Source of the DNA: Selenomonas sputigena
GTDB lineage: Bacteria; Bacillota; Negativicutes; Selenomonadales; Selenomonadaceae
Assembly: GCF_026015965.1 (NCBI RefSeq)
Contig: NZ_CP110383.1
Coordinates: 1-64,000, forward strand
DNA length: 64,000 nt
Direction of reading: 5' to 3'
The notes beneath the pieces are model-generated. The model was given only the letters and a program-made list of their open reading frames with translations. It was not told where the DNA came from and did not search any database. The position numbers were made by a program, and so were the translations under genes. Below are positions 1 to 64,000 of the stretch, piece by piece. Position 1 is the stretch's first letter, and each line of letters begins with the position of its first letter.

Positions 1-240
1 GTGAAGCTGATTGGGCAACGGCTCGTATGCGAAAACGTCCCGCAAATCAAGCCTGAAGGGCGAAGATGAGCGGCAGACGTTGACCGCTGCTGACCTGTCC
101 GTGAGACGAACCTCGAAGAGGTGAAGGCGAACGGGAAACAGGTCGTATGCGAAAACGTCCCAAGAGCGCAAGCCGAAGGCGCAGTGCGATTGGCAGACGT
201 TGACCGCCCACGAAGCAAGTCTCTCCTAAAGGGCATAAGC
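1..240. repeat. two tandem 120-bp repeat units
   Basis: Positions 1-120 and 121-240 align at an offset of exactly 120. Both begin GTGAAG, both carry CGTATGCGAAAACGTCCC (23-41 and 143-161) and both carry GGCAGACGTTGACCGC (73-88 and 193-208). The first two thirds of the unit are well conserved and the last third diverges. A small hairpin with a GAA loop (ACCTC/GAGGT, 110-122) sits at the unit junction. Part of the unit (TCAAGCCTGAAGGGCG, 47-62) is nearly the same as a word in the repeats at 34175-34335. The array may continue upstream of the window. No gene is supported here. Confidence 0.75.
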
Positions 241-271
241 CCACCACCATCCAATGGGTGGCGGTGGGCTT
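238..271 (+). terminator. intrinsic terminator-like hairpin
   Basis: A 15-bp imperfect stem (238-252 with 256-271, loop AAT) is followed by a short T-rich stretch. It would end transcription coming from upstream of the window and insulates the operon that starts at 310. Confidence 0.55.
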
Positions 272-309
272 TGCTTTCATATTCCTATAGCTAAAGTGAG
301 GTGCAGAAT

Positions 310-1569
310 ATGCTGCAGATGTTCCTGCAACAGTTTGTGCCGGCGATGGAGCAGGTGCTGACGCTTGCTGTGCCGCTCGGCATCCTTTTCGCCATCCTGC
401 GGCGGCTGCCGCTCGAAAAGTATCGCCGCAATTATAACACTGCGATTCATTGGGGCTTCTGGCTTTCCGTCGCCATCGTGGCAGCTCGCGTCGGCACGCG
501 AAATGCCGTGAGCCGCGAGGTCGCTGAAGCCGGCGCGATTGCCTTCGCCATGATCGCCGAGGTCGTGCTCGTCGCCATGCTCGCGCGCGGCGCGGGGCAG
601 AAGGAGGAGCTTTCGCGCCCGCTGCAGGTTTCCGCCTGCGTCATCGGCGTCTTGCTCTTCTTCTATCACGGCATGGAGCTTTGGCTCATCCCCGTCGGCA
701 CGATCATCTCGGCGGCGGGCGACTACATGACGCAGACGGTCGCCGTGAAGCTCGCGGGCTTTGCCGCGGGGCTGTTCTTCGGCGTCGTCAGCTCCTTCGT
801 CGCCTACAAGGCGGCGGCGGCGCTCAACCCGAGGCGGCTCTTTTTCGTCTTCGTCATTCAGGCGGGCGCCATGTTCATCCAGCAGGGGATCTTCCTCGTG
901 CAGGTGCTGATGGCGCGGCACATCCTCGACAGCGCGGCGCTGCTTTCCATCATGGCGCCGATCATCGACCACTCGTCGTGGCTCATCTTCATCATCTTCT
1001 TCGCGCTGCTCTTCGTGCCGCTGACGCTCTTCTCCCAGAAGAAGCCGGCGCGTCCTGCCGGCACGAATCCCGCCGAGTACCGCCGCATGATCATGCAGGC
1101 GATGCACAAGAGGCGCTGGGGCACGGCGACGGTGCTGTTTCTCGCGGGCATGGTCTTCTTGTCGAGCTTCGGCGCGAGCTATGCGAACCGCAAGGAAGAA
1201 CTCGTGCCCGCTGTCCCCGTGACGGCGGTTGACGGCTTCGTCGACGTGGATCTCTCGGTGGTCAACGACGGACATCTGCACCGCTTCGTCTATCAGACGG
1301 CGAGCGGCCAGATGGTGCGCTACATCGTGATTTTGAAGGGCGGCAATTCCTACGGCGTCGGGCTTGACGCCTGCGAGATCTGCGGTCCGACGGGCTATTA
1401 CGAAAAAGACGGGCAGGTCATCTGCCGCCTGTGCGACGTCATGATGAACAAGGCGACGATCGGCACGAAGGGCGGCTGCAACCCCATACCGCTCGAATAC
1501 AGCGTGGCGGACGGCAAGCTGCGCGTGCCGCAGGACGCCTTGGACAAGGCACGCGACGTGTTCCGCTGA
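310..1569 (+). CDS. DUF2318 domain membrane protein
   Basis: The protein is about 419 aa. It has seven or more hydrophobic segments in the first ~290 residues, then an extracytosolic DUF2318 domain carrying two Cys pairs (CEIC and CRLC) and a following GGC, which suggests iron or Fe-S binding. ATG 310 is preferred over GTG 301 because the AGGTG at 299-303 is correctly spaced for it. It is the first gene of an operon with a MacB-type ABC transporter, an FMN lipoprotein and ApbE. In family surveys DUF2318 occurs beside iron-transport and flavinylated redox proteins, so a metal-linked electron transfer role is inferred. The substrate is unknown. Confidence 0.85.
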   Translation: MLQMFLQQFVPAMEQVLTLAVPLGILFAILRRLPLEKYRRNYNTAIHWGFWLSVAIVAARVGTRNAVSREVAEAGAIAFAMIAEVVLVAMLARGAGQKEELSRPLQVSACVIGVLLFFYHGMELWLIPVGTIISAAGDYMTQTVAVKLAGFAAGLFFGVVSSFVAYKAAAALNPRRLFFVFVIQAGAMFIQQGIFLVQVLMARHILDSAALLSIMAPIIDHSSWLIFIIFFALLFVPLTLFSQKKPARPAGTNPAEYRRMIMQAMHKRRWGTATVLFLAGMVFLSSFGASYANRKEELVPAVPVTAVDGFVDVDLSVVNDGHLHRFVYQTASGQMVRYIVILKGGNSYGVGLDACEICGPTGYYEKDGQVICRLCDVMMNKATIGTKGGCNPIPLEYSVADGKLRVPQDALDKARDVFR

Positions 1570-1588
1570 TGCGTGAAGGAGGGATACA

Positions 1589-2860
1589 ATGTTTTGGCAG
1601 ATGGTAAAGGGCGCGCTGATTCGCCAGAGGAAGCGCTTCTTCCTCATCGCGCTGACGGCGGCTCTCGGCGTATCGCTGGCCGCCGCCATGCTCAACGTCA
1701 TGTTCGACATCGGCGAGAAGGTCAATCAGGAACTCAAGGCTTACGGCGCAAACATCACGGTCACGCCGAAGACGGCTTCCGTGCTGCAGGACGTCTACGG
1801 CCTTGAGGGCGGACGCAAAGAATACTTGAACGAGGCGGATGCGGCGAAGATCAAGACGATCTTCTGGACGAACAACATCGTCGCCTTCGCGCCCGAACTT
1901 TCGGGCGAAGTCGCTCTCGCGGACGGCAAGAATGTGCCGATCATGGGCACGTGGTTCGACCACGAACTTGAACTGCCGACAGGCGAGAAGATGCAGACGG
2001 GCGAGAAGGAAATGAAGTCGTGGTGGAAGATCGACGGCGCGTGGCCGACGGAAAGCCCCGACGAGGCGCTGGCGGGCGTGAAGCTCGCGGACGCTCTGGG
2101 GCTGAAGCCCGGCGATACGGTTTCCTATCGCACGAAGGACGGCGCGGAAAGGACGCTGAAGATCACGGGCATCGTCACGGGCGGCGGCGCAGAGGATGAC
2201 GCTCTGACCGTGAACCTCGCGCTCGCGCAGGAGCTTCTGGGCGCTGCCGGAAAGATCGACAAGATCGAAGTCTCCGCCGTCACGACGCCCGAAAACGATC
2301 TTGCGCGAAAGGCGGCGGAGAACCCCGAGCGCCTTTCGCAGAAGGAGCGCGAGATCTGGTACTGCACGGCTTACGTCAGCTCCATCGCCTTCCAGATCGA
2401 GGAGGCGATTCCCGGCTCTTCGGCGCAGCCCGTGCGGCAGATCGCCGAGTCCGAGGGCAAGATTCTTGAAAAGACGCAGATGCTCATGCTGCTCATCACA
2501 GGGCTTTCGCTTCTGTCGGCGGCGCTCGGCGTGTCGAACCTCGTCAGCGCGAACATCATGGAGCGAAGCCGCGAGTTTGGCCTCATGAAGGCGCTCGGCG
2601 CGACCGACCTCTCCGTCGTACTCATGGTGCTCGCCGAGATCTTCATCGCAGGCGCCTTGGGCGGCTTCTTCGGCTACTTCGGCGGCCTGGCGCTCGCGCA
2701 GGCGATCGGGCAGACGGTCTTCGGCTCAAACATTGCGAACAATCTCGTCGTCATCCCCATCGTGGGCGGACTCATGGCTCTGATGCTCCTCATCGGCAGC
2801 CTGCCCGCCATCCGCATGCTTCTCTCCTTGCAGCCCGCAAGCGTCCTTCATGGCAGGTGA
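1589..2860 (+). CDS. MacB/FtsX-type ABC transporter permease 1
   Basis: The protein is 423 aa with an N-terminal membrane anchor (about residues 17-40), a large extracytosolic MacB-like periplasmic domain (about 45-285) and three C-terminal transmembrane segments typical of the FtsX permease domain, including an ERSREFGLMKALGA coupling segment. A strong ribosome site (GAAGGAGGG) precedes ATG 1589. It is followed 6 bp later by a second permease, so the transporter is probably a heterodimer with the ATPase at 4031. MacB-type pumps use mechanotransmission and need not move the substrate through the membrane. The substrate here is unknown. Confidence 0.85.
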   Translation: MFWQMVKGALIRQRKRFFLIALTAALGVSLAAAMLNVMFDIGEKVNQELKAYGANITVTPKTASVLQDVYGLEGGRKEYLNEADAAKIKTIFWTNNIVAFAPELSGEVALADGKNVPIMGTWFDHELELPTGEKMQTGEKEMKSWWKIDGAWPTESPDEALAGVKLADALGLKPGDTVSYRTKDGAERTLKITGIVTGGGAEDDALTVNLALAQELLGAAGKIDKIEVSAVTTPENDLARKAAENPERLSQKEREIWYCTAYVSSIAFQIEEAIPGSSAQPVRQIAESEGKILEKTQMLMLLITGLSLLSAALGVSNLVSANIMERSREFGLMKALGATDLSVVLMVLAEIFIAGALGGFFGYFGGLALAQAIGQTVFGSNIANNLVVIPIVGGLMALMLLIGSLPAIRMLLSLQPASVLHGR

Positions 2861-2866
2861 TTTGAT

Positions 2867-4021
2867 ATGGCAGGAAGAATAAAGATACTCGAAATGTTTC
2901 TGCGCATGATCGTGCGGGCGCTCTTCCGCCAGAAGTCGCGCATGTTCGTCGCGCTCCTGGCGGTCGCGGTCGGCGCGGCGATCATCTCGGGCATGATCAC
3001 GGTCTACCGCGAAGTGCCCGCGCAGCTCGGGCGCGAGTTCCGCGCCTACGGCGCGAACGTGCTGCTCTTGCCGGCGGGCGAGGCGAAGACCTTCGACTCC
3101 GCCGCCTTGCAGAAGGCGCGTGAGGCGCTGGCGGGACGCGACGTCGTCGGTCTCGCACCATTTCTCTACGAGCGCCTTGAGGTCAACAAGCAGCCTGTCC
3201 TGACGGGCGGCACGGACTTCGAGGAAATCAAGAAGGTCAGCCCCTATTGGATGGTCAAGGGCGAGTACCCGAAGGCGGGCGAGCGCGAGATCCTCCTGGG
3301 CGCAGAGATGGCCTCGAAGATCGCACGCGATACGGACAAGCTCATCGGCCAGACCGTATCGGTCAGCGCGGGTGAGGGCAAGGCCATGCTCTCCTTCACC
3401 GTCTCGGGCATCGTCTCGACGGGCGGCAAGGAAGAGCAGTTCGCTTTCCTGAATCTCGACGAGCTGCAAAAGATCGTCGAGAAGCCCGGCGCCGTCGGAC
3501 TCGCACAGCTCAGCGTCGTCGCCGACGGCGACAGCTTGAAGTCCGTCGAGGACGCCATTCGCACCGCGAATATCGGCATCGAGCCGCAGGAGGTGCAGCA
3601 AATCGCGCACTCGGAGTTCAACGTCTTGAAGAAGCTCGAAGTTCTGATACTTCTCGTGACGATCATCGTCCTCATTTTGACGCTCATCTGCGTGACGACG
3701 ACGATGACGGCGGTGGTTACGGAGCGCCGCCGCGAGATCGGTCTGAAGAAGGCGCTCGGCGCTTCGAATGTGAACATCGTCATGGAGTTTCTCGGCGAAG
3801 GCTGCGTGCTCGGCCTTGTCGGCGGCCTTTTAGGCAGCGGCTTCGGCTACCTCTTCGCGCAGAGCGTCAGCATCAACGTCTTTTCGCGCGGCATCGCCTT
3901 TGCTCCGGGCATCGCCGTGCTCGCCGTCGTCTTGTCCGTCATCGTGACGGGCGTCGCGAGCCTCATTCCCGTGCGCATCGCGACGAGCGTTGACCCCGCC
4001 ATCGTCTTGCGGGGAGAGTAG
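2867..4021 (+). CDS. MacB/FtsX-type ABC transporter permease 2
   Basis: The protein is 384 aa with the same architecture as its neighbour: N-terminal anchor (about residues 20-40), extracytosolic MacB_PCD-like domain, then FtsX-type helices with the coupling segment ERRREIGLKKALGA. It is probably the second half of a heterodimeric permease. The start at 2867 has a modest CAGGTGA ribosome site. ATG 2894 is a less likely alternative because it would trim the amphipathic N terminus. Translation is probably coupled to the gene before it. Confidence 0.83.
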   Translation: MAGRIKILEMFLRMIVRALFRQKSRMFVALLAVAVGAAIISGMITVYREVPAQLGREFRAYGANVLLLPAGEAKTFDSAALQKAREALAGRDVVGLAPFLYERLEVNKQPVLTGGTDFEEIKKVSPYWMVKGEYPKAGEREILLGAEMASKIARDTDKLIGQTVSVSAGEGKAMLSFTVSGIVSTGGKEEQFAFLNLDELQKIVEKPGAVGLAQLSVVADGDSLKSVEDAIRTANIGIEPQEVQQIAHSEFNVLKKLEVLILLVTIIVLILTLICVTTTMTAVVTERRREIGLKKALGASNVNIVMEFLGEGCVLGLVGGLLGSGFGYLFAQSVSINVFSRGIAFAPGIAVLAVVLSVIVTGVASLIPVRIATSVDPAIVLRGE

Positions 4022-4030
4022 GAGGGTTTT

Positions 4031-4732
4031 ATGAGTCTATTGGAATTGAAAGACGTGACGATGGCCTACGGCGGCAAGGTCAAGGCGCTCGACAACGTCA
4101 ACCTCAAGGTGGAAAAGGGCGATTGGCTCGCCGTCATGGGGCCTTCCGGCTCGGGCAAGACGACGCTCATGAATATCATCGGCTGCATGGATCACGCGAC
4201 GAGCGGCACGGTGCTTCTGGACGGCATCGACATCACGAAAGTCTCCGACCACGAGCTGACGCTTCTGCGCCGCGACAAGATCGGCATCGTCTTCCAGCAG
4301 TTTCACATGATCCCGTACTTGACGGCGATCGAGAACATCATGGCGGCGCAGTACTATCACAGCATCCCCGACAAGAAGGAAGCGCTCGAAGCGCTCGACC
4401 GCGTAGGGCTTGCTGACCGCGCCGACCATCTGCCGAGCCAGCTTTCGGGCGGCGAGCAGCAGCGCGTCTGCATTGCGCGCGCTCTCATCAACTATCCCGT
4501 GCTCATCCTCGCGGACGAGCCGACGGGCAACCTCGACGAGGTCAATCAGAATCTCGTCATGAAGATCTTCCGCGAACTGCACGCGGAAGGTCATACGATC
4601 CTCACGGTCACGCACTCCGCCGAGGTTGGCGCGGCAGCGGAGCGCTGCGTCATCATCGAGCATGGGCGCATGGTGGAAAAGAGCGCCGAGGAGCAGGCGG
4701 CGGCAAAGCTGAAGGAAGGGGCGAAACAATGA
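4031..4732 (+). CDS. ABC transporter ATP-binding protein (LolD/MacB class)
   Basis: The protein is 233 aa with Walker [10 protein letters not shown] (about residues 37-45), a Q-loop near QQFHM, the signature LSGGEQQRV (about 138-146), Walker [10 protein letters not shown] and an H-loop in TVTHS. Sequence style is that of the LolD/MacB/FtsE family, which pairs with FtsX-type permeases, and both permeases lie immediately upstream. The stop overlaps the next gene by ATGA at 4729-4732, so translational coupling is expected. It energises the predicted extracytosolic redox transporter of this operon. Confidence 0.9.
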
Positions 4733-5232
4733 AGTTGAGCAGGAAGTCTCTGACGCTGGTCTTGGGCGTCACCTTCGCGGCGGCGCTCTTCGCGGGCTGC
4801 GGCGACGATGCGGCGAAGAACGAGCCGAAAGACAGCGGGGCGCAGGGCGTCGCCGTCAAGAAGATCGCCGACATCGACCTCTCACAGGCGAAGGACGGCA
4901 CGTACAACGGCGAGAGCAGCGAGAATTCCGAGTACGGCCACGGCAAGATTGCCATCACGATCAAGGATCACAAGATCGAGAGCGCGACGTACTTCGGCAT
5001 CGACAAGGACGGCACGCTGAAGGGCGAGGACTACGGCAAGAAGAACGGCCAGGTTAGCGACGCGCAGAACTACAAGAAGGCGCAGAACGCCGTCAAGGCG
5101 AATGCGGCCTACGGCGCACAGCTCGTCGAGCGCCAGCAGCCGGGCAAGGTCGATGCCATCTCGGGTGCGACGATCTCCTACGAGCAGTTTATCGAGGCTT
5201 CAACGAAGGCGCTCGATGAAGCGAAGAAGTGA
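4729..5232 (+). CDS. FMN-binding domain lipoprotein (flavinylation target)
   Basis: The protein is 167 aa with a lipoprotein signal peptide ending in a lipobox before Cys24 (LFAGC). The C-terminal FMN-binding domain carries DAISGAT (about residues 142-148), in which the Thr is the usual site of covalent FMN attachment by ApbE, as in RnfG, NqrC and Listeria PplA. ApbE is encoded directly downstream. The protein should sit on the outer face of the cytoplasmic membrane and relay electrons. It overlaps the ATPase gene by 4 bp. Confidence 0.88.
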   Translation: MKLSRKSLTLVLGVTFAAALFAGCGDDAAKNEPKDSGAQGVAVKKIADIDLSQAKDGTYNGESSENSEYGHGKIAITIKDHKIESATYFGIDKDGTLKGEDYGKKNGQVSDAQNYKKAQNAVKANAAYGAQLVERQQPGKVDAISGATISYEQFIEASTKALDEAKK

Positions 5233-5233
5233 C

Positions 5234-6331
5234 ATGGTTCTCTTGCGGAATCGGAAAACTCAAGGCGCAGGGCATCTTGCCCTGTGCCTTTTGCTCGTTT
5301 TTCTTGTCGCTTCTCTTCTGGCGGGATGCTTGCCCGAGCGGACGAAGAGCGCGGCTTCCAGCGACGTTTCCCGTGCTGCAGAGGAGGCGAGCGAGGAGTT
5401 CTTCGCGATGGATACGAAGATGACGGTCAAGGTCTACGGGGAAGGTGCACCCGAGGCGGCGCGGGAGGCGAAGGAGCGCCTTCTCGCGCTTGACGCGCTT
5501 TGGAGCGCGACGCGCGAGGGTAGCGATGTCGCGCGCTTGAACAGCGGCGCGGGTGAGAGCGTCGCGCTCGCGCCTGAGACGATGCGGCTTCTGCGCCTCT
5601 CCGAGGCGGTGCGCGAGGAGACGAAGGGCGCACTCGACGTGACGCTTCTGCCGCTCCTCAAGCTCTGGGGATTTTCGGGCGGCGCACATCGCGTGCCGAC
5701 GGCAGAGGAAATCGAGGCGGCGCGTGCCTTGACGGGAGCGGGAAAGCTCAAGCTCGACGAGGCGGCGGGTACGGCGCGGCTCGAAAAGGGCAGCAGCGTC
5801 GAACTCGGCGCGGTGGCGAAGGGCTATGCGGGCGAGCTTGTCGCGGCGGAGCTCAAGTCGCGCGGCGTGCGCTTGGCGCTCCTCGATCTCGGCGGCAACA
5901 TCGAGGCGGTCGGCATGCGCGAGGACGGCACACCGTGGCGCGTGGGGCTTCGGAATCCTTTCGGTGGAGCACTTCTCGGCACGGTCGAGGTCGCGGATGC
6001 CGCCGTCGTGACCTCGGCGATCGACCAGCGCTTCTTCACGGATGAGGCAGGAAACCGCTATTGGCACATCCTTGATCCAGCTACGGGCGCACCTGCGGCG
6101 AGCGGCCTTGCTTCTGCCACTGTCATCGCGAAATCGGGCGGCAGGGCGGACGCGCTTTCGACGGCGCTCTTCGTCATGGGCGCAGAACGCGCCGCCGCTT
6201 TCTGGCGCGAGCGGCAGGATTTTGAGATGGTGCTCGTCGGCATGGATGGTCATGTGTGGATTACAGAGGGGCTTCTTGACCGCTTCTCGGCGGGCGAGGG
6301 GCTGACGGGAGAAGCGGAGGTCATTCGATGA
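5234..6331 (+). CDS. apbE: FAD:protein FMN transferase (ApbE), lipoprotein
   Basis: The protein is about 365 aa. ApbE enzymes transfer FMN from FAD to a Thr or Ser in the SGAT motif of partner proteins outside the membrane. Seen here are a lipoprotein signal (LLAGC near residue 33), then ApbE motifs GAVAKGYAGE, DLGGN and HILDPATGAPA. ATG 5234 follows AAGAAG two bases after the previous stop. ATG 5216, which overlaps the previous gene, is an alternative giving the same mature protein. Its likely client is the FMN lipoprotein just upstream. Confidence 0.9.
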   Translation: MVLLRNRKTQGAGHLALCLLLVFLVASLLAGCLPERTKSAASSDVSRAAEEASEEFFAMDTKMTVKVYGEGAPEAAREAKERLLALDALWSATREGSDVARLNSGAGESVALAPETMRLLRLSEAVREETKGALDVTLLPLLKLWGFSGGAHRVPTAEEIEAARALTGAGKLKLDEAAGTARLEKGSSVELGAVAKGYAGELVAAELKSRGVRLALLDLGGNIEAVGMREDGTPWRVGLRNPFGGALLGTVEVADAAVVTSAIDQRFFTDEAGNRYWHILDPATGAPAASGLASATVIAKSGGRADALSTALFVMGAERAAAFWRERQDFEMVLVGMDGHVWITEGLLDRFSAGEGLTGEAEVIR

Positions 6332-6747
6332 ACGGGGAAAAGAAGGCGCGGCTCTTCGCTCTTTTCGCCGTGCTCCTGCTCGGTGCGGCGGGCGCGTGGC
6401 TCTTCGCAGCCGCTTCTCGCGGCGAAGACGCATCGGAGTCGGGCGCGGTCGAGGTCGTGCAGGACGGCGCGGTGATCTATCGCTTCACGCAGGAGGAACT
6501 GCAGGAGGAGCGCCATATTCGCGTGCCCTATGGCGAGCACGAGAACGTCATCGCGACGGGCGGCGGCACGATCCGCATCGAGAGCGCTGACTGTCCCGAT
6601 CAGATCTGCGTGCATACAGGCGAATTGAAGGGGGACGGCGCACCGATCATCTGTCTGCCGCATCGCTTGGAGATTCGCTGGGCGAAATCGGGCAGCGCGG
6701 GCAAGGCAGCGGGCGAGGCCGATGTGCCCGACGCGGTGGCGAGGTGA
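6328..6747 (+). CDS. NusG domain II-containing protein
   Basis: The protein is 139 aa with one N-terminal membrane segment (about residues 8-28) followed by an extracytosolic NusG_II domain. The characteristic motif CPDQICVHTG with a downstream IICLPH is present, placing conserved Cys residues outside the cell membrane. NusG_II proteins repeatedly accompany ApbE, FMN-binding proteins and Gx transporters in anaerobic Firmicutes. Their biochemical role is not established. Start ATG overlaps the apbE stop (ATGA, 6328-6331). Confidence 0.87.
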   Translation: MNGEKKARLFALFAVLLLGAAGAWLFAAASRGEDASESGAVEVVQDGAVIYRFTQEELQEERHIRVPYGEHENVIATGGGTIRIESADCPDQICVHTGELKGDGAPIICLPHRLEIRWAKSGSAGKAAGEADVPDAVAR

Positions 6748-7358
6748 GGGGCGCGCGGCGAGAGCGCGGCGTTCGGCAGGGTGCGTCCGAGGCGCGGGCG
6801 CGTATATGCGCAGAGGGAGCGCAGGAAGCGGGTCTGGCGCAGCAGGGGGCGGCGCGGCTGACGCTTCTTTCCATCTGCCTCGCACTCTCGTTGATGCTCT
6901 TCTTCGTCGAGCTTCGCCTGCCGCTCGTCGCAGCGGTGCCGGGCTTCAAGCTCGGTCTCGCGAACATCGTGACCGTCGCCGCGCTCCGTCTCTTTCGCGC
7001 GAGGGAAGCGCTCTTGCTGCTTGTCCTGCGCATCGTGCTCGGATCGGTCTTCGCGGGCAGCCTGCCCGCGCTGTCGTTCAGCCTTGCGGGCGGCCTTCTG
7101 GCGCTTTCGGTCGGCGTCCTCTTGCTGCGTGCGACCCCGCGCGTGCCGCTCGCGCTGCTCGGCGTCGCGGGCGCACTCTCGCACAATGTGGGTCAGCTTC
7201 TTGCCGCCGCTTTCTGGCTCGGCACGCTCGACGTCTTTTACTATGCGCCCATGCTCTTTGTTCTGGCCGTTTTCACGGGATCTGCCACGGGTTTCCTCGC
7301 GCAAGAGATCTTGCGGCGGCTGCCTTTGAGAAATAAGAAAATTTCTCAAAAGCTGTAA
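6744..7358 (+). CDS. Gx transporter family membrane protein
   Basis: The protein is 204 aa beginning with GTG that overlaps the previous stop, with five or six hydrophobic helices from about residue 40 on. It belongs by sequence style to the family labelled heptaprenyl diphosphate synthase component I or Gx transporter, which is related to ECF S-components. The first 35 residues are charged and unusually rich in Arg. The family is regularly found beside NusG_II and FMN-binding proteins, and some members work in the flavin-based extracellular electron transfer locus of Listeria. An A/T-rich inverted repeat (7326-7334/7341-7349) lies in its last codons. Confidence 0.78.
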   Translation: MRGARRERGVRQGASEARARICAEGAQEAGLAQQGAARLTLLSICLALSLMLFFVELRLPLVAAVPGFKLGLANIVTVAALRLFRAREALLLLVLRIVLGSVFAGSLPALSFSLAGGLLALSVGVLLLRATPRVPLALLGVAGALSHNVGQLLAAAFWLGTLDVFYYAPMLFVLAVFTGSATGFLAQEILRRLPLRNKKISQKL

Positions 7359-7422
7359 CAAATGTTCCCGCTGTGAAGATTTCCCTGTGCTATACTAGGA
7401 AAAAAGAGAGGAGATGACAGCC

Positions 7423-8076
7423 ATGAAAGGTCAGGCAGGCAGGGTGCTTCGCCCCGCCGAGGAAATGGCGCCCGTCTCGGGCTGCACGGTGTCGGAAGCT
7501 ATCAGCGCGGCAGGCGGCAACAACGTCGTCTGGTTCTCGCTCGCAGAGGCGACGGACATCAGCGCGGAGAGCTACGAGCGTCGCCGCCTCTGGTACGTCG
7601 CTTCGGGCGCGATGGAAGCGGTCGAGGAAAGCGGGAATACGCCGCTCGCCGCAGGAGATTTCTTCGTCGTGCCCGTCGGTACGCCCGTGGGCGTCAAGAC
7701 TGAGCGCGGTGCCGTATATCTTGAGATCAGTTTGCAGGAGGGAAAGACCATGAACAAGGCAATCGAGGACAAGAAGGTATTTCAGCTGGCAGAGCTTCTG
7801 CCGTGCCAGGAGGGCAAGATCGTCAACATGGATCTCGTGCAGAGCCCGAACCTCAAGTTCGTGCTCATGAGCTTCGGCGCGGGCACGGGGCTCGACGAGC
7901 ACGCGGCACCGGGCGAGGCTCTCGTCTTCGCGCTCGAAGGCGAGGCCGTCATCGGCTACGAGGGCAAGGAGTACACGGTTCACGCGGGCGAGAACTTCAA
8001 GTTCGCGAAGAACGGCAGACATTATGTGCGTGCCGTGAAGAATTTCAAGATGGCGCTGATGCTGGAGCTTGCTTAA
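7423..8076 (+). CDS. bicupin domain protein
   Basis: The protein is about 217 aa with two cupin-like halves. The first (about residues 10-105) lacks recognisable metal His residues. The second (about 130-215) contains GTGLDEHAAPGEAL and a later glycine turn typical of a cupin barrel, with a lone His in place of the usual HxH. ATG 7423 is preferred because AGAGAGGAG ends at 7413, which is too close to ATG 7414. Cupins of this type act as small-molecule binding or isomerase proteins. No substrate can be named. It is monocistronic between a possible TATACT box (7391-7396) and a strong terminator. Confidence 0.75.
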   Translation: MKGQAGRVLRPAEEMAPVSGCTVSEAISAAGGNNVVWFSLAEATDISAESYERRRLWYVASGAMEAVEESGNTPLAAGDFFVVPVGTPVGVKTERGAVYLEISLQEGKTMNKAIEDKKVFQLAELLPCQEGKIVNMDLVQSPNLKFVLMSFGAGTGLDEHAAPGEALVFALEGEAVIGYEGKEYTVHAGENFKFAKNGRHYVRAVKNFKMALMLELA

Positions 8077-8125
8077 ACCGATACGAATACAGGCATGTTT
8101 GTGCCTGTACGGCTTCGGCTAGTGG

Positions 8126-8166
8126 AAAAAGCGTGCGGGCAGGACGAAGCCCGTGCGCTTTTTTTT
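8126..8166 (+). terminator. intrinsic terminator of bicupin gene
   Basis: Stem 8126-8140 pairs with 8149-8160 and its T-run (two internal G-T wobbles), followed by eight T. A smaller hairpin ACAGGCA/TGCCTGT (8089-8108) precedes it. Confidence 0.85.
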
Positions 8167-8207
8167 ATGAAAGCGGCGACAAATGCGAATTGCTTTCAGC
8201 AAAAGGC

Positions 8208-8235
8208 TTGACATCCGCCGCTTTCGTGATAAGCT
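8208..8235 (+). promoter_or_regulatory. enolase promoter
   Basis: A perfect -35 TTGACA (8208-8213) is followed after 16 bp by a weak -10 TAAGCT (8230-8235). It lies 42 bp upstream of the eno start. Confidence 0.5.
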
Positions 8236-8237
8236 AA

Positions 8238-9575
<1,338 letters not shown>

Positions 9576-9610
9576 ATTTGAACGGAAAGTTTCAGTGATT
9601 CTCAAGATTT

Positions 9611-9639
9611 ACAGCCTCCCCGACGGGGAGGCTGTTTTC
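9611..9639 (+). terminator. enolase terminator
   Basis: A perfect 11-bp stem (9611-9621 with 9625-9635, 3-nt loop) is followed by TTTTCGTC. Confidence 0.85.
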
Positions 9640-9674
9640 GTCTCAAAGCATATTGCCAACACTAAGAATCACTA

Positions 9675-9703
9675 TTGACAAGTCGATAAAGCGCGGGTAA
9701 AAT
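9675..9703 (+). promoter_or_regulatory. promoter of heavy-metal-associated protein
   Basis: TTGACA (9675-9680) and TAAAAT (9698-9703) are separated by exactly 17 bp, a near-consensus sigma-A promoter 58 bp upstream of the start codon. Confidence 0.85.
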
Positions 9704-9761
9704 AGAGCGATAGCATGGTATATAAGGGCAATGCCCTTTGGTAAGGAAAGAAGGAGAAATC

Positions 9762-10133
9762 ATGGCAACGTATATTTTGGGAGCGGTTCTCTTGGCGGCG
9801 CTTTTCTTCGCTGTGCGCGGCATGGTGCGCCACTTCGGCGGCGGCGGTGCGTGCTGCGGCGGGGGCGGCAGCATCGAGGGCGGCCCGAAGAAGAAGCTCT
9901 ATCACGACGTCATCGGCGAGAAGGTGCTGCATATCGAGGGCATGCACTGTGACAACTGCAAGAACGCCGTCGAGCGTATGCTCAACGGCATCGACGGCGC
10001 GGCCGCCGAGGTCGATCTCGGAAAGAACATCGCTGTCCTCAAGATGGAGCGCATGATCTCCGACGAGGAGCTTCATGCAGTTCTCGACAAGACGGAGTAC
10101 AAGCTTGCCCGCGCAGAATTGCGCGAGGCATAA
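9762..10133 (+). CDS. membrane-anchored heavy-metal-associated (HMA) protein
   Basis: The protein is 123 aa. A transmembrane segment (about residues 4-20) is followed by a Gly/Cys-rich stretch with a CC pair, then an HMA fold with the metal-binding motif GMHCDNC. It resembles a copper chaperone domain tethered to the membrane. Start ATG 9762 follows AAGGAG (9751-9756). GTG 9738 would destroy the signal-anchor layout. No copper ATPase gene is next to it, so its partner is unknown. It is a single gene with its own promoter and terminator. Confidence 0.82.
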   Translation: MATYILGAVLLAALFFAVRGMVRHFGGGGACCGGGGSIEGGPKKKLYHDVIGEKVLHIEGMHCDNCKNAVERMLNGIDGAAAEVDLGKNIAVLKMERMISDEELHAVLDKTEYKLARAELREA

Positions 10134-10141
10134 GAGCATAC

Positions 10142-10173
10142 AAAAAGACCCTGCCGGGCGGCAGGGTCTTTTT
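10142..10173. terminator. bidirectional terminator
   Basis: A 14-bp perfect stem with A-run on one side and T-run on the other (10142-10155 with 10160-10173) lies between the convergent HMA gene and the HD-GYP operon and can serve both. Confidence 0.85.
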
Positions 10174-10189
10174 GTATGCCTTTATCAAC

Positions 10190-11368
10190 TCAGATTTCAT
10201 GCTTCCCCATGCGCGGATAGTCCTTCATCGCGCGAAGATCGTCGTCAAGGAATACGGCGGGGTCGATGCCTGTATGACGGATGAAGTTCAAGAGTTCCAC
10301 GTCGTCCATGACGTAATGTATGGCATCGCGGCGGCAGTGGGCGAGGTTTACGCCGAAGGGTTTTGGGAGAAGCTTACCGTTCTTGTCTGCAAAGACGATG
10401 ACGATGGGGGCGAGCGTGTGGCCGAAGACGACCTTCTTGACGATGGCGTAGCCGAGCTGTGTTTTCATGACTGTACCAACGGGGTAAATGGCGACATTGT
10501 CGAAGAAGAGGCGCAGGCGATCCATGTCAAAGTGACCGGGGGAGTTCTTCATCATCATCTGATAGACGACGTTCGGCTTGTATGCCCTCTTGTAAGGACG
10601 CACGCTCGTCAGCGCGTCGTAGACGTCGGCGATGGCGGTGATGCGGCTGTACGGATGGATGGACTTGCCGCGCACATGGTAGGGATAGCCTGAGCCGTCA
10701 AGGTGCTCGTGGTGCTGGACTGCAATGATGGCGAGGATCGAGGCGAGCGGCGACTTCAATTCCTTGAGGAGTCTGCGCCCTTCACTTGGATGCCGGCGGA
10801 TGATCTTGAATTCGTCCGCCGTCAGGGCGCCAGACTTGTTGAGGATGGATGTGGGCACGGCGAGCTTGCCGATGTCGTGTAGGAGTCCTCCGAGCGTGAT
10901 GACCTGCAGCTTGCTCTTGGAGTAGCCGCAGAGATTGCCGAGCATCGTCGCGAGGACGGCGACGTTGACTGAATGGGAAAATGTGTAGGAGTCGTGCAGA
11001 CGAATGTCTGTGATTTGCACGAGATTCTTCTTTTTCGACATGATGTCGCATACGAGGAGATCGGCACATCGCTCCATGAGGCTCATGTTGAACTGGCCAT
11101 ACTTTTCCGCCTGGCGGAAGGTCTCCGCGACGTTTTCGACGGCCTGCACGCGCGTGTGCTCCTTGATGATGTCAGGGGGCGGTTGCAGCTGAAAATTAGA
11201 AGAAAGCGATGTGACGTGAAGTTCGGGCACGCTGAGCTGACGAAGCCGATAGATGTAGCGATCAGTCAGCGGCGTGCCACGTACGAGAAAGGCGGCACCC
11301 TTCTCATTGAAGATGCTTTGCGCCGTCACCATGCCGGTTTTGAGCTGATTCGATTTCAAGCGTATCAT
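10190..11368 (-). CDS. HD-GYP domain c-di-GMP phosphodiesterase (copy 2)
   Basis: The protein is 392 aa. An N-terminal region (about 1-100) resembling DUF3391 precedes an HD-GYP domain with HDIGK, QHHEHLDGSGYP and the later DVYDALTSVRPYK, so all catalytic metal ligands and the GYP motif are intact. HD-GYP enzymes hydrolyse cyclic di-GMP to pGpG or GMP. No GGDEF or receiver domain is attached. It lies 51 bp downstream of a paralogue with the same architecture and is probably cotranscribed with it. The C-terminal ~120 residues are also shared with the paralogue and may be a small sensory extension. Confidence 0.9.
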   Translation of the reverse strand: MIRLKSNQLKTGMVTAQSIFNEKGAAFLVRGTPLTDRYIYRLRQLSVPELHVTSLSSNFQLQPPPDIIKEHTRVQAVENVAETFRQAEKYGQFNMSLMERCADLLVCDIMSKKKNLVQITDIRLHDSYTFSHSVNVAVLATMLGNLCGYSKSKLQVITLGGLLHDIGKLAVPTSILNKSGALTADEFKIIRRHPSEGRRLLKELKSPLASILAIIAVQHHEHLDGSGYPYHVRGKSIHPYSRITAIADVYDALTSVRPYKRAYKPNVVYQMMMKNSPGHFDMDRLRLFFDNVAIYPVGTVMKTQLGYAIVKKVVFGHTLAPIVIVFADKNGKLLPKPFGVNLAHCRRDAIHYVMDDVELLNFIRHTGIDPAVFLDDDLRAMKDYPRMGKHEI

Positions 11369-11419
11369 GGAGAAAACACCCCGGTTTCAGTGGCGGAACA
11401 CCTTGAAATGCGCCGTAGT

Positions 11420-12586
11420 TCATTCAGTATTTTCTTGTGACGCGTCTTCTTTCTCTGTGTTTTCTTGGAGGAAGATGGCCGGATCGACGTTGATGTTGTG
11501 GATGAAATGGTACAGCTCGCTGTCGGAAATCACACCATCAAGCATCCCTTTTGGCGCTTCTTTCAGATCGAGGTCGCTGGGGGCATTGAGAAGTTTGCCC
11601 TCACGGTTGGCAAAGACGCAGACGACGGGCGTCAGCGTATAGCCGAATTCGACCTTCTTCACGATGGCGTAGCCATCCTGTGTCTTGAGGATCGTGCCGA
11701 CGGGGTAAATCGCGACGTTGTCGAAGAAAAGCTTCAAGAGATCGAGATCGAAATGCCCGGGCGAACATGTAGCCATGAGGCGATGTGCGACGGATGGCGT
11801 ATAGGCTCTCTTGTACGGGCGCACGCTCGTCAGGGCGTCGTAGACGTCAGCGATGGCGACGATGCGTCCGTAGCGGTGGATCTGCTCGCCTTTCAGATGG
11901 TTGGGATAGCCCGAGCCGTCGATGTGCTCGTGGTGCTGCAGGGCGATGGTGGAGAGCAGCGTGTCGTTGGGAAACATCTTCTTCAGACGCTGCCTGCCGG
12001 CTTCCGGATGTCCCTGCATCACGCTCCACTCGTCGTCTGTGAGATGGCCGGCCTTCGTGAGAATCTCATAGGGTACGGTGATCTTGCCGATGTCATGCAG
12101 GAGACCGCCGAGCGTGAGCTTTAGCTGCTCCTCCCTGGAAAGCTTCAGAAGCACGCCGAGGAGAGACGAGAGGATGGCCACGTTGACCGAATGGGCGAAG
12201 GTATAAGTGTCGTGCAGGCGGATGTCCGTGAGCTGCACGAGGTTCTTCTGCTGTGCGATGATGTCCTGCAGGATGTTCTCCGAAATGCCCTGCAGCGGCG
12301 CCGGGTCGAAGGTGCCGTTCTCCTCGACGCTATGGAAAGCCGTCGCCACGTTTTGTATGGCGGAGATGCGCGTTTTTTCCTGCACGATATCATCGGGCGG
12401 CGCGAGCTTGAGCTTGGGATCCAGGGAGGTGACGGTCACGCCGTCAAATCCCGCTTTCTCCAGACGCTCGATGTATGTCGGACTGAGTTCCATGCCCTTC
12501 GTCAGGTAGCTGGCGCCGAGCGGATTGTATATGCTCTGCGCCGTGATCATGCCGTTTTTTAGTTTTTTTATAGGTATATGAATCAT
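11420..12586 (-). CDS. HD-GYP domain c-di-GMP phosphodiesterase (copy 1)
   Basis: The protein is 388 aa, alignable end to end with the downstream paralogue (MIHIPIKKLKNGMITAQSI against MIRLKSNQLKTGMVTAQSI at the N terminus). Catalytic motifs HDIGK, QHHEHIDGSGYP and DVYDALTSVRPYKRAY are all present. It leads a two-gene minus-strand operon that ends at the bidirectional terminator at 10142-10173. Two intact tandem copies suggest recent duplication followed by divergence in the N-terminal half, which may give different input signals. The upstream ribosome site is weak. Confidence 0.9.
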   Translation of the reverse strand: MIHIPIKKLKNGMITAQSIYNPLGASYLTKGMELSPTYIERLEKAGFDGVTVTSLDPKLKLAPPDDIVQEKTRISAIQNVATAFHSVEENGTFDPAPLQGISENILQDIIAQQKNLVQLTDIRLHDTYTFAHSVNVAILSSLLGVLLKLSREEQLKLTLGGLLHDIGKITVPYEILTKAGHLTDDEWSVMQGHPEAGRQRLKKMFPNDTLLSTIALQHHEHIDGSGYPNHLKGEQIHRYGRIVAIADVYDALTSVRPYKRAYTPSVAHRLMATCSPGHFDLDLLKLFFDNVAIYPVGTILKTQDGYAIVKKVEFGYTLTPVVCVFANREGKLLNAPSDLDLKEAPKGMLDGVISDSELYHFIHNINVDPAIFLQENTEKEDASQENTE

Positions 12587-12791
12587 TTTACCCGCCTATC
12601 ATCTTACTTGATGCAGTGTTTCGAGCATCGTTTTATATTCGACGAATAATTTTGAGTTTTTTATCCTAAAATATAAAGGAGAAATATCTACTCATCTTCA
12701 TGATACTATATTTTGCTCCAAAAGGGAAGAATCTCGTCCGCGAATACTGAATAAAGTGCAATAGTTTTTGCCGTGTGATTGGTGTTCGTGT

Positions 12792-12799
12792 GCTATAAT
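12792..12799 (+). promoter_or_regulatory. extended -10 promoter of TonB-like gene
   Basis: TGC followed by TATAAT (12794-12799) forms an extended -10. No good -35 is seen at normal spacing. Because transcription would start near 12806, ATG 12798 cannot be the start codon. Confidence 0.6.
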
Positions 12800-12830
12800 G
12801 AAAGGACGAAACGTGTGGGGAGGGATGATT

Positions 12831-13523
12831 GTGATCGTACGCCAACGCTGGGGGACTGTCGTGCTTCTTGCCGTTCTTCTGCATATGTTCGCGTTTGGCA
12901 TCGCGGGGCTTCTTTTGCCGCATGAGGAGTCGTTTTGGGACACGGCGCAGGAAATCACCTGGCTCGATGTGCCGGACTCGGATGAGGCTGCCGCGAAAGT
13001 TTCGCCTTCTGCGGAGGAGAAGCTACTGGCGGAGGAGAAGCCGCGGGTGGAGAATGAGACGTTGGCGACGGAAGAGGAGAGCGTTCCCGAGTCTTGGAAG
13101 CCGCCTTCACAAGAAGCGCTGAAGTCGCCGAGTGAGGCAAAGAAAAGACCAGTCGAGGGTCAAAAAGCGAAGCCGCCGAAGAAGCGCGACTATCCTGCGA
13201 TGCGTAAGCCGAACAAGCCCGCCGTGCTGCGTGAGGAGACGAAGCGCGGCCTGACCGAGAAGGAGACTGCGTACCGAGGGCATGTGCAGTTCTTTGCGGA
13301 CATCTCGCCGGAAGGCCGCGTGACGGGCGTCCAAGCGTGGCAGTTCGAGCCGGAAATCACCGACGAGAGGGAGCGCCGACTTCTCGAAGAGCGTCTGGAC
13401 AAGAGGATCAAGGAGAGCTGGCGCTATGCGCCGAGCCTCACGCCCGAGGGCGTGCCGACGACGCAGACGAAAGCCGAGGAGCTTGATATCCCTGAAAAAG
13501 AAAAGCCCAAGGATGACCGTTAG
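12831..13523 (+). CDS. TonB-like energy transducer
   Basis: The protein is about 230 aa. A single N-terminal membrane helix (about residues 7-27), a long Pro/Glu/Lys-rich linker (about 50-150) and a C-terminal domain resembling TonB_C (GRVTGV, a helix, then ESWRYAP and a short beta strand) are visible. TonB couples proton motive force to outer-membrane receptors, consistent with a diderm host. GTG 12831 suits the GGGAGG site (12818-12823). ATG 12825 abuts that site. ExbB/ExbD are not nearby. The last codons form the 5' arm of the terminator. Confidence 0.7.
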   Translation: MIVRQRWGTVVLLAVLLHMFAFGIAGLLLPHEESFWDTAQEITWLDVPDSDEAAAKVSPSAEEKLLAEEKPRVENETLATEEESVPESWKPPSQEALKSPSEAKKRPVEGQKAKPPKKRDYPAMRKPNKPAVLREETKRGLTEKETAYRGHVQFFADISPEGRVTGVQAWQFEPEITDERERRLLEERLDKRIKESWRYAPSLTPEGVPTTQTKAEELDIPEKEKPKDDR

Positions 13524-13546
13524 GGACGGCTCTTGGGCTTTTCTCG
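13499..13546. terminator. terminator overlapping the TonB-like stop
   Basis: Arms at 13499-13511 and 13532-13544 pair (AAAAGCCCAAG/CTTGGGCTTTT) around the stop codon at 13521-13523. The A- and T-rich flanks allow use by the convergent gene at 13574 too. Confidence 0.75.
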
Positions 13547-13573
13547 TTTGGCCGTATGGGAATCGCGGACGAA

Positions 13574-13924
13574 TCAGTGGCAGACGAAGGTCTCGATCGC
13601 GCCGAAGCGGATGTAGCGGCTCGCTTCGGCGGGGTCGTTCTCAAGAATTGCCGTGCGCACGCTCGTCAGATCGTCTTCGGCGATTTCGATGCGCGAGGCA
13701 TCCTGCTCCTCCTTGACCTTCTGCCAAAGAGCCTTGCGCGAGGCCTGTGTGTCGCGGTAGATCTCGTGGTTGTAGAAGATATTCATCGAGTCGTGGGATT
13801 TTTCGGCGTCGCAGTTGAAGAAGATGTAGGCGACGTTCGAAGCCCTGCGCGTGCGCGAGGGGGTACTGCTTTTCTTTGGGACGGCGGTCTTTCTTGCGCC
13901 GCTCGATTTTGCTGCTGTTGGCAT
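13574..13924 (-). CDS. conserved small protein of unknown function
   Basis: The protein is 116 aa, starting at ATG 13924 with AAGGAGT correctly spaced. An upstream in-frame ATG at 13954 lacks a ribosome site. The first ~30 residues are Lys/Arg/Ser/Thr/Pro-rich and probably disordered. The rest is a compact acidic alpha/beta region beginning ASNVAYIFFNCDAEKSHDSM. No domain is recognised. It is a single gene, convergent with the TonB-like gene. Confidence 0.65.
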   Translation of the reverse strand: MPTAAKSSGARKTAVPKKSSTPSRTRRASNVAYIFFNCDAEKSHDSMNIFYNHEIYRDTQASRKALWQKVKEEQDASRIEIAEDDLTSVRTAILENDPAEASRYIRFGAIETFVCH

Positions 13925-14109
13925 GGAAAAGACTCCTTTCGTTTTGTGCGGCACGTTGTGAGAAGATATGCCGCATCTGAGAAATGATGAAATGTATGAA
14001 GCCGTGCGGTCTGCCGCACGAGCCTAATTATAGCACAATTCCCGCACAGGTGCAAAAAAGTTGCGGGAAAATACCAGAAATTGAGAATACTGGAAAAGGA
14101 AAGAAAGCG

Positions 14110-14288
14110 AAAGAAAACAGGCAGCGAGCCTAGGCTCGCTGCCTGTTCTTTTCTTGTTGGCCTTGCAGCCTGAACCCCTGGCGGGATTCGATTATATTGC
14201 CACCAGGAGGAACCATACGCGATGATTCCTTCTGGTGGTTAGTAAGGTACGGCACTAAAGGCGGGATGACGCTTAGTCCACCTGCCGC
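14110..14288 (-). ncRNA. candidate structured ncRNA (6S-like size and layout)
   Basis: On the minus strand a TATAAT box (14300-14295) predicts transcription from about 14288, ending at a perfect 14-bp terminator (14147-14118) with a T-rich tail. The ~175-nt transcript has no usable ORF. It contains a strong apical hairpin (CCACCAG/CTGGTGG arms, about 14236-14198), flanked by two ~20-nt unpaired-looking strands, and a short closing stem UGCGGC/GCUGCA. Size, bubble-like layout and terminator resemble 6S RNA, but I see no decisive sequence match, so 6S is a hypothesis. Confidence 0.5.
14118..14147 (-). terminator. perfect terminator hairpin of the candidate ncRNA
   Basis: A 30-bp perfect palindrome (14118-14131 with 14134-14147) is followed on the minus strand by TTTTCTTTC. 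T residues also follow on the plus strand. Confidence 0.85.
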
Positions 14289-14294
14289 ACCTTT

Positions 14295-14322
14295 ATTATA
14301 GCATATTGGCTCGTATATGCAA
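14295..14322 (-). promoter_or_regulatory. promoter of the candidate ncRNA
   Basis: The minus strand reads TTGCAT (14322-14317), 16 bp, TATAAT (14300-14295). Confidence 0.6.
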
Positions 14323-14384
14323 GAGGGCGCAGGTAAATTTTTGCAATATTTAGCTTTTGTTAATTTTTGGCCGCACCTCACGCA

Positions 14385-14413
14385 TTGTCACTGGGCGGTC
14401 TCTTTGCTATACT
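14385..14413 (+). promoter_or_regulatory. promoter of the GHKL/DUF6339 operon
   Basis: TTGTCA (14385-14390) and TATACT (14408-14413) are 17 bp apart, giving a start about 20 bp before the first gene. Confidence 0.8.
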
Positions 14414-14442
14414 AGGAAACGTATAGGAATGAGGTGGAAAAA

Positions 14443-16287
14443 TTGTTTCCTTTCATGGACAGGAAGAAGGGCGGCTGGCGTGCGCCGGCAAACGACAGCG
14501 GCGAGCTTGTCGGCTACAACGACCTCGCACGCGTTTCCTTCGGCATACGCACGGTGCACTACCTCGTGCGCGAGACGATCCAGAACTCGCTCGACGCGCG
14601 AAGAGATGACGCTGAGGGCGCCGTCCTCGTTTCCTTTCAATCGTTTGACATCCCGCGCGAGAAGTTTCCGGGGCGCGAGGATTTTCAGAATATCCTGGAG
14701 CGCTGCTTCCTCAGCAATCGGGACGACAAGAAGTGCCGCGAGGCGTTCGAGCGTGCGGCGGATGTCCTCAAGGCGGAGCGCATCGCTGTCCTTCGCATCA
14801 GCGATTTTCGCACGCGCGGGCTTGAGGGGGCGCTCGCGGGCGAGAAGGGTTCGCTTTGGAGCGGACTCGTCAAGGAGCAGGGTTTTTCCGTGCAGAAGGA
14901 GGAGAACGCGGGCGGCAGCTTCGGCATCGGCAAGGCGGTCGTCTATAGCTGCTCGGAGCTTCGCACGGCGTTCTTCGCCTCGTTGGACAAAGACGGCGTG
15001 GAATCGTATACGGGCGTCGCGAAGCTCGTCTCCTACAGGGACGAGAAGGATCGATGGACGACGGGCACGGTCTATTACAGCGACGAGAACAAGAAGGCGC
15101 TCTTGGACATCTTCACGCTCGATCCCGCTTTTCGGCGGCGCACGAGCGGCACGGACATCTTCATCATGGGACTCGTGCCCATCGAGGGCTTGGAGCAGGA
15201 GATGATCCGCGCCGTTCTCGACAATTTCCTTCTCGCGATATGGCTGGGCAACCTGGAGGTGGAGATCGGCGATCACCGCATCACGAAGACGAGCCTCGGC
15301 CTTTACGCGGATTCACTTCCCGTTGAAAAGACGGCTGGCAGTCCGCATCACAAGGAATACTATGAGGAGAACCGCATGATCCAGCGCTACGCGCGCATGC
15401 TTCTAGGCGAGGATGAGGCGACGCAGAGGATCGAGCTTCGTGCCGCAGAATACGGTGCGAAGTATGGCTTTCCCGACGGCGCGGCAACGCTCTTTTTGAC
15501 GCGCGGCGAGGGGCTGAACCGCCGCATCCTCATGTCGCGCCACATCGGCATGAAGCTCTTCGAGCAGAAGGGGTTTCCGAGCGGCATCGACTTCACGGGG
15601 ATCTTCCTCATCAAGGAGAACGCGATGGGGCAGGCGTTTCGCCGCATCGAGGTGCCGTCGCACGACGCGTGGGAGCCGGGTGTCCTGCAGGACGCGGCAG
15701 AGGAGAAGCAGGCGAAGGAGATGTACCTGGGGCTCAAGCGTTACCTGAAGGAAAAGGTGCGCGAGCGGCTGATGGCGGAGGAGGAGCGCGGCGTCGACGC
15801 CTTCGGCGCGGGCGATTTCCTGCCCGACTTGGAAGACGCAGCCGTGCGCCGCGCCCTTGCTGCACGAAAGGGCGGGCGCAAAGAGGAGCTTCAAAGCGGT
15901 GTCGAGAAGATCCGCAAGAAGAAGGCGGCGGCATCGCGCCTCTCGCCGCTTCACATGCGCTCTTTTTGCGTCGAGCGCGAGAAGGGACGCTATCGCCTGA
16001 GCCTCATCGCGCCGCGAAAGGTCGAGCGCGTGCGCCTGGAGCTTTTTCTCGCAGGCGAGCAGACGGATGTTCCCGTCAAGCTGCTTGCGGCCTCGCTTTC
16101 GGGCAGAGCCAGGGCGAAATTGGTGAAGTTCGAGAAGAACGTCATCGAGCTGCAGAGTGTCGCGAAGGGCGCGAAACTCTTTGTCGACTATACGATGGAT
16201 TATCGTGACTACTGCCTGATGGAGGTGAAGTACGTTGAAGATCCGGGGGCATCTGGCGCCGTATCCGCTGCTGGCGAAGACGAATGA
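14443..16287 (+). CDS. GHKL-fold ATPase, accessory operon protein 1
   Basis: The protein is about 614 aa. GHKL/HATPase features are visible: the N-box ETIQNSLDA (about residues 44-52), LRISDFRTRGL as a variant of the D-x-G box and GGSFGIGKAV as the G2 loop (about 157-166). A ~400-residue C-terminal part follows with no recognised domain. Proteins of this kind (MutL/MORC-like ATPases) occur in restriction-like and defence operons. TTG 14443 suits the GAGGTGG at 14431-14437. GTG 14434 and ATG 14455 are alternatives. It overlaps the next gene by 53 bp and forms a three-gene unit. Confidence 0.8.
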   Translation: MFPFMDRKKGGWRAPANDSGELVGYNDLARVSFGIRTVHYLVRETIQNSLDARRDDAEGAVLVSFQSFDIPREKFPGREDFQNILERCFLSNRDDKKCREAFERAADVLKAERIAVLRISDFRTRGLEGALAGEKGSLWSGLVKEQGFSVQKEENAGGSFGIGKAVVYSCSELRTAFFASLDKDGVESYTGVAKLVSYRDEKDRWTTGTVYYSDENKKALLDIFTLDPAFRRRTSGTDIFIMGLVPIEGLEQEMIRAVLDNFLLAIWLGNLEVEIGDHRITKTSLGLYADSLPVEKTAGSPHHKEYYEENRMIQRYARMLLGEDEATQRIELRAAEYGAKYGFPDGAATLFLTRGEGLNRRILMSRHIGMKLFEQKGFPSGIDFTGIFLIKENAMGQAFRRIEVPSHDAWEPGVLQDAAEEKQAKEMYLGLKRYLKEKVRERLMAEEERGVDAFGAGDFLPDLEDAAVRRALAARKGGRKEELQSGVEKIRKKKAAASRLSPLHMRSFCVEREKGRYRLSLIAPRKVERVRLELFLAGEQTDVPVKLLAASLSGRARAKLVKFEKNVIELQSVAKGAKLFVDYTMDYRDYCLMEVKYVEDPGASGAVSAAGEDE

Positions 16288-17101
16288 CAGCTACCGCAAG
16301 TCGTCGTTCGACGGTATCGCCGAGCTGAAGGCGTCGGGAGGAGAACTGCGCCTTGAGTTTCGCGCCGTGCTTCGCTGTACTTCGCTCAGGAACCTCGTGC
16401 GTGCGGGGCTTGCTGGCTATGCGCTGCACGTCGAGTCGCCCGTCACGTCGTATCGCCGCCTCTTCGAGTTCAACGATGCGCCGTTTCATTTGACGCTGGC
16501 GGCGGACGAGGTGCGCGTCTCTCTGCAGGTCACGCCGTTCGTCGTCGCGAAGGCGGCGATCGAGGGATACGCGAGCGATGATTTTCATGAAGCCTACGAA
16601 GGGCAGGTCTTTTCCTTCGCACGCGGACATATCCTCGCCGTCGATCAGACGACGGAATTCCTGCTGCAGGCGCATGACGAACGCGAGACGCTTCCTTCCA
16701 TCGTGCGCGTCGAGCCTTTGGGACGCGAGGCGGGCGAGGCGGCGCTTCGCGTCGACTGCGGCTCGGACTACATCGTCGCTCGTCTGCCGCAAGGCATGTA
16801 CGACGCTTATCGCCGCTACGCGAAGGGCGTCTACAGCGCGACGTTCCTCTCGTGCGTCGTCCAGCCGGCTCTCACTGCGGCGCTCGAAAAGCTGCAGAGC
16901 GGCCTGCGTGCGGGGGAAGAGCCGAGGACGCGCTGGCAGAGGGTGCTCGTGCATCTCTTGGAAGAAGAGAAGATCGATGTCGCGGCGAAGGACGCAGAGC
17001 CTCTCGCCGTCGCCCAGCGCCTCCTGCGCGATCCGCTGAACCGCGCCGTGCAGGAGTTGGAGGATCTGGCGCAGCGCGAGGAGGTGGGCGCATGGAACTG
17101 A
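16235..17101 (+). CDS. uncharacterised protein 2 of the GHKL/DUF6339 operon
   Basis: The protein is 288 aa of unknown function. It starts at TTG 16235, supported by a perfect GGAGGTG (16221-16227) inside the upstream gene, and overlaps that gene by 53 bp and the next by 10 bp. The sequence looks mainly beta-strand in the first ~130 residues and alpha-helical in the last ~110, with no catalytic motif I recognise. Tight overlaps on both sides imply stoichiometric coexpression with the GHKL ATPase and the DUF6339 protein, so it is probably a subunit or adaptor of the same complex. Confidence 0.75.
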   Translation: MKIRGHLAPYPLLAKTNDSYRKSSFDGIAELKASGGELRLEFRAVLRCTSLRNLVRAGLAGYALHVESPVTSYRRLFEFNDAPFHLTLAADEVRVSLQVTPFVVAKAAIEGYASDDFHEAYEGQVFSFARGHILAVDQTTEFLLQAHDERETLPSIVRVEPLGREAGEAALRVDCGSDYIVARLPQGMYDAYRRYAKGVYSATFLSCVVQPALTAALEKLQSGLRAGEEPRTRWQRVLVHLLEEEKIDVAAKDAEPLAVAQRLLRDPLNRAVQELEDLAQREEVGAWN

Positions 17102-17844
17102 GCTTCATGACGCAGGCGGGCATCGACGATATGAAGACGCATGTCGAAGAATATGCCGCGATGTATCAGAGCGCGGACAATGCGGCGATGCTCGCGCATC
17201 TTTCGGCGCGCGGCTATCTCGAAAAGACGGAGTTTGCCGCACTTTCGCCCATCGAGCTTCTGACAGAGGGCGACTTTGCCTCGACGGACGTGGAGAACGT
17301 GCGGCGCATTTACGGCGCATGGCGCACGCTCGCGCCCTATACGGCGGCGGATGAGCGCTTCTGGGCGGGGCTTTCGCACACGCTCTTCTGGCGCTATATC
17401 CATTACCGCAAGGAAAAGGATTTCGGTGAGGGAAAGGCCGCCGCGCTTCGGAGCGATTTCTTCTTCGCGCAGGGGCGGCGCCGCTCGCTCTTCGTGAATC
17501 CGATCGCCCGCCTGTGGTGGGCGGGGCACGTGGTCTTCGATGAGCGCCGCCGCGATCCGTTCGAGCTTCTGCCCGTGCTCGCGCAAGAAGCGTTCGCCTC
17601 GCAGCTCGTGCTCCTCGCCTCAAGCAGCCTCATGAGCCGCAGGGAGACGCGCTTCGCCGTGCTCGCGCTCTTGGAGCGCTTCGAGCGCGGTGGGAGGAAG
17701 GTCAAGCGCGAGCATCTGCAGGCGCTCCTCGGCCGCCTCAACGAGATTTCCTCGCTGACGCTCGTCGACATGCTCGCGCAGGAGGAGATCGAGAAACGGT
17801 TGGAAGGAGCGCTTTTCCCGCGATACGAGAATCGGAGGGATTGA
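17092..17844 (+). CDS. DUF6339 family protein
   Basis: The protein is 250 aa, starting at ATG 17092 with GAGGAGGTG just upstream. The pattern DVENVRRIYGAWRTLAP, ADERFWAGLSHTLFWRY, then SLFVNPIARLWWAGH and DPFELL matches what I recall of DUF6339, a family of unknown function. It is the third gene of the GHKL operon. Its last eight residues are encoded by sequence after a 64-bp block that is repeated at 18289-18352. That second copy encodes a different, probably ancestral, ending. Confidence 0.8.
   Translation: MELSFMTQAGIDDMKTHVEEYAAMYQSADNAAMLAHLSARGYLEKTEFAALSPIELLTEGDFASTDVENVRRIYGAWRTLAPYTAADERFWAGLSHTLFWRYIHYRKEKDFGEGKAAALRSDFFFAQGRRRSLFVNPIARLWWAGHVVFDERRRDPFELLPVLAQEAFASQLVLLASSSLMSRRETRFAVLALLERFERGGRKVKREHLQALLGRLNEISSLTLVDMLAQEEIEKRLEGALFPRYENRRD
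17754..17817 (+). repeat. 64-bp direct repeat, left copy
   Basis: This block at the 3' end of the DUF6339 gene is repeated at 18289-18352 with one mismatch (C at 17810, T at 18345). The offset is 535 bp. Confidence 0.97.
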
Positions 17845-18288
17845 TATGCCGAAGGGGATTTTTACGTTCGACGAAATAAAACGGCGATTGCAGCCAATTT
17901 TTACTAGCCATCGGATTCGTCAGGCGATTCTTTTTGGTTCTTTCGGCAAGGGGACGGCAACGCAAAAAAGCGATGTGGATTTATTGGTGGACAGCGATTT
18001 GCGCGGACTGAAATTCATGGGCTTCGTGGAGGAGTTGCGCGAAGCTTTGGATGATAAGGATATGGATGTGTTCGATGTCGCTCATATCGAGCCTAAGTCT
18101 CGGATTGTCGAGGAAATTAAGCAGACGGGGATCGAGATTTATGCGCGATAAGATCAGGAATCGCATCGTTCATGACTACGAGGGCGTGAATTTGCGGCTT
18201 ATTTGGGAGATTGTCTCTGACGACATGCCAGCGTTGCGATGCGAATTGAACGGTATGAAGAAGTGGTTTGGCGAGGGCGGACAGGTGT
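17818..18288. mobile_element. MNT-HEPN cassette bounded by 64-bp direct repeats
   Basis: The 471-bp segment between the two repeat copies carries an MNT nucleotidyltransferase and a HEPN remnant. It is visibly poorer in G+C than the ~60% surroundings. In the right copy the reading frame of DUF6339 would end in LFDGE and stop while overlapping the nitroreductase start, which looks like the original junction. Insertion with target duplication, or tandem duplication followed by replacement, would explain the arrangement. No transposase is present. Confidence 0.7.
17846..18151 (+). CDS. MNT-type nucleotidyltransferase (antitoxin-like)
   Basis: The protein is 101 aa with the minimal nucleotidyltransferase signature GSFGKGTATQKSDVDLLVD (about residues 32-50). 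In HEPN/MNT toxin-antitoxin pairs the MNT protein neutralises the HEPN ribonuclease, in some systems by AMPylating it. GGAGGG precedes ATG 17846. It sits inside the repeat-bounded cassette, and its stop overlaps the ATG of a shortened HEPN gene. It appears complete for its family. Confidence 0.88.
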   Translation: MPKGIFTFDEIKRRLQPIFTSHRIRQAILFGSFGKGTATQKSDVDLLVDSDLRGLKFMGFVEELREALDDKDMDVFDVAHIEPKSRIVEEIKQTGIEIYAR

Positions 18289-18293
18289 GCTGA
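18141..18293 (+). pseudogene. truncated HEPN toxin (C-terminal part only)
   Basis: The remaining 50 aa begin MRDKIRNRIVHDYEG, which contains the HEPN RNase motif Rx4-6H (RNRIVH), followed by the usual RLIWEIV helix. HEPN (DUF86) partners are normally 110-140 aa with this motif past the middle, so roughly the first 65-75 residues are missing. The remnant fuses directly onto the end of the MNT gene (11-bp overlap). The stop lies in the right repeat copy. The toxin is presumably inactive, although the motif itself survives. Confidence 0.75.
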
Positions 18294-18352
18294 CGCTCGT
18301 CGACATGCTCGCGCAGGAGGAGATCGAGAAACGGTTGGAAGGAGTGCTTTTC
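18289..18352 (+). repeat. 64-bp direct repeat, right copy
   Basis: Second copy of 17754-17817. It ends at the base before the ATG of the nitroreductase and supplies its ribosome site (GGAAGGAG). Confidence 0.97.
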
Positions 18353-18353
18353 G

Positions 18354-18857
18354 ATGGAGAATGACGTCGTGTTTCAGCGCCGCAGCATAAGGAAATATCA
18401 GGAGAGGCCGGTCGAGCCGGAGAAGGTCGAGCGCATCCTGCGTGCCGGGATGCAGGCGCCGTCCGCCTGCAATCAGCGGCCGTGGGAGTTCTTCGTCGTC
18501 GAGAACCGCGAAAAGATCGCCGCGCTCGCCAAGGTCACGCCCTATACGGGCTGCGCGGCAGGAGCGCCGCTCCTCTTAGCGCTCGTCTACCGTACGGAAG
18601 GCTTGACCGTGCCTCGCTTCTCGCACATCGACATGGCGGCGGCGCAGCAGAACATCTGGCTCGAAGCGACGTATCTCGGCCTCGGCGGCGTCTGGTTCGG
18701 CATTGCTCCCTACGAGGAGAACATGAAAAAGGTGGAAGAAATCCTCGAAATGCCCGCGAATCTCAAGGCATTCTCCCTCTTTGCCATCGGCTATCCGAAT
18801 GAGAGAAAGCTGCACGCAGACAGGTTTGAAGCAGAGCGAGTGCATTATGTGAGGTGA
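18354..18857 (+). CDS. nitroreductase family protein
   Basis: The protein is 167 aa with the FMN-binding nitroreductase pattern: RRSIRKYQERPV near the N terminus, APSACNQRPWEF (about residues 36-47) and AAQQNIWLEATYLGLGGVW. The family carries FMN and reduces nitro compounds, quinones or flavins with NAD(P)H. The gene probably once followed DUF6339 directly and is now separated by the cassette. A long terminator hairpin follows at 18926-18980. Confidence 0.9.
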   Translation: MENDVVFQRRSIRKYQERPVEPEKVERILRAGMQAPSACNQRPWEFFVVENREKIAALAKVTPYTGCAAGAPLLLALVYRTEGLTVPRFSHIDMAAAQQNIWLEATYLGLGGVWFGIAPYEENMKKVEEILEMPANLKAFSLFAIGYPNERKLHADRFEAERVHYVR

Positions 18858-18925
18858 GGACGGAGGGATTTGTCACTGTATGTATGGACGGGGTATGAGA
18901 CGCAGTGTACGAGAATATACATTTG

Positions 18926-18983
18926 AAAAGACGGGCTGTCATACGGAGCGGAAAAAGCTTCGTATGACAGCTCGTCTTTTCTG
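18926..18983 (+). terminator. terminator after nitroreductase
   Basis: A 20-bp imperfect stem (18926-18945 with 18961-18980) starts with an A-run and ends in TTTT. It closes the 14.4-18.9 kb operon. Confidence 0.85.
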
Positions 18984-19021
18984 CGCTTTCGAGGATTTTG
19001 TAAGATTTCTTGTCGTGCCCC

Positions 19022-19050
19022 TTGACAGTGCAGGCGGAGATTCGTATAAT
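19022..19050 (+). promoter_or_regulatory. consensus promoter of dicarboxylate symporter
   Basis: Perfect TTGACA (19022-19027), 17 bp, perfect TATAAT (19045-19050). The resulting leader is about 100 nt and contains two small hairpins (ACCGC/GCGGT and GGCGGGAGG/CTTCCTGCC). Confidence 0.9.
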
Positions 19051-19160
19051 ATAAACCATACTGATTTTATATGAATTATCAACCGCCTACTTCTGAGGAA
19101 GCGGTGATTGGTTTGTCGACGTGGCGGGAGGCTTCCTGCCATGCAGAAAGAAGGGGTATC

Positions 19161-20471
19161 ATGTCGGAAGAAAAGAATCATGCAGCCGTCGAGGAGACGG
19201 CGCAGGCGGCGATCGCAAAGAGCCGCCAAAACGGACAGGGCAAGCAGTTTGTCCTGTGGTTTCTCGCGCTCATTGTCGGCGCCGGCCTTGGCTGGCTGAA
19301 CGTCGGGCCTTTGAACGAATTGTTTGATTTTGTCGCAACGGTATTCACGCGCCTCTTTCAGTTCATCGCCGTGCCGACCATCGCTCTCGCTGTCATCACG
19401 ACGCTTGCGGCGCTTGGCGCGAAGAAGGATACGGGACGCATCTTTGCCCATGCTGTCACTTATACACTGTTGACGACCATTTCGGCGGCGACTGTCGGAC
19501 TTGCACTCTATGTGTGGATAGCGCCGGGCAACTTGCCCGCTGAGATCATCGGAGCAGGTACGGCCGATGTGCCGCAGAAGCTTGGGACGCTTTCCTACTA
19601 TGACCACATCCTTTCGGTCATTCCGAACAATTTGCTGCAGCCGTTCCTCTCGGGCAATGTGCTCTCCGTCATGTTGATTGCGGCATCTGTCGGGCTGGCG
19701 CTCGCCTTCATGCCAAAGACGGAAAATCGTGCCGTGCTGTTGAAGGCGCTCCATGGCGCACAGGAGCTTCTCTTCACACTGATCCGTGCACTGCTCTACG
19801 TTCTGCCCGTCGGCATCCTAGCATTTGCCGCGCAGCTATCGGCACAGATCGAAGCTGGTGTCATCGTCGGTGCGCTCGGCAAGTATACGGCTGTCGTCCT
19901 CGGCGGCAATCTCATCCAGTTTTTCATCATCCTGCCGCTCTTCCTCCTCGTGCGCGGCCTCAATCCGCTCCATGTCTTCCGCAAGATGGCGCCGGCCGTC
20001 ACTGTGGCGCTCTTTACGAAGAGCTCGGCGGGCACTTTGCCCGTGACGTTGGCTTCGGCGGAGAAGAATCTCAAGGTGAATCCGACTGTCTCGCGCTTCG
20101 TCCTGCCGATCTGCACGACGATCAACATGAACGGCTGCGCGGCCTTCATCCTCGTGACCTCGCTCTTCGTCATGCAGAATGCGGGCTTTGAGATTACGCT
20201 CGGCACGATGGTCACGTGGCTCTTCGTCGCCGTCCTCGCCGCCGTCGGTAATGCGGGCGTGCCCATGGGCTGCTACTTCCTGACGCTCTCCTTGATGTCC
20301 TCGCTCGGTGCGCCCTTGGGGCTTATGGGCGTGATTCTCCCCATCTACACGATCATCGACATGATCGAGACGGCGGAGAACGTCTGGTCTGATGCCGCCG
20401 TCTGTGCCATGACGGATCACGATCTCGAAGGAACGCTCGACGACGAAGAGGTACACCCAGCGGAAATTTGA
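19161..20471 (+). CDS. dicarboxylate/amino acid:cation symporter
   Basis: The protein is 436 aa in the DAACS (SLC1-like) family. Seen are eight or more membrane helices, a serine-rich re-entrant region (KSSAGTLPVTLASAE) and the conserved TTINMNGCA motif in the transport core. These carriers take up C4-dicarboxylates, glutamate, serine or similar substrates with Na+ or H+. The exact substrate is not evident. ATG 19161 follows AGAAGGGG. The in-frame ATG at 19071 lies right at the predicted transcript start and lacks a ribosome site. It is a single gene with a consensus promoter. Confidence 0.88.
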   Translation: MSEEKNHAAVEETAQAAIAKSRQNGQGKQFVLWFLALIVGAGLGWLNVGPLNELFDFVATVFTRLFQFIAVPTIALAVITTLAALGAKKDTGRIFAHAVTYTLLTTISAATVGLALYVWIAPGNLPAEIIGAGTADVPQKLGTLSYYDHILSVIPNNLLQPFLSGNVLSVMLIAASVGLALAFMPKTENRAVLLKALHGAQELLFTLIRALLYVLPVGILAFAAQLSAQIEAGVIVGALGKYTAVVLGGNLIQFFIILPLFLLVRGLNPLHVFRKMAPAVTVALFTKSSAGTLPVTLASAEKNLKVNPTVSRFVLPICTTINMNGCAAFILVTSLFVMQNAGFEITLGTMVTWLFVAVLAAVGNAGVPMGCYFLTLSLMSSLGAPLGLMGVILPIYTIIDMIETAENVWSDAAVCAMTDHDLEGTLDDEEVHPAEI

Positions 20472-20490
20472 AGGAAGCACGAAGGCGCCC

Positions 20491-21672
20491 TCAGCCGTTT
20501 TTGACGTTGCTGTAGAAGACGATTGCGCCGAGCGCGTAGCCGGTGAGCATGAGAACTGCCATGGGAATCGCCGTATGGTCTCCTGCGATGCCGACGAGGG
20601 GCATCATGACGCCGCCGAGCACCATGGAGAAGAAGCCGATGAGAGCCGACGCTGCACCCGCGTTCCTGCCCTGGCGTGAGAGCGCGAGCGAGAAGCTCGC
20701 CGTTCCCATGACGGAGAGCGGCACGACGGTGATGAAGAGCAGGACGATGGTGAGCGCGAGCGGGGCGAATCCCGCAAGGAGGGAGGCAAGGAGGAGCGCA
20801 CTGCCGACGAGCGGTACGAGGAGCGAGGCCTTGAGCATGGAGATGTCCTTGACGCGTCCGGCGAGGCGTGCGGGCAGGAGTCCCGCGAGGAAGAGTCCCG
20901 TGCCGATGCCGCCGAAGATCAGGCTGTAGCCTTGCGCCGAGACGCCGTAGATGTTCTGAAAGACGAAGGAAGAGCCGGCGATGTAGGAGAAGAACGCGCC
21001 GAAGACGAAACACTGCACGAGGCAGTGGCCGAGAAAGTAGCGGTCGCGAAGGAGCGTGGGAAAGGCATGGAAACTCGCCGTCATGCTCTTTTGGCGCTTC
21101 CCTTCGGCCAGCGTCTCACGCGTTTTGAGCGTCCAGACGGCGAGGAGGACGCCGATGGCGGCGAGCACGGCGAAGACGATGCGCCACGAGGAGAAGACGA
21201 GGAGCTGTCCGCCGGCGACGGGAGCGAGGATCGGCGCGAGTCCGTTCACGAGCATGAGGATGGACAAGAAGCGCGTGAGCTCGACGCCCTCGGCTACGTC
21301 ACGCGCGATGGCACGCGCGATGACGATGCCGCTCGCGCCCGCAAATCCCTGCAGAAAGCGCAGTGCGAGAAAAGGTTCGATAGAGCTTGCGTAGAAGCAG
21401 CCCGCCGAGACGAGAGCGAAGGCGACCATGCCCGCAAAGAGCGGCCGTTTGCGCCCGTACATATCGCTCAAAGCCCCGAGGAAGATCTGCCCGATGGCCA
21501 TGCCGAGCAGCGTCATCGTCAAAGTCAGCTGCGTCGCCGAGGTCGAGGCGGAAAATTCTGCTGAAAGCTCGGGCAGAGCAGGCAGGTACATGTCGGTCGC
21601 CAGCGGCGCCATAGCCGACATTATGCCTAGAAAAATAGTCAGGCTTATGCGACGGAGTTTTGTCGTTTTCAT
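20491..21672 (-). CDS. Bcr/CflA family multidrug efflux MFS transporter
   Basis: The protein is about 393 aa with twelve predicted membrane helices. The start region MSAMAPLATDMYLPALPEL is the hallmark of Bcr/CflA drug-H+ antiporters, and the loop GALSDMYGRKRP is the MFS motif A. ATG 21672 (AGAAAGAAG upstream) is preferred. ATG 21702 is a possible alternative. The gene is convergent with the symporter and diverges from the ncRNA promoter at 21781. Confidence 0.9.
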   Translation of the reverse strand: MKTTKLRRISLTIFLGIMSAMAPLATDMYLPALPELSAEFSASTSATQLTLTMTLLGMAIGQIFLGALSDMYGRKRPLFAGMVAFALVSAGCFYASSIEPFLALRFLQGFAGASGIVIARAIARDVAEGVELTRFLSILMLVNGLAPILAPVAGGQLLVFSSWRIVFAVLAAIGVLLAVWTLKTRETLAEGKRQKSMTASFHAFPTLLRDRYFLGHCLVQCFVFGAFFSYIAGSSFVFQNIYGVSAQGYSLIFGGIGTGLFLAGLLPARLAGRVKDISMLKASLLVPLVGSALLLASLLAGFAPLALTIVLLFITVVPLSVMGTASFSLALSRQGRNAGAASALIGFFSMVLGGVMMPLVGIAGDHTAIPMAVLMLTGYALGAIVFYSNVKNG

Positions 21673-21780
21673 AAGTACACTTCTTTCTAGCAGATATTCC
21701 ATTAAAATACAGAGGGAACAGGGTTTCCCAGTTCGAGGGTCGTCGGATTGAAAAAAATTAGAAATCGTTGGCTTTATCCC

Positions 21781-21809
21781 TTGACTAAACCATTGTCCTA
21801 GAGTATAAT
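21781..21809 (+). promoter_or_regulatory. strong promoter of orphan ncRNA
   Basis: TTGACT (21781-21786), 17 bp, TATAAT (21804-21809). Start predicted near 21816. Confidence 0.85.
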
Positions 21810-21815
21810 TAAAAA

Positions 21816-22105
21816 CAAGAACAGAAGCTCCGTCGGACTTCCGGAAAAGCGGGATACGACGGAAGCCCAAGGGATGTCCTCCGCCATAGGGGACAACAAT
21901 CGGGTGGAGCCGAGGATTGGAACTGACCTCGCACAGCGTGCAGTACATTCGTACAAATCGATGGCTTTCAGCAGCCCGCGTCTCCCTTACAGGAGAAGCA
22001 CGATGCACACGGCGCGGATCAAGCCGCTCTTGGTACCCGTGGGGAGGACGTCCCGTCCAAGACCTCATCCCTTCATTTGCGCCGCGTTCTGCGGCGCCTT
22101 TTTTT
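21816..22105 (+). ncRNA. orphan structured ncRNA of about 290 nt
   Basis: A near-consensus promoter and a strong terminator (22080-22098 plus T7) delimit a transcript with no credible ORF and no downstream plus-strand gene before 23.8 kb, so it is not an mRNA leader. Visible pairings include CTCCGCC with GGGTGGAG around 21879-21908, GGACTTCC (21836-21843) with GGACGTCC (22046-22053) closing the ends, and a GTAC hairpin near 21942-21955. It lacks the diagnostic words of SRP RNA, tmRNA and RNase P RNA and is long for 6S RNA. The class is unknown. Confidence 0.65.
22080..22105 (+). terminator. terminator of orphan ncRNA
   Basis: GCGCCGC (22080-22086) pairs with GCGGCGC (22092-22098), followed by seven T. 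Confidence 0.85.
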
Positions 22106-22130
22106 GTTTGTGCAGAACCGTAAATAGAAA

Positions 22131-22157
22131 GAAGGGACGGGAAAGCCCCGCCCCTTC
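22131..22157 (-). terminator. terminator of acyl-CoA ligase gene
   Basis: On the minus strand GAAGGGGCGGG pairs with CCCGTCCCTTC, followed by TTTCTATTT. Confidence 0.7.
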
Positions 22158-22199
22158 CTCGCTTGCCGCCCTGCGCGGCATTTTCTTTTTGTGTGGGCC

Positions 22200-23678
22200 T
22201 CACTTATCCTCGCGATAGAGGCGTGCGATCTCGCGCTTGGCAATCTTTCCGGTCGAGGTGCGCGGCATTTCAGGAATCTGGCAGAACTCGCGCGGCACCT
22301 TGTAGACGGCGAGATTCTTCTGCAAGAACTTCTTCAAGGTGCGCATGTCGACCTCTTCGTTCTTCTTGACCGTGTAGTAGCAGGCGCCCGCCTGCCCGCG
22401 CAGAGGATCGGGAATGGCGATGACGGCGGCGTCCTCGATGCCGGGGAAGGAGTAGACGAGCTCTTCGATCTCGCGCGGGTAGACGTTCTCGCCCATGCTG
22501 ATGATCATGTCCTTGATGCGGTCGACGATGTAGACGAAGCCGTCCTCGTCCATGCGCGCGATGTCGCCCGTATGCAGCCAGCCGTCCTTGAGTGCACGAG
22601 CCGTCGCCTCGTCCTGATGCCAGTAGCCCTTCATGACGGTTGGCCCTTTGACGAGCAGCTCGCCCGCCATGCCTCGTGCGAGTTCCGTGCCGTCGGTGTT
22701 GGCGATGATGACCTCAAGCCCCTTCATGGGCACGCCGATAGAGCCGGGGCGGTAGTGACGCGGCGAGTCCATCGTGACGACGGGAGAGGCCTCGGAGAGT
22801 CCATAGACCTCGTAGATCGTGAGGCCGAACTTTTCGCGGTAGGCGGCAGCGATTTCCTGCGGCAGCGCCGTGCCGCCGATGCCCGTCAGGCGAAGGCTCT
22901 TGAGGTCTTCCGCATCTGCCTGACGCGTGAGGATGGCGCAGACGGAAGGCACGGCGTACATGATAGTGACCTTCTCGTCGCGGATGGCGCGGATCGTCTC
23001 CTTGGGCATGAAGCCGTTGACGATGACGATCGTGCCGCCGGCTGTGAGCGTCGCAAGGACGGAGCACGTCCAGGCAAAGCAGTGGTACATCGGCAGCACG
23101 CAGAGAACCTTGTCGTTCGGCGTGATGGAGTGATGCTCCATGACCTGATGCGCGTTCGTGCACTGGTTTCGATGACTGAGTACGGCGCCCTTGGGGGCGC
23201 CTGTCGTGCCCGAGGTGTAGATGATGACGCAGGGATTTTCCTCTGAGAAGATGTTCGAAAGCTTCGGCGCGGGCATGGCGCTTGCGGGCTTCATGACGTC
23301 GAGGAGGGGCAGCTGATGAAGCTCACCGCCGTATCCCTGCTGTCCGAGGTGGGATTCGAGGGGAAGCTCCTTTTCCGTCACGAGGTGACGCACGCCCGCG
23401 TCCTTGATGATGTAGGCGACTTCGCGCACGCTGAGCTGGTAGTTGAGCGGGACGGCGACAGCGCCGAGCGAGTTCACAGCGAGGTAGGCGATGAGGAGTT
23501 CGACGCGGTTATGGGAAAAGAGCGCGACGTGGTCGTGCGCACGGATTCCGGCGGCGTAGAAGCGGTCACGCGAGGCTCTCAGGGCTTCGCGCAGTTCGTC
23601 GTAAGTGATGCGGCGACCGCGGTCGATGACGGCGATGTCTTCGCCGCGCCCGTTTTGCAAGATTTCGTGCAGTAGCAT
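22200..23678 (-). CDS. AMP-dependent acyl-CoA synthetase/ligase
   Basis: The protein is about 492 aa in the ANL superfamily, activating a carboxylic acid with ATP and joining it to CoA. Motifs seen are the P-loop IIYTSGTTGAPKGAVLSHRN (about residues 151-170), YGLSEASPVVT, the hinge GWLHTGDIARMDEDGF and the C-terminal STGKIAKREI with the catalytic Lys. It resembles long-chain fatty acid-CoA ligases. ATG 23678 is chosen because AAAGGA sits 8 nt upstream. ATG 23687 overlaps that site. It has its own promoter and terminator. Confidence 0.92.
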   Translation of the reverse strand: MLLHEILQNGRGEDIAVIDRGRRITYDELREALRASRDRFYAAGIRAHDHVALFSHNRVELLIAYLAVNSLGAVAVPLNYQLSVREVAYIIKDAGVRHLVTEKELPLESHLGQQGYGGELHQLPLLDVMKPASAMPAPKLSNIFSEENPCVIIYTSGTTGAPKGAVLSHRNQCTNAHQVMEHHSITPNDKVLCVLPMYHCFAWTCSVLATLTAGGTIVIVNGFMPKETIRAIRDEKVTIMYAVPSVCAILTRQADAEDLKSLRLTGIGGTALPQEIAAAYREKFGLTIYEVYGLSEASPVVTMDSPRHYRPGSIGVPMKGLEVIIANTDGTELARGMAGELLVKGPTVMKGYWHQDEATARALKDGWLHTGDIARMDEDGFVYIVDRIKDMIISMGENVYPREIEELVYSFPGIEDAAVIAIPDPLRGQAGACYYTVKKNEEVDMRTLKKFLQKNLAVYKVPREFCQIPEMPRTSTGKIAKREIARLYREDK

Positions 23679-23722
23679 GGAACACATCCTTTATCTCTGA
23701 AAAAAACATTGCTCATAGCTGA

Positions 23723-23751
23723 ATTTTAAGGCCTAAAGGTCTATAAGTCAA
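23723..23751 (-). promoter_or_regulatory. acyl-CoA ligase promoter
   Basis: On the minus strand TTGACT (23751-23746), 17 bp, TAAAAT (23728-23723). Confidence 0.85.
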
Positions 23752-23772
23752 CTGAAATTATCATTGTATGGA

Positions 23773-23801
23773 TTGACAAAAACGGTGTTCGATGCTAGAT
23801 T
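23773..23801 (+). promoter_or_regulatory. promoter of sugar-binding lipoprotein
   Basis: TTGACA (23773-23778), 17 bp, TAGATT (23796-23801). It is back-to-back with the acyl-CoA ligase promoter. Confidence 0.7.
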
Positions 23802-23877
23802 TAAGATAGTATTAAGTTATGCCTTGGATAGTGGATGTTTATGCTTGTATCAAGGAGTGCGAAAAGGAGAGAGCGAT

Positions 23878-24906
23878 ATGAGGAAAATCTTTGCCTTGCT
23901 GCTTGCTGCATTCGTGGCGATTGCAGCTGCGGGGTGTACGACGAATGGGCAGGACGCGAGCAAGGTCGGCAGCGCAGAACCGGGTTCCGGAAACCGCAAG
24001 ATCACGATGGGCTACTCGCAGATCGGCGCCCAGTCCACATGGCGCGCCGCGCATACGGCGTCGATCAAGCAGGCAGCGGAGGACGCGGGCATCGAGCTGC
24101 AGTTCTCCAACGCGGAACTCAAGCAGGAGAATCAGATTCGGGCGATCCGCTCGTTCATCGCGCAGAAGGTCGACATCATCGCCTTCTCGCCCATCGTGGC
24201 GACGGGTTGGGATGAGGTGCTGAAGGAAGCGAAGGCGGCGAAGATTCCCGTGATCATCGTCGATCGCGACCTTCAGACGAACGACGATAGCCTCTACGTC
24301 ATGCGCATCGGCACGGATTCCGTGCGCGAAGGGCGCGAGGCGTTCCGCTGGCTCGACGGCTATATGTTGGCCAAAGGGAAGAAGCCGCGCGACGGCGGTG
24401 CGAAGTTCAACATCGCCGAGATCAAAGGCCCTGCAGGTTCGTCCGTTGTCGAGCGACGCGACACGGGCTTTCGCGATGAGATGACGGCATCGCCGAACAA
24501 GGACGCCTATGAGATTCTCGTCGCACAGAACTCGACGTTCCAGAAGGACGGCGGCAAGCAGGTCATGACGGAGATGCTTAAGAACTACAAGGACAAGATC
24601 GACATTCTCTTCGCGCAGAACGACGATATGGCGCTCGGTGCGATCGAGGCGATCGAGGCGGCGGGATTGAAGCCCGGACAGGACATCGTGATCGTTTCGT
24701 GCGACGGCACGCGTGCGATCTTCCAGGCGATGATCGACGGCAAGAGCAACTGCACCGTCGAAGGCAACCCGCTGCAGGGGCCGCTCTTGATGGAGATGGC
24801 GAAGAAGGTTTTAGCCGGCGAGAAGGTCGAGCGCACGGTCTTCGTCAAGGACAGCGTCTATCCGGCAGAAATCGCCCCGATGGCGATACAGGAAAGAAAA
24901 TATTGA
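23878..24906 (+). CDS. sugar ABC transporter substrate-binding lipoprotein (YtfQ-like)
   Basis: The protein is 342 aa with a lipoprotein signal (AIAAAGC, Cys19) and a periplasmic-binding-protein type 1 fold. GYSQIGAQSTWRAAHTASI, the QKVDIIAFSPIVATGWDEVL segment and IIVDRD match the YtfQ-like group, whose E. coli member binds galactofuranose. ATG 23878 follows AAGGAGAG. No permease or ATPase gene is nearby, so it is either an orphan binding protein serving a distant transporter or a chemoreceptor ligand binder. It is a single gene closed by a terminator at 24912-24950. Confidence 0.88.
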   Translation: MRKIFALLLAAFVAIAAAGCTTNGQDASKVGSAEPGSGNRKITMGYSQIGAQSTWRAAHTASIKQAAEDAGIELQFSNAELKQENQIRAIRSFIAQKVDIIAFSPIVATGWDEVLKEAKAAKIPVIIVDRDLQTNDDSLYVMRIGTDSVREGREAFRWLDGYMLAKGKKPRDGGAKFNIAEIKGPAGSSVVERRDTGFRDEMTASPNKDAYEILVAQNSTFQKDGGKQVMTEMLKNYKDKIDILFAQNDDMALGAIEAIEAAGLKPGQDIVIVSCDGTRAIFQAMIDGKSNCTVEGNPLQGPLLMEMAKKVLAGEKVERTVFVKDSVYPAEIAPMAIQERKY

Positions 24907-24911
24907 TGGGA

Positions 24912-24951
24912 GGGGCTGTCGCACATGCATTGCTGTGCAACAGTCCCTTTT
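24912..24951 (+). terminator. terminator of sugar-binding lipoprotein
   Basis: Arms 24912-24925 and 24934-24947 pair, followed by TTTTC. Confidence 0.75.
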
Positions 24952-25016
24952 CGTTGAAAACGGAAAGGGAAATGTGATATAGTGGCAGTTAGGGGAAGAT
25001 TTTTGAAGGAGGCGGC

Positions 25017-25238
25017 ATGATGGCAACAGATGCAATCACGGATGAAATGGTCGTGCGACGTGTTGATGCGGCGGTGCGTATTGCGCTTGAGAAGAACAAG
25101 GCTATGGGGGTGCCAAGCATCGTCTATGATCGCAAGACGCAGAAAATCTATGAACTGAGAAGTGATGGCACGCGCGTCCCCGTGGCGGAGCGTGCGCGGA
25201 AGGGGCGTTATGGTGAGCAGCACGCGGAAGAAACCTGA
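25017..25238 (+). CDS. small protein, probable antitoxin of the zeta-like toxin
   Basis: The protein is 73 aa, highly charged, mostly helical at the N terminus, ending in a short strand (IYELRSDGTRVPV). AGGAGG precedes ATG 25017. Its 3' end overlaps a zeta-toxin-like gene by 29 bp. Small proteins in this position commonly neutralise the zeta kinase. The fold cannot be assigned to the epsilon family from sequence alone, so the antitoxin role is inferred from context. Confidence 0.65.
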   Translation: MMATDAITDEMVVRRVDAAVRIALEKNKAMGVPSIVYDRKTQKIYELRSDGTRVPVAERARKGRYGEQHAEET

Positions 25239-25815
25239 AATTGTCCTTTTCGCCGGCCCTAATGGATCGGGCAAGAGTACGTTTACAGAGGTTCTGCGTC
25301 CCATTATGGACTATATCAATGCCGATGAAATCAAGAAGAATCTTAAATGCAGCGACATCAAGGCTGCGCAGATCGCAGAACATCAGCGCGAAGAATGTCT
25401 AAGCAAGCTGCGCGATTTTTGCTTCGAAACAGTGCTCTCCACATCACGCAATCTGTATTTGCTTGAGCGGGCAAGGGATGCGGGCTATTTTATTCGTTGC
25501 TATTATGTTTTGACTGCAGATCCACGAATCAATGTATACCGTGTGAAGATGCGCGTAGCTTCAGGAGGGCACGATGTTCCAGAAGAGAAAATCTATACGC
25601 GCTATGATCGTGCTATGGCTCTTGTTCCTGCGGTCGTAGCGGTGAGTGACATTTGCCATATTTACGACAATTCGGAGGCGCAGGCATTCCGTATTTTTAA
25701 GAAGCGAAAGGATGTGTGCTTTTTTGATGAATGCGATGATTGGAGAAGGAAAAATATTGAGATTTTAACAGGGATTGCGAATATGGAGCGGAAAAACTTG
25801 AATCATCGCATGTAG
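25210..25815 (+). CDS. zeta toxin family P-loop kinase
   Basis: The protein is 201 aa with Walker A FAGPNGSGKST (about residues 14-24), the zeta signature YINADEIKKNL and a conserved E-C-L/FETVLST segment. Zeta toxins phosphorylate UDP-N-acetylglucosamine and poison cell-wall synthesis, although many short chromosomal members are uncharacterised kinases. ATG 25210 is within the upstream gene and has AGGGG at 25201. G+C content is below that of the neighbours, which fits acquisition. A terminator follows at 25875. Confidence 0.82.
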   Translation: MVSSTRKKPEIVLFAGPNGSGKSTFTEVLRPIMDYINADEIKKNLKCSDIKAAQIAEHQREECLSKLRDFCFETVLSTSRNLYLLERARDAGYFIRCYYVLTADPRINVYRVKMRVASGGHDVPEEKIYTRYDRAMALVPAVVAVSDICHIYDNSEAQAFRIFKKRKDVCFFDECDDWRRKNIEILTGIANMERKNLNHRM

Positions 25816-25874
25816 TTTGCATGAGAAAGCCAATCGGTCTGCACTTTCGGCTTGACCTGTTGGGGATTCATAAG

Positions 25875-25907
25875 AAAAAGCGCGGCGTCTGATGGCCGCG
25901 CCTTTTT
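25875..25907 (+). terminator. terminator of zeta pair
   Basis: AAAAAGCGCGGC (25875-25886) pairs with GCCGCGC-C-TTTTT (25894-25906). Confidence 0.85.
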
Positions 25908-25908
25908 C

Positions 25909-25936
25909 TTGACTTCTCGGGCTTTCATGATAGAAT
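25909..25936 (+). promoter_or_regulatory. promoter of the secG operon
   Basis: TTGACT (25909-25914), 16 bp, TAGAAT (25931-25936). The -35 box begins inside the T-run of the preceding terminator. Confidence 0.75.
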
Positions 25937-25987
25937 AGTATAATAAGGAGGAGAGGAGAGACTCTCTGAACTGGAGGAGGTTCACTT

Positions 25988-26218
25988 TTGCTTACGTTAT
26001 TGATGGTGCTTGATGCGCTTGTCGCCATACTCCTGATTGTTGCCGTCTTGGGGCAGGAGCCTAAGTCTGCGGGCATGGGCGGCTTCGACGGGGGCGGCGG
26101 CGATACCGTGTTCAGCGCGAAGGCGCGCGGCATGGATGCGCTCTTGGCGCGTGTGACAGTCGTTCTGGCGGTGCTTTTCGGTGCGATTACGCTCGTGATT
26201 GCCAAGATGACGATGTAG
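25988..26218 (+). CDS. secG: preprotein translocase subunit SecG
   Basis: The protein is 76 aa with two membrane helices (about 4-21 and 52-72) joined by a Gly-rich loop (GMGGFDGGGGDTVF), the typical SecG layout. SecG assists SecYEG-mediated export. The start codon is TTG, supported by GGAGGAGG (25973-25980) at 7-nt spacing. It heads the conserved secG-esterase-rnr-smpB group. Two hairpins with short T-runs follow (26230-26250 and 26274-26296), which may attenuate readthrough into the rest of the operon. Confidence 0.93.
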   Translation: MLTLLMVLDALVAILLIVAVLGQEPKSAGMGGFDGGGGDTVFSAKARGMDALLARVTVVLAVLFGAITLVIAKMTM

Positions 26219-26229
26219 GGCGGCCATAG

Positions 26230-26302
26230 AGCGCAGAGGGGTTCTGCGCTTTCTTGGCAGCTGTTTGCGGCGGACGCTCGGCAAAAGGCCGGGCGTTTCT
26301 TT
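26230..26302 (+). terminator. two tandem attenuator-like hairpins after secG
   Basis: AGCGCAGA/TCTGCGCT (26230-26237 with 26243-26250, then TTCTT) is followed by ACGCTCGGC/GCCGGGCGT (26274-26282 with 26288-26296, then TTTCTTTCT). They lie between secG and the esterase gene and would reduce downstream expression. Confidence 0.6.
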
Positions 26303-26365
26303 CTATTGGAGGGGCGCGGCCTGTGGGGCTTTTCTGGCTACAGCCGTCGAGGGAGGGGTGCGGCG

Positions 26366-27115
26366 ATGATCATCGAGGGAGCGGAGCCTTTCCTTTTGCC
26401 GGGCGGCCCGCACGGCGTGCTGCTCCTGCATGGCTTCACGGGCATGCCGCCCGAGATGCGGCTTCTCGCCGAAGCCCTTCATCGTGCAGGTCATACGGTG
26501 CTTTGCCCGCGCCTCGCCGGGCACGGCACGAGTCCCGAGGATTTGGCACATATGGACGCTGAGGACTGGTACGATTCGGCTCTCGATGGCTATGCGATCC
26601 TTTCAGGGCTCGTGCCGCGCATTTCTGTCGTCGGTCATTCGATGGGGGCGCTCCTCGCTCTTCGTCTCGCGGCGCAAAAGAGCGTCACGGGTGTCGTGAC
26701 GCTCGCAGCACCGATCTTCATTGACGAGGGGCGCGGCATGAAGCACCTGCCGCCGCGCAGCGCGTGCATCGGCAGGTTTCATCCGAAACTGCGCAAGGCT
26801 CTGCGCGACGTGCCCGAGTTCTGCAATGTAACGTATGACAGGATGCCGCTCGTCGCCATCCACGAACTCGTCGGCTTCATCGAGCATGTCAAGGCGCTGC
26901 TGCCAAAGGTATATGCGCCGCTCCTCCTCGTGCACTCGCTGCACGACCGCACGGCGCACAGGAGAAGCCTCCGCTATATCTATGACCATGTGGGGGCGGC
27001 GCATAAGGAAGTTCTTTGGCTCGTGCGCTCGGGTCATCTCGTGATGCTCGACGCTGAGCGACGGGCGGTCTTCCGGCGTACGGCATCGTTTTTGCGCGAG
27101 ATGGGGAGCGTTTGA
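26366..27115 (+). CDS. alpha/beta hydrolase, carboxylesterase (YvaK/Est-like)
   Basis: The protein is 249 aa with the HGFTG oxyanion segment, nucleophile elbow GHSMG (about residue 93), an Asp in HSLHDRTAHRRS and the catalytic His in SGHLVML. Placement between secG and rnr is that of the Bacillus and Geobacillus esterase family. It hydrolyses short acyl esters or monoacylglycerols in the cytoplasm. ATG 26366 has GGGAGGGG at 7-nt spacing. Confidence 0.9.
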   Translation: MIIEGAEPFLLPGGPHGVLLLHGFTGMPPEMRLLAEALHRAGHTVLCPRLAGHGTSPEDLAHMDAEDWYDSALDGYAILSGLVPRISVVGHSMGALLALRLAAQKSVTGVVTLAAPIFIDEGRGMKHLPPRSACIGRFHPKLRKALRDVPEFCNVTYDRMPLVAIHELVGFIEHVKALLPKVYAPLLLVHSLHDRTAHRRSLRYIYDHVGAAHKEVLWLVRSGHLVMLDAERRAVFRRTASFLREMGSV

Positions 27116-27138
27116 GAGAATGGGGAAGGAAACGATTT

Positions 27139-27564
27139 ATGCCATACGAAAAGATCGGGCAGGGTGAGGACTACTGCTTTGCCTGCGGACCGAAGAATCC
27201 CATCGGGCTTCATTTGGAGTTTCAGCTGGCGGACGGGAAATTCCGGGCGCGCAAGGCGCTTGCGCCCGAGTACCAGGGATACAGCGGCATCGTGCACGGC
27301 GGCATCGTCACGACGCTGCTCGATGAGGCGATGGGCGGCTATCTCTACGACAGACTCGGCGAGCGGGCTGTGACGGCGCGTCTGGCCGTGCGCTATCGAA
27401 ATCCTGCGCCCATCGGCGAGGAGCTTTTGATCGAGGGATGGGAGGAGAGCCGCCGCAAGGGGTTCGTGAACATGCGCGCCAAACTTTCGCTCGCTGACGG
27501 CACTGTGCTTGCGGAAGCGACGGCGAAGATGGCGCTGGTAGGAGAAATGAATGGAACAAAATGA
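27139..27564 (+). CDS. PaaI-type hotdog thioesterase
   Basis: The protein is 141 aa with a single hotdog domain. CFACGPKNPIGLHLEF, then GIVHGGIVTTLLDEAMG (helix with the catalytic acidic residue) are the family signature. It probably hydrolyses acyl-CoA thioesters. ATG 27139 follows AAGGAA. TTG 27112, overlapping the esterase stop, is a weaker alternative. The 3' end overlaps rnr by 14 bp. An insertion of this gene into the est-rnr pair is less common than the rest of the operon. Confidence 0.85.
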   Translation: MPYEKIGQGEDYCFACGPKNPIGLHLEFQLADGKFRARKALAPEYQGYSGIVHGGIVTTLLDEAMGGYLYDRLGERAVTARLAVRYRNPAPIGEELLIEGWEESRRKGFVNMRAKLSLADGTVLAEATAKMALVGEMNGTK

Positions 27565-30154
27565 ATTGCAGGAGCGCATCGTAAACTACATGCGCACGGC
27601 GGCGTACAAGCCGCTGACGGCGGACGATCTCGCCGCCGCCATGAACCTCGCGCAAGAAGAACTCGCGCTCTTCTGGACGGCTTTGGAAGAGCTGGAGAAG
27701 ACCGCGGCCGTCATCAAGACGCGCCACGAGCGCTTCGGCGTGCCCGAGCGCATGAACCTCGTCGTCGGCAGGCTCTCTATGTCGGCGAAGGGGTTCGGCT
27801 TCATCATCCCCGAGGTGCGCGAGAAGGAGACGGACAGCGACATCTTCGTGCCGGGCGTGAGTCTTGGCGGCGCGATGAACGGCGACCGCGTCGTCGCGAG
27901 GATTTCGCCGTCGGAGATTGCCGGACGCTCGCGCGAAGGCGAGATCATCCGCATTGTCGAGCGAGCCAACGAGCAGATTGTCGGCACGTTCGAGGAGAGC
28001 CGTCACTTCGGCTTCGTGACGCCCGATGACAAGAAGATCGGGCAAGACATCTTTATCCCTAAGGGCGCCGTGCATGGCGCAAAGGCGGGCATGAAGGTCG
28101 TCGTGCGCATCACGAAGTGGCCGGCGGGCAGGAGGAACGCCGAGGGCGAAGTGGAGGAAATCCTCGGCCGCGCGGGTGAGCCCGGTGTCGACGTGCTCTC
28201 CGTCATGAGCCAATACGGGCTTTCGGAGGAGTTTCCCGCCGATGTGGCGGCAGAGGCGGCAGCGATCGAGGACGTCGTCTCACCCGAAGAATTCAGCGGC
28301 AGGCGTGACCGCCGCGGTTTTCGCATCGTGACGATCGATGGCGAGGACGCGAAGGACTTAGACGACGGCGTCTACGCCGAGCGGCGTGCGGACGGCAGCT
28401 TTTTCCTCGGCGTCTACATCGCTGATGTCAGCTGGTACGTGCGCGAGAATTCGCCGCTCGACCGCGAGGCGCGTGCACGCGGCACGAGCGTCTACCTCGT
28501 CGACCGCGTGATTCCCATGCTGCCGAAGAAGCTGTCGAACGGTATATGCAGCCTGAACGCGGGCGAAGACCGCCTGGCGATGGCGTGCGAGATGGAGATC
28601 GGCGCGGACGGACTCGTCAAGAGCTACGAGATCCTGCCCGTCGTCATTCACGTCTATCGCCGCCTGACCTATACGCTCGTCAACGAGATTTTCGCCGAGG
28701 GAGCGGATGCGGTGCGCACGGAGAATGCCGACCTCCTGCCGCTTCTCACGCCTCTTCGCGAGGTGCATGACGCGATGGAAAAGGCGCGGCATGAGCGCGG
28801 TTCCATCGGCTTCGACGTGCCCGAAATCAAGGTGAAGCTCGACGAGAGCGGCAAGCCCGTCGCGCTCATCAAGCGCACGGGGTCCTTGGCGGAGTCGATG
28901 ATCGAGCAGTGCATGCTCGCGGCGAACGAGACCGTCGCGGAGCACATGGAGAAGAAGGAGCAGCCGTTCCTCTACCGCGTGCACGAGCAGCCGTCGGACG
29001 AGAAGATCGAGCGCCTGAACAACCTTCTGGCGACGTTCTCGCTGCACCTCGTGCCGAACGAGGCGGGCGAGGTAGCGCCGAAGGACGTGCAGCAGGTCTT
29101 GGAAAAGGTCAAGGGAAGGCCCGAAGAGCGCATCGTCAGCGCTGTTTCCCTGCGCTCGATGCAGCAGGCGCGTTATGCCGACGCCCCGCTCGGCCACTAC
29201 GGACTCGCTGCGCGTCACTACACGCACTTCACGTCGCCGATCCGCCGCTATCCCGACCTCATCGTGCATCGCCTGCTGCGCGAAACGTTTGCGACGGGCA
29301 CGATCGCGGCCGAGCGGCAGGAACGCTTGAGGAGCCTCTTGCCCGAGATCGCCGAGCACACCTCGGCGCGTGAGCGCATCGCCATCGAGGCGGAGCGCGA
29401 GACGCAGGACATGAAGAAGATCGAGTACATGGCGCAGTTTGTCGGCGACGCTTTCGACGCCGTCATCAGCGGCGTCACGGCGTTCGGCATCTTCTGCGAG
29501 CTGGAAAACGGCGTCGAAGGACTCGTGCATGTATCGAGCATGGTCAACGACTACTACGAGTACCGCGAAGACCTCTACGCGCTCGTCGGCGGCGCGACGC
29601 ACGTCTCCTACCGCCTCGGCGAGCCTGTGCGCGTCGTGCTCGTGCGTGCCAATATCGCCGAGCGCAACCTCGACTTCATCTTGGAGGACAACGGCGTTTT
29701 TGTCGCTGCGAAGAAGAAGCCCGAGGAAGGCGGCGTAAAGCGCGGCGAATCTTTGAAAGAAAAGGGCGCGAAGAAGGACGCACGCTCGAAAAAGGGCAGA
29801 GGTCGGAAGGCGGCGAAAGAAAAGCGTACGGATGAGATCATCGCCGATGTGAAGGGCGACAAGCGTCCGGAGAAGACATCCGCCCCTGTGGAAACGGGCG
29901 AACGCAAGCCGCACGGCAAGGGACATAAGGGTGCGAAGCCGCACGACAAAGGGCGCGGCGCGAAGCGGCCGGAAAGATTCCAGGCGGAAAGGCAGGGCGC
30001 TCTCGCCGACGAGTCGAGCAGCAGCCGCCCCAAAGCGTTCTGGATGAAGCCGCCGAAGGACTTGCGCAAGAAGGGCAAGAAGTCTGCGCCCAAGCCGGAA
30101 AAGAAGCGCCGCCCACACAACAAGACGCAGCGAGCGACGGCGAACAGCGATTGA
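27551..30154 (+). CDS. rnr: ribonuclease R
   Basis: The protein is 867 aa. Domains in order: winged-helix (about 5-65), two cold-shock domains (about 75-225), RNB catalytic core (about 260-590) with TIDGEDAKDLDDGVYAE metal ligands and HYTHFTSPIRRYPDL, S1 domain (about 640-715), then an unusually long Lys/Arg/Gly-rich tail of about 145 residues. It degrades structured RNA 3'-5' and acts with tmRNA-SmpB in trans-translation. smpB follows directly. The basic tail likely binds ribosomes or SmpB-tmRNA. Confidence 0.97.
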   Translation: MEQNELQERIVNYMRTAAYKPLTADDLAAAMNLAQEELALFWTALEELEKTAAVIKTRHERFGVPERMNLVVGRLSMSAKGFGFIIPEVREKETDSDIFVPGVSLGGAMNGDRVVARISPSEIAGRSREGEIIRIVERANEQIVGTFEESRHFGFVTPDDKKIGQDIFIPKGAVHGAKAGMKVVVRITKWPAGRRNAEGEVEEILGRAGEPGVDVLSVMSQYGLSEEFPADVAAEAAAIEDVVSPEEFSGRRDRRGFRIVTIDGEDAKDLDDGVYAERRADGSFFLGVYIADVSWYVRENSPLDREARARGTSVYLVDRVIPMLPKKLSNGICSLNAGEDRLAMACEMEIGADGLVKSYEILPVVIHVYRRLTYTLVNEIFAEGADAVRTENADLLPLLTPLREVHDAMEKARHERGSIGFDVPEIKVKLDESGKPVALIKRTGSLAESMIEQCMLAANETVAEHMEKKEQPFLYRVHEQPSDEKIERLNNLLATFSLHLVPNEAGEVAPKDVQQVLEKVKGRPEERIVSAVSLRSMQQARYADAPLGHYGLAARHYTHFTSPIRRYPDLIVHRLLRETFATGTIAAERQERLRSLLPEIAEHTSARERIAIEAERETQDMKKIEYMAQFVGDAFDAVISGVTAFGIFCELENGVEGLVHVSSMVNDYYEYREDLYALVGGATHVSYRLGEPVRVVLVRANIAERNLDFILEDNGVFVAAKKKPEEGGVKRGESLKEKGAKKDARSKKGRGRKAAKEKRTDEIIADVKGDKRPEKTSAPVETGERKPHGKGHKGAKPHDKGRGAKRPERFQAERQGALADESSSSRPKAFWMKPPKDLRKKGKKSAPKPEKKRRPHNKTQRATANSD

Positions 30155-30208
30155 TGCAGGGATGCTGCAGGAAGCGGCGATTGCCGCATAAGGAAGCAGG
30201 GGGGAGCG

Positions 30209-30685
30209 ATGGGACGCAAGAACGACGGCGTGAAGATCGTCGCGGAAAACCGCAAGGCGCGTCACGACTATTTCATACACGAAACCTTTGAGACGGGACT
30301 CGTGCTGCAGGGAACGGAGGTCAAATCCCTGCGTGCGGGAAGAGTGAACCTCAAGGACAGCTTCGCCTCGATCAAGAACGGCGAAATCTTCGTGGAGAAC
30401 ATGCACATCAGCCCCTACGAGCAGGGCAACATCTTCAACCACGAGCCGCTCAGGAAGCGAAAGCTCCTCATGCACAAGGCGGAGATCGTCAAACTCTTCT
30501 CCAAGACGCGCGAGAAAGGCTTCACGCTCGTGCCGCTGAAGCTCTACTTCTCGAAGGGCAGGGCAAAGCTCGAACTCGCGCTCGCCAGCGGCAAGCACAA
30601 CTACGACAAGCGCCGCGACCTCGCGGCAAAAGCCGCCAAGCGCGACATCGAGCGCGCCTTGAAGGATCACGGCAAGGGTCGGTGA
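30209..30685 (+). CDS. smpB: SsrA-binding protein SmpB
   Basis: The protein is 158 aa, a full-length Smp[47 protein letters not shown] and the basic C-terminal tail [19 protein letters not shown] that reads the empty mRNA channel. It delivers tmRNA to stalled ribosomes. It is 54 bp after rnr with a GGGGGGAG-type ribosome site and ends at a strong terminator. The tmRNA gene, often just downstream, is not visible in the window. Confidence 0.97.
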
Positions 30686-30690
30686 ATACA

Positions 30691-30724
30691 GCAAAAAGAG
30701 ATGGCATCCGCCATCTCTTTTTGC
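30691..30724 (+). terminator. terminator of secG-smpB operon
   Basis: A perfect 15-bp stem (30691-30705 with 30710-30724, 4-nt loop) ends in a T-run. Confidence 0.9.
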
Positions 30725-30730
30725 TATAAT
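30722..30730 (+). promoter_or_regulatory. extended -10 promoter of RelE/RelB pair
   Basis: TGC-TATAAT (30722-30730) overlaps the terminator end. No clear -35. Confidence 0.45.
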
Positions 30731-30794
30731 TTCCTTAGCGGAAAGGATCTTGCGACTTGATGTTTGCGGCTTTGCTGAGAAGAGGAATCCATCC

Positions 30795-31046
30795 ATGAAG
30801 ATACAATATGCAAGGCTTGCGGTAAAGAGCATTGAGACGATGGACAGGCCGACGAAACAGCGCATCAAACAGGCAATTGAAGGTCTGCCGCAAGGCGATG
30901 TGAAACGACTCAAGGGGAGTGACGAACTCTATCGGCTGCGCGTTGGAGGCTGGCGAATCGTATTTTCATATCCTGCAAAGGATACGCTCTTGATTGAAAA
31001 AATTGCGCCGCGAGGCGATGTCTACAAGGGAGGTTTCCTGCTATGA
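30795..31046 (+). CDS. RelE/ParE family toxin
   Basis: The protein is 83 aa with the compact RelE fold pattern: KSIETMDRPTKQRIKQAIEGL helices, then LKGSDELYRLRVGGWRIVF, typical of mRNA-cleaving RelE toxins with Arg-rich strands. ATG 30795 follows AGAGGA. ATGA overlap (31043-31046) couples it to the antitoxin gene, with the toxin first, as in higBA-like order. RelE toxins cut mRNA at the ribosome A site. Confidence 0.85.
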   Translation: MKIQYARLAVKSIETMDRPTKQRIKQAIEGLPQGDVKRLKGSDELYRLRVGGWRIVFSYPAKDTLLIEKIAPRGDVYKGGFLL

Positions 31047-31246
31047 CGGTAAAAGCTCAGATTGTGGAGATGATAGAGTTCATTCCGGACCGCGAATTGC
31101 CGATTCTTCTGGAGGTCGTGAGGCGATTCTTGCCGAAAGAGATGGAGGATTTTGCGTCAGAGGACGACATGGAGGCGCATCACATCGCTATGCAGGAATA
31201 TATGCGTGGAAAAACCGTATCGCATGATGATATCGACTGGGAGTAG
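31043..31246 (+). CDS. RelB-like antitoxin
   Basis: The protein is 67 aa, acidic, overlapping the RelE-like gene by 4 bp. The first half looks like a helical dimerisation region and the C-terminal half (FASEDDMEAHHIAMQEYM) an extended toxin-wrapping helix. I assign it by position and size rather than by a clear motif. No HTH is obvious. Confidence 0.7.
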   Translation: MTVKAQIVEMIEFIPDRELPILLEVVRRFLPKEMEDFASEDDMEAHHIAMQEYMRGKTVSHDDIDWE

Positions 31247-31340
31247 CCGGTATGTTGACAACTCGATTAAATGCGTTGCTTGCCGGACGGACGGATTTTT
31301 CGTATTTGCTGAAATCGCTCGATGAGGGGGGAAGTTTTTA

Positions 31341-31385
31341 TTGACATATAAATCGCTATATCGTAATATATAAATATAACGATTT
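31341..31385 (+). promoter_or_regulatory. ArsR-type promoter and operator
   Basis: TTGACA (31341-31346) is followed at 17 bp by TAATAT (31364-31369). A 12-bp inverted repeat, AAATCGCTATAT (31350-31361) and ATATAACGATTT (31374-31385), with 11 of 12 positions matching, brackets the -10. This fits autorepression by the ArsR protein encoded at 31399. Confidence 0.75.
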
Positions 31386-31398
31386 TGGAGTTGATTCT

Positions 31399-31701
31399 AT
31401 GGCAGAAGATCAAGAGCTTGCACGTGCGGCTGAGATGCTCAAGGCGCTCTCGCATCCCGTGCGCCTCTGCATCGCGCGCGGGCTTTGGCAGAGCGGCGGC
31501 TGCAATGTGGCGCACATGCAGCAGTGCCTCGAAGCGCCGCAATCGACGATTTCGCAGCATCTCGCGAAAATGCGTGCCGTCGGCATCATCGAGGGCGAGC
31601 GCAACGGGCTGGAAGTCGTCTATCGCCTCAAGAGCCGGGCAGTGGAGCAACTGCTCGAAGGGCTTTTCTGCAAGGAGAAGAATTATCACGATATGGGCTG
31701 A
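31399..31701 (+). CDS. ArsR family regulator, possible persulfide sensor
   Basis: The protein is 100 aa with an ArsR winged helix: LKALSHPVRLCIARGL, recognition helix APQSTISQHLAKMRAVG, wing GERNGLEVVYRL. Cys are at positions 24, 35, 43 and 91. Cys43 before the recognition helix and Cys91 in the last helix mimic the two-Cys layout of the SqrR/BigR persulfide sensors. The next gene encodes a CoA-disulfide reductase-rhodanese, which makes reactive sulfur a plausible signal. ATG 31399 lies 14 bp after the operator. Confidence 0.87.
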   Translation: MAEDQELARAAEMLKALSHPVRLCIARGLWQSGGCNVAHMQQCLEAPQSTISQHLAKMRAVGIIEGERNGLEVVYRLKSRAVEQLLEGLFCKEKNYHDMG

Positions 31702-31753
31702 TTTCGCTCTTTCGACGAGCGAAGCGCGGCGGCACGGAAGGAGGCATATCCGT

Positions 31754-33484
31754 ATGGAAATGGAAATGAAAAAGGAAAAGGCAAAGCGCTATGTGATCGT
31801 CGGCGGCGTGGCGGGCGGGGCGACGGCGGCGGCGCGGCTCAGGCGCTTGGACAAGGATGCGAAGATCGTGCTCTTTGAGCGTGGCGAGCACATCTCCTTC
31901 GCGAACTGCGGCCTGCCATACTATGTGGGCGATGAGATCAAGGAGAGCGAGAGCCTGCTGCTCATGACGCCCGAACTGTTTCGCGAGCGCTTCGCCGTTG
32001 ACGTGCGCACGGGAAGCGAGGTCGTGCGGGTCGATGCGGAAAAACGCCGCGTCCAGGTGCGGACGGCGGCGGGCGAGACGTATGAAGAGCCGTACGACGC
32101 GCTTCTTCTGTCGCCCGGAGCAAAGCCTCTGCGCCCGCCGATTCCGGGCATCGAAAGCCCGCGCGTCCTCGCGCTTAGGAGTGTGCCCGACGCCGAGGCT
32201 CTGCGCCGCCTGGCGGATCAGTATGCGGCGACGGGGCGTGCCGTCGTCGTGGGCGGCGGCTTCATCGGCGTCGAGATGGCGGAGAATCTTCGAGCGCGCG
32301 GGCTTTCCGTCACGCTCGTCGAAGCGGCGCCGCATGTGCTCGCGCCATTTGATGCGGACATGGCGAAGATCGCGGAAAAAGAGATGAACGAGAACGGCGT
32401 CGGACTCGTCCTCGGCGATGGCGTGAAGGAGTTCAAGGAAGAAGCTGAGGGCGTCCTCGTGCGCCTTGCGAGCGGGCGCGAGGTAGCGGCGGACTTCGTC
32501 GTGCTAGCCATAGGCGTGAGTCCCGACACGGGCTTTTTGCAGGCGAGCGGCATCGCGCTCGGCGAGCGCGGCCACATCCTCGTGAACGAGCGCATGGAGA
32601 CGAGCGTGCCCGAGGTCTACGCCGTGGGCGATGCCGTGCTGACGCTCGACCGCCAGACGAAGAAGGCGGGCGCTCTGCCGCTCGCAGGACCCGCGAACCG
32701 GCAGGGACGTATCGCCGCCGACAACATGGCGGGCAGGCGGCGCGTCTATGACGGATTCGTCGGCACGGCGATCCTCAAGGTGTTCGGCCTCACGGCGGCT
32801 TCCGTCGGCAAGAACGAGCGCACCCTTGAGCGTGAGGGTCTATCCTATGGCGAGGATTACCGCGTCGTGACACTTCATCCGCTCGCGCATGTCGGCTATT
32901 ATCCGGGCGCCCGGACGATGACGATGAAGCTCCTCTATCGCACGAAGGGGGCTGTCGGCAAGATTCTCGGGGCCCAGATCGTCGGTGCGGGCGGCGTGAA
33001 GGCGCGGATCGACGTGCTTGTGGCGGCGATCGCCATGGGCGCAGACACGGACTTTCTGACGAGTCTGGAGCTTTCCTACGCGCCGCCATTCGGTGCGGCG
33101 AAAGATCCCGTGAACATGGCGGGCTACATGGCGGAAAACGATCTCGCGGGACTCGTGCGCTTCCTGCCCGCAGATCGCCTCAAGGAGGCGCGGGAAGAGG
33201 GCGTGCGCGTGCTCGACGTGCGCACGGCGAGCGAGCTTTCCCATGCGCCAGCCGCATCCGACGCGCAGATTCCGCTCGACGAGCTGCGCGAGCGTTTTTC
33301 GGAGCTTGACCGCTCGCAGCGCTGGGCGGTGCTCTGCAAGGTCGGGCAGCGCGCTTATACGGCGGCGCGTTTCCTTCAGCAGGCGGGCTATGACGCGGAA
33401 GTCATAGCGGGCGGCTATACGTCGCTGAAGATGGAGGAATTCAAGGCGTCGCCCGTGGCCGCCGCGCCTGCGAAAGCCCTTTGA
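31754..33484 (+). CDS. CoA-disulfide reductase with C-terminal rhodanese domain
   Basis: The protein is 576 aa. The N-terminal pyridine nucleotide-disulfide oxidoreductase part has FAD (VGGVAGGATAAARLRR) and NAD(P) (VVVGGGFIGVEMAENLR) motifs and a single redox Cys (SFANCGLPYY, Cys52). A rhodanese domain occupies about residues 470-560 with active-site loop LCKVGQRAY. Fusions of this type reduce CoA disulfide, CoA persulfide or polysulfide with NAD(P)H. GGAAGGAGG supports ATG 31754. The frame is open further upstream across the arsR gene, but that is not coding. It is controlled by the adjacent ArsR regulator by inference. Confidence 0.92.
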   Translation: MEMEMKKEKAKRYVIVGGVAGGATAAARLRRLDKDAKIVLFERGEHISFANCGLPYYVGDEIKESESLLLMTPELFRERFAVDVRTGSEVVRVDAEKRRVQVRTAAGETYEEPYDALLLSPGAKPLRPPIPGIESPRVLALRSVPDAEALRRLADQYAATGRAVVVGGGFIGVEMAENLRARGLSVTLVEAAPHVLAPFDADMAKIAEKEMNENGVGLVLGDGVKEFKEEAEGVLVRLASGREVAADFVVLAIGVSPDTGFLQASGIALGERGHILVNERMETSVPEVYAVGDAVLTLDRQTKKAGALPLAGPANRQGRIAADNMAGRRRVYDGFVGTAILKVFGLTAASVGKNERTLEREGLSYGEDYRVVTLHPLAHVGYYPGARTMTMKLLYRTKGAVGKILGAQIVGAGGVKARIDVLVAAIAMGADTDFLTSLELSYAPPFGAAKDPVNMAGYMAENDLAGLVRFLPADRLKEAREEGVRVLDVRTASELSHAPAASDAQIPLDELRERFSELDRSQRWAVLCKVGQRAYTAARFLQQAGYDAEVIAGGYTSLKMEEFKASPVAAAPAKAL

Positions 33485-33505
33485 TGCGACGCTTATATGA
33501 TGAGG

Positions 33506-33556
33506 AAGGACAGCCCTGCAGCATCCCGAGGATGGTGCAGGGCTGTCCTTCTTTTC
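33506..33556. terminator. terminator between CoA-disulfide reductase and PPOX gene
   Basis: AAGGACAGCCCTGCA (from 33506) pairs with TGCAGGGCTGTCCTT (to 33550), with further internal pairing, and is followed by CTTTTC. It sits between convergent genes. Confidence 0.85.
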
Positions 33557-33557
33557 G

Positions 33558-34040
33558 CTATACGAGGTCTTTCCCCTTCTTGCCCGTCAGGTGCTCGATC
33601 TTCAGTTCGACCATGTTGAAAGCCGGCCAATGCTTTTTGATCTCCTCATCACAGGCCTCGGGATGGCCGGGATAGTAGGCTTCGCCGAGAAATTCCGCCG
33701 CTTCTCGCTTTTCCTCGTCACTCTTGAGGACGCGCAGCCTGCCGAAGGCGATGACGCTGCGGTATTGCGTCAGAAAGCGGTGCGGCACGACCTTGTCCTC
33801 GGCAATGATGCAGAACGACGCCTTGTCGCATCGCTCAATCGCCGTCATCTTGTGACCGACGCGTGCCGTGTGAAAGAGCAGGCGTTCCTTTTCCTCGTCG
33901 TAGGCGAAGCTCATGGGCACGGCGTAGGGATAGCCGTTTTCGCCCGCGAGCGCGAGCACGCCCGAAGTCGCTGCCGCGAGGATGTCGCGGGCTTCTTCAT
34001 CGCTCATCTGTTGATTCTTGCGGCGCATTTCTCTGAACAT
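33558..34040 (-). CDS. pyridoxamine 5'-phosphate oxidase-fold FMN protein
   Basis: The protein is 160 aa with a split-barrel flavin fold: SGVLALAGENGYPYAVPMSFAY, LLFHTARVGHKMTAIERC and a VIAFGRLRVL strand, as in the NimA-like PPOX group. Such proteins bind FMN or heme and act as small-molecule reductases. ATG 34040 has AAAGGAG 9 nt upstream. The longer start at 34067 lacks one. It is a single gene, convergent with the CoA-disulfide reductase gene. Confidence 0.87.
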   Translation of the reverse strand: MFREMRRKNQQMSDEEARDILAAATSGVLALAGENGYPYAVPMSFAYDEEKERLLFHTARVGHKMTAIERCDKASFCIIAEDKVVPHRFLTQYRSVIAFGRLRVLKSDEEKREAAEFLGEAYYPGHPEACDEEIKKHWPAFNMVELKIEHLTGKKGKDLV

Positions 34041-34150
34041 GGCAATCGTCTCCTTTTGAGGAAGCATGGAGAAAAGCCGTGCTTCCTTGTGCAGTCTTGT
34101 TTCATGCGAACTTGGTCAGGGGGCTAAGGCGCTTCATTCTCGCCCAAAAC

Positions 34151-34181
34151 TTGACAACACCCCTACTATATAGCTTACAAT
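34151..34181 (+). promoter_or_regulatory. possible promoter of MATE gene
   Basis: TTGACA (34151-34156) is followed after 19 bp by TACAAT (34176-34181), the latter lying in the first 54-bp repeat. The second copy repeats TACAAT without a matching -35. Confidence 0.45.
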
Positions 34182-34335
34182 GAAAGTCCAAGAAGTCAAG
34201 CCCGAAGGGCGCAGGCTGATTGGCTCTTTCATGTAAGGGCGTGCGCACCATGTCCACGAAGTGGACGTTTGTGCGTTAAGTTTACAATGAAAGTCCAAGA
34301 AGTCAAGCCCGAAGGGTGCAGGCTGATTGGCTCTT
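34175..34335. repeat. 54-bp direct repeats around a GAA-loop hairpin
   Basis: 34175-34228 and 34282-34335 are 54-bp copies with one mismatch, offset 107. Between them a compound hairpin (CGCAC/GTGCG enclosing GTCCAC-GAA-GTGGAC, 34244-34275) is found. The same pattern, repeat / GAA-loop hairpin / repeat, and the shared word TCAAGCC(C/T)GAAGGGCG are seen at 1-240. This looks like a dispersed intergenic repeat family of this genome. Confidence 0.85.
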
Positions 34336-34362
34336 CTGGTCAAGCTGCAAAAGGAGAATTTC

Positions 34363-35718
34363 ATGAACACATTGGCAAAGCATTTCAGTCTCGGCGGACT
34401 TTTGCGCTTCGCTGCGCCCGCCGTCGGCATGATGCTCGTCATTTCTATCTATACGGTGACGGATGGCATCTTCATCGGGCGCTATGCGGGAAGCCTCGCG
34501 CTCGCTGCATCGAACATCGTCTATCCTGCGCTGAATCTCGTATTTGGGCTTTCCATCATGCTTTCTTCGGGCGGCTCGGCTCTCGTTGCCAAGACGCTGG
34601 GCGAGGGCGATGCGGCATTGGCGAGAAGCCGCTTTACGCTGCTCGCCGTTGTCGGCGCAGCGCTCGGCATATTGCTCGCAGGCACGGTGTTCCTCTTCAT
34701 GGAGCCTATTTTGGCGCTTCTCGGCGCTTCACCCGAGCTTTATGCCGACTGCCGCGCGTATCTCTCGGCGAATATGTTCTTCGCGCCCTTTGTCGTTTTG
34801 ATGATCATATTCAACGCTTTTTATATCGCGGATGGCCGCCCCGTGCAGGGATTTCTCGTATCGTTGACAGCGGGACTTGTCAATGTCGGACTCGACTATG
34901 TGTTTCTCGCGCACTTCGGCATGGGTATCTTCGGTGCGGGCCTTGCGACGGGCATCTCGGATGTCGTCGCGGCGGTCTTGGGTCTCGTTTACTTTTCGCG
35001 CTACAGCCGCACGCTCGCGTTCGAGCGGTTTTCCTTCGCCGTGCGTCCGCTTTTCCAGGCACTTTACAACGGCTCTTCCGAGATGGTCACGCAGCTTTCC
35101 GTCGGCATTACGACGTATCTCTTTAACCTCGTGACATTCTCCTATGCAGGAGCGGACGGCGTCGCGGCGATCAGTGTCATCCTCTATGCGGAAATGCTCC
35201 TGACGGCAATACTCATGGGTTTCGCCAATGGTGTCGCACCTGTATTTTCCTACCAATTCGGCGCGAAAGGATATGCCGAGCTTCTGCGCCTTCTGCGGCT
35301 GTCGCTTGGCATTATCTTTCTCTTCGGAATTCTGTCCTTTGCGGCGGCAAATATATTTGCCGTACCGCTGATGACGCTGTTTCTGCCGGATGGAGGACGT
35401 GCCTATGCGCTGGCTCTCGGCGGCTTCGGGCTGTTCTCGTGGAGCTTTTTGCTCTGCGGTTTCAACCTTTTCTCTTCGACCTTTTTCACGGCGTTGTCGG
35501 ACGGCAGGATGTCGGCAATCCTGTCCTTTGTGCGCAATCTCGTCGGCATCGTGGTGTTCCTGCTGCTCCTGCCGCACTTTTTCGGCCTTGACGGCGCATG
35601 GCTCGCCGTTCCTGCGGCAGATGCGGCCGCCGTACTGCTTTCCTTCCGCCAGCTTTGGGGGGCGGCGCGTTCCTTTCGCGAGGACAAGGCGGCGGGCGCT
35701 GTGATTTTGGAGCGTTGA
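34363..35718 (+). CDS. MATE family efflux transporter
   Basis: The protein is 451 aa with twelve hydrophobic helices in two repeated halves, the usual MATE length and layout (FAAPAVGMMLVISIYTVTDG near the N terminus, NGSSEMVTQLSVGITT opening the second half). MATE pumps exchange cationic drugs or metabolites for Na+ or H+. AAAGGAG precedes ATG 34363. The gene follows the 54-bp repeat block directly. Confidence 0.9.
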   Translation: MNTLAKHFSLGGLLRFAAPAVGMMLVISIYTVTDGIFIGRYAGSLALAASNIVYPALNLVFGLSIMLSSGGSALVAKTLGEGDAALARSRFTLLAVVGAALGILLAGTVFLFMEPILALLGASPELYADCRAYLSANMFFAPFVVLMIIFNAFYIADGRPVQGFLVSLTAGLVNVGLDYVFLAHFGMGIFGAGLATGISDVVAAVLGLVYFSRYSRTLAFERFSFAVRPLFQALYNGSSEMVTQLSVGITTYLFNLVTFSYAGADGVAAISVILYAEMLLTAILMGFANGVAPVFSYQFGAKGYAELLRLLRLSLGIIFLFGILSFAAANIFAVPLMTLFLPDGGRAYALALGGFGLFSWSFLLCGFNLFSSTFFTALSDGRMSAILSFVRNLVGIVVFLLLLPHFFGLDGAWLAVPAADAAAVLLSFRQLWGAARSFREDKAAGAVILER

Positions 35719-35723
35719 GAGGT

Positions 35724-37334
35724 ATGTGTGCGAAAATGAAAGTTTCGAGAAATATCGGGAAGCATGCTGCGTGCTTTTTGGCTGCGGTCGGCGTGTTTTT
35801 CGGCGGGGCGGATTTGACGGCTGCTAAAGCGGGAACGACTGCCGCGGCGGTGTTGTCCGTGACAGATGCGGCGGCAGTTTCCGTGCAGTCTGCATCGAAG
35901 GCTGAGCTGGCGGACGATGTGCGGGCGCAGACGGAGGAAGATGCATCGCCCGACTATGGCGTGGCGCTCGGCGCTCCCTACGATGACGCCGGCTTCTGGT
36001 GCGATGCGGCAGGCGATCGCCTCCTTGGCACGGCAGAGGACGTGGTGCGTCTCAACGAGGAGCTGCACGCGAATCAGCCGAGTCTTGTTTCTCTGGCGGA
36101 ATTGCCGCGTGCCGTATCAAGGCGGCAGCTCCGACACTGGATGGAAGAAGCCGCGCCCGAGCGTGAAGATTGGTACGCGCCGACGGAGTCGCTTTCGGAC
36201 GAGGCATATCGGGCGACTGTTGAAAACTGCGCGGCGGACAAGCTGCCGCTCAGAAATCCTCTGCGCTATGGAATCTGCGTGCGCCGCGCCGACCTGCGCT
36301 GTTTACCGACCGAGGACACTTGGCTCGATGCGCCCGATGATGTCCATTACGACATCCTGCAGGCGACCGCCGTCGATCCCGCTGAGCCGCTTGCCGTTTG
36401 GAGCGAGAGCGCAGACGGCAAGTTCCTCTTCGTTTCCATGCGCTATTATCGCGGCTGGCTGGCGCGGGAGGCGGTTGCCTTGACAACGCGCGAGACGTGG
36501 CTCGCCTATGTGCAGCCTGAAGATTTCCTCGTCGTCACGCAAAATCGCTACGAAGCGCCCGAGGAGAGGGGCGGGCAGCTCTATCAGCTCGGCAGCCGCA
36601 TTCCGCTCGCAGCGCAGGGCGGAGCGCATCTCGCGCGTCTGCCGCAGCGTGCGGCGGACGGCAGTCTCCAAGAAATGCTTGTGGCGCTTCCGTACAGCGA
36701 GAGCGCGAGCCTTGCTGTGGAGGACGCGGGCGGCATGGAAGCCGCCGCACTCCATCGCGGTAGCCTGCCCTATACGGCGAACAATCTGCGCCGTGCGGCT
36801 TTCGCGTGTCTCGGCGACGTCTATGGCTGGGGCGGGCAGGATGAGAGCGTCGACTGCTCCTCGTTCGTCGCCGACGTCTATCGCACGGTCGGCATCGAGC
36901 TGCCGCGCGACGCCGATGAGCAGGGAGAGGCGTTTCTGCGGGCGAGTGCCCATGTGAGCGATGCAGAGAATGCGGCGCACGATGTGCGGGGCAATGGATC
37001 AGCCTCCGGGGTGCGTCGGCGCGGCACGGAAGATGCCGCGCCGCACATCTTTTTCACGCCTCTCGACGATCTCACGCCCGAGGAGCGAACCGAAGCGCTT
37101 CTCGCCGCGCCGCCCGCGAGCCTCCTCTTTCGCCCCGGCCATGTGATGCTCACGCTTGGTTCGGTCGATGGCAAGACGTATGTCATACATTCCTTGAGCG
37201 GCTGCTGGGAAAAGACGCAGGAAGGCCTCAAGCGCTGCCGCATCCGCCGCGTGCTCGTCAGCGACGCCTACTTTTTGACGAGCACGGAAGGCAGGAATCT
37301 CGACGATTGCACAGGGATGGGCAGTTTCCGATAA
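35724..37334 (+). CDS. exported SH3/NlpC-P60 family cell-wall hydrolase
   Basis: The protein is about 536 aa. A signal peptide (about residues 5-35) is followed by an N-terminal helical region, SH3b-like segments (about 170-275, containing RADLRCLP and YRGWLAREAV) and an NlpC/P60 domain with catalytic Cys in SVDCSSFVADVYR (about 375) and His in RPGHVMLTLG. It should cleave peptidoglycan stem peptides. A ~60-residue insertion separates the Cys and His motifs. Start is uncertain: ATG 35724 abuts GAGAGG and ATG 35736 has a long spacing. Confidence 0.85.
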   Translation: MCAKMKVSRNIGKHAACFLAAVGVFFGGADLTAAKAGTTAAAVLSVTDAAAVSVQSASKAELADDVRAQTEEDASPDYGVALGAPYDDAGFWCDAAGDRLLGTAEDVVRLNEELHANQPSLVSLAELPRAVSRRQLRHWMEEAAPEREDWYAPTESLSDEAYRATVENCAADKLPLRNPLRYGICVRRADLRCLPTEDTWLDAPDDVHYDILQATAVDPAEPLAVWSESADGKFLFVSMRYYRGWLAREAVALTTRETWLAYVQPEDFLVVTQNRYEAPEERGGQLYQLGSRIPLAAQGGAHLARLPQRAADGSLQEMLVALPYSESASLAVEDAGGMEAAALHRGSLPYTANNLRRAAFACLGDVYGWGGQDESVDCSSFVADVYRTVGIELPRDADEQGEAFLRASAHVSDAENAAHDVRGNGSASGVRRRGTEDAAPHIFFTPLDDLTPEERTEALLAAPPASLLFRPGHVMLTLGSVDGKTYVIHSLSGCWEKTQEGLKRCRIRRVLVSDAYFLTSTEGRNLDDCTGMGSFR

Positions 37335-37418
37335 GGCATGATGTGGTGACAAACCGTTTGACAGCCCTTGATGGTTTGAAGTGGTAAACTAAAACTGGAC
37401 ACAGAGGGGGTACATACC

Positions 37419-37610
37419 ATGTGCGAGCTGATAGAAAAATTCGGTGAGAGAAAATTGGAAGAGGGACGTCTTGAAGGACGTGTCGAATCGGCTCGTCAGA
37501 CGGCGATGGCTTTAATTGCTTTGGGGAAACTCACATTTTCCCAGATTGCTGAAGCAACACAGTTGTCCCAGGAAGAAGTTGAACGATTGGCAGGATCAAC
37601 AGGGGCATAA
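37419..37610 (+). pseudogene. Rpn-type nuclease, C-terminal remnant
   Basis: A 63-aa frame begins MCELIEKFGERKLEEGR and ends in a helix-turn-helix-like segment (LTFSQIAEATQLSQEEVERLA). This is the usual C-terminal tail of Rpn recombination-promoting nucleases, and the PD-(D/E)XK catalytic part is absent. A ribosome site (GAGGGGG) is present, so it may still be translated. One base after its stop the serine recombinase remnant begins, so the junction looks recombinational. Confidence 0.6.
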
Positions 37611-38717
37611 GCGAGGAGCATTTCCGAGAACGTCACATGGGGCTTGCGGAAGAGGTTCGCAGACGGCAAGTTCTCCGTCGGCTACTCGCGCTTTCTCGGC
37701 TACGACAAGGGCGAGGATGGAAATCTTGCCATCAACGAGGAGCAGGCCAAGATCGTGCGGCTCATCTTCCGGCTTTTCCTTGAGGGGATGACGGCTTGCC
37801 GAATTGCCAAGGAACTGGCCGCACGGCATATCTTGACGGTCACGGGCAAGGAGAAATGGAACGCTAAGACCATTCGGGGAGTCCTCGCCAACGAGAAATA
37901 CACGGGCTGTGCGAGGATTCAAAAGACCTTCACGCCGGACTTCCTCACCAAGAAAGCCGTCAAGAACTGCGGGCAAGTGCCAAGCTACTTCGTGGAACAG
38001 AGCCATCCTGCGATCATCGACCCTGCCGTGTTCGAGATGGTGCAGCGGGAGAGGGAGCGACGCACACGGGAAGGCGGGAGATACAGCGGCGTGAGCATTT
38101 TCTCGGGAAAAATCCGATGCGGCGAGTGCGGCGGCTATTTTGGCACTAAAGTCTGGCACTCAACAGACAAGTACAGACGCGTCATCTACCGTTGCAACAA
38201 CAAGTATGACGGGCAGAAATGCCAAACGTCGCATGTGACGGAGGATGAAATCAAGGCAGCCTTCGTCAAGGCATTCAATCGGCTGGTGACGGAGCGGAAT
38301 GAGATTATCACAAATGCACGGCTCGTTAGGCAGACACTTTGCGACACGACGGCACTTGCGGAGGAGAAAGCCAAGCTGCAGCAGGAACTGGCGGTATTGG
38401 TTGAGATGACGGAAAAATGCATCCGAGAGAACGCCCGCATTGCACAGAATCAAGAGGAGTATCTGCAGCACTACGAGGGACTTGTGGTGAGGTACGATGC
38501 CGCAAAGGCTCGGTTTGACGAGGTGACGGAAGCTATCTCTGCCAAGGAGGCACAGTCCGAGCGATTGGCATTGTTCATCAAGTGCATCAAGGAACAGAGT
38601 GCGCCTGTGGCAGAGTTCGACAGCCAACTGTGGGCGAGTATGGTAGAGTGCGTGACCGTGCGTGCGGATAAGGATATGACGGTGGTGTTTCGGGATGGGT
38701 CGGAAGTGAGCGTGTAG
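37611..38717 (+). pseudogene. large serine recombinase lacking the catalytic domain
   Basis: From 37611 the frame reads ARSISENVTWGLRKRFADGK, the point where the Recombinase domain of large serine recombinases starts, then a zinc ribbon (CGECGGYF and CNNKYDGQKC, about residues 150-190) and a coiled coil. The ~150-residue N-terminal resolvase domain with the catalytic Ser is missing and a stop lies just before. An internal ATG at 37644 may allow a 357-aa product, but it could not recombine DNA. It is the relic of an integrated element. Confidence 0.85.
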
Positions 38718-38760
38718 ATGTTTCGAGATTAGGGTAACTCTAATAAATTCAGCAGTTTCA

Positions 38761-39204
38761 TTATGGAATAAGGCTCTGCGAATTTATCTCTTTCGTTGAT
38801 TCTGCATCCGCTTCATTCGGCAGGAAATTGCTGATGTAAGGCGTGCGTCCCGCGAGCACATCGTCATAGAATCCTTGCTTCCAGTCGATGTAATCGACGG
38901 CTTCCTGCAGAGCCTTCATTTTTTCAAGCAATTCCTTACGCTTCCCCTCAAGCATAATCTTGCGCTCCGGGATGGTGGGGATGTCACCGAGACAAAGCGC
39001 GAGGTATGCTTTCATTTCGGCAAGGCTCATGCCGCAGTTCTTGAGACAAGTGAGGCTTTTCAGCCATGCAACATCATGATCGTCAAATATACGGTGATTG
39101 TTTCGATCCCGCTTGACGTTCGGCAAAAGTCCCTGATTGCAGTAGAATTTCAACGTTTCATAGTTCATACTGGTCGCTTCACAGGCGTCCTTCATTGTAT
39201 ACAT
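38761..39204 (-). CDS. MerR family transcriptional regulator
   Basis: The protein is 147 aa with the MerR N-terminal HTH and wing: YTMKDACEATSMNYETLKFYCNQGLLP, then HRIFDDHDVAWL, followed by a long dimerisation helix. It is of the AdhR/aldehyde-responsive style, commonly divergent from aldo/keto reductase genes, and here it faces an aldo/keto reductase remnant. A matching operator-promoter with 19-bp spacer lies at 39235-39265. Single Cys residues are present (8, 22, 53, 57, 71), so thiol-reactive electrophiles are possible signals. Confidence 0.9.
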   Translation of the reverse strand: MYTMKDACEATSMNYETLKFYCNQGLLPNVKRDRNNHRIFDDHDVAWLKSLTCLKNCGMSLAEMKAYLALCLGDIPTIPERKIMLEGKRKELLEKMKALQEAVDYIDWKQGFYDDVLAGRTPYISNFLPNEADAESTKEINSQSLIP

Positions 39205-39234
39205 GATCGTCCTCCAAAAAATTTCAAAAAAAGC

Positions 39235-39265
39235 TTGTGCGGTAGTTACTACCGCCTGTTATGAT
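39235..39265 (+). promoter_or_regulatory. MerR-type promoter with 19-bp spacer and operator
   Basis: TTGTGC (39235-39240), a 19-bp spacer, TATGAT (39260-39265). A perfect palindrome GCGGTAGT-T-ACTACCGC (39239-39255) fills the spacer. Overlong spacers with a central dyad are the hallmark of MerR-activated promoters. Confidence 0.85.
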
Positions 39266-39351
39266 AGCATTGTACAACAAAGAGCGGCGTGAAACAAGGA
39301 GCGCAACATGACCATTACAGAATTGCCCCTACAGAAAGGAGTGTCTCATAC

Positions 39352-39690
39352 ATAGAAAAGAAAGAACTTGGAAACAGCGGTATTTTTGTGTGTCCGATCA
39401 GTCTTGGCTGCATGGGTTTCAGTCATGCGATGGGAATACCCGTAGAACGTGACGAGGCTGTACGAACGCTGCGAACGAATACGGCTATGATTTCTTCGAC
39501 ACGGCAGAATGCTATCTCGGCTCGTTTGCCGATGGCAGCATCTCCTACAACGAAGAGCTTGTCGGTGCAGCGCTCAAAGGGCTGCGCGACAAAGTGATCA
39601 TCTCTACGAAGATGGGCGTCTATCACGACGCGGATCGCACACTCACATTGGACAGCCGTCCCGCAACGATTCGCAAAAGTATCGAGGGAA
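39352..39690 (+). pseudogene. aldo/keto reductase remnant
   Basis: The first frame gives EKKELGNSGIFVCPISLGCM to AVRTLR. After a frame change near 39470 the second gives NEYGYDFFDTAECYLG (with catalytic Asp and Tyr context) to TIRKSIEG, where homology stops. Where ATG is expected the sequence is ATA (39352), preceded by AAAGGAG. The C-terminal two thirds are absent and the next gene follows. Lost start, frameshift and 3' deletion together make this a clear pseudogene. An intact aldo/keto reductase is at 45174. Confidence 0.8.
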
Positions 39691-39719
39691 GACACCAACG
39701 GCAAAGGAGAGATTTCATC

Positions 39720-40805
39720 ATGATGTGGAAAACGAAGATTTTAACGGCAGCCGTCATCCTCGGACTGAGTTCCGGTTTCGGCTCTGCTCTTGCCATGACG
39801 CATCCTGTCACGATCGAGGATCAGGGCAGCTTTATGGCGGGCGGCGTGAAGATCACCGCGCCCGGCGTATACAAGGACAGCGAACCAACGAACTTTGACG
39901 GTGAGACCCTGCACGGCGATGCTGCCTATGTTTTCTGGCAAAAACCTCTGCACGCGAAAAAGAACGCCCTAGTCTTCCTGCACGGCTACGGGCAGTCGGG
40001 AAAAACATGGGAAACAACACCGGACGGGCGCGACGGCTTCCAGAACATCTTCCTTGCAAAAGGCTGGACGACCTATATCGTCGACGAGCCGCGCCGCGGG
40101 CGTGCAGGACAGTCGACCGTGCCCGCAGAGCTCAAGGCACAGCCGCAGGATCAGCTTTGGTTCAACAACTTCCGCATCGGGCAGTACCCGATGATCTTCG
40201 ATGGCATGGCGTTCCCGCGCGACGAGGAGTCGCTGCGGCAGTTCTTCCATCAGATGACACCCGACACGGGAAAATTCGATGTGGAGGTTGTCGCAAAGGC
40301 GATGGAGGCGGTCATTGACCGTACGGGCGATAATGTCCTCATCACGCACTCGGCGGGCGGCGGTCCGGGGTGGCTCGCGGCGATTCGCAGTCCCAAAGTG
40401 AAGGGCGTGATCGCTCTCGAACCGGGTACGTTCCCGTTCCCGCCGGGCGAGGTGCCTGTGGTTGAGGAGACAACAAGCCCGTTCCCCGCGCGCGGAATGG
40501 AGGTGACGGCGGAGGAGTTCGAGGCTCTTCTGAAAACGCCGATGGTCGTCTATTTCGGCGACAAGATCCCGACGGGCGATAAGCCGCACGAAATCTGGGG
40601 GCTCGACAACTGGCGCACGCGGCTGAACCTCGCAAGCCGCTGGGCGGAGGTCGTGCGGACACATGGCGGCGATGCGGAGATCATCGTTCTGCCCGATGTT
40701 GGCATCAAAGGAAACACGCACTTCCTCATGTCCGACCTCAACAACGCAGAGGTCGCGGCGGAGATGGAGCGATGGATGCACGAGAAGGGCTTGGATAAAA
40801 AGTAA
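39720..40805 (+). CDS. exported alpha/beta hydrolase 1
   Basis: The protein is 361 aa with a signal peptide (about residues 1-25) and an alpha/beta hydrolase fold: oxyanion segment LVFLHGYGQSG, nucleophile elbow THSAGGGP (about 207) and a late His in KGNTHFLMSD. AAAGGAGAG precedes ATG 39720. It is the first intact gene after the MerR-type promoter. Its preference is unknown. The family includes secreted esterases of Gram-negative and Negativicute bacteria. Confidence 0.85.
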   Translation: MMWKTKILTAAVILGLSSGFGSALAMTHPVTIEDQGSFMAGGVKITAPGVYKDSEPTNFDGETLHGDAAYVFWQKPLHAKKNALVFLHGYGQSGKTWETTPDGRDGFQNIFLAKGWTTYIVDEPRRGRAGQSTVPAELKAQPQDQLWFNNFRIGQYPMIFDGMAFPRDEESLRQFFHQMTPDTGKFDVEVVAKAMEAVIDRTGDNVLITHSAGGGPGWLAAIRSPKVKGVIALEPGTFPFPPGEVPVVEETTSPFPARGMEVTAEEFEALLKTPMVVYFGDKIPTGDKPHEIWGLDNWRTRLNLASRWAEVVRTHGGDAEIIVLPDVGIKGNTHFLMSDLNNAEVAAEMERWMHEKGLDKK

Positions 40806-40841
40806 TAATCATTTGGGGATTTGGGAAAGGAAGTTTTACCA

Positions 40842-41936
40842 ATGAAAAAATCAATCATAAAATCAGCACTTTTGATGTCTCTCGGACTCTTTGCATTTGG
40901 GGGCGGCGGTGCCTCGGCGAGCGAGAGCAAGCGTCCGAACGAGAATCCGTTCGGGCTCGTCTATCAGGGCGCACTGACGGAGAATGTCACGGGCAAGGTG
41001 AACATCCGCCCCGTAACGTACGAAGTGGAGGGCATCGAGGTTGCCGCGAATCTCTACCTTCCCGCAGACTACGATGAAACGAGCGACAAGAAATATGCTG
41101 CCGTGACCGTAGCGCATCCCAACGGCGCGAGCAAGGAGCAGGTGGCAGGGCTGTATGCACAGCGACTGGCGGAGCTTGGATACATCGCCCTTGCCTGCGA
41201 TGCACGCTATCAGGGCGCGAGCGGCGGCACGCCGAGACTGAGGGACTATCCCTCGAACCGCATCGAGGATATCAGCGGCATGGTGGACTATCTCTCGCAG
41301 CTGCCGAAGGTGGACAAGACCCGCATCGGTGCGCTCGGCATCTGCGGCGGAGGTGGCTATACACTCGCTGCGGCACAGACCGACAAGCGCATCAAGGCGG
41401 TTGCCGCGCTGTCGATGTTCAACTCCGGCAGGGTGCGCCGCAACGGTTTCCAGGATGCGGACATCAAGGGCATCCAGACACGTCTACAAAAGGCAGCGGA
41501 TGCACGGGAGAAGGAGCTCGCAGGGGAGATTGTCTATGAGGGATTCCTCCCGCCGAACGCCACCGATGAACAGCTCCGCGCCAAGATGGCGGAGCTTCCC
41601 GAAAACACGCTCTATCGCGACGGCATCGAATACTACGGCCTCTCCCACCGTCATCCGAACGCTACGGGAATCTACACCACCGAATCCTTTATGAAGCTCA
41701 TGGCGTTTGATGTGGAGGATCGTATGAAGCTGATCAATCAGCCCCTCCTGATGATTGCAGGCGAGAAGGCGGACACCCTCTATATGACGAAGGATGCCTT
41801 TGCCAAGGCGACCGGCACGGAAAACAAAGAGCTTTTCCTGATTCCGGGCGCGAGCCACATCCGTACCTACTGGGTGCCTGAGTACGTGGATCAGGCGATG
41901 GCACAGCTCCAGATGTTCTACGCAAAGAATCTTTGA
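40842..41936 (+). CDS. exported alpha/beta hydrolase 2 (dienelactone hydrolase-like)
   Basis: The protein is 364 aa with a signal peptide (about residues 1-25, ending near SASES). Its fold resembles the dienelactone hydrolase/DUF1100 group: NLYLPADYDE, VAHPNGASKEQ, DARYQGASGG and an elbow LGICGGGGYT in which Cys replaces the usual Ser. His in PGASHIRTYW is the probable third catalytic residue. ATG 40842 follows GGAAGTTTTACC weakly. It is in the MerR-controlled cluster by orientation. Confidence 0.83.
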   Translation: MKKSIIKSALLMSLGLFAFGGGGASASESKRPNENPFGLVYQGALTENVTGKVNIRPVTYEVEGIEVAANLYLPADYDETSDKKYAAVTVAHPNGASKEQVAGLYAQRLAELGYIALACDARYQGASGGTPRLRDYPSNRIEDISGMVDYLSQLPKVDKTRIGALGICGGGGYTLAAAQTDKRIKAVAALSMFNSGRVRRNGFQDADIKGIQTRLQKAADAREKELAGEIVYEGFLPPNATDEQLRAKMAELPENTLYRDGIEYYGLSHRHPNATGIYTTESFMKLMAFDVEDRMKLINQPLLMIAGEKADTLYMTKDAFAKATGTENKELFLIPGASHIRTYWVPEYVDQAMAQLQMFYAKNL

Positions 41937-41948
41937 TGAAATGAGATG

Positions 41949-42723
41949 ATGTCAATGAAAAAGGGCAAGAGCTTTATCGCGGCGGCGACTATGTCGCTCG
42001 CCCTCACTGTCGGCTCCGCATGGGCAATGCCGCTTCCCCTCGGCACAGATAATGACCGTCATCGGCATCGCAGGGACGGGACTTTATTAGGAGTGGGGCA
42101 AGGAGGCGGTTCTGATTCGTCCCGGGGATGTGGTGAATATTCCCGCAGGAGTGCCGCATTTCCACGGCGCGGCAAAGGATGCCCCGTTCCAGCAGTTCGT
42201 CATCTATGACAGCACATGGAAAGCGCCCGAAGGACACGCAGCACATACCGGCGCGCTCACCGAGGAGCAGTACGAGGAGGCGAATGAGAACGCCGCCGCC
42301 CCAAGCGCAATGCAGAACAATGACAGCGAGTTTTTGTTTGGCACTGGGATGACGGAGCTGACAACGCCCAATTTCAACTCTGCGGTATACCTCAGAAAGA
42401 TTCTGGGTACGCCGAATGCCGCAAATTCGCCCGAGTGGGTCTATGTTGCCTTTCCTGCAGGAACGTACAACCGCTGGCACAGTCACAAAACGGGGCAGGT
42501 GCTCATTGCGACCGACGGCATCGGCTATCATCAGATCAAGGGCGGTGCGTTGGAGGTTCTGCATCCGGGGGATGTGGTTTTCTGTCCGCCCAATGTCGTT
42601 CATTGGCACGGTGCATCTCCCACAAGCAAATTCGCCCACATCGCGATCAGTCCGCAGGATAATCACGATGTTACATGGTACGATTTCCCTACGGCGGAAT
42701 ATGAGGCAATCGTACCCGAATGA
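41949..42723 (+). pseudogene. exported bicupin remnant
   Basis: A signal peptide start (MKKGKSFIAAATMSLALTVG) runs to about 42030 and then the frame is wrong. The following frame reads VIGIAGTGLY, an amber stop (42090), then EWGKEAVLIRPGDVVNIPAG and an intact second cupin (HSHKTGQVL, HPGDVVFCPPNVVHWHG). Residues between the signal peptide and the first cupin strand are missing. A GTG at 42130 could still give 197 aa, but without export. A Gln codon changed to TAG is the simplest reading of the stop. Confidence 0.75.
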
Positions 42724-42746
42724 TTCCGTAAAAAGGAGAATAACGA

Positions 42747-44459
42747 ATGAAAACAGCACGAACAAAAAAGACGTTCCTGTCGCTGCTTTCGCTCGGTCTG
42801 CTCATGTGCATGCCCTTTTCCGAGGGGCAGGTATTTGCCGCAGATGGAATGAAGGCAAATACGGTTCGCATGGAGCAGGGCGATTTCCTTGCGGGACCCG
42901 GCATTGCTGTGGCATCGACCGAGAGCGGTCTGGTGCAGGGCTATGTGCGCAAGGGCATCTACACCTATCACGGCGTTCCCTATGCCGAGGCAAAGGAGCG
43001 TTTCGTCCGCGCCGAGCGCGTAACGCCGTGGCAGGGGGTACGTCTCGCGTTTGACTACGGAGCGATTGCGCCGCAGGAAAAGGGCGGTTTTCTGAATACA
43101 ACATGGGAAGACCCCGCGCGTGAGTTCCCGATGGACAACAACTGCCAGAATCTCAACATCTGGACACCCAGCATCGCGGACGGCAAGAAACGCCCCGTCA
43201 TGGTCTGGCTGCACGGCGGTGGATTCTCCGCAGGTTCGTCTGCCGAGATTCCCGCCTATGACGGTGCCAATCTCAGCCGCGCGGGCGACGTTGTCGTTGT
43301 TTCTGTCAATCATCGTCTGAATGTGCTCGGTCATCTCGACCTCTCCGTCTATGGAGAGAAATACCGCAATGCAGACAATGTCGGTATCTATGACCTCGTT
43401 GACGCGCTGCGCTGGGTGCGGGACAACATCGCACAATTCGGCGGTGATCCTGCAAACGTCACGATCTTTGGTGAGTCGGGCGGCGGTGCAAAAGTACTCG
43501 CACTGATGACAACCCCATATGCAAAGGGGCTGTTCCACAAGGGCATCGTCGAAAGCGGTGCGGCTCCGACCATGGGACCGGTATTCATGCCAAAAGAAGC
43601 GGCAGCGCGTGTGACGGAGCTGACGCTGGAAAAACTCGGCATTACGGCAGAACGCATTGAGGAGATTCAGACCATTCCCTATGAGCATCTCACGACAGCA
43701 TCGAATGAGGCACTCAAACAAGCAGGGGAGGAATTCAAGGTTCCACAGGCACTCGGAACAGGCTATGGTATGAGCTGGGAGCCGGTGATTGACGGCGACT
43801 TCATGCCGACGAATCCTGTGACGGCAGACGGCTTTGCCGCCGCAGGGAAGGACATCCCACTGCTCATTGGTTCGAATCGGACGGAGTGGACGAACTTCCG
43901 TGACATCCTCGGGATGGAGAAAACGCAGTCCGACAATGTGAACACATGGAGCACAGAGGAAGTTGACCGCCGTCTGAGGGACGCATACGGTGATAAGGCG
44001 GAGAAAATCGCGGCGGCATTCCTGCGCGCCTATCCGCAGAAGAAACGTGCAGATGCACTCTACGTCGACACGATGATCCGCCTGCCGATCAAAGAGATCA
44101 TGGATCACGAGGCAATGCAGGGCGGCGCACCTGTCTACGCCTATCTCTTCGCGTGGGATTCGCCGATGATGGGCGGAGTCTATATGTCCTACCACACGGC
44201 AGAGATTCCCTTTGTATTTCACAACATTGACCGCGCGGAGAAAAGCATCGGCACAAGCGCGGAGGCAAAGAAACTCGAAGCGCAGATGAGCCGCGCTTGG
44301 ATTAATTTCGCCCGCACGGGAAAACCCGAAGCGCCCGGCATGCCGAATTGGGATGCCTATACACTGCAAGGAGGCGCAACCATGATGTTTGACGCTGATA
44401 CGAAGCTCGTACATCACCACGACGCAGAATTATTGAAACTGCTCGCACCTGCGCAATAA
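42747..44459 (+). CDS. exported type B carboxylesterase
   Basis: The protein is 570 aa with a signal peptide (about 1-32). Type B carboxylesterase signatures: NCQNLNIWTP, VMVWLHGGGFSAGS, nucleophile elbow FGESGGGAK (Ser about 251), and a late HTAEIPFVFHN with the catalytic His. Such enzymes hydrolyse diverse esters, para-nitrobenzyl esters among them. AAAAGGAG precedes ATG 42747. Third exported hydrolase in a row in this cluster. Confidence 0.92.
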   Translation: MKTARTKKTFLSLLSLGLLMCMPFSEGQVFAADGMKANTVRMEQGDFLAGPGIAVASTESGLVQGYVRKGIYTYHGVPYAEAKERFVRAERVTPWQGVRLAFDYGAIAPQEKGGFLNTTWEDPAREFPMDNNCQNLNIWTPSIADGKKRPVMVWLHGGGFSAGSSAEIPAYDGANLSRAGDVVVVSVNHRLNVLGHLDLSVYGEKYRNADNVGIYDLVDALRWVRDNIAQFGGDPANVTIFGESGGGAKVLALMTTPYAKGLFHKGIVESGAAPTMGPVFMPKEAAARVTELTLEKLGITAERIEEIQTIPYEHLTTASNEALKQAGEEFKVPQALGTGYGMSWEPVIDGDFMPTNPVTADGFAAAGKDIPLLIGSNRTEWTNFRDILGMEKTQSDNVNTWSTEEVDRRLRDAYGDKAEKIAAAFLRAYPQKKRADALYVDTMIRLPIKEIMDHEAMQGGAPVYAYLFAWDSPMMGGVYMSYHTAEIPFVFHNIDRAEKSIGTSAEAKKLEAQMSRAWINFARTGKPEAPGMPNWDAYTLQGGATMMFDADTKLVHHHDAELLKLLAPAQ

Positions 44460-44507
44460 ATTTGGCAAAGCAAACGTATGGGAATCGAATGAAATGGAGG
44501 TCATGAG

Positions 44508-45161
44508 ATGAGAACCTTATTGACGATCCTGATGGCGACGATGATGATGCTGCTGACAGCGTGTGACGGAGGCAATGCGCAAACGGGCGCAGATACTTCT
44601 GCACAGAAAGAACCACAGACGACATCATCTGCACGAAGCGATCAGCGCGTCCTTGTCGCATACTTCTCTCGCGCCGACGAAAACACAGGCGGTGTCGGCT
44701 ACATCGAGAAGGGAAACACAAAGATTCTTGCAGAGATGATCGCCGAACGCACGCACGGTGACATCTTTGAAATCAAGACCGTCAAGCCGTATCCGAAGGA
44801 ATACCGTCCCGCAACGGAAGCCGCCAAGCAAGAAAAGGAAGAACACGCCCGTCCTGAAATCGTCGACGAACTGCCAGATCTCAGCAAGTACGATGTCGTC
44901 TTCCTCGGTTATCCGATTTGGTGGAGCGACATGCCGATGCCTGTCTACACCTTCCTCGATCGGGAGAATTTCGCGGGCAAGATCATCCTGCCGTTCTGCA
45001 CACATGAAGGGAGCGGGCTCTCTGATACGCAGCGGTCGATTGCGGACGTGACAAAGGCGGATGTCAGGGAGGGCTTTGCGCTCCAGGGACATATCGCGCA
45101 GAAGTCGCCCGAGGAGGCGCGGACGGCACTCTATGAATGGATGTCGAAACAAGGATATTAA
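44508..45161 (+). CDS. flavodoxin-domain lipoprotein
   Basis: The protein is 217 aa with a lipoprotein signal (LLTAC, Cys19), then a Ser/Thr/Gln-rich linker and a flavodoxin-like domain: VLVAYFSRADENTGGVG, the FMN loop VFLGYPIWWSDMP and LPFCTHEGSG. Lipid-anchored flavodoxins on the outer face of the membrane could pass electrons to exported substrates. AATGGAGG precedes the start. It is followed 12 bp later by an aldo/keto reductase. Confidence 0.9.
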   Translation: MRTLLTILMATMMMLLTACDGGNAQTGADTSAQKEPQTTSSARSDQRVLVAYFSRADENTGGVGYIEKGNTKILAEMIAERTHGDIFEIKTVKPYPKEYRPATEAAKQEKEEHARPEIVDELPDLSKYDVVFLGYPIWWSDMPMPVYTFLDRENFAGKIILPFCTHEGSGLSDTQRSIADVTKADVREGFALQGHIAQKSPEEARTALYEWMSKQGY

Positions 45162-45173
45162 GGAGGATTTCAA

Positions 45174-46031
45174 ATGGCAGTGGAAAATGTAAAACTCAAT
45201 AATGGTGTAATGATGCCGCTTGAGGGCTTCGGCGTGTTCCAGATTCCCGACCTTGCAGAGTGTGAGCGCGTGACCATCGAGGCGATTCGGCAGGGCTACC
45301 GCCTGATCGACACGGCGGCAGCATATCAGAACGAGGAGGCGGTGGGTGCGGCGATTGCAAAGTCGGGTGTGCCGCGTGAGGAACTGTTCATCACAACGAA
45401 GCTCTGGGTGCAGGATATCTCCTATGAGGCGGCGGGTACGGCGTTTGAGCGTTCCCTGCAAAAACTCGGGTTGGACTATCTCGATCTCTACCTCATTCAT
45501 CAGCCGATGGGGGATTTCTTCGGCGCGTGGCGGCGGCTCGAGGAGCTGCACCGCGCGGGGAAGATTCGGGCGATCGGCGTGTCGAACTTCTATCCTGCCG
45601 TGCTTGCGAACTTCTGTGAGACGGTGGAGATAAAGCCAATGGTGAATCAGGTGGAGCTGCATCCGTTCTTTCAGCAGGAGGCGGCACTCGCGACGATGAA
45701 GGAGTACGGTGTCGTGCCGCAGGCATGGGGACCGCTCGCCGAGGGCAAACACGGCATCTTTACGCATCCCGTACTGACGAAGATCGGGGAGAAGTACGGA
45801 AAGACGGCGGCGCAGGTGGCACTCCGCTGGAATACGCAGCGTGGCGTGTCGATCCTGCCGAAGTCCGTGCGTGCTGAGCGCATCGCGGTAAATCTCGATA
45901 TCTGGGACTTTGCGCTGAACGAGGCGGAGATGGCAGAGATCGCAAAGCTCGACCTCGGGCACAGCGAGATCGTCAACCACGACGACCCTGCGTTTGTGAA
46001 ATGGCTGCACGAGCGCAGGATTCACGATTGA
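45174..46031 (+). CDS. aldo/keto reductase
   Basis: The protein is 285 aa with a complete AKR catalytic set: GYRLIDTAAAYQNEEAVG (Asp and Tyr), FITTKLWVQ (Lys), LDLYLIHQPMGD (His), and the NADPH-binding SILPKSVRAERI near the C terminus. It resembles 2,5-diketo-D-gluconate reductase-like enzymes that reduce aldehydes and ketones. AAGGAGG precedes ATG 45174. MerR/AdhR-type regulators often control such genes. Confidence 0.93.
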   Translation: MAVENVKLNNGVMMPLEGFGVFQIPDLAECERVTIEAIRQGYRLIDTAAAYQNEEAVGAAIAKSGVPREELFITTKLWVQDISYEAAGTAFERSLQKLGLDYLDLYLIHQPMGDFFGAWRRLEELHRAGKIRAIGVSNFYPAVLANFCETVEIKPMVNQVELHPFFQQEAALATMKEYGVVPQAWGPLAEGKHGIFTHPVLTKIGEKYGKTAAQVALRWNTQRGVSILPKSVRAERIAVNLDIWDFALNEAEMAEIAKLDLGHSEIVNHDDPAFVKWLHERRIHD

Positions 46032-46050
46032 GGCATAGCGAAGAATAGAA

Positions 46051-47064
46051 ATGAGGGAACGTAGTGGTGACGGTATGCGGCTTTTCGTCTGCGGCATCAT
46101 CGCAGCAGCGGCGGCTATGCTGTGCTTCGGTAGCTGTTTATCCTTTGCGCGGGAGGCAGAAAACATACAGACCGGCACCGATGCAGAGGAGGAGATGAGC
46201 GTGTTTTCAGCAGAGTCCCGCGTGGAGGATGTGGCAAGGGCACTCCTGTTTGCACCGTACGGTCGGCTGCTCTTTCCCGTACAGAGCGGGTACATGGATG
46301 GCGATACGCTCGGCAGTCTGCGCCTGACATGGTATTCTCACATCTCGCCTGCGCGAACCGTGGCAGTTGTGAATCGGCTTGCGGCAGACGCAGCGGCGGG
46401 GCATCGGATTTTCTATCCGATCTACACAGAGGAGGAGATGCGGCGCGACCCCGCGAAGCGTGATACAGGGCTGTTTTTCTTTCGTGGGCGAACGGGAGCG
46501 CCTGTCGCCGTCGTGAGTGCGGGCGGCGGATTTGCCTATGTGGGGGCGATGCAGGACAGTTTTCCACATGCGCTCGTCCTCTCTGAGCGCGGAGTGAACG
46601 CCTTTGCACTGATCTATCGACCGCGTGCGCAGACGGCGTGCGAAGATCTTTCACGCGCGGTTGCCTTTCTCCACGAACATGCGGCAGAACTGGGCGTTGA
46701 CATGCGTGGTTACTCCATCTGGGGCGGCTCGGCGGGAGCGCGTATGGCAGCGTGGGTCGGTTCGCATGGAACGGAGGCGTTTGGACAGCGTTCATATCCG
46801 CGTCCTGCCGCCGTCATTATGCAGTATACGGACTTGTCGGAGGTCTATGGTACAGAGCCGCCGACATACAGCTGTGTCGGGACGGCCGATGGCATTGCCT
46901 CATGGCAGACGATGCAGCGGCGTACACAGGCGATCCGCAGAAACGGACAGGCGGCAGAGATCGAAGTGTTTAAAGGTCTGCCGCATGGCTTCGGGCTTGG
47001 TGAGGGCACTGCTGCCGAAGGATGGCTGAACCGTGCCGCAGATTTTTGGATAGCACAAAGATAA
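46051..47064 (+). CDS. exported alpha/beta hydrolase 3
   Basis: The protein is 337 aa. The N-terminal hydrophobic stretch (about residues 10-30, ending FGSC) is a signal peptide and possibly a lipobox. VAVVSAGGGFAYVG is the oxyanion region, IWGGSAGARMAAW the nucleophile elbow, PHGFGLGEGT holds the catalytic His. It belongs to the BD-FAE/esterase-like group. ATG 46051 or 46075 may be the start, and the second gives a more standard signal peptide. Confidence 0.82.
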   Translation: MRERSGDGMRLFVCGIIAAAAAMLCFGSCLSFAREAENIQTGTDAEEEMSVFSAESRVEDVARALLFAPYGRLLFPVQSGYMDGDTLGSLRLTWYSHISPARTVAVVNRLAADAAAGHRIFYPIYTEEEMRRDPAKRDTGLFFFRGRTGAPVAVVSAGGGFAYVGAMQDSFPHALVLSERGVNAFALIYRPRAQTACEDLSRAVAFLHEHAAELGVDMRGYSIWGGSAGARMAAWVGSHGTEAFGQRSYPRPAAVIMQYTDLSEVYGTEPPTYSCVGTADGIASWQTMQRRTQAIRRNGQAAEIEVFKGLPHGFGLGEGTAAEGWLNRAADFWIAQR

Positions 47065-47081
47065 AATGAGGAGGCAACGGT

Positions 47082-47531
47082 ATGAATATACTGTTTATCA
47101 ACGGCAGTCCGAACAGAGACGGAAATACGGCAGCTCTTGCAGCGAGGTTTCTGCAAGGGCACACCTATGAGACGCTGAATCTTACGGACTATCGGATCAA
47201 TGTTTATGGACAGGAGCTGCCAGGCGATCAATTCTCTGAGGTGCTTGAAAAAGTGCGGGCGGCGGATTTTATCGTCATCGGTTCGCCGCTTTATTGGCAC
47301 AATATCTGTGGCGCTGTGCGCAATCTGCTGGATCGATTCTACGGTCCTGTCGAGGCGGGGAGTCTTCACGGGCAGATTGCCTTCCTTTTCCAAGGTGCAG
47401 CACCTGAGAAGTGGATGCTGGAGGCAGGCGAATATACAATGCGCCGTTTTGCTGATCTCTATGGATTGACGTATCTCGGCATGGTGACATCGGTACGCGA
47501 GGCAGACGTGCTTGCGGCGAAGATTGGCTAA
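47082..47531 (+). CDS. NADPH-dependent FMN reductase/flavodoxin-fold protein
   Basis: The protein is 149 aa with FINGSPNRDGNT (phosphate loop for FMN) at the N terminus and DFIVIGSPLYWHNICGAVRNLLDRF, the conserved second loop of NAD(P)H-dependent oxidoreductases. It is cytoplasmic and may supply reduced flavin. It is the last gene of the MerR-linked cluster, and a terminator follows at 47547. Confidence 0.88.
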   Translation: MNILFINGSPNRDGNTAALAARFLQGHTYETLNLTDYRINVYGQELPGDQFSEVLEKVRAADFIVIGSPLYWHNICGAVRNLLDRFYGPVEAGSLHGQIAFLFQGAAPEKWMLEAGEYTMRRFADLYGLTYLGMVTSVREADVLAAKIG

Positions 47532-47546
47532 GAATATTTTAGAATC

Positions 47547-47587
47547 AAGAACCTCGGACTGAGAATAGGCAGTCCGAGGTTCTTGTG
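47547..47587 (+). terminator. terminator of the hydrolase/redox cluster
   Basis: A perfect 14-bp stem (47547-47560 with 47571-47584) followed by a few T. Confidence 0.8.
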
Positions 47588-47993
47588 TATGAGAATTCTT
47601 TAATCAAGAATACGAGTGTGAAGTTCAAGTCTGTGGGTGCAATGGTCAATGTTGTACCCGTTGATGTGCAAAATTGCCAGATCGACGTTCAGAGTTGTCC
47701 GATATCTGGGTTTCATTGACCAATTTTTAGATTTCCGTGTCCAGTTTTTCTGGCTAGGGTGTGCAAATGCACCCCCTTTCACTATGCCGCGAAGCCTTGA
47801 TTTATGCGGCTTCACGGCGTATACTCTCTTAACGATAGTCAGGGGGGTGCAAGGGGGTGCATCGTTAATCGGGTATAGGGGGTGCATCGTTAGATTGTAT
47901 CAAAGTTAGGGATAAGACGGACATGTTATTTCAACTTTGCTGCAAGGAGCGCACAATATCTGCAAGGATGACGTTTGTGCATGTGGACATGAG
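47588..47993. other. degenerate AT-richer region with short repeats
   Basis: No gene is supported. AGGGGGTGCATCGTTA occurs twice (around 47853 and 47876), and GTGTCCAGTTTT (47731-47742) is the exact inverse of AAAACTGGACAC at 37390-37401. The stretch looks like mobile-element debris. Confidence 0.5.
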
Positions 47994-48327
47994 CGGTGGT
48001 TCGCTTCTTCCTGCAGGCTCTGGACGAGTCGGCGGCGGATGCCGTTGAGGCGATCGATCGCTTGACGGAGCTGCATGAAAAAACGCGGCTTTCGTAGACA
48101 CGTTGGGAAGGGTGAAAAAATGCCTCGCGCGTCTTTCGCTATATCGAAGCGAATCCGATCGCCGATATACGAAAGATGGCAGAGGCATGGGGGATGTCCT
48201 TCAATACGGCCACGGCGGTAATCCAGCGGCTGGCGAATGCGAAATCTTGGTAGAAACAAGCGAGAAGAGAAGAAGACGCATCTTTGCCTATGAAGCTTAT
48301 TTGGACATATTGAGGAAGGGAACGTGA
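47994..48327 (+). pseudogene. Fic family protein, C-terminal remnant
   Basis: One frame reads VVRFFLQALDESAADAVEAI to a stop at 48095, the usual segment after the Fic core. A second frame reads FRYIEANPIADIRKMAEAWG and a third ILVETSEKRRRRIFAYEAYL, matching the C-terminal winged helix of Fic proteins. Two frame changes and the missing catalytic HPFxxGNGR core show that the gene is dead. Confidence 0.75.
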
Positions 48328-48372
48328 AAAAACGGCAAGTTGCAACGCATAGATGGTCTGATAAGCTGCCTT

Positions 48373-48849
48373 TCACCGTAAGAAATTGCGCCAGATCGTA
48401 AAAGCTGCGAAGACGATGAGGAGGAAGAAAACGAAGGGACGAGGCGGCTCTTTTCTTTTGCCTTGCAGAATCCAATGGAGATCGTCGCGCAGGAGAAAGA
48501 TGCACAGAAGCGGGCCTAGAATGAATATGGCTTCATTCGCATGGAAGGCGGCAGCGAGGTCGCCTTCGGAGAGCGAGAGCATCAAACGGGTGATGCCGCA
48601 GCCGGGGCAATCGAGTCCTGTCATGGCGTGGAAGGGGCATGGCAGACTGAGTCCCGTCGTGCGGCAGAAGATGAGATAGGCGACGCCGACGGCGAGGAGT
48701 AGGGCGTAGCGCTGGAAAATGACCTTGGCGCGTGTTCGCTGCTCGGCAGCAAGCCATCTTGCTGCCCCTTCTGCATTGCCTGTGATGGTTTTTGCGGCAA
48801 AAAGAAACCGCCCGAAAGCGGACGGCTTCTCTCTTTTCGTATCGTTCAT
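48373..48849 (-). CDS. DUF2752 membrane protein
   Basis: The protein is 158 aa with three hydrophobic helices and the DUF2752 core CPFHAMTGLDCPGCGITRL, a Cys-rich motif at the membrane surface. The function of the family is unknown. It is the last gene of a three-gene minus-strand operon with two DUF4234 proteins, 3 bp after the second. Confidence 0.85.
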   Translation of the reverse strand: MNDTKREKPSAFGRFLFAAKTITGNAEGAARWLAAEQRTRAKVIFQRYALLLAVGVAYLIFCRTTGLSLPCPFHAMTGLDCPGCGITRLMLSLSEGDLAAAFHANEAIFILGPLLCIFLLRDDLHWILQGKRKEPPRPFVFFLLIVFAAFTIWRNFLR

Positions 48850-48852
48850 GAT

Positions 48853-49224
48853 TTAGAAGGCCTGCGATGCGCCGCCATCGTGGTCGATGATGTCGTTGAG
48901 CGCACTCTGCATCAAGGCGTAACTGATGATGCCGAAGCCGAAGAGGGCGAGGACGAGATAGATGATGGGGAGGTTCGTGTCTGCCGTCATGCCGCGTTTC
49001 TGCTTCGCCATGACGATGGTCTCGCCCATCTTGTAGAGCCAGTAGAAGCTGTAGATGCCGCAGGTGAGGAAGGAGAAGAGGATGACCATGCCGCCTGAAG
49101 CGGTCGTACGTTCGCCCGCTGCTGCGTGCGCATCTTCGGTGAGCGTATAGACCCAATAGAGGGCGTAGAGACCGACGGTAATGAAGGAAAGAACGATGGC
49201 AAGGGGAATGCTTCTTTTTGTCAT
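48853..49224 (-). CDS. DUF4234 membrane protein (single domain)
   Basis: The protein is 123 aa with three helices and the repeated DUF4234 pattern (SFITVGLYALYWVYTLTEDAH and FLTCGIYSFYWLYKMGE). GGAAGATTCC upstream is a modest ribosome site. It sits between a longer DUF4234 protein and DUF2752. The family often accompanies TM2/DUF2752 proteins and has no assigned function. Confidence 0.85.
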   Translation of the reverse strand: MTKRSIPLAIVLSFITVGLYALYWVYTLTEDAHAAAGERTTASGGMVILFSFLTCGIYSFYWLYKMGETIVMAKQKRGMTADTNLPIIYLVLALFGFGIISYALMQSALNDIIDHDGGASQAF

Positions 49225-49278
49225 GAGGAATCTTCCTTTCTGGTTGAACAGGATAAAAACGGTGGCTCTTGGCGAGCG

Positions 49279-49965
49279 CTAGGCGTGCGGCTTTTGCAGA
49301 GATACGCGCGGTGCATCTGCCGAAAAGATGGGTTCGGACGGTGCGCCGCAGTTCTTTTGCTGCAGAAAGTCGTTGAGAGAGGCTTGCAGGAATGCCATGG
49401 TGAAATTGTAGGTGCGCAGAATCGCCATGAGCAGGTAGACGAGCGTCGGACTGTCGTCCTTGCGCTTGTAGACTGCCCAGAGGACGATGCCGGAAAGGAT
49501 GGCCTGAACGATGGCGGTGACGAGAAGCCCGATGATGAACGCCAGGATGACAATGCCGATGGCCATGGCGTCCTCGGCAGAATCGTGATGCATCGGGGCG
49601 GCTTCCGTAGCGGCGCTGAGAATGAATTGGAAGGTGTATTCGAGCATCGTGAAGACGATGTAGATGACTGTCATGATAATGGTGACGATCGTATACGTCT
49701 TGTTGCTCACGGAGTCGGGAGGCAGGCCGTTTTCGCGGCGCAGTTCGACGAGTTCGCCGCCGATCTTGTAGAGCCAGTAGTAGAAGTAAAGAGAGCAGGT
49801 GAGGATCGTATAGAGTACGGCCGTGCCGCCATCCACCGTGCGCGGCTTGCCCGAGAGGGCGTGGATCTCGTTCGTCAGCTTGTACATCCAGTAAAGTCCG
49901 TAGATGCCGCAGGTAATGACGGTCAGGACGATGGAGAGCGCGATGTCGCGCTTCTGTATCTGCAT
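49279..49965 (-). CDS. DUF4234 membrane protein (long form)
   Basis: The protein is 228 aa with the same two motif copies (VITCGIYGLYWMYKLTNEIH and ILTCSLYFYYWLYKIGGEL) plus extra helices in the second half. It leads the operon. AGGAGGTTTTC lies just upstream of ATG 49965. It looks like a paralogue of the 123-aa neighbour, with a ~100-residue extension. Confidence 0.85.
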   Translation of the reverse strand: MQIQKRDIALSIVLTVITCGIYGLYWMYKLTNEIHALSGKPRTVDGGTAVLYTILTCSLYFYYWLYKIGGELVELRRENGLPPDSVSNKTYTIVTIIMTVIYIVFTMLEYTFQFILSAATEAAPMHHDSAEDAMAIGIVILAFIIGLLVTAIVQAILSGIVLWAVYKRKDDSPTLVYLLMAILRTYNFTMAFLQASLNDFLQQKNCGAPSEPIFSADAPRVSLQKPHA

Positions 49966-50018
49966 GAAAACCTCCTTATCAAATATTAGAGTTCTTTCAA
50001 AATGGCTCTTTTACGAGA

Positions 50019-50052
50019 GAAGCTCCATGGGGCGCCTGCCTCATGGAGCTTC
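50019..50052. terminator. hairpin at end of Asp23 gene
   Basis: GAAGCTCCATG (50019-50029) pairs with CATGGAGCTTC (50042-50052). T-run is weak on the minus strand. Confidence 0.5.
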
Positions 50053-50056
50053 TTCT

Positions 50057-50461
50057 TCAGCGCACGCGTGCGGCAGGCTCTTCCTTCTCCTCTTCGGGGA
50101 AGACGACGCCCTGCACCTGTACGTTCGTTTCGACGACCTTGAGGCCGGTCATGGACTCGATGGCGCGACGCACGTTCTTCTGCACGTCGGTTGCGACGTG
50201 GCGGATGTCGACGCCGTAGGTCACGACGATGGAGAGATCGACAGCGGCTTCCTGCTCGCCGACTTCGACCTTGACGCCCTTCGAGAAATTCCTGCGGCCA
50301 AGCATCTCGGCGATGCCGCCGATGAGACCGCCGCTCATTCCTGCGACGCCGTCGACGTCCATCGCCGCGAGTCCTGCGATGACGCTGACGACCTCATCGG
50401 CGACGCGGATCGAGCCGAGTCCTTCGTTGCTCGTCATGAGCGGAGCTGTATCTTCTGCCAT
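50057..50461 (-). CDS. Asp23/Gls24 family envelope stress protein
   Basis: The protein is 134 aa: GSIRVADEVVSVIAGLAAMDVDGVAGM, then VDLSIVVTYGVDIRHVATDVQ and an amphipathic helix, the whole Asp23 domain. Members sit at the membrane and respond to envelope stress. GCAAGGAGG precedes the start. It is a single gene. Confidence 0.93.
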   Translation of the reverse strand: MAEDTAPLMTSNEGLGSIRVADEVVSVIAGLAAMDVDGVAGMSGGLIGGIAEMLGRRNFSKGVKVEVGEQEAAVDLSIVVTYGVDIRHVATDVQKNVRRAIESMTGLKVVETNVQVQGVVFPEEEKEEPAARVR

Positions 50462-50565
50462 GGAAAAAACCTCCTTGCTGCTGCTAAAACAACTTCTTCA
50501 ATATCTCTGCCATTCCAGTATAACAGAAAATCGCATGGGTGGCAACGACATCGGTTTGCAAAGCG

Positions 50566-51753
50566 TCAGAGCGAGGCGGCAGCTCTTTGGGCGATTCGTT
50601 GAAAGAGCGCGATCGTCTCTTGGCGGTCGCGGCAGTTCTCGTCCATGACGACGAGAATCAGGTCGCCCGCGTCGCTCCACGCGATGCCGCCGTCGGCGTA
50701 GACGCCTGTGATTTCGCCCGTCTTGTTCGCGACGAGGAAGGCGGGGAGCGCCGACGGCAGACAGTCCTTGTCCTTCTGGCGCGAGAGGATCTGCAGCATC
50801 TTTTTGTCGTGCTCGTAGTCGACACATTCGCCGCGGTAGATGAGCGAAAGGAGCGTGCCGATGTCCTTGACGCTGGAGAGGTTCGGCCGGCCTTGGTTGG
50901 AGAGCATCATCTTGTGCTGCAGGCGCGTGTCTGCGTAGCCTTTCTGGCGGATGTAGCCGTCGATGTTCTCAATGCCGAGGCGGTCGATAAGGATGTTCGT
51001 CGCAGTATTGTCACTGTCCGTGATCATGCGCTCTAAGAGCTGCTCGATCGTGAGCTGCTTGCCCCTGTCGTACCAGTTGAGCTGTCCCGCGCCGCCGACG
51101 ATGTTCGCCTCGGTGATGGAGAGCGGTTCGGCAAGGGAGAGCGTTCCGTCTTTCGCTTGCTGCATGGCGTAGGCGAGAATGAAGAGCTTGATCATGCTCG
51201 CAGGCTGCATGGCATGCGACTGGTAGAGAAGCGGCTCTTTTTCTTTGCGCGGACGCAGCAGGAAGACGGAGCAGTCGGGAGATTTTTGGGCGAGGATGGC
51301 GGAGAAGTCGGCACGCAGCGCTTCTTGATCGCTGCTGCGTTCGGCGAGCTTCGGTACAGGCGGTACGCTCTTAGCTGCTGCAGCCGAAGAATTCTGCTGT
51401 ACGCTGCGTTCCGCCGCCTCTGCCTCGCCGCCCCTTTGCTTGGCGCGCACGGCGCTCGTAAGGCTCTGCCAATGCTCTTGCAGTTCTTTTTGCGCGGCGT
51501 CGCTGCCATCGAGAAGAGCGACGAGGAACGGCGAGGGCTTGTCCGGGTTCTGCTTCTGCCACATGTATTCGGCGACGCCGAGGCAGAGGGCAGTTTGCAC
51601 GAGGATGAGCAAGGTGGTGCAGAGCATCGCTTTTTTCAGCCACGGGGAGGATTTCTTCGGCGTCTTTTCATCCGCGTGGAGACGATCGAGCTTCCTTTGC
51701 AGTTCTGCACGTTCGCCGGCTTTTCCCGATTTTTGCGTGCGCTTCTTTACCAC
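50566..51753 (-). CDS. membrane-anchored class A beta-lactamase-fold serine hydrolase
   Basis: The protein is 395 aa. Cytoplasmic basic N terminus, one membrane helix (about residues 41-63), a disordered linker, then a beta-lactamase-like domain with SxxK (PASMIKLF), SDN (ITDSDNTATN) and KTG (NKTGEITG). The omega-loop region reads GRPNLSS, without an obvious Glu166, so efficient beta-lactam hydrolysis is doubtful. It could be a penicillin-binding or D,D-peptidase-like protein. It overlaps the deacetylase gene upstream by 7 bp. Confidence 0.85.
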   Translation of the reverse strand: MVKKRTQKSGKAGERAELQRKLDRLHADEKTPKKSSPWLKKAMLCTTLLILVQTALCLGVAEYMWQKQNPDKPSPFLVALLDGSDAAQKELQEHWQSLTSAVRAKQRGGEAEAAERSVQQNSSAAAAKSVPPVPKLAERSSDQEALRADFSAILAQKSPDCSVFLLRPRKEKEPLLYQSHAMQPASMIKLFILAYAMQQAKDGTLSLAEPLSITEANIVGGAGQLNWYDRGKQLTIEQLLERMITDSDNTATNILIDRLGIENIDGYIRQKGYADTRLQHKMMLSNQGRPNLSSVKDIGTLLSLIYRGECVDYEHDKKMLQILSRQKDKDCLPSALPAFLVANKTGEITGVYADGGIAWSDAGDLILVVMDENCRDRQETIALFQRIAQRAAASL

Positions 51754-52721
51754 GGCTGCGCCGTCCGCGGCGTCATGACGCCGAACGTGAAGCCTGCGCC
51801 CTGCAGCATGTCGATGATGGCGGGCAGCGCCTCGACCGTCGTTTCCTTGCCGTCCTTGCTGTGCATGAGGACGATGGCGCCGCGATCCTTGGGACGGTTG
51901 GCGCAGGTGTAGCTGATTGAGCCGAGGATTTTCTGCACGCTGACGTTGTTGCCCGTCGCATCTTCGCTGCTGACGTTCCAGTCGTGGTTCACATAGCCGT
52001 TTTCCTTGAGCATGGCGCTGTAGCCGGGCTTGAACATGCTGGCGGCGCCGCCCGGGGCGCGGACGATGAGCGGACGCACGCCGAGAATGTTGTAGATCAC
52101 TTCATCGGTGTGGACAATCTCTTCGAGGAAGTTTTCCTTATTCGGATAGAGAATGTCGTAGCGGTGGCTGTAGCTGTGGTTGCCGATGGCATGGCCTTCG
52201 GCGAAGATGCGCTTGAGGACGTCGGGGTGCGCTTCTGCCATGCTGCCGATGACATAGAAGGTGGCGTGTATGCCACGCTCCTTCAGGATGTCGAGGATGG
52301 CGGGCGTGTTCTTCGCGTCGGGGCCGTCGTCAAAGGTCAGGTAGGCGACATTCGGCATCGTATAGGGGATGAGGTCCGGCATCTCGGTGGGAAGTCCCTT
52401 TTCGCGGCGCTCGGCGAGCGTATAGATGTCGTAGACGGGCGTCTGCGCGTCGGTGATCTGGAGGTTGCTGAAGTCGTCACTGACGACGACGTAGTTGCCG
52501 CTCGGCGGCGTCTTTTTTGCAGGGTCGGCCGCGGGAGCGCCGTTGTCCGTTGTCTGTGCCGTCGAGGGTTCCGCAGCGTTGTCTTCCGTATGAAGTTCGC
52601 TCCATGCGATGCGCCAGCCTGCGATGCAGGCGATCATGAGGCAAGCGATGAGCACGAACATCTTCGCGTGGCGGTTCTGCAGGAAGTTCTTGCCGCTGGT
52701 GTTTTCCGTGTTCTTTTGCAA
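51747..52721 (-). CDS. membrane-anchored polysaccharide deacetylase
   Basis: The protein is 324 aa. One membrane helix (about 21-39), a linker, then a NodB-type CE4 domain (about 125-320) with motif 1 TFDDGPD, motif 2 HSYSH, motif 3 RAPGG, motif 4 HDWNVSSED and motif 5 VLMHS. Such enzymes remove acetyl groups from peptidoglycan or exopolysaccharide. The tight overlap with the beta-lactamase-fold protein suggests a shared cell-wall task. Confidence 0.92.
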   Translation of the reverse strand: MQKNTENTSGKNFLQNRHAKMFVLIACLMIACIAGWRIAWSELHTEDNAAEPSTAQTTDNGAPAADPAKKTPPSGNYVVVSDDFSNLQITDAQTPVYDIYTLAERREKGLPTEMPDLIPYTMPNVAYLTFDDGPDAKNTPAILDILKERGIHATFYVIGSMAEAHPDVLKRIFAEGHAIGNHSYSHRYDILYPNKENFLEEIVHTDEVIYNILGVRPLIVRAPGGAASMFKPGYSAMLKENGYVNHDWNVSSEDATGNNVSVQKILGSISYTCANRPKDRGAIVLMHSKDGKETTVEALPAIIDMLQGAGFTFGVMTPRTAQPW

Positions 52722-52788
52722 GACAAAATCATCCTTTCCGTATGTTCCGTGATTTCTTACATTCCATTTCGCCGTCCTGGCGCATTTT

Positions 52789-53841
52789 TCATCTTTGGCT
52801 GAGGCGGCGGAGTTCTTCGAGAAGCTGCTTCATGTCCTCGTCCGTGCCGATGGTGATGCGCAGGTGTTCGTCGATGCGCGGTTTCTTGAAGTAGCGCACA
52901 TAGATGCCGCGATTTCGCAAGGTTTCGAAGAGCGTTTGCGCCGGGATGTCGGGATTTCGCGCGAAGAGGAAGTTCGTCTTCGATTCCGTGACGGAAAAGC
53001 CAAGCTTTTGAAGAGACGCCTTCGTTTCCTCGCGCGTCTTGATGATTTTTCCAAGCGTTTCCTGAAAGTAGTCTTCGTCCTCGATGGCGGCTTTTCCTGC
53101 GGCGAGAGAGAGCGTCGTCATCGTGTAGGAGTTGATCGACGCCTTGACGTCCTCTAGGGCACGGATGAGCCGCTTTGATGCGAAGGCGTAGCCGATGCGC
53201 ATGCCGGCGAGAGCGCGCGATTTCGACATCGTGCGCACGACGACGAGGTTCTCATATTTTTTGAGCAGCGGGAGCGCTGTTTCTGCGCCGAAATCGACGT
53301 AGGCTTCATCGACGATGACGACGGACTCGGGATTCGTCGCGAGGATTTCTTCAACGCCTGAGAGGGGAAGCGCAAGTCCCGTCGGCGCGTTGGGGTTCGC
53401 GAAGATGACGCCGCCGTTTTGACGCGCGTAGTCTTTGGGGCGGAGCGTGAAGTCCGCCCCGAGCGGCACGGTCTCGTAGGGAATGGCGTAAAGCCCAGCC
53501 CAGACGTCGTAGAAGGAGTAGGTAATGTCGGGGAAGAGCACGGGCTTTTCCCCGGCAAAGAAGGTGAGGAAGGCGAGCGCGAGAACGTCGTCGGAGCCGA
53601 CGCCGACGAAGACTTCGTCCGGCTTGACCGCGTAATGCGCGGCGATCGCTTCCTTCAAAGTGTGGCAGTCCGGTTCGGGGTAGAGGCGCAGGCGGCCGGC
53701 GTCGCAGGCGGCGATGGCTTCGGCGACGCGCGGCGAGGGCGCGTAGGGGCATTCGTTCGTGTTCAGTTTGATGACCTTGCCCGCAGGCTGCTCGCCGGGG
53801 ACGTAGGGGGTGACGCGGCGGATGTTATCGTACAGGCTCAT
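52789..53841 (-). CDS. hisC: histidinol-phosphate aminotransferase
   Basis: The protein is 350 aa, PLP-dependent fold-type I. It reads KLNTNECPYAPSP, the PLP Lys in TMSKSRALAGMRIGYA (about residue 208), IFANPNAPTG and the substrate Arg near EHLRITIGT. It converts imidazole acetol phosphate to histidinol phosphate, and many members also transaminate aromatic keto acids. No other his genes are present. Assignment to HisC rather than a general aromatic aminotransferase rests on overall similarity. Confidence 0.88.
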   Translation of the reverse strand: MSLYDNIRRVTPYVPGEQPAGKVIKLNTNECPYAPSPRVAEAIAACDAGRLRLYPEPDCHTLKEAIAAHYAVKPDEVFVGVGSDDVLALAFLTFFAGEKPVLFPDITYSFYDVWAGLYAIPYETVPLGADFTLRPKDYARQNGGVIFANPNAPTGLALPLSGVEEILATNPESVVIVDEAYVDFGAETALPLLKKYENLVVVRTMSKSRALAGMRIGYAFASKRLIRALEDVKASINSYTMTTLSLAAGKAAIEDEDYFQETLGKIIKTREETKASLQKLGFSVTESKTNFLFARNPDIPAQTLFETLRNRGIYVRYFKKPRIDEHLRITIGTDEDMKQLLEELRRLSQR

Positions 53842-54013
53842 GGCTTTCCCTCGTTTTCATTATGCTATAAGCGGTTTCTTAAGGTATATTTCCTATTCTA
53901 CGTCCTTTTTGCCCGAAGGGCAAGGGGGCGGCAGGAAAGCGGCGGCTTTTGCCGAAAATTTCTTTAGGGTAAAGCGGGGATTTTCCGCGCGTTTGACGGA
54001 AGGAGAGAAAGTC

Positions 54014-54658
54014 ATGACGGAAGATGGAAAAGTGCGTGAAGCAGAGCGCATCGAGCGCACGCTTGAAGCGTTTCGCCACAATCGCTATGACGTATCACTG
54101 TTTCAGACGAAGGAGGAGGCGGCAGATTACCTCGCGCGGGAGATCACAGGAAAGCGCGTGGGCTTCGGCGACTCGGAGACGCTGCGAGCGCTGAGGCTCT
54201 ACGAGAAGCTCAGCATGAAAAACGAGGTCATAGATCCTGCGAGGAGCGGTCACATCGGCGGTTTGGAGGCTTTCCTCGCGGCAGGCAGGGAGGCGCTGAT
54301 GACCGATGTCTTCCTATTGTCGGCGAACGCCATCACGGAGGCGGGGCAGATCGTCAACATGGACGGCGCGGGAAACCGCATCGCAGGTTCTCTCTTTGGT
54401 CATGAGAAGACGTATTTCGTCTGCGGCGTGAACAAGCTCGTCAAGGATGTGGAGGCGGCAATCGAGCGCATCCGCGCCATTGCCGCGCCGCAAAATGCAG
54501 CGAGGAAGAAAAAGCGCACGCCGTGTGCCGCCAAGGGCGACAGGTGCTACGACTGTACAAGCCCCGAGCGCATCTGCAACGCACTGACGATCCACTACAA
54601 GAAGATGAGCTATCGACCGATGGAACTGGTGCTGATTGAGGAGGAGTTGGGGCTGTAG
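54014..54658 (+). CDS. LUD domain protein (lactate utilisation-like)
   Basis: The protein is 214 aa with an LUD (DUF162) fold: VGFGDSETLRALRLYEKL, LLSANAITEAGQIVNMDGAGNRIA and VCGVNKLVKDVEAAIERIR. A C-terminal Cys cluster (TPCAAKGDRCYDC and ICNAL) may bind metal. Stand-alone LUD proteins occur widely in anaerobes, and the LutB/C partners are not nearby. ATG 54014 follows GGAAGGAG. Divergent from hisC. Confidence 0.88.
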   Translation: MTEDGKVREAERIERTLEAFRHNRYDVSLFQTKEEAADYLAREITGKRVGFGDSETLRALRLYEKLSMKNEVIDPARSGHIGGLEAFLAAGREALMTDVFLLSANAITEAGQIVNMDGAGNRIAGSLFGHEKTYFVCGVNKLVKDVEAAIERIRAIAAPQNAARKKKRTPCAAKGDRCYDCTSPERICNALTIHYKKMSYRPMELVLIEEELGL

Positions 54659-54690
54659 ATAGAGTTACGAAGACGCTGCATGAACGCAAA

Positions 54691-54727
54691 CAGCCTCCTG
54701 CACTTCGCTTGGCGAAACAGGAGGCTG
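54691..54727 (+). terminator. terminator after LUD gene
   Basis: CAGCCTCCTG (54691-54700) pairs with CAGGAGGCTG (54718-54727), with an inner TTCGC/GCGAA stem. T-run is weak. Confidence 0.6.
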
Positions 54728-54839
54728 CTTGCTATATCAGCTTGCCATGACGGCTGGCCTTCAAAATGGTTGCAATAAGATTCTCAGAACATGGTTTTCG
54801 TTATAGTAGAGGCTGGCGCTTTCCTTGCGGCAATTCCTA

Positions 54840-54895
54840 TGCTATAATCGCCGTAGTGACTGGCTTCAGTCGGTTCTCCTCCATGCGAGGAGGTG
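54840..54895 (+). promoter_or_regulatory. promoter and SD-sequestering hairpin of small toxin
   Basis: Extended -10 TGCTATAAT (54840-54848). In the leader CTCCTC (54876-54881) can pair with GAGGAG (54887-54892), hiding the ribosome site, a common feature of type I toxin mRNAs. Confidence 0.65.
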
Positions 54896-54901
54896 ATGGG
54901 T

Positions 54902-54985
54902 GTGACGCTTTATGAAAAGCTCTCACTTCTCATTGCAGCGCTTGCGCTTGCAGTAGACATCACTTTTCATCTGCTTAGATTCTAA
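54902..54985 (+). CDS. putative holin-like type I toxin
   Basis: A 27-aa peptide starting at GTG 54902 (MTLYEKLSLLIAALALAVDI and seven more residues) is a single hydrophobic helix with the MTLYExLSLLI start of the TxpA/holin-like toxin group in Firmicutes. AGGAGGTG (54888-54895) is 6 nt upstream, and ATG 54896 abuts it. Such toxins insert in the membrane. A convergent antisense RNA gene overlaps the end of its message. It is too short for normal gene calling. Confidence 0.75.
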   Translation: MTLYEKLSLLIAALALAVDITFHLLRF

Positions 54986-54988
54986 GTA

Positions 54989-55088
54989 GAAAAAAGAACC
55001 GCTCTGCGGTTGCGGCGGCTCCTCTTTCCAATGGAACTAAAAATTTCCGAAGGAGAAACCGACGCTACCACCCGCCAGTCACTCTTCT
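54989..55088 (-). ncRNA. antisense RNA antitoxin, convergent to small toxin
   Basis: A consensus minus-strand promoter, TTGACA (55123-55118), 17 bp, TATAAT (55100-55095), predicts a start near 55088. A terminator, AACCGC-AGA-GCGGTT plus CTTTTTT (55011-54990), ends it after about 100 nt. The transcript is complementary to the 3' region of the toxin message, the arrangement of TxpA/RatA-type pairs. Confidence 0.7.
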
Positions 55089-55094
55089 TCTGTA

Positions 55095-55123
55095 ATTATA
55101 GATTTTTTGTACGTTGCTGTCAA
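55095..55123 (-). promoter_or_regulatory. consensus promoter of antisense RNA
   Basis: On the minus strand TTGACA, 17 bp, TATAAT, both boxes perfect. Confidence 0.88.
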
Positions 55124-55148
55124 TCTTCTCGGCTATGATTGCAAGCAG

Positions 55149-56345
55149 CTATTCGAGATACTCGATCTTTGCCTTGACGATGCGCCGGACGGAAGCGTCG
55201 AGGCGGTCTTTGGAGATCTCGCCGCTCTTCACGGCTTTCAGGAGGCCGTTGTAGACGGCGGTTTCGTGCGCGTAGTCATGGCAGACGAGCACGAGGTCTG
55301 CTCCCGCCAGGATCGCTTCGACGCCCGCGCGGTCGAAGCCGTAGTGGCGTGAGATCGCGCCCATTTCAAGATCGTCGGTCACGATGACGCCGTCGTAGGA
55401 GAGCTCTTCTCGGAGGAGGCCCTGCAGGATGGCAGGCGAAAGGCTGGCAGGATTCTTGGCATCGAGCGCCGGGTACATCGTGTGCGTTGCCATGACGAAC
55501 CAGCCGCTCGCCCCTTTCGCATTCTTTGCAGCGTTCCTCTTGCCGATCATCTCGCGAAACGGCACGAGGTCACTCGCTTCGAGGGTGGCGCGGTCGGCGT
55601 GCACGGTGACCGTGTCTTCATGCGTGTCGCTCTCGCCGCGTCCGAGACCGGGGAAGTGCTTGAGCGTCGCGAGAAGCCCGGCGTCGGAGTGACCTTCGAG
55701 GGCGGCGGCGACGAACTTTGTCGCGGTGGCGGCATCGTTGGCATAGGAGCGCCCATAGGTCGCACCGAGGTCGGCAACGGGCGCGAAGTTCAGGTTGAAG
55801 CCCATCGCCTTGAGTCCGTGCGCCGTGTCGGCGGCATAGCGGTATGCCGCTTGGGGGTCGCCCGTGCGGCCGATTTCGGCGGCGGCGGGCGGCGGCGGGA
55901 ACGCCTCCTTCATGCGAGCGACGGCGCCGCCTTCCTCGTCGATGGCGAGAAAAAGCGGCAGTCCTGCATCTGCGGCATTTTTCTGCAAAGAATCGTTCAG
56001 CGCGCGCACCTGCTCCTGGCTCTTCATATTGCGGTCGAAGAGGATGATGCTGCCGACATGGTACTCCGAAAGCATGAAGCGGCTGTCCGCATCGAGCTCC
56101 GTTCCCTGTATGCCGATCATGAGAAGCTGCCCGACCTTCTCGGCGTCGCTCATCTTCTGTACAATGGCGGCCGCTTTTTCATCGGGCGAGAGTCTTTTTT
56201 GCGTATGGCTCGCAGCGGAATCTTTCGAGGCGGCATCGTCAGAGCGTGCAAGGCAGCCCGCGAGGAGCAGGCTGGTGCAGAAGATGATCAGACAGAGGAG
56301 TAGAGGACCGAGGGAGGTTTTGCGGTTCGCGCGATTTTTCGCCAT
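55149..56345 (-). CDS. nagZ: glycoside hydrolase family 3 beta-N-acetylhexosaminidase lipoprotein
   Basis: The protein is about 398 aa with a lipoprotein signal (LLLAGC, Cys31). GH3 NagZ features: GxELDADSRFML, FLAIDEEGGAVARM, the His/Asp dyad in KHFPGLGRGESDTHED and the nucleophile Asp in VTDDLEMGAI. It removes terminal GlcNAc from peptidoglycan fragments. Lipid anchoring places it outside the cytoplasm, as in Bacillus. ATG 56345 with AAGGAA is chosen, and 56375 is possible. Its start lies 27 bp after the Rpn gene end. Confidence 0.92.
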   Translation of the reverse strand: MAKNRANRKTSLGPLLLCLIIFCTSLLLAGCLARSDDAASKDSAASHTQKRLSPDEKAAAIVQKMSDAEKVGQLLMIGIQGTELDADSRFMLSEYHVGSIILFDRNMKSQEQVRALNDSLQKNAADAGLPLFLAIDEEGGAVARMKEAFPPPPAAAEIGRTGDPQAAYRYAADTAHGLKAMGFNLNFAPVADLGATYGRSYANDAATATKFVAAALEGHSDAGLLATLKHFPGLGRGESDTHEDTVTVHADRATLEASDLVPFREMIGKRNAAKNAKGASGWFVMATHTMYPALDAKNPASLSPAILQGLLREELSYDGVIVTDDLEMGAISRHYGFDRAGVEAILAGADLVLVCHDYAHETAVYNGLLKAVKSGEISKDRLDASVRRIVKAKIEYLE

Positions 56346-56371
56346 GGATGATTCCTTGCTGGGAGTGTGTT

Positions 56372-57283
56372 TCATAGCAGTGACATATACTTGCTGCGAG
56401 CCATGGCGTCAATGCCGAGCAGATCCATGGCTTTTTCTGCCGAGACGCCCGCATTCTTCATCAGATTGCGGATGCTGCTGAGAAAGGCGCGTTCTTCGCC
56501 ATGTGCTTTACCGCGAGCTTCACCGCGAGCTTCACCGCGAGCTTCACCGCGAGCTTCACCGCGGGCCTCACCGCGAACCTCGGCTTCGGCTACTTCGGCT
56601 TTGAGGATGTGTTCCAAGTCACTTTTGACGAGGTCTTCAATTAATTTGCACATGGTGGAGGCTCCCCTTTCGTTTTCTTTGAAAAATCTCGCTCGATTTG
56701 CTAAGACGCTGTAATGCATGTCGTTGGGGTCTTCGCAGAAGAAATCATGCATCAGGCGACCGAGCGGCGTGTCGTCTTGATATGCGGCATTGACGTAGAT
56801 AATATGTGCGCCGTCGTCGAAGGCGATTCCTGTTTCAGCGAAGGACTTCTGCACATGATAGAGTGGTCGATTGCCTTTCCATACATCGTGTTCCGTAATG
56901 AAGATGACGTAGGTTTCGGGCAGTTCCCTGAAGTCCTTTCCCTTGTCGAGCTCGCGTGCGTCCATCATGCAGCTGTTGTAGCGCGCTCGCCTGGGATCGG
57001 CGCCCTCGTCATCGCGCTGGACTTCGACATCGAAGATGCGCTCACCGTCAGTGGCAATTGCATCGAAACGCACACCGCGTCCGAAGAGGTTTGGGACAGA
57101 TCTTTGCGTCAATACTTCTTTGACGCGCAGTTGCGGATTGCCAAAGATGATTTGCAGCAAAAGTTCCATACAGGCGATGTCGCCGTCAAAACAGCTGTTG
57201 AAAAAAGCGTCGTCAATCAAACGCAGTTTCTTGATGATGTCACGATAGATTTTTTGTCGCTCCGGCGTGTTAAAAATCGTCAT
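56372..57283 (-). CDS. Rpn family recombination-promoting nuclease
   Basis: The protein is 303 aa. The N-terminal PD-(D/E)XK nuclease domain shows GRGVRFDAIATDGERIFDVEVQ (catalytic D, then E-x-Q), followed by ITEHDVWKGNRPLYH and the usual C-terminal region. A tandem run of GEAR units (about residues 235-258) is encoded by 12-bp repeats at 56511-56582, probably variable in copy number. The C-terminal segment after it ends in an HTH-like helix. Rpn proteins promote RecA-independent recombination and some act in phage defence. Confidence 0.9.
   Translation of the reverse strand: MTIFNTPERQKIYRDIIKKLRLIDDAFFNSCFDGDIACMELLLQIIFGNPQLRVKEVLTQRSVPNLFGRGVRFDAIATDGERIFDVEVQRDDEGADPRRARYNSCMMDARELDKGKDFRELPETYVIFITEHDVWKGNRPLYHVQKSFAETGIAFDDGAHIIYVNAAYQDDTPLGRLMHDFFCEDPNDMHYSVLANRARFFKENERGASTMCKLIEDLVKSDLEHILKAEVAEAEVRGEARGEARGEARGEARGEARGKAHGEERAFLSSIRNLMKNAGVSAEKAMDLLGIDAMARSKYMSLL
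56511..56582 (-). repeat. six 12-bp tandem repeats inside the Rpn gene
   Basis: CCGCGAGCTTCA is repeated four times exactly, then twice with changes (CCGCGGGCCTCA, CCGCGAACCTCG). Each unit encodes GEAR or a variant. Slippage would add or remove four residues without a frameshift. Confidence 0.9.
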
Positions 57284-57430
57284 GTGCCGCTCCTTTGCAA
57301 CGAGGCTTCGCTTACCTCATATTTTATAAAAAATCCGTCCCATTAGCAAGCATTCGCGCTTCTCGATGCAGGAAAAGCCGGGTGCAGCTTTTCCTGCATC
57401 CGGCTTTGGCAGTCTGTTTGATTCCGTGTC

Positions 57431-57781
57431 TTACTTGAGCAGAACGCTCGCATTCTCGAGCACGGCTTTGCCTGCCTGGCAGGCGGGGCAGAAGCAGATC
57501 TTGTTGCCGGCAGCTTTGAACGCTTCGGCCTTCTTTGCGAGGTTTGCCGCCTCTTCACTGCCAAAGATGCTTTTCGCTTCGTCGGACTGGAAGAAGGCGA
57601 GTGAGGCGTCGATGCTGGCAACATCTTCCTTGAGAGCGGCGATGAGCTTTTCGGAGAGCTTCTTTTCCGCGTCCGTGCCGACGGCGGCGAGCCAGTCTTC
57701 GCCGAGCTTTCGGAGTCCTTCGTAGCAGCTCGGGGCGCTGACGATCTCTTTGACCTTTCCAATGAGGGTTTGCTTGTCCAT
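57431..57781 (-). CDS. small protein with C-terminal CxCPxC motif
   Basis: The protein is 116 aa, helical and charged, ending in ICFCPACQAGKAVLENASVL. The CxCPxC cluster could bind metal or be redox active. Similar small proteins are common in Negativicutes. I do not recognise a characterised member. ATG 57781 has AAAGGA 8 nt upstream. ATG 57790 is possible. Divergent from a thioredoxin reductase-like gene, a hint of a thiol-related role, nothing more. Confidence 0.7.
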   Translation of the reverse strand: MDKQTLIGKVKEIVSAPSCYEGLRKLGEDWLAAVGTDAEKKLSEKLIAALKEDVASIDASLAFFQSDEAKSIFGSEEAANLAKKAEAFKAAGNKICFCPACQAGKAVLENASVLLK

Positions 57782-57858
57782 GAACAACATCCTTTCTCTT
57801 TCGTTGACATTGCCTATTACGACTATAGAAGAAATGGGGCAGAATTGCAAGTGGTTAT

Positions 57859-57891
57859 TGACAAAGTGCGGAAAATTTACGTAGTATAGTA
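57859..57891 (+). promoter_or_regulatory. promoter of thioredoxin reductase-like gene
   Basis: TTGACA (57859-57864) followed by overlapping TAGTAT (57883) and TATAGT (57886) candidates at 18 and 21 bp. Confidence 0.5.
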
Positions 57892-57996
57892 ATGGAAGAA
57901 TGGTGGAAGCGCGGCTGAGACGGGGTCGTCCGGATATGCGAAGATGGGCGGCTGAGCTTATTTGTACTTCCTTTGGAACGGAAAGGAGATTCAGGC

Positions 57997-58869
57997 ATGA
58001 AGCATCTTCTTGTCATCGGACAGGGGCCTGCGGGCATTTCGGCGGCTGTTTACGCGAAGCGCGGCGGGGCGGCGGTCACGGTCGTTGCGAACGGCGTCGG
58101 TGCGCTCGAAAAGGCGGAAAGGATTGAAAACTACTATGGCTTCGGTGAGCCGCTGACGGGCAGGGAATTGGCCGCGCAGGGCGTCGAGGGCGCGAAGCGT
58201 CTCGGCGTGGATTTCGTCGAGGGGGAGCTTGTCGGCCTGCGCTTCAAGGACACGATGGACGGCTTCGTCGCTGAGCTCGTGCATCGGACGCTCGAAGCGG
58301 ATGCTGTCGTGCTCGCCATGGGCGCTTCGCGCCTCGCGCCGCCGCTCGCAGGACTCAAGGAGTTGGAAGGGCACGGCGTGAGCTACTGCGCGATCTGCGA
58401 CGCTTTCTTCTATCGCGGCAAGGAGGCCGCCGTCCTCGGCGCGGGTGACTATGCGCTTGCAGAAGCTGCGGCGCTCCTGCTGCACGCGGCGAAGGTGCAT
58501 CTTTTGACGAATGGCGAGGCGGCGCCCGCGCATGTGCCGGCAGGGCTTCTCGTGCATACGGAACGGCTCGCCGCGGTCGAGGGCGAGGGCAGGGTCGAGC
58601 GCGTCGTCTTCGCGGGCGGCGCGACGCTTCCCGTCAGCGGCATATTCGTCGCCTTCGGCACGGCGGGCAGCACGGCGATTGCCAAGAAGCTCGGCATTCT
58701 TCTCGACGGTGTATATCTGAAAGTGAATGAGAAGATGGAGACAAACGTGCCCGGCGTCTTTGCCGCGGGCGATGCGACGGGCGGGCTCCTGCAGGTGGTG
58801 AAGGCCGTGCACGAGGGCGCGGTCGCGGGGCTTTCGGCGCTGAAGTTTTTGCGCGGCAAAAAGGCTTGA
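57997..58869 (+). CDS. thioredoxin reductase-like flavoprotein with atypical NADPH site
   Basis: The protein is 290 aa with FAD motif VIGQGPAGISAAVYAKR, redox CAIC (about residue 133) and the C-terminal FAD motif GVFAAGDATGG. The second nucleotide-binding region reads VLGAGDYALAEA and then lacks the HRR-type basic pair needed for the NADPH phosphate. Known relatives without that pair use ferredoxin or other donors. AAAGGAG precedes ATG 57997. trxA is at 61350 and could be its substrate. Confidence 0.88.
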   Translation: MKHLLVIGQGPAGISAAVYAKRGGAAVTVVANGVGALEKAERIENYYGFGEPLTGRELAAQGVEGAKRLGVDFVEGELVGLRFKDTMDGFVAELVHRTLEADAVVLAMGASRLAPPLAGLKELEGHGVSYCAICDAFFYRGKEAAVLGAGDYALAEAAALLLHAAKVHLLTNGEAAPAHVPAGLLVHTERLAAVEGEGRVERVVFAGGATLPVSGIFVAFGTAGSTAIAKKLGILLDGVYLKVNEKMETNVPGVFAAGDATGGLLQVVKAVHEGAVAGLSALKFLRGKKA

Positions 58870-58910
58870 ATGGAAGACGTGCGTCGGACGGCAAGTTTCC
58901 TTTGAAAAAA

Positions 58911-58941
58911 TTGGAAAGAAACGCCCCTTCCATGCTATAAT
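58911..58941 (+). promoter_or_regulatory. promoter of FIST chemoreceptor gene
   Basis: Extended -10 TGC-TATAAT (58936-58941) with TTGGAA 19 bp upstream (58911-58916). Leader about 135 nt. Confidence 0.55.
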
Positions 58942-59045
58942 GATGGTCAAGGTATGTACGGCAGCCGGGGCGGGCGTGTCCGGCAGTTTTTCTTCGGGAA
59001 ATGGTGATAAATTGAGGCTGCATAGAAGTGTGAGCATGAGCGGCC

Positions 59046-59062
59046 GAATTTATCCGTGCTTC
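59046..59062 (+). repeat. 17-bp word shared with carbonic anhydrase leader (copy 1)
   Basis: GAATTTATCCGTGCTTC, identical to 61832-61848. Both copies lie 8-10 nt before the ribosome site of the next gene. Confidence 0.8.
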
Positions 59063-59082
59063 TTTCGTCAGGAGGTTCGAAG

Positions 59083-61185
59083 GTGTTTGATTTTTTGAAG
59101 AGCAGAAAAGACGGGGAAGGGAAATCTTCTCTGCGCGATCGCGTGGATGCGAAGCCCTTGCCGCAGGTTCAAAAGGCGGCCGCGCAAAACGGAGCGCCGG
59201 CAGGCAGAGACTTGCAGGGCGCTGATGTCGCCGTCTGCTACCTGCATCGAAGCGAGATCGCGCGGGAAAACCTCGCGCCCATCGTCTCTCTGCCCGATGG
59301 CGTGGCGCTCGTCCTCGGCTTTGTCTCGCCCGATCTCGACTTGACGGACGTCGGCAGAGCCGTGCAGCAGGCGCTCGGCAAGGAGGTGCGCGTCGTGCTC
59401 ATGACGGACGCGGGCGAGCTTTGTCGTCCGCAGGGCAGTGCGACGCTCTACCAGGAAGCCGGCGAAGGACGCGCACGCGTGCTTCTGCAGGGATATTCGC
59501 GCCGCATGATCGAGGGCGTCTTCACGATGAGCGTTCCGCTTCACTCGCAGGACTTGAAGGCGGATCGCATCGACATGAGCCTTGAGGCGCGTCTCCAGGC
59601 GATCAAGGGCGAGCTTGAGCGACATGTGCCGCCGTTTCGCATCAGTCTCTACCACACGTTCGCGCTCGTCTACATCGACGGGCTTTCGCGCTCGGAGACG
59701 TTCCTCATGCAGGCGCTCTACGAGTCGCGCAAGTTCCCGTGCCCTTATATCGGCGGCTCGTCTGCTCCCGATGCGCATGGGCGCGCCTGTGTCTACGACG
59801 GCGAAGCGAGTCTTGAAGATCATGCCGTCATCACGCTCGTGCGTCTCAGGCGCGGCTACCGCTACGGCATCTTCAAGACGCAGGCGGTCGAAAAGACGGA
59901 TACGTCCTTCATCATCGACAAGGCCTCGACGGCGCTTCGCTCCGTCGAGACGCTGCAGCTTTCGTCGGGCGAGACATTGCCGGCGTTGGAGGCTTTGAAG
60001 CGCACGCTTGGCGTGCATTCTGCCGCCGATCTTGATGCGGCAATGCAGAAGTACACGTTCGCTTCCGATATCAACGAAGACTTCTTCATCCGCTCGGTCA
60101 GTGCGCTCGACCATGCGCGAGGCCGCCTGAATCTCTACTGCGACATCGTGACGGGCGAGCGGCTTCATCTGATGAAGCGCGGCTCTCTCGCCGATACGCT
60201 CGCCAAGGGTCTCACCGATTTCCAGCGCGGCAAGCCTGCGCCGCTCGGCGGCATTCTGAACGACTGCATCCTGCGCCGCCTCTGCTATGCGTCGGAGACG
60301 GGGCACATTGACGAGTTCCGCGATGTGCCTGTCGCAGGCTTTTCGAGCTTCGGCGAAATCGCGGGCCTGCATGTCAACGAGACGCTGACGGCGCTCTTCT
60401 TCTATCATGTGCCTTCGGGCGTGAGTTTCCGCGATGACTACATTGATAACTTCGCGAGCATCTACGCCGACTGCGACGCCTTCTTCTTCCGCCGCATGAT
60501 CGATCGGCAGGCGCATGTGGGGGCGCTCAAGGATGACCTTGTCGCCATGTTCCGCGACTATCAGCAGAAGATTCCTGCGATCATCGCCTCCATCACGCGC
60601 ATTTCCGATGAGGTGCATGCGATTCAGGCGGCGCTCAAGAACCTTTCGGACGGCTCGGCCGAGCAGAAGCAGCTCTTCGCTCAGATCGTGCGCCAAGGCG
60701 AGGAGATCGGACCGACGCTCGAAAAGCTGGCGCAGGACACGAAGCGCATCGACGAGGTCATCCGCCTGATTGCAGGCATCGCTTCGCAGATCAATTTGCT
60801 CGCCTTGAATGCGACCATAGAGGCGGCGCGTGCGGGTGAGGCGGGACGTGGCTTCGCCGTCGTCGCGCAGGAGGTCAGCAAGCTATCGGGCACGACGCAG
60901 GAAAACCTCACGGCATCCGACGAGGCGGTGCGAAAGCTGCTGCACGAAGTGCGCAAGATCGACGCCATCATGGAGGCAAACGAGGAAATGGAGAAGAAGA
61001 TTCGTGCTTTCGATGCGCAGTTCAACGAGCAGATGACCGTGCTGCAGAAGACGCTTGAAGGAAGCCTCGTGCACATCGCCGAGTCGGCGCGCTCAGTCAG
61101 CGAGCTGGAAAAGGTCAGCGAGTCGGCGAATATGCGCATGGAGGCGATCAACCTCCTGATCCGAAACATCGAGCGCGGCGCGTAG
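59083..61185 (+). CDS. cytoplasmic FIST-domain methyl-accepting chemotaxis protein
   Basis: The protein is 700 aa without membrane segments. A FIST N domain (about 50-250), a FIST C domain (about 260-410), and a C-terminal MCP signalling domain with the hairpin tip [21 protein letters not shown] (written here for residues about 575-595). FIST domains bind small ligands such as amino acids. GTG 59083 has GGAGG 8 nt upstream. No che genes are near. The signalling hairpin is short, so it may be a truncated class. Confidence 0.88.
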
Positions 61186-61269
61186 GTGGGCGGGCACCGT
61201 CTGCTACATGCTGCTCGTACAGTTCGTATTCATCTGAAGAAGCACGGATGGATGCAGCGCCTATCAAAA

Positions 61270-61310
61270 AAAGAGCCGCCACGGCTGCAAAACCATGGCG
61301 GCTCTTTCTC
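61270..61310. terminator. terminator between FIST gene and trxA
   Basis: AAAGAGCCGCCA (61270-61281) pairs with TGGCGGCTCTTT (61296-61307), usable in both directions. Confidence 0.85.
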
Positions 61311-61349
61311 GTACGTCTTGAGGAAGTGCGGAATTTATCCGCGATCCCT

Positions 61350-61658
61350 TCAGTTGAGCAGGCTCTCGACCATCTCGCGCGGCACGAAGCCGACGGATTC
61401 TTTCGTCTTCTTTCCGTCCTTGAAGACGATGAGCGTCGGAATCGACTGCACGCCGAACTGGACGGCGAGATCGGGCTGCTCGTCGATGTTGACCTTGCCG
61501 ACCTTGAGGTCGGGATGCCCTGCAGCCACTTCGTCGATGACGGGCGTGAGCATGCGGCACGGGCCGCACCACGGCGCCCAGAAGTCGAGCAGCACCGCGC
61601 CCTTGGCGGCCGTGACCTCGCTCTCGAAGTTTTCCTTTGTAATCTCTATTGCATTCAT
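61350..61658 (-). CDS. trxA: thioredoxin
   Basis: The protein is 102 aa with the active site FWAPWCGPCRM, VNIDEQPDLA and the cis-Pro in SIPTLIVF. It reduces protein disulfides. ATG 61658 follows GAGGGA, and the longer start at 61673 has none. It is a single gene, convergent with the FIST gene. Its likely reductase is the unusual flavoprotein at 57997. Confidence 0.96.
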   Translation of the reverse strand: MNAIEITKENFESEVTAAKGAVLLDFWAPWCGPCRMLTPVIDEVAAGHPDLKVGKVNIDEQPDLAVQFGVQSIPTLIVFKDGKKTKESVGFVPREMVESLLN

Positions 61659-61771
61659 GTTTATCCCTCGCAATCTTTTTTTTGATGGAGCTCCTACTCC
61701 ATTATATCACATCTTTTTCCTCGGAAAAAGCGGGAAAGCGTGCGATTTCTTCCGTCTTGCCGTCAAATCTC

Positions 61772-61800
61772 TTGCAATATCGCGCTTTTTCCACTACAAT
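61772..61800 (+). promoter_or_regulatory. promoter of carbonic anhydrase gene
   Basis: TTGCAA (61772-61777), 17 bp, TACAAT (61795-61800). Confidence 0.75.
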
Positions 61801-61831
61801 GATGAACGAAAAATAATGATGGGGAATCGCT

Positions 61832-61848
61832 GAATTTATCCGTGCTTC
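61832..61848 (+). repeat. 17-bp word shared with FIST gene leader (copy 2)
   Basis: Identical to 59046-59062. It lies within the predicted 5' leader, just before the GGAAAGGTGG ribosome site. Confidence 0.8.
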
Positions 61849-61866
61849 CCTGGAAAGGTGGATTCC

Positions 61867-62430
61867 ATGACACGATTGGAAGAGATGCTGCAGGCGAATG
61901 AGGCGTACTGCAAGAACCCGCCCGTCGACTACACGGGGGAGGATGTGCACGAGAGCAAGCTGCCGAAGAAGAAAATCGCCGTGTTCACCTGCATGGACAC
62001 GCGCCTTGTAGAGCTTTTGGAGCCTGCCTTGGGGCTAAAGCGCGGCGACGCGAAATTCGTCAAGACCGTCGGCAACACGCTCGTCGGCCCCTTCGACGGT
62101 GTTGTGCGAAGCCTCATGGTTGCGACATACGAGCTCGGCATTGAGGAGATCTTCGTCGTCGGACACGACGAATGCGGCATGGCGAAGACGACGGCGAAGA
62201 GCCTCATCGAGGCCATGCACGTGCGCGGCGTTGACGATGCGGCGATCGCGCCCCTGCGCGAGGAACTTGTGCATTGGGCGGACAGCTTCAGCCACCCGGC
62301 GGAAAATGTCAAGGAAGTTGTCCGAAAACTGCGCGAGAATCCGCTGCTGCCGAAGGATCTCAAGATTCATGGATTGATGCTGCACCCGAGGACGGGCAAG
62401 GTCGACCTGATTGAGAGCGGCGATGCGTGA
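61867..62430 (+). CDS. beta-class carbonic anhydrase
   Basis: The protein is 187 aa with zinc ligands in TCMDTRL (Cys and Asp/Arg dyad) and VGHDECGM (His and Cys), plus VKTVGNTLV. It is of the short beta-CA type that interconverts CO2 and bicarbonate. ATG 61867 is chosen because GGAAAGGTGG is 6 nt upstream. Confidence 0.93.
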   Translation: MTRLEEMLQANEAYCKNPPVDYTGEDVHESKLPKKKIAVFTCMDTRLVELLEPALGLKRGDAKFVKTVGNTLVGPFDGVVRSLMVATYELGIEEIFVVGHDECGMAKTTAKSLIEAMHVRGVDDAAIAPLREELVHWADSFSHPAENVKEVVRKLRENPLLPKDLKIHGLMLHPRTGKVDLIESGDA

Positions 62431-62487
62431 GGGCGGCATCGGATATGAGGAGAAGTTTTTTGCTGCAGGTATGCCGAAGGAGAAGTC

Positions 62488-63003
62488 ATGATGGCCGCTC
62501 AAAGAAAGAACCGTGAGTTTGCCGCGAAGGATCTTGTCTTGACGGCGCTGATGACGGCGATCGTCTTTCTCGCCACCTTCGTGCCTCACATCCCGATTCC
62601 GCTCGGCTACGCGCATTTGGGCGATGCCGCAATCTTCCTCTTTGCGCTCTTGGCGCCGCGGCGCTCGGCGCTCTTTGCCGCGTGCTTCGGCTCGGCGCTT
62701 GCCGACTTCATGAGCGGCTTCGCGCTTTGGATCGTGCCGACGCTCGTCATCAAGTTCGTCATGGCGGAAATCGTCTGCCGCATGGCACAGGAGCGAAGCG
62801 GGCTCTGGCGGATCGCGGCGGCGCTGGCTCTCGCGAGCCTTTGGATGGCGGCGGCCTACACGCTCGCAGGTGCTGTCCTTTACGACAGCCTTGCGGCGGC
62901 GCTGGCCTCCTTCCCCGGGCTTTTCGTGGAAGGCGTCGTCAACAGCGCCTTGGCGCTCGCCGCCCTGCCGTTTTTGCGCGGGCGTTTTTTGCGCAAGGAT
63001 TGA
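62488..63003 (+). CDS. ECF transporter S-component
   Basis: The protein is 171 aa with five or six helices: LVLTALMTAIVFLATFVPHI, GYAHLGDAAIFLFALL and later helices, typical of substrate-binding S-components of energy-coupling factor transporters for vitamins. The ATPase and T-component genes are elsewhere. The substrate is unclear. Thiamine-like or other is possible. GGAGAAG precedes ATG 62488. Confidence 0.85.
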   Translation: MMAAQRKNREFAAKDLVLTALMTAIVFLATFVPHIPIPLGYAHLGDAAIFLFALLAPRRSALFAACFGSALADFMSGFALWIVPTLVIKFVMAEIVCRMAQERSGLWRIAAALALASLWMAAAYTLAGAVLYDSLAAALASFPGLFVEGVVNSALALAALPFLRGRFLRKD

Positions 63004-63012
63004 ATTTTATGG

Positions 63013-64000
63013 ATGAGGAAAGAAGTGACGGAATTGCTCGCTCCCAAGGGCTATGAAGATATTGAAGAAAAGGTGCTGGCGAAAGAGCGCCTGACGCGCG
63101 AGGACGGCGTCCGCCTCTTTGACTGCAGGAACATCGCTTGGCTCGGTGCACTCGCCGACCATGTGCGGCGCGAAAAGTGCGGCGACGTCGTCTACTACAA
63201 CGTGAACTGCCATGTGAACCTCACGAATATATGCTGCGCGCACTGCAAATTCTGCGCTTTCGGACGTGACGCCGAGGACAAGGGCGCCTATGAGATGGCG
63301 GCGGACGACGCCGTCGCCGTTGTCGAGGACGCGATGAAGGATCCGCACCTTGCGGGACTGCACGTCGTCTCAGGACTGCATCCCGCGTGGACGTTCGACG
63401 ACTACCTCGCGCGGCTTCGTGCGCTGCACGAAAGATTCCCCAAGCTCTACCTCAAGGGCTTCACGGGCGTCGAGATCACGCATTTCTCCAAGATTTCGGG
63501 GCTTTCCGTGCACGAGGTGCTGCAAAAGCTCAAGGCGGCAGGACTTGACGCCATCGCGGGCGGCGGTGCGGAGATCCTTTCCGACCGCATCCGCGAAGAG
63601 CTGTGTCCGAACAAGGCGACGGCGAAGGAGTGGCTCGACGCTGCGCGCACGGCGCATGAACTCGGCATCAAGTCGAACGCCTCGATGCTCTACGGGCATA
63701 TCGAGACGCTCGCCGAGCGCGTCGACCATCTGCTCGCGCTGCGCTCTCTGCAGGACGAGACGGGCGGCTTCCAGACCTTCATCTGCTTCCCGTTTCTGCC
63801 GAAGAACACGGCGCTCGCCGCGGAGAGCGGCATTTCTCAGACCTCGATGTGGGACGACCTCAGGACGATGGCGATCTCGCGCCTCATGCTCGACAATTTC
63901 ACGAACATCAAGGCATATTGGGTCATGCTGACCGTCCCTGTCGCCCAGGTAGCGCTCGCCTTCGGCGCGAACGACATCGACGGCACGGTGCACAAGGAGA
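63013..64000 (+). CDS. mqnE: aminofutalosine synthase MqnE (5' part, runs off the window)
   Basis: 329 codons are present and the gene continues past 64000. Radical SAM Cys motif CCAHCKFCAF (CxxxCxxC) follows VNLTNI, then LHVVSGLHP, FTGVEITHF, AIAGGGAEIL and SNASMLYGHIET, matching MqnE rather than MqnC or CofH. MqnE makes aminofutalosine in the futalosine route to menaquinone. ATG 63013 has a distant AAGGAT, and GTG 63025 is a possible alternative. Confidence 0.9.
   Translation, partial: MRKEVTELLAPKGYEDIEEKVLAKERLTREDGVRLFDCRNIAWLGALADHVRREKCGDVVYYNVNCHVNLTNICCAHCKFCAFGRDAEDKGAYEMAADDAVAVVEDAMKDPHLAGLHVVSGLHPAWTFDDYLARLRALHERFPKLYLKGFTGVEITHFSKISGLSVHEVLQKLKAAGLDAIAGGGAEILSDRIREELCPNKATAKEWLDAARTAHELGIKSNASMLYGHIETLAERVDHLLALRSLQDETGGFQTFICFPFLPKNTALAAESGISQTSMWDDLRTMAISRLMLDNFTNIKAYWVMLTVPVAQVALAFGANDIDGTVHKE

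Follow-up and report, generated by a model that had tools for sequence, protein, structure and literature searches.

Large, strongly structured, free-standing RNAs are, to our knowledge, few in bacteria, and several of the known large structured bacterial RNAs have central roles. Among the described systems, 6S RNA (RF00013) is a free-standing, strongly promoted, long and rod-like RNA, the CsrB/RsmZ-type sRNAs are free-standing genes with many hairpins that expose GGA in the loop, and T-box leaders (RF00230) have the sequence UGGNACC in their bulge. The putative RNA gene described here resembles each of them in part: it stands free behind a strong promoter, it is predicted to form a long rod, one of its hairpins exposes GGA in a hexaloop in members from three genera, and its UUGGUACC sequence recalls the T-box bulge. 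Objects of the same kind, found via conservation and covariation, are the orphan structured RNA motifs from surveys of intergenic regions, some of them in Negativicutes (PMC6429828, PMC8632094). These motifs were set against the present RNA by description and through Rfam; the gltD, ldh2, ilvD, potE and SLH motifs are tied to downstream genes, unlike this RNA. The present RNA is a new family of a familiar kind, the orphan structured noncoding RNA, new within the scope of Rfam 15 and of a literature search combining "structured noncoding RNA" with Selenomonas, which found no report.

The window, a 64-kb stretch of DNA from Selenomonas sputigena (genome G000), carries the putative gene on the plus strand at 21781–22105, between two minus-strand genes: an MFS transporter that starts near 21672 and an AMP-binding ligase at 22200–23687, the next large open reading frame (both named by Pfam). 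An earlier note on this DNA had described an RNA with its own strong promoter, a clear terminator and no ORF, and all three features are borne out. The near-consensus sigma-70-type promoter TTGACT-17-TATAAT (21781–21809, plus strand, 11/12) is unchanged in the congener G001; it is the one site found by the promoter scan versus 0.6 expected in shuffles, and it would place the transcription start near 21816, about 7 nt past the -10 box. An intrinsic terminator on the same strand, with an 8-pair stem (22079–22097) followed by a U-run to 22105, is also kept in the congener; on both strands of the region, the scan returned five terminator-like sites versus 1.8 expected. A second terminator-like hairpin is located 3' of the RNA's own terminator (22164–22190, plus strand) and is present in the congener too. 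The predicted transcript of about 290 nt is built round a conserved core of about 190 nt. No closed ORF of at least 10 codons occurs inside the 292-nt transcript of G000, and among six transcripts compared we found no ORF common to different genera, the sole clearly similar pair being that of G002 and G031 from one genus; thus, a conserved ORF of the kind expected for a small-protein mRNA or a dual-function sRNA was not found. Given a strong vegetative promoter, a structured RNA and a terminator at the sequence level, the locus would be expected to be transcribed.

Rfam 15 contains no family that matches the window at its gathering score, consistent with the earlier note, which saw no signature of SRP RNA, tmRNA, RNase P RNA or a riboswitch. 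At E≤10, the region 21680–22200 gave only fourteen sub-threshold matches, the best of which, suhB, reached 23.7 bits (cut-off 41) over the terminator.

The G000 transcript folds with a better energy than 200 of 200 dinucleotide shuffles (z -3.2). The reverse strand folds equally well against its shuffles (z -3.2), so the energy cannot pick the strand. The predicted structure, all on the plus strand, begins with a variable 5' hairpin, P1 (21827–21866), followed by the conserved core (21871–22054), for which folding, covariance-model matches and covariation agree. The core is closed by helix P2, GGGAUGUCCUCC/GGAGGACGUCCC (21871–21882 with 22043–22054, extended by 21884–21887 with 22039–22042). 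The ends had previously been proposed to pair as GGACTTCC with GGACGTCC, which is wrong: GGACTTCC (21834–21841) is part of the 5' hairpin, whereas GGACGTCC (22046–22053) lies inside the strand 22043–22054, whose partner is GGGATGTCCTCC (21871–21882), and this helix is seen in at least about 98% of sampled structures. Inside P2, the GGGACAA box (21890–21896) faces the CUUGGUACC box (22029–22037), forming GG/CC and CAA/UUG pairs with 22030–22037 round a GA/GUA internal loop. Next come hairpin P3a (21900–21913), called from the hairpin count versus shuffles, with a GUGGAG hexaloop having GGA at loop positions 3–5, and the long-range helix P8 (GAUUGG at 21915–21920 with CCGCUC at 22024–22029), obtained from RNAalifold, a column search and covariation and containing one U-C mismatch in G000. 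The inner domain comprises P3 (GUGC at 21938–21941 with GCAC at 22005–22008), found in about 40% of sampled structures, and P4' (AUCG at 21957–21960 with CGAU at 22001–22004), identified by the column search and covariation. It also includes hairpin P5, GGCU-UUCAGC-AGCC (21963–21976), the variable hairpin P6 (21981–21996), identified by folding, homolog alignments and a partial pair count, and the GCACGAUG box (21998–22005).

The congener G001, from the same genus (g1), has the RNA at the same locus, with a 181-base identical run ending at 22038. Between the two genomes, the core (21869–22056) shows two changes in 188 positions: the first makes U-G out of a U-A pair in P2, the second U-U out of U-G. 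The flanking coding ends differ at 7/173 and 6/130 positions, P1 (21826–21868) at 5/43 and the stretch 3' of the terminator at 5/89. Because the nearly neutral-looking spacer 5' of the promoter (21673–21780) is also well kept (2/107 changes), identity within the genus is weak evidence alone.

More distant homologs were identified by covariance models and one sequence pattern in 189 genomes from 30 genera of the Selenomonadaceae family. As a lower bound, the RNA occurs in ten genomes from five genera: g1 (G000, G001), g18, which is Mitsuokella (G067, G083), g28 (G028, G073), g2 (G002, G031) and g3 (G003, G105), as a single copy per genome where the copy number was reported. The carriers thus include a Mitsuokella, which belongs to Selenomonadaceae, and two "Veillonellaceae" RUG bins in g28. 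By DNA similarity, a BLAST search of 60 genomes matched only G000 itself and its congener, plasmid and phage records gave no match, and neither did an exact 30-mer in genome_contigs. A two-sequence model (R1) run on 151 genomes of the family added G067, G083, G028 and G073 (E 6.2e-11 to 1.7e-4), and a five-sequence model (R2) run on all 189 added G002 (E 6.8e-14) and G031 (E 9.6e-9). An eight-sequence model (R3) with strict filters returned only the eight known members from 380 genomes of the class Negativicutes; these filters missed the known members G003 and G105, and absence elsewhere is therefore weak evidence. With more candidates scored in 41 genomes, R3 added G003 (22.2 bits, E 0.003), and the pattern GCACGATG-N14-44-TTGGTAC added G105. 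The latter reaches 14.4 bits with R3, a score that falls among those of matches set aside (15.9 bits in G023, 13.7 bits for L057), and was accepted as a member because it is near-identical to G003 and has a neighbour of the same kind. In a control of 53 other loci covering 284 kb (29 of 30 6S loci and 24 of 33 non-member pattern loci), the R3 maximum was 11.6 bits. The results support the earlier suggestion of a possibly lineage-specific RNA: no Rfam family matches at its cut-off, and in what was searched all members belong to Selenomonadaceae.

The remaining candidates were rejected. Weak matches were set aside in 6 of 12 genomes for R1 (E 0.03–0.72; the alignment of L039 was inspected) and in 17 of 25 genomes for R2 (E 3e-4 to 0.38; eight alignments inspected), among the latter L058, which we take to be a coding sequence resembling prmC. 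Rescoring of all 25 set-aside loci with R3, including that of G023 from the 41-genome search, left nine at E≤1, with a maximum of 15.9 bits by partial matches; this best match, L108 of G023, covers neither GGGACAA nor GGUACC, and that of L057 spans 21 bases. A match in G152 (19.6 bits with R2) was not returned by R3. A degenerate pattern hit 36 loci in genome_contigs. Three of them (L078, L085, L105) had been identified as members before; among the remaining 33, L096 alone scored at E≤0.1 with R2 (12.4 bits, E 0.01), dropping to 11.6 bits and E 0.19 with R3. One viral contig matched the pattern without an R3 match. The short pattern matched 24 of the 189 genomes (25 rows), six of them members; when 23 of these loci were rescored (leaving out L128 of the congener and L141, the second row of G154), the five member loci alone passed. 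In G018, from the genus of G067, the contig gives only 40 bases before ychF, which starts at base 41, and absence there is uninformative.

The common core was analyzed in A7, a ten-row alignment fitted to R3; the R3 structure, from RNAalifold on eight of these sequences and the column search, makes the pairing counts lean towards it. GGGACAA and GGUAC are invariant in all ten rows, facing each other as GGGACAA and UUGGUACC-like sequences within the covarying closing helix. The core also has a long-range helix resembling GUUCGG/CCGAUC (P8; GUUCGA/UCGAAC in G083), which is the least regular one with 83.3% of cells paired, and the sequence GCASGAUG. P5 appears as GRCU-UNCAGC-AGYC in eight of ten rows, where all its cells pair, and is unaligned in G003 and G105. 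The GCACGAUG box is likewise kept in eight rows, being replaced by GCAGGAUG in the two Mitsuokella rows, which in P4' have one pair swapped from G-C to C-G and another broken. Matched variation was also observed by eye in P3 (GUGC/GCAC in G000, ACGC/GCGU in G073, CGGCAAA/UUUGCCG in G031) and in P6 (UCUCC/GGAGA, GCACCC/GGGUGC, GCAAU/AUUGC), two helices outside the R3 structure that were counted partly, on five sequences. Near P3a, the G073 RNA contains an extra stretch of about 165 nt (L038, about 1012–1178). With its inverted repeat ATCAATCCACGC...GCGTGGATTGA, this stretch resembles a hairpin element that was inserted and left the core motifs intact.

Over the ten sequences, 92.3% of 271 cells are paired. 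Two-sided changes occur in 14 of 30 pairs (shuffled mean 8.1), 35 cells are changed on both sides (shuffled mean 12.7), and the covariation score is 0.333 (shuffled 0.175), each of these values being reached by none of 500 shuffles; the number of further pair types is weakly above the shuffles (reached by 41/500). As a second control, sliding the partners by one to three columns brought pairing down to 33–46%. P2 shows two-sided changes in seven of its eight counted pairs. An excess of G-U over A-C cells (21 versus 9) is what would be expected with the plus strand as the RNA. The invariant bases cluster round the internal loop, in P8 and beside P5, and the helices drift by compensatory change. 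The earlier note had named a confident Rfam match, or a lack of both transcript and covariation, as what would speak against its reading; no such Rfam match was found, and covariation is well above both controls. The locus is very probably a conserved structured RNA gene.

Promoter-like sites precede all ten RNAs, nine of them identified by the scan. The scores are 12/12 in G067 (spacer 18) and G002 (spacer 16), 11/12 in G000, G001, G003 and G105, and 10/12 in G028, G073 and G031; the G083 site, TTGACA-17-TTTAAT, falls outside the rule of the scan and was read by eye. A CCCATAAG-like stretch is found just 3' of the -10 box, at the presumed start, in L035, L037, L038 and L051, and in a looser form in L036 and L052. 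Terminators at the 3' end were detected by the scan in both g1 and both g2 genomes and by eye in G028, G073, G003 and G105; in G003, the scan marks 1763–1783, directly 3' of the hairpin read by eye. For G067 and G083, the scan found no sense-strand terminator. In these two RNAs (L035, 1022–1264, minus strand; L037, 1459–1706, plus strand), the outer helix GACGAGC/GCUCGUC meets a U-tract directly, as read by eye, as if the whole Mitsuokella RNA were its own terminator hairpin.

The genomic neighbourhood differs between genera. We ran nine neighbour proteins against Pfam, eight of which gave families; the names clpX, ychF, ilvN, ilvC, CNNM and MBL are assumed from the translations. In g1, the RNA is flanked by the MFS and AMP-ligase genes; in g18, by a presumed clpX with a hypothetical gene and by a presumed ychF; in g28, by a mutY-like (L036) or presumably CNNM-like (L038) gene and, on the other side, by the presumed ilvN-ilvC; in g3, by a pyridine-nucleotide oxidoreductase and a presumed MBL-fold gene. 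Even the two g2 species differ, with an FAD oxidoreductase and metK in G002 and PHP- and HD-domain genes in G031. Beside the G002 RNA locus, a SAM riboswitch match (RF00162, 81.6 bits) is located 5' of metK (L051, 3146–3233, minus strand). No neighbour is common to different genera, and action in trans is therefore quite probable. A promoter, a terminator, a conserved structure and the lack of a conserved neighbour, by which a free-standing trans-acting noncoding RNA gene is recognized, are all found here.

Our main reading, to which we give a probability of about 0.5, is an autonomous core that would act in trans through a bound protein or ligand. As predicted from the anatomy of the RNA, the core would be a rod in which P2 is followed by the GGGACAA/CUUGGUACC internal loop, then P8 and then the domain of P3/P4', P5 and P6; once folded, it would hold a specific protein or small ligand and act in trans, with P1 and P3a as peripheral, lineage-variable parts. 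Action in trans through a protein or ligand appears the most likely mode because invariant bases lie round the internal loop, in P8 and beside P5, helices drift and neighbours are unrelated. The distribution of two RNA-binding proteins bears on this reading. CsrA was found in 9 of 11 genomes queried and Hfq in 8 of 10 member genomes. The exceptions for both proteins are the g2 genomes, G002 and G031, which at 1.6–1.7 Mb are 76–79% complete and leave the absence unproven. One Hfq match, in G105 (C97:3897–4076), has an internal TGA, perhaps an assembly error. Since the core persists in g2, together with promoter and terminator, where no match to either protein was obtained, its function probably requires neither Hfq nor CsrA, and an autonomous core is favoured over an Hfq sRNA or a CsrA sponge.

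An unlikely alternative is a CsrA-binding RNA, in which the GGA of P3a and that of GGGACAA would bridge a CsrA dimer, titrating or recruiting the protein. A P3a-type hexaloop with GGA at positions 3–5 occurs at the same place, on differing stems, in seven of nine transcripts (g1, g18, g28 and G003), versus 9–15% of shuffles (26% for the longer G073). The GGA of GGGACAA lies 13–15 nt 5' of it, counted by eye. One study describes CANGGANG apical hexaloops as high-affinity CsrA sites and gives 18 nt as the optimal spacing (PMC4894983). All seven hexaloop genomes encode CsrA, and neither g2 genome, whose transcripts lack the loop, has a CsrA match. However, CsrA is present in 167 of 189 family genomes, and this co-occurrence thus says little. 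The first loop base is G rather than A, G105 has CsrA and no such loop by eye, and G003 can form the alternative stem GAGCG/CGCUC, which leaves three genera in which the loop is secure. Counting hexaloops with at least four stem pairs, six of the nine transcripts have one GGA hairpin, G073 has two and two have none, in contrast to the many of CsrB/RsmZ-type sRNAs; the several GGA-bearing loops of a CsrB/Rsm sponge are not seen in these nine. The GGA count is in excess in G000 (13 versus 6.7; 0/500 shuffles) and G001 (11 versus 6.8; p 0.028), both of g1, whereas the other seven transcripts have ordinary counts (p 0.076–0.42). These counts, G105 and the g2 genomes all lower the sponge reading, and the large core, unlike CsrB-type RNAs, is not made of GGA loops and is kept where CsrA was not found.

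Equally improbable is an Hfq-assisted base-pairing sRNA, which might, for example, target ribosome-binding sites with the 5' strand of P2, a stretch rich in C and U. The independent gene, the U-tailed terminator and the presence of Hfq in most member genomes would suit such an sRNA, and by eye each of the five genera shows this CU-richness. However, the strand forms P2, and its covariation in seven of eight pairs indicates that it is normally paired; the g2 genomes without an Hfq match again argue against this explanation.

A cis-regulatory leader, active or relic, such as a T-box or riboswitch, is very unlikely. The earlier note's claim of no downstream gene stands for G000, where the next ORF (22200–23687) is on the minus strand, and fails for some homologs: the RNA lies just 5' of the presumed ilvN-ilvC in g28, and a same-strand gene comes next there, in g3 (MBL-fold) and in G031 (HD-domain). 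In each case, a terminator-like hairpin intervenes (by scan in G031, by eye in g28 and g3), and the g28 ilvN has its own TTGAAA-17-TATACT site 3' of the RNA's terminator. In g1, g18 and G002, the next downstream gene is on the opposite strand. Although UUGGUACC and the ilv neighbour in one genus recall T-box leaders, here the closing rod carries the motif on its 3' strand and the RNA has its own terminator. No T-box or riboswitch matched the region 21680–22200 at E≤10, and at E≤1 none matched the RNA at any of eight homologous loci, whereas the SAM riboswitch elsewhere in L051 was detected; the lack of a match to the Rfam models lowers both the T-box and the 6S assignment. Finally, a housekeeping RNA (6S, SRP, tmRNA or RNase P) in diverged form, for which the strong promoter, stable structure and size might speak, is hardly plausible, since none of these classes is among the weak Rfam matches, SRP RNA, tmRNA and RNase P RNA gave no match at the window or over the RNA in the homologous loci examined, RF00013 does not match the locus, and G000 has a separate 6S match above the cut-off (C1:2367189–2367367); a 6S match was obtained in 59 of 60 genomes searched, G000 included.

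The autonomous core can be extended, tentatively, to a fuller picture: an uncatalogued RNA class whose core, GGGACAA facing CUUGGUACC, might work in trans, without Hfq or CsrA, either as a ribonucleoprotein or as a regulator that binds a ligand, with a CsrA-binding hairpin possibly gained in some genera and linking it to the Csr network. For the Selenomonadaceae, the analysis provides an RNA without an Rfam 15 match and with a defined conserved core, together with ten sequences usable for the design of probes and mutants. In three genera, the GGA hexaloop looks like a CsrA site, which suggests a possible side role. If the core indeed works where Hfq and CsrA are both absent, it would give access to RNA regulation that bypasses these classic chaperones.
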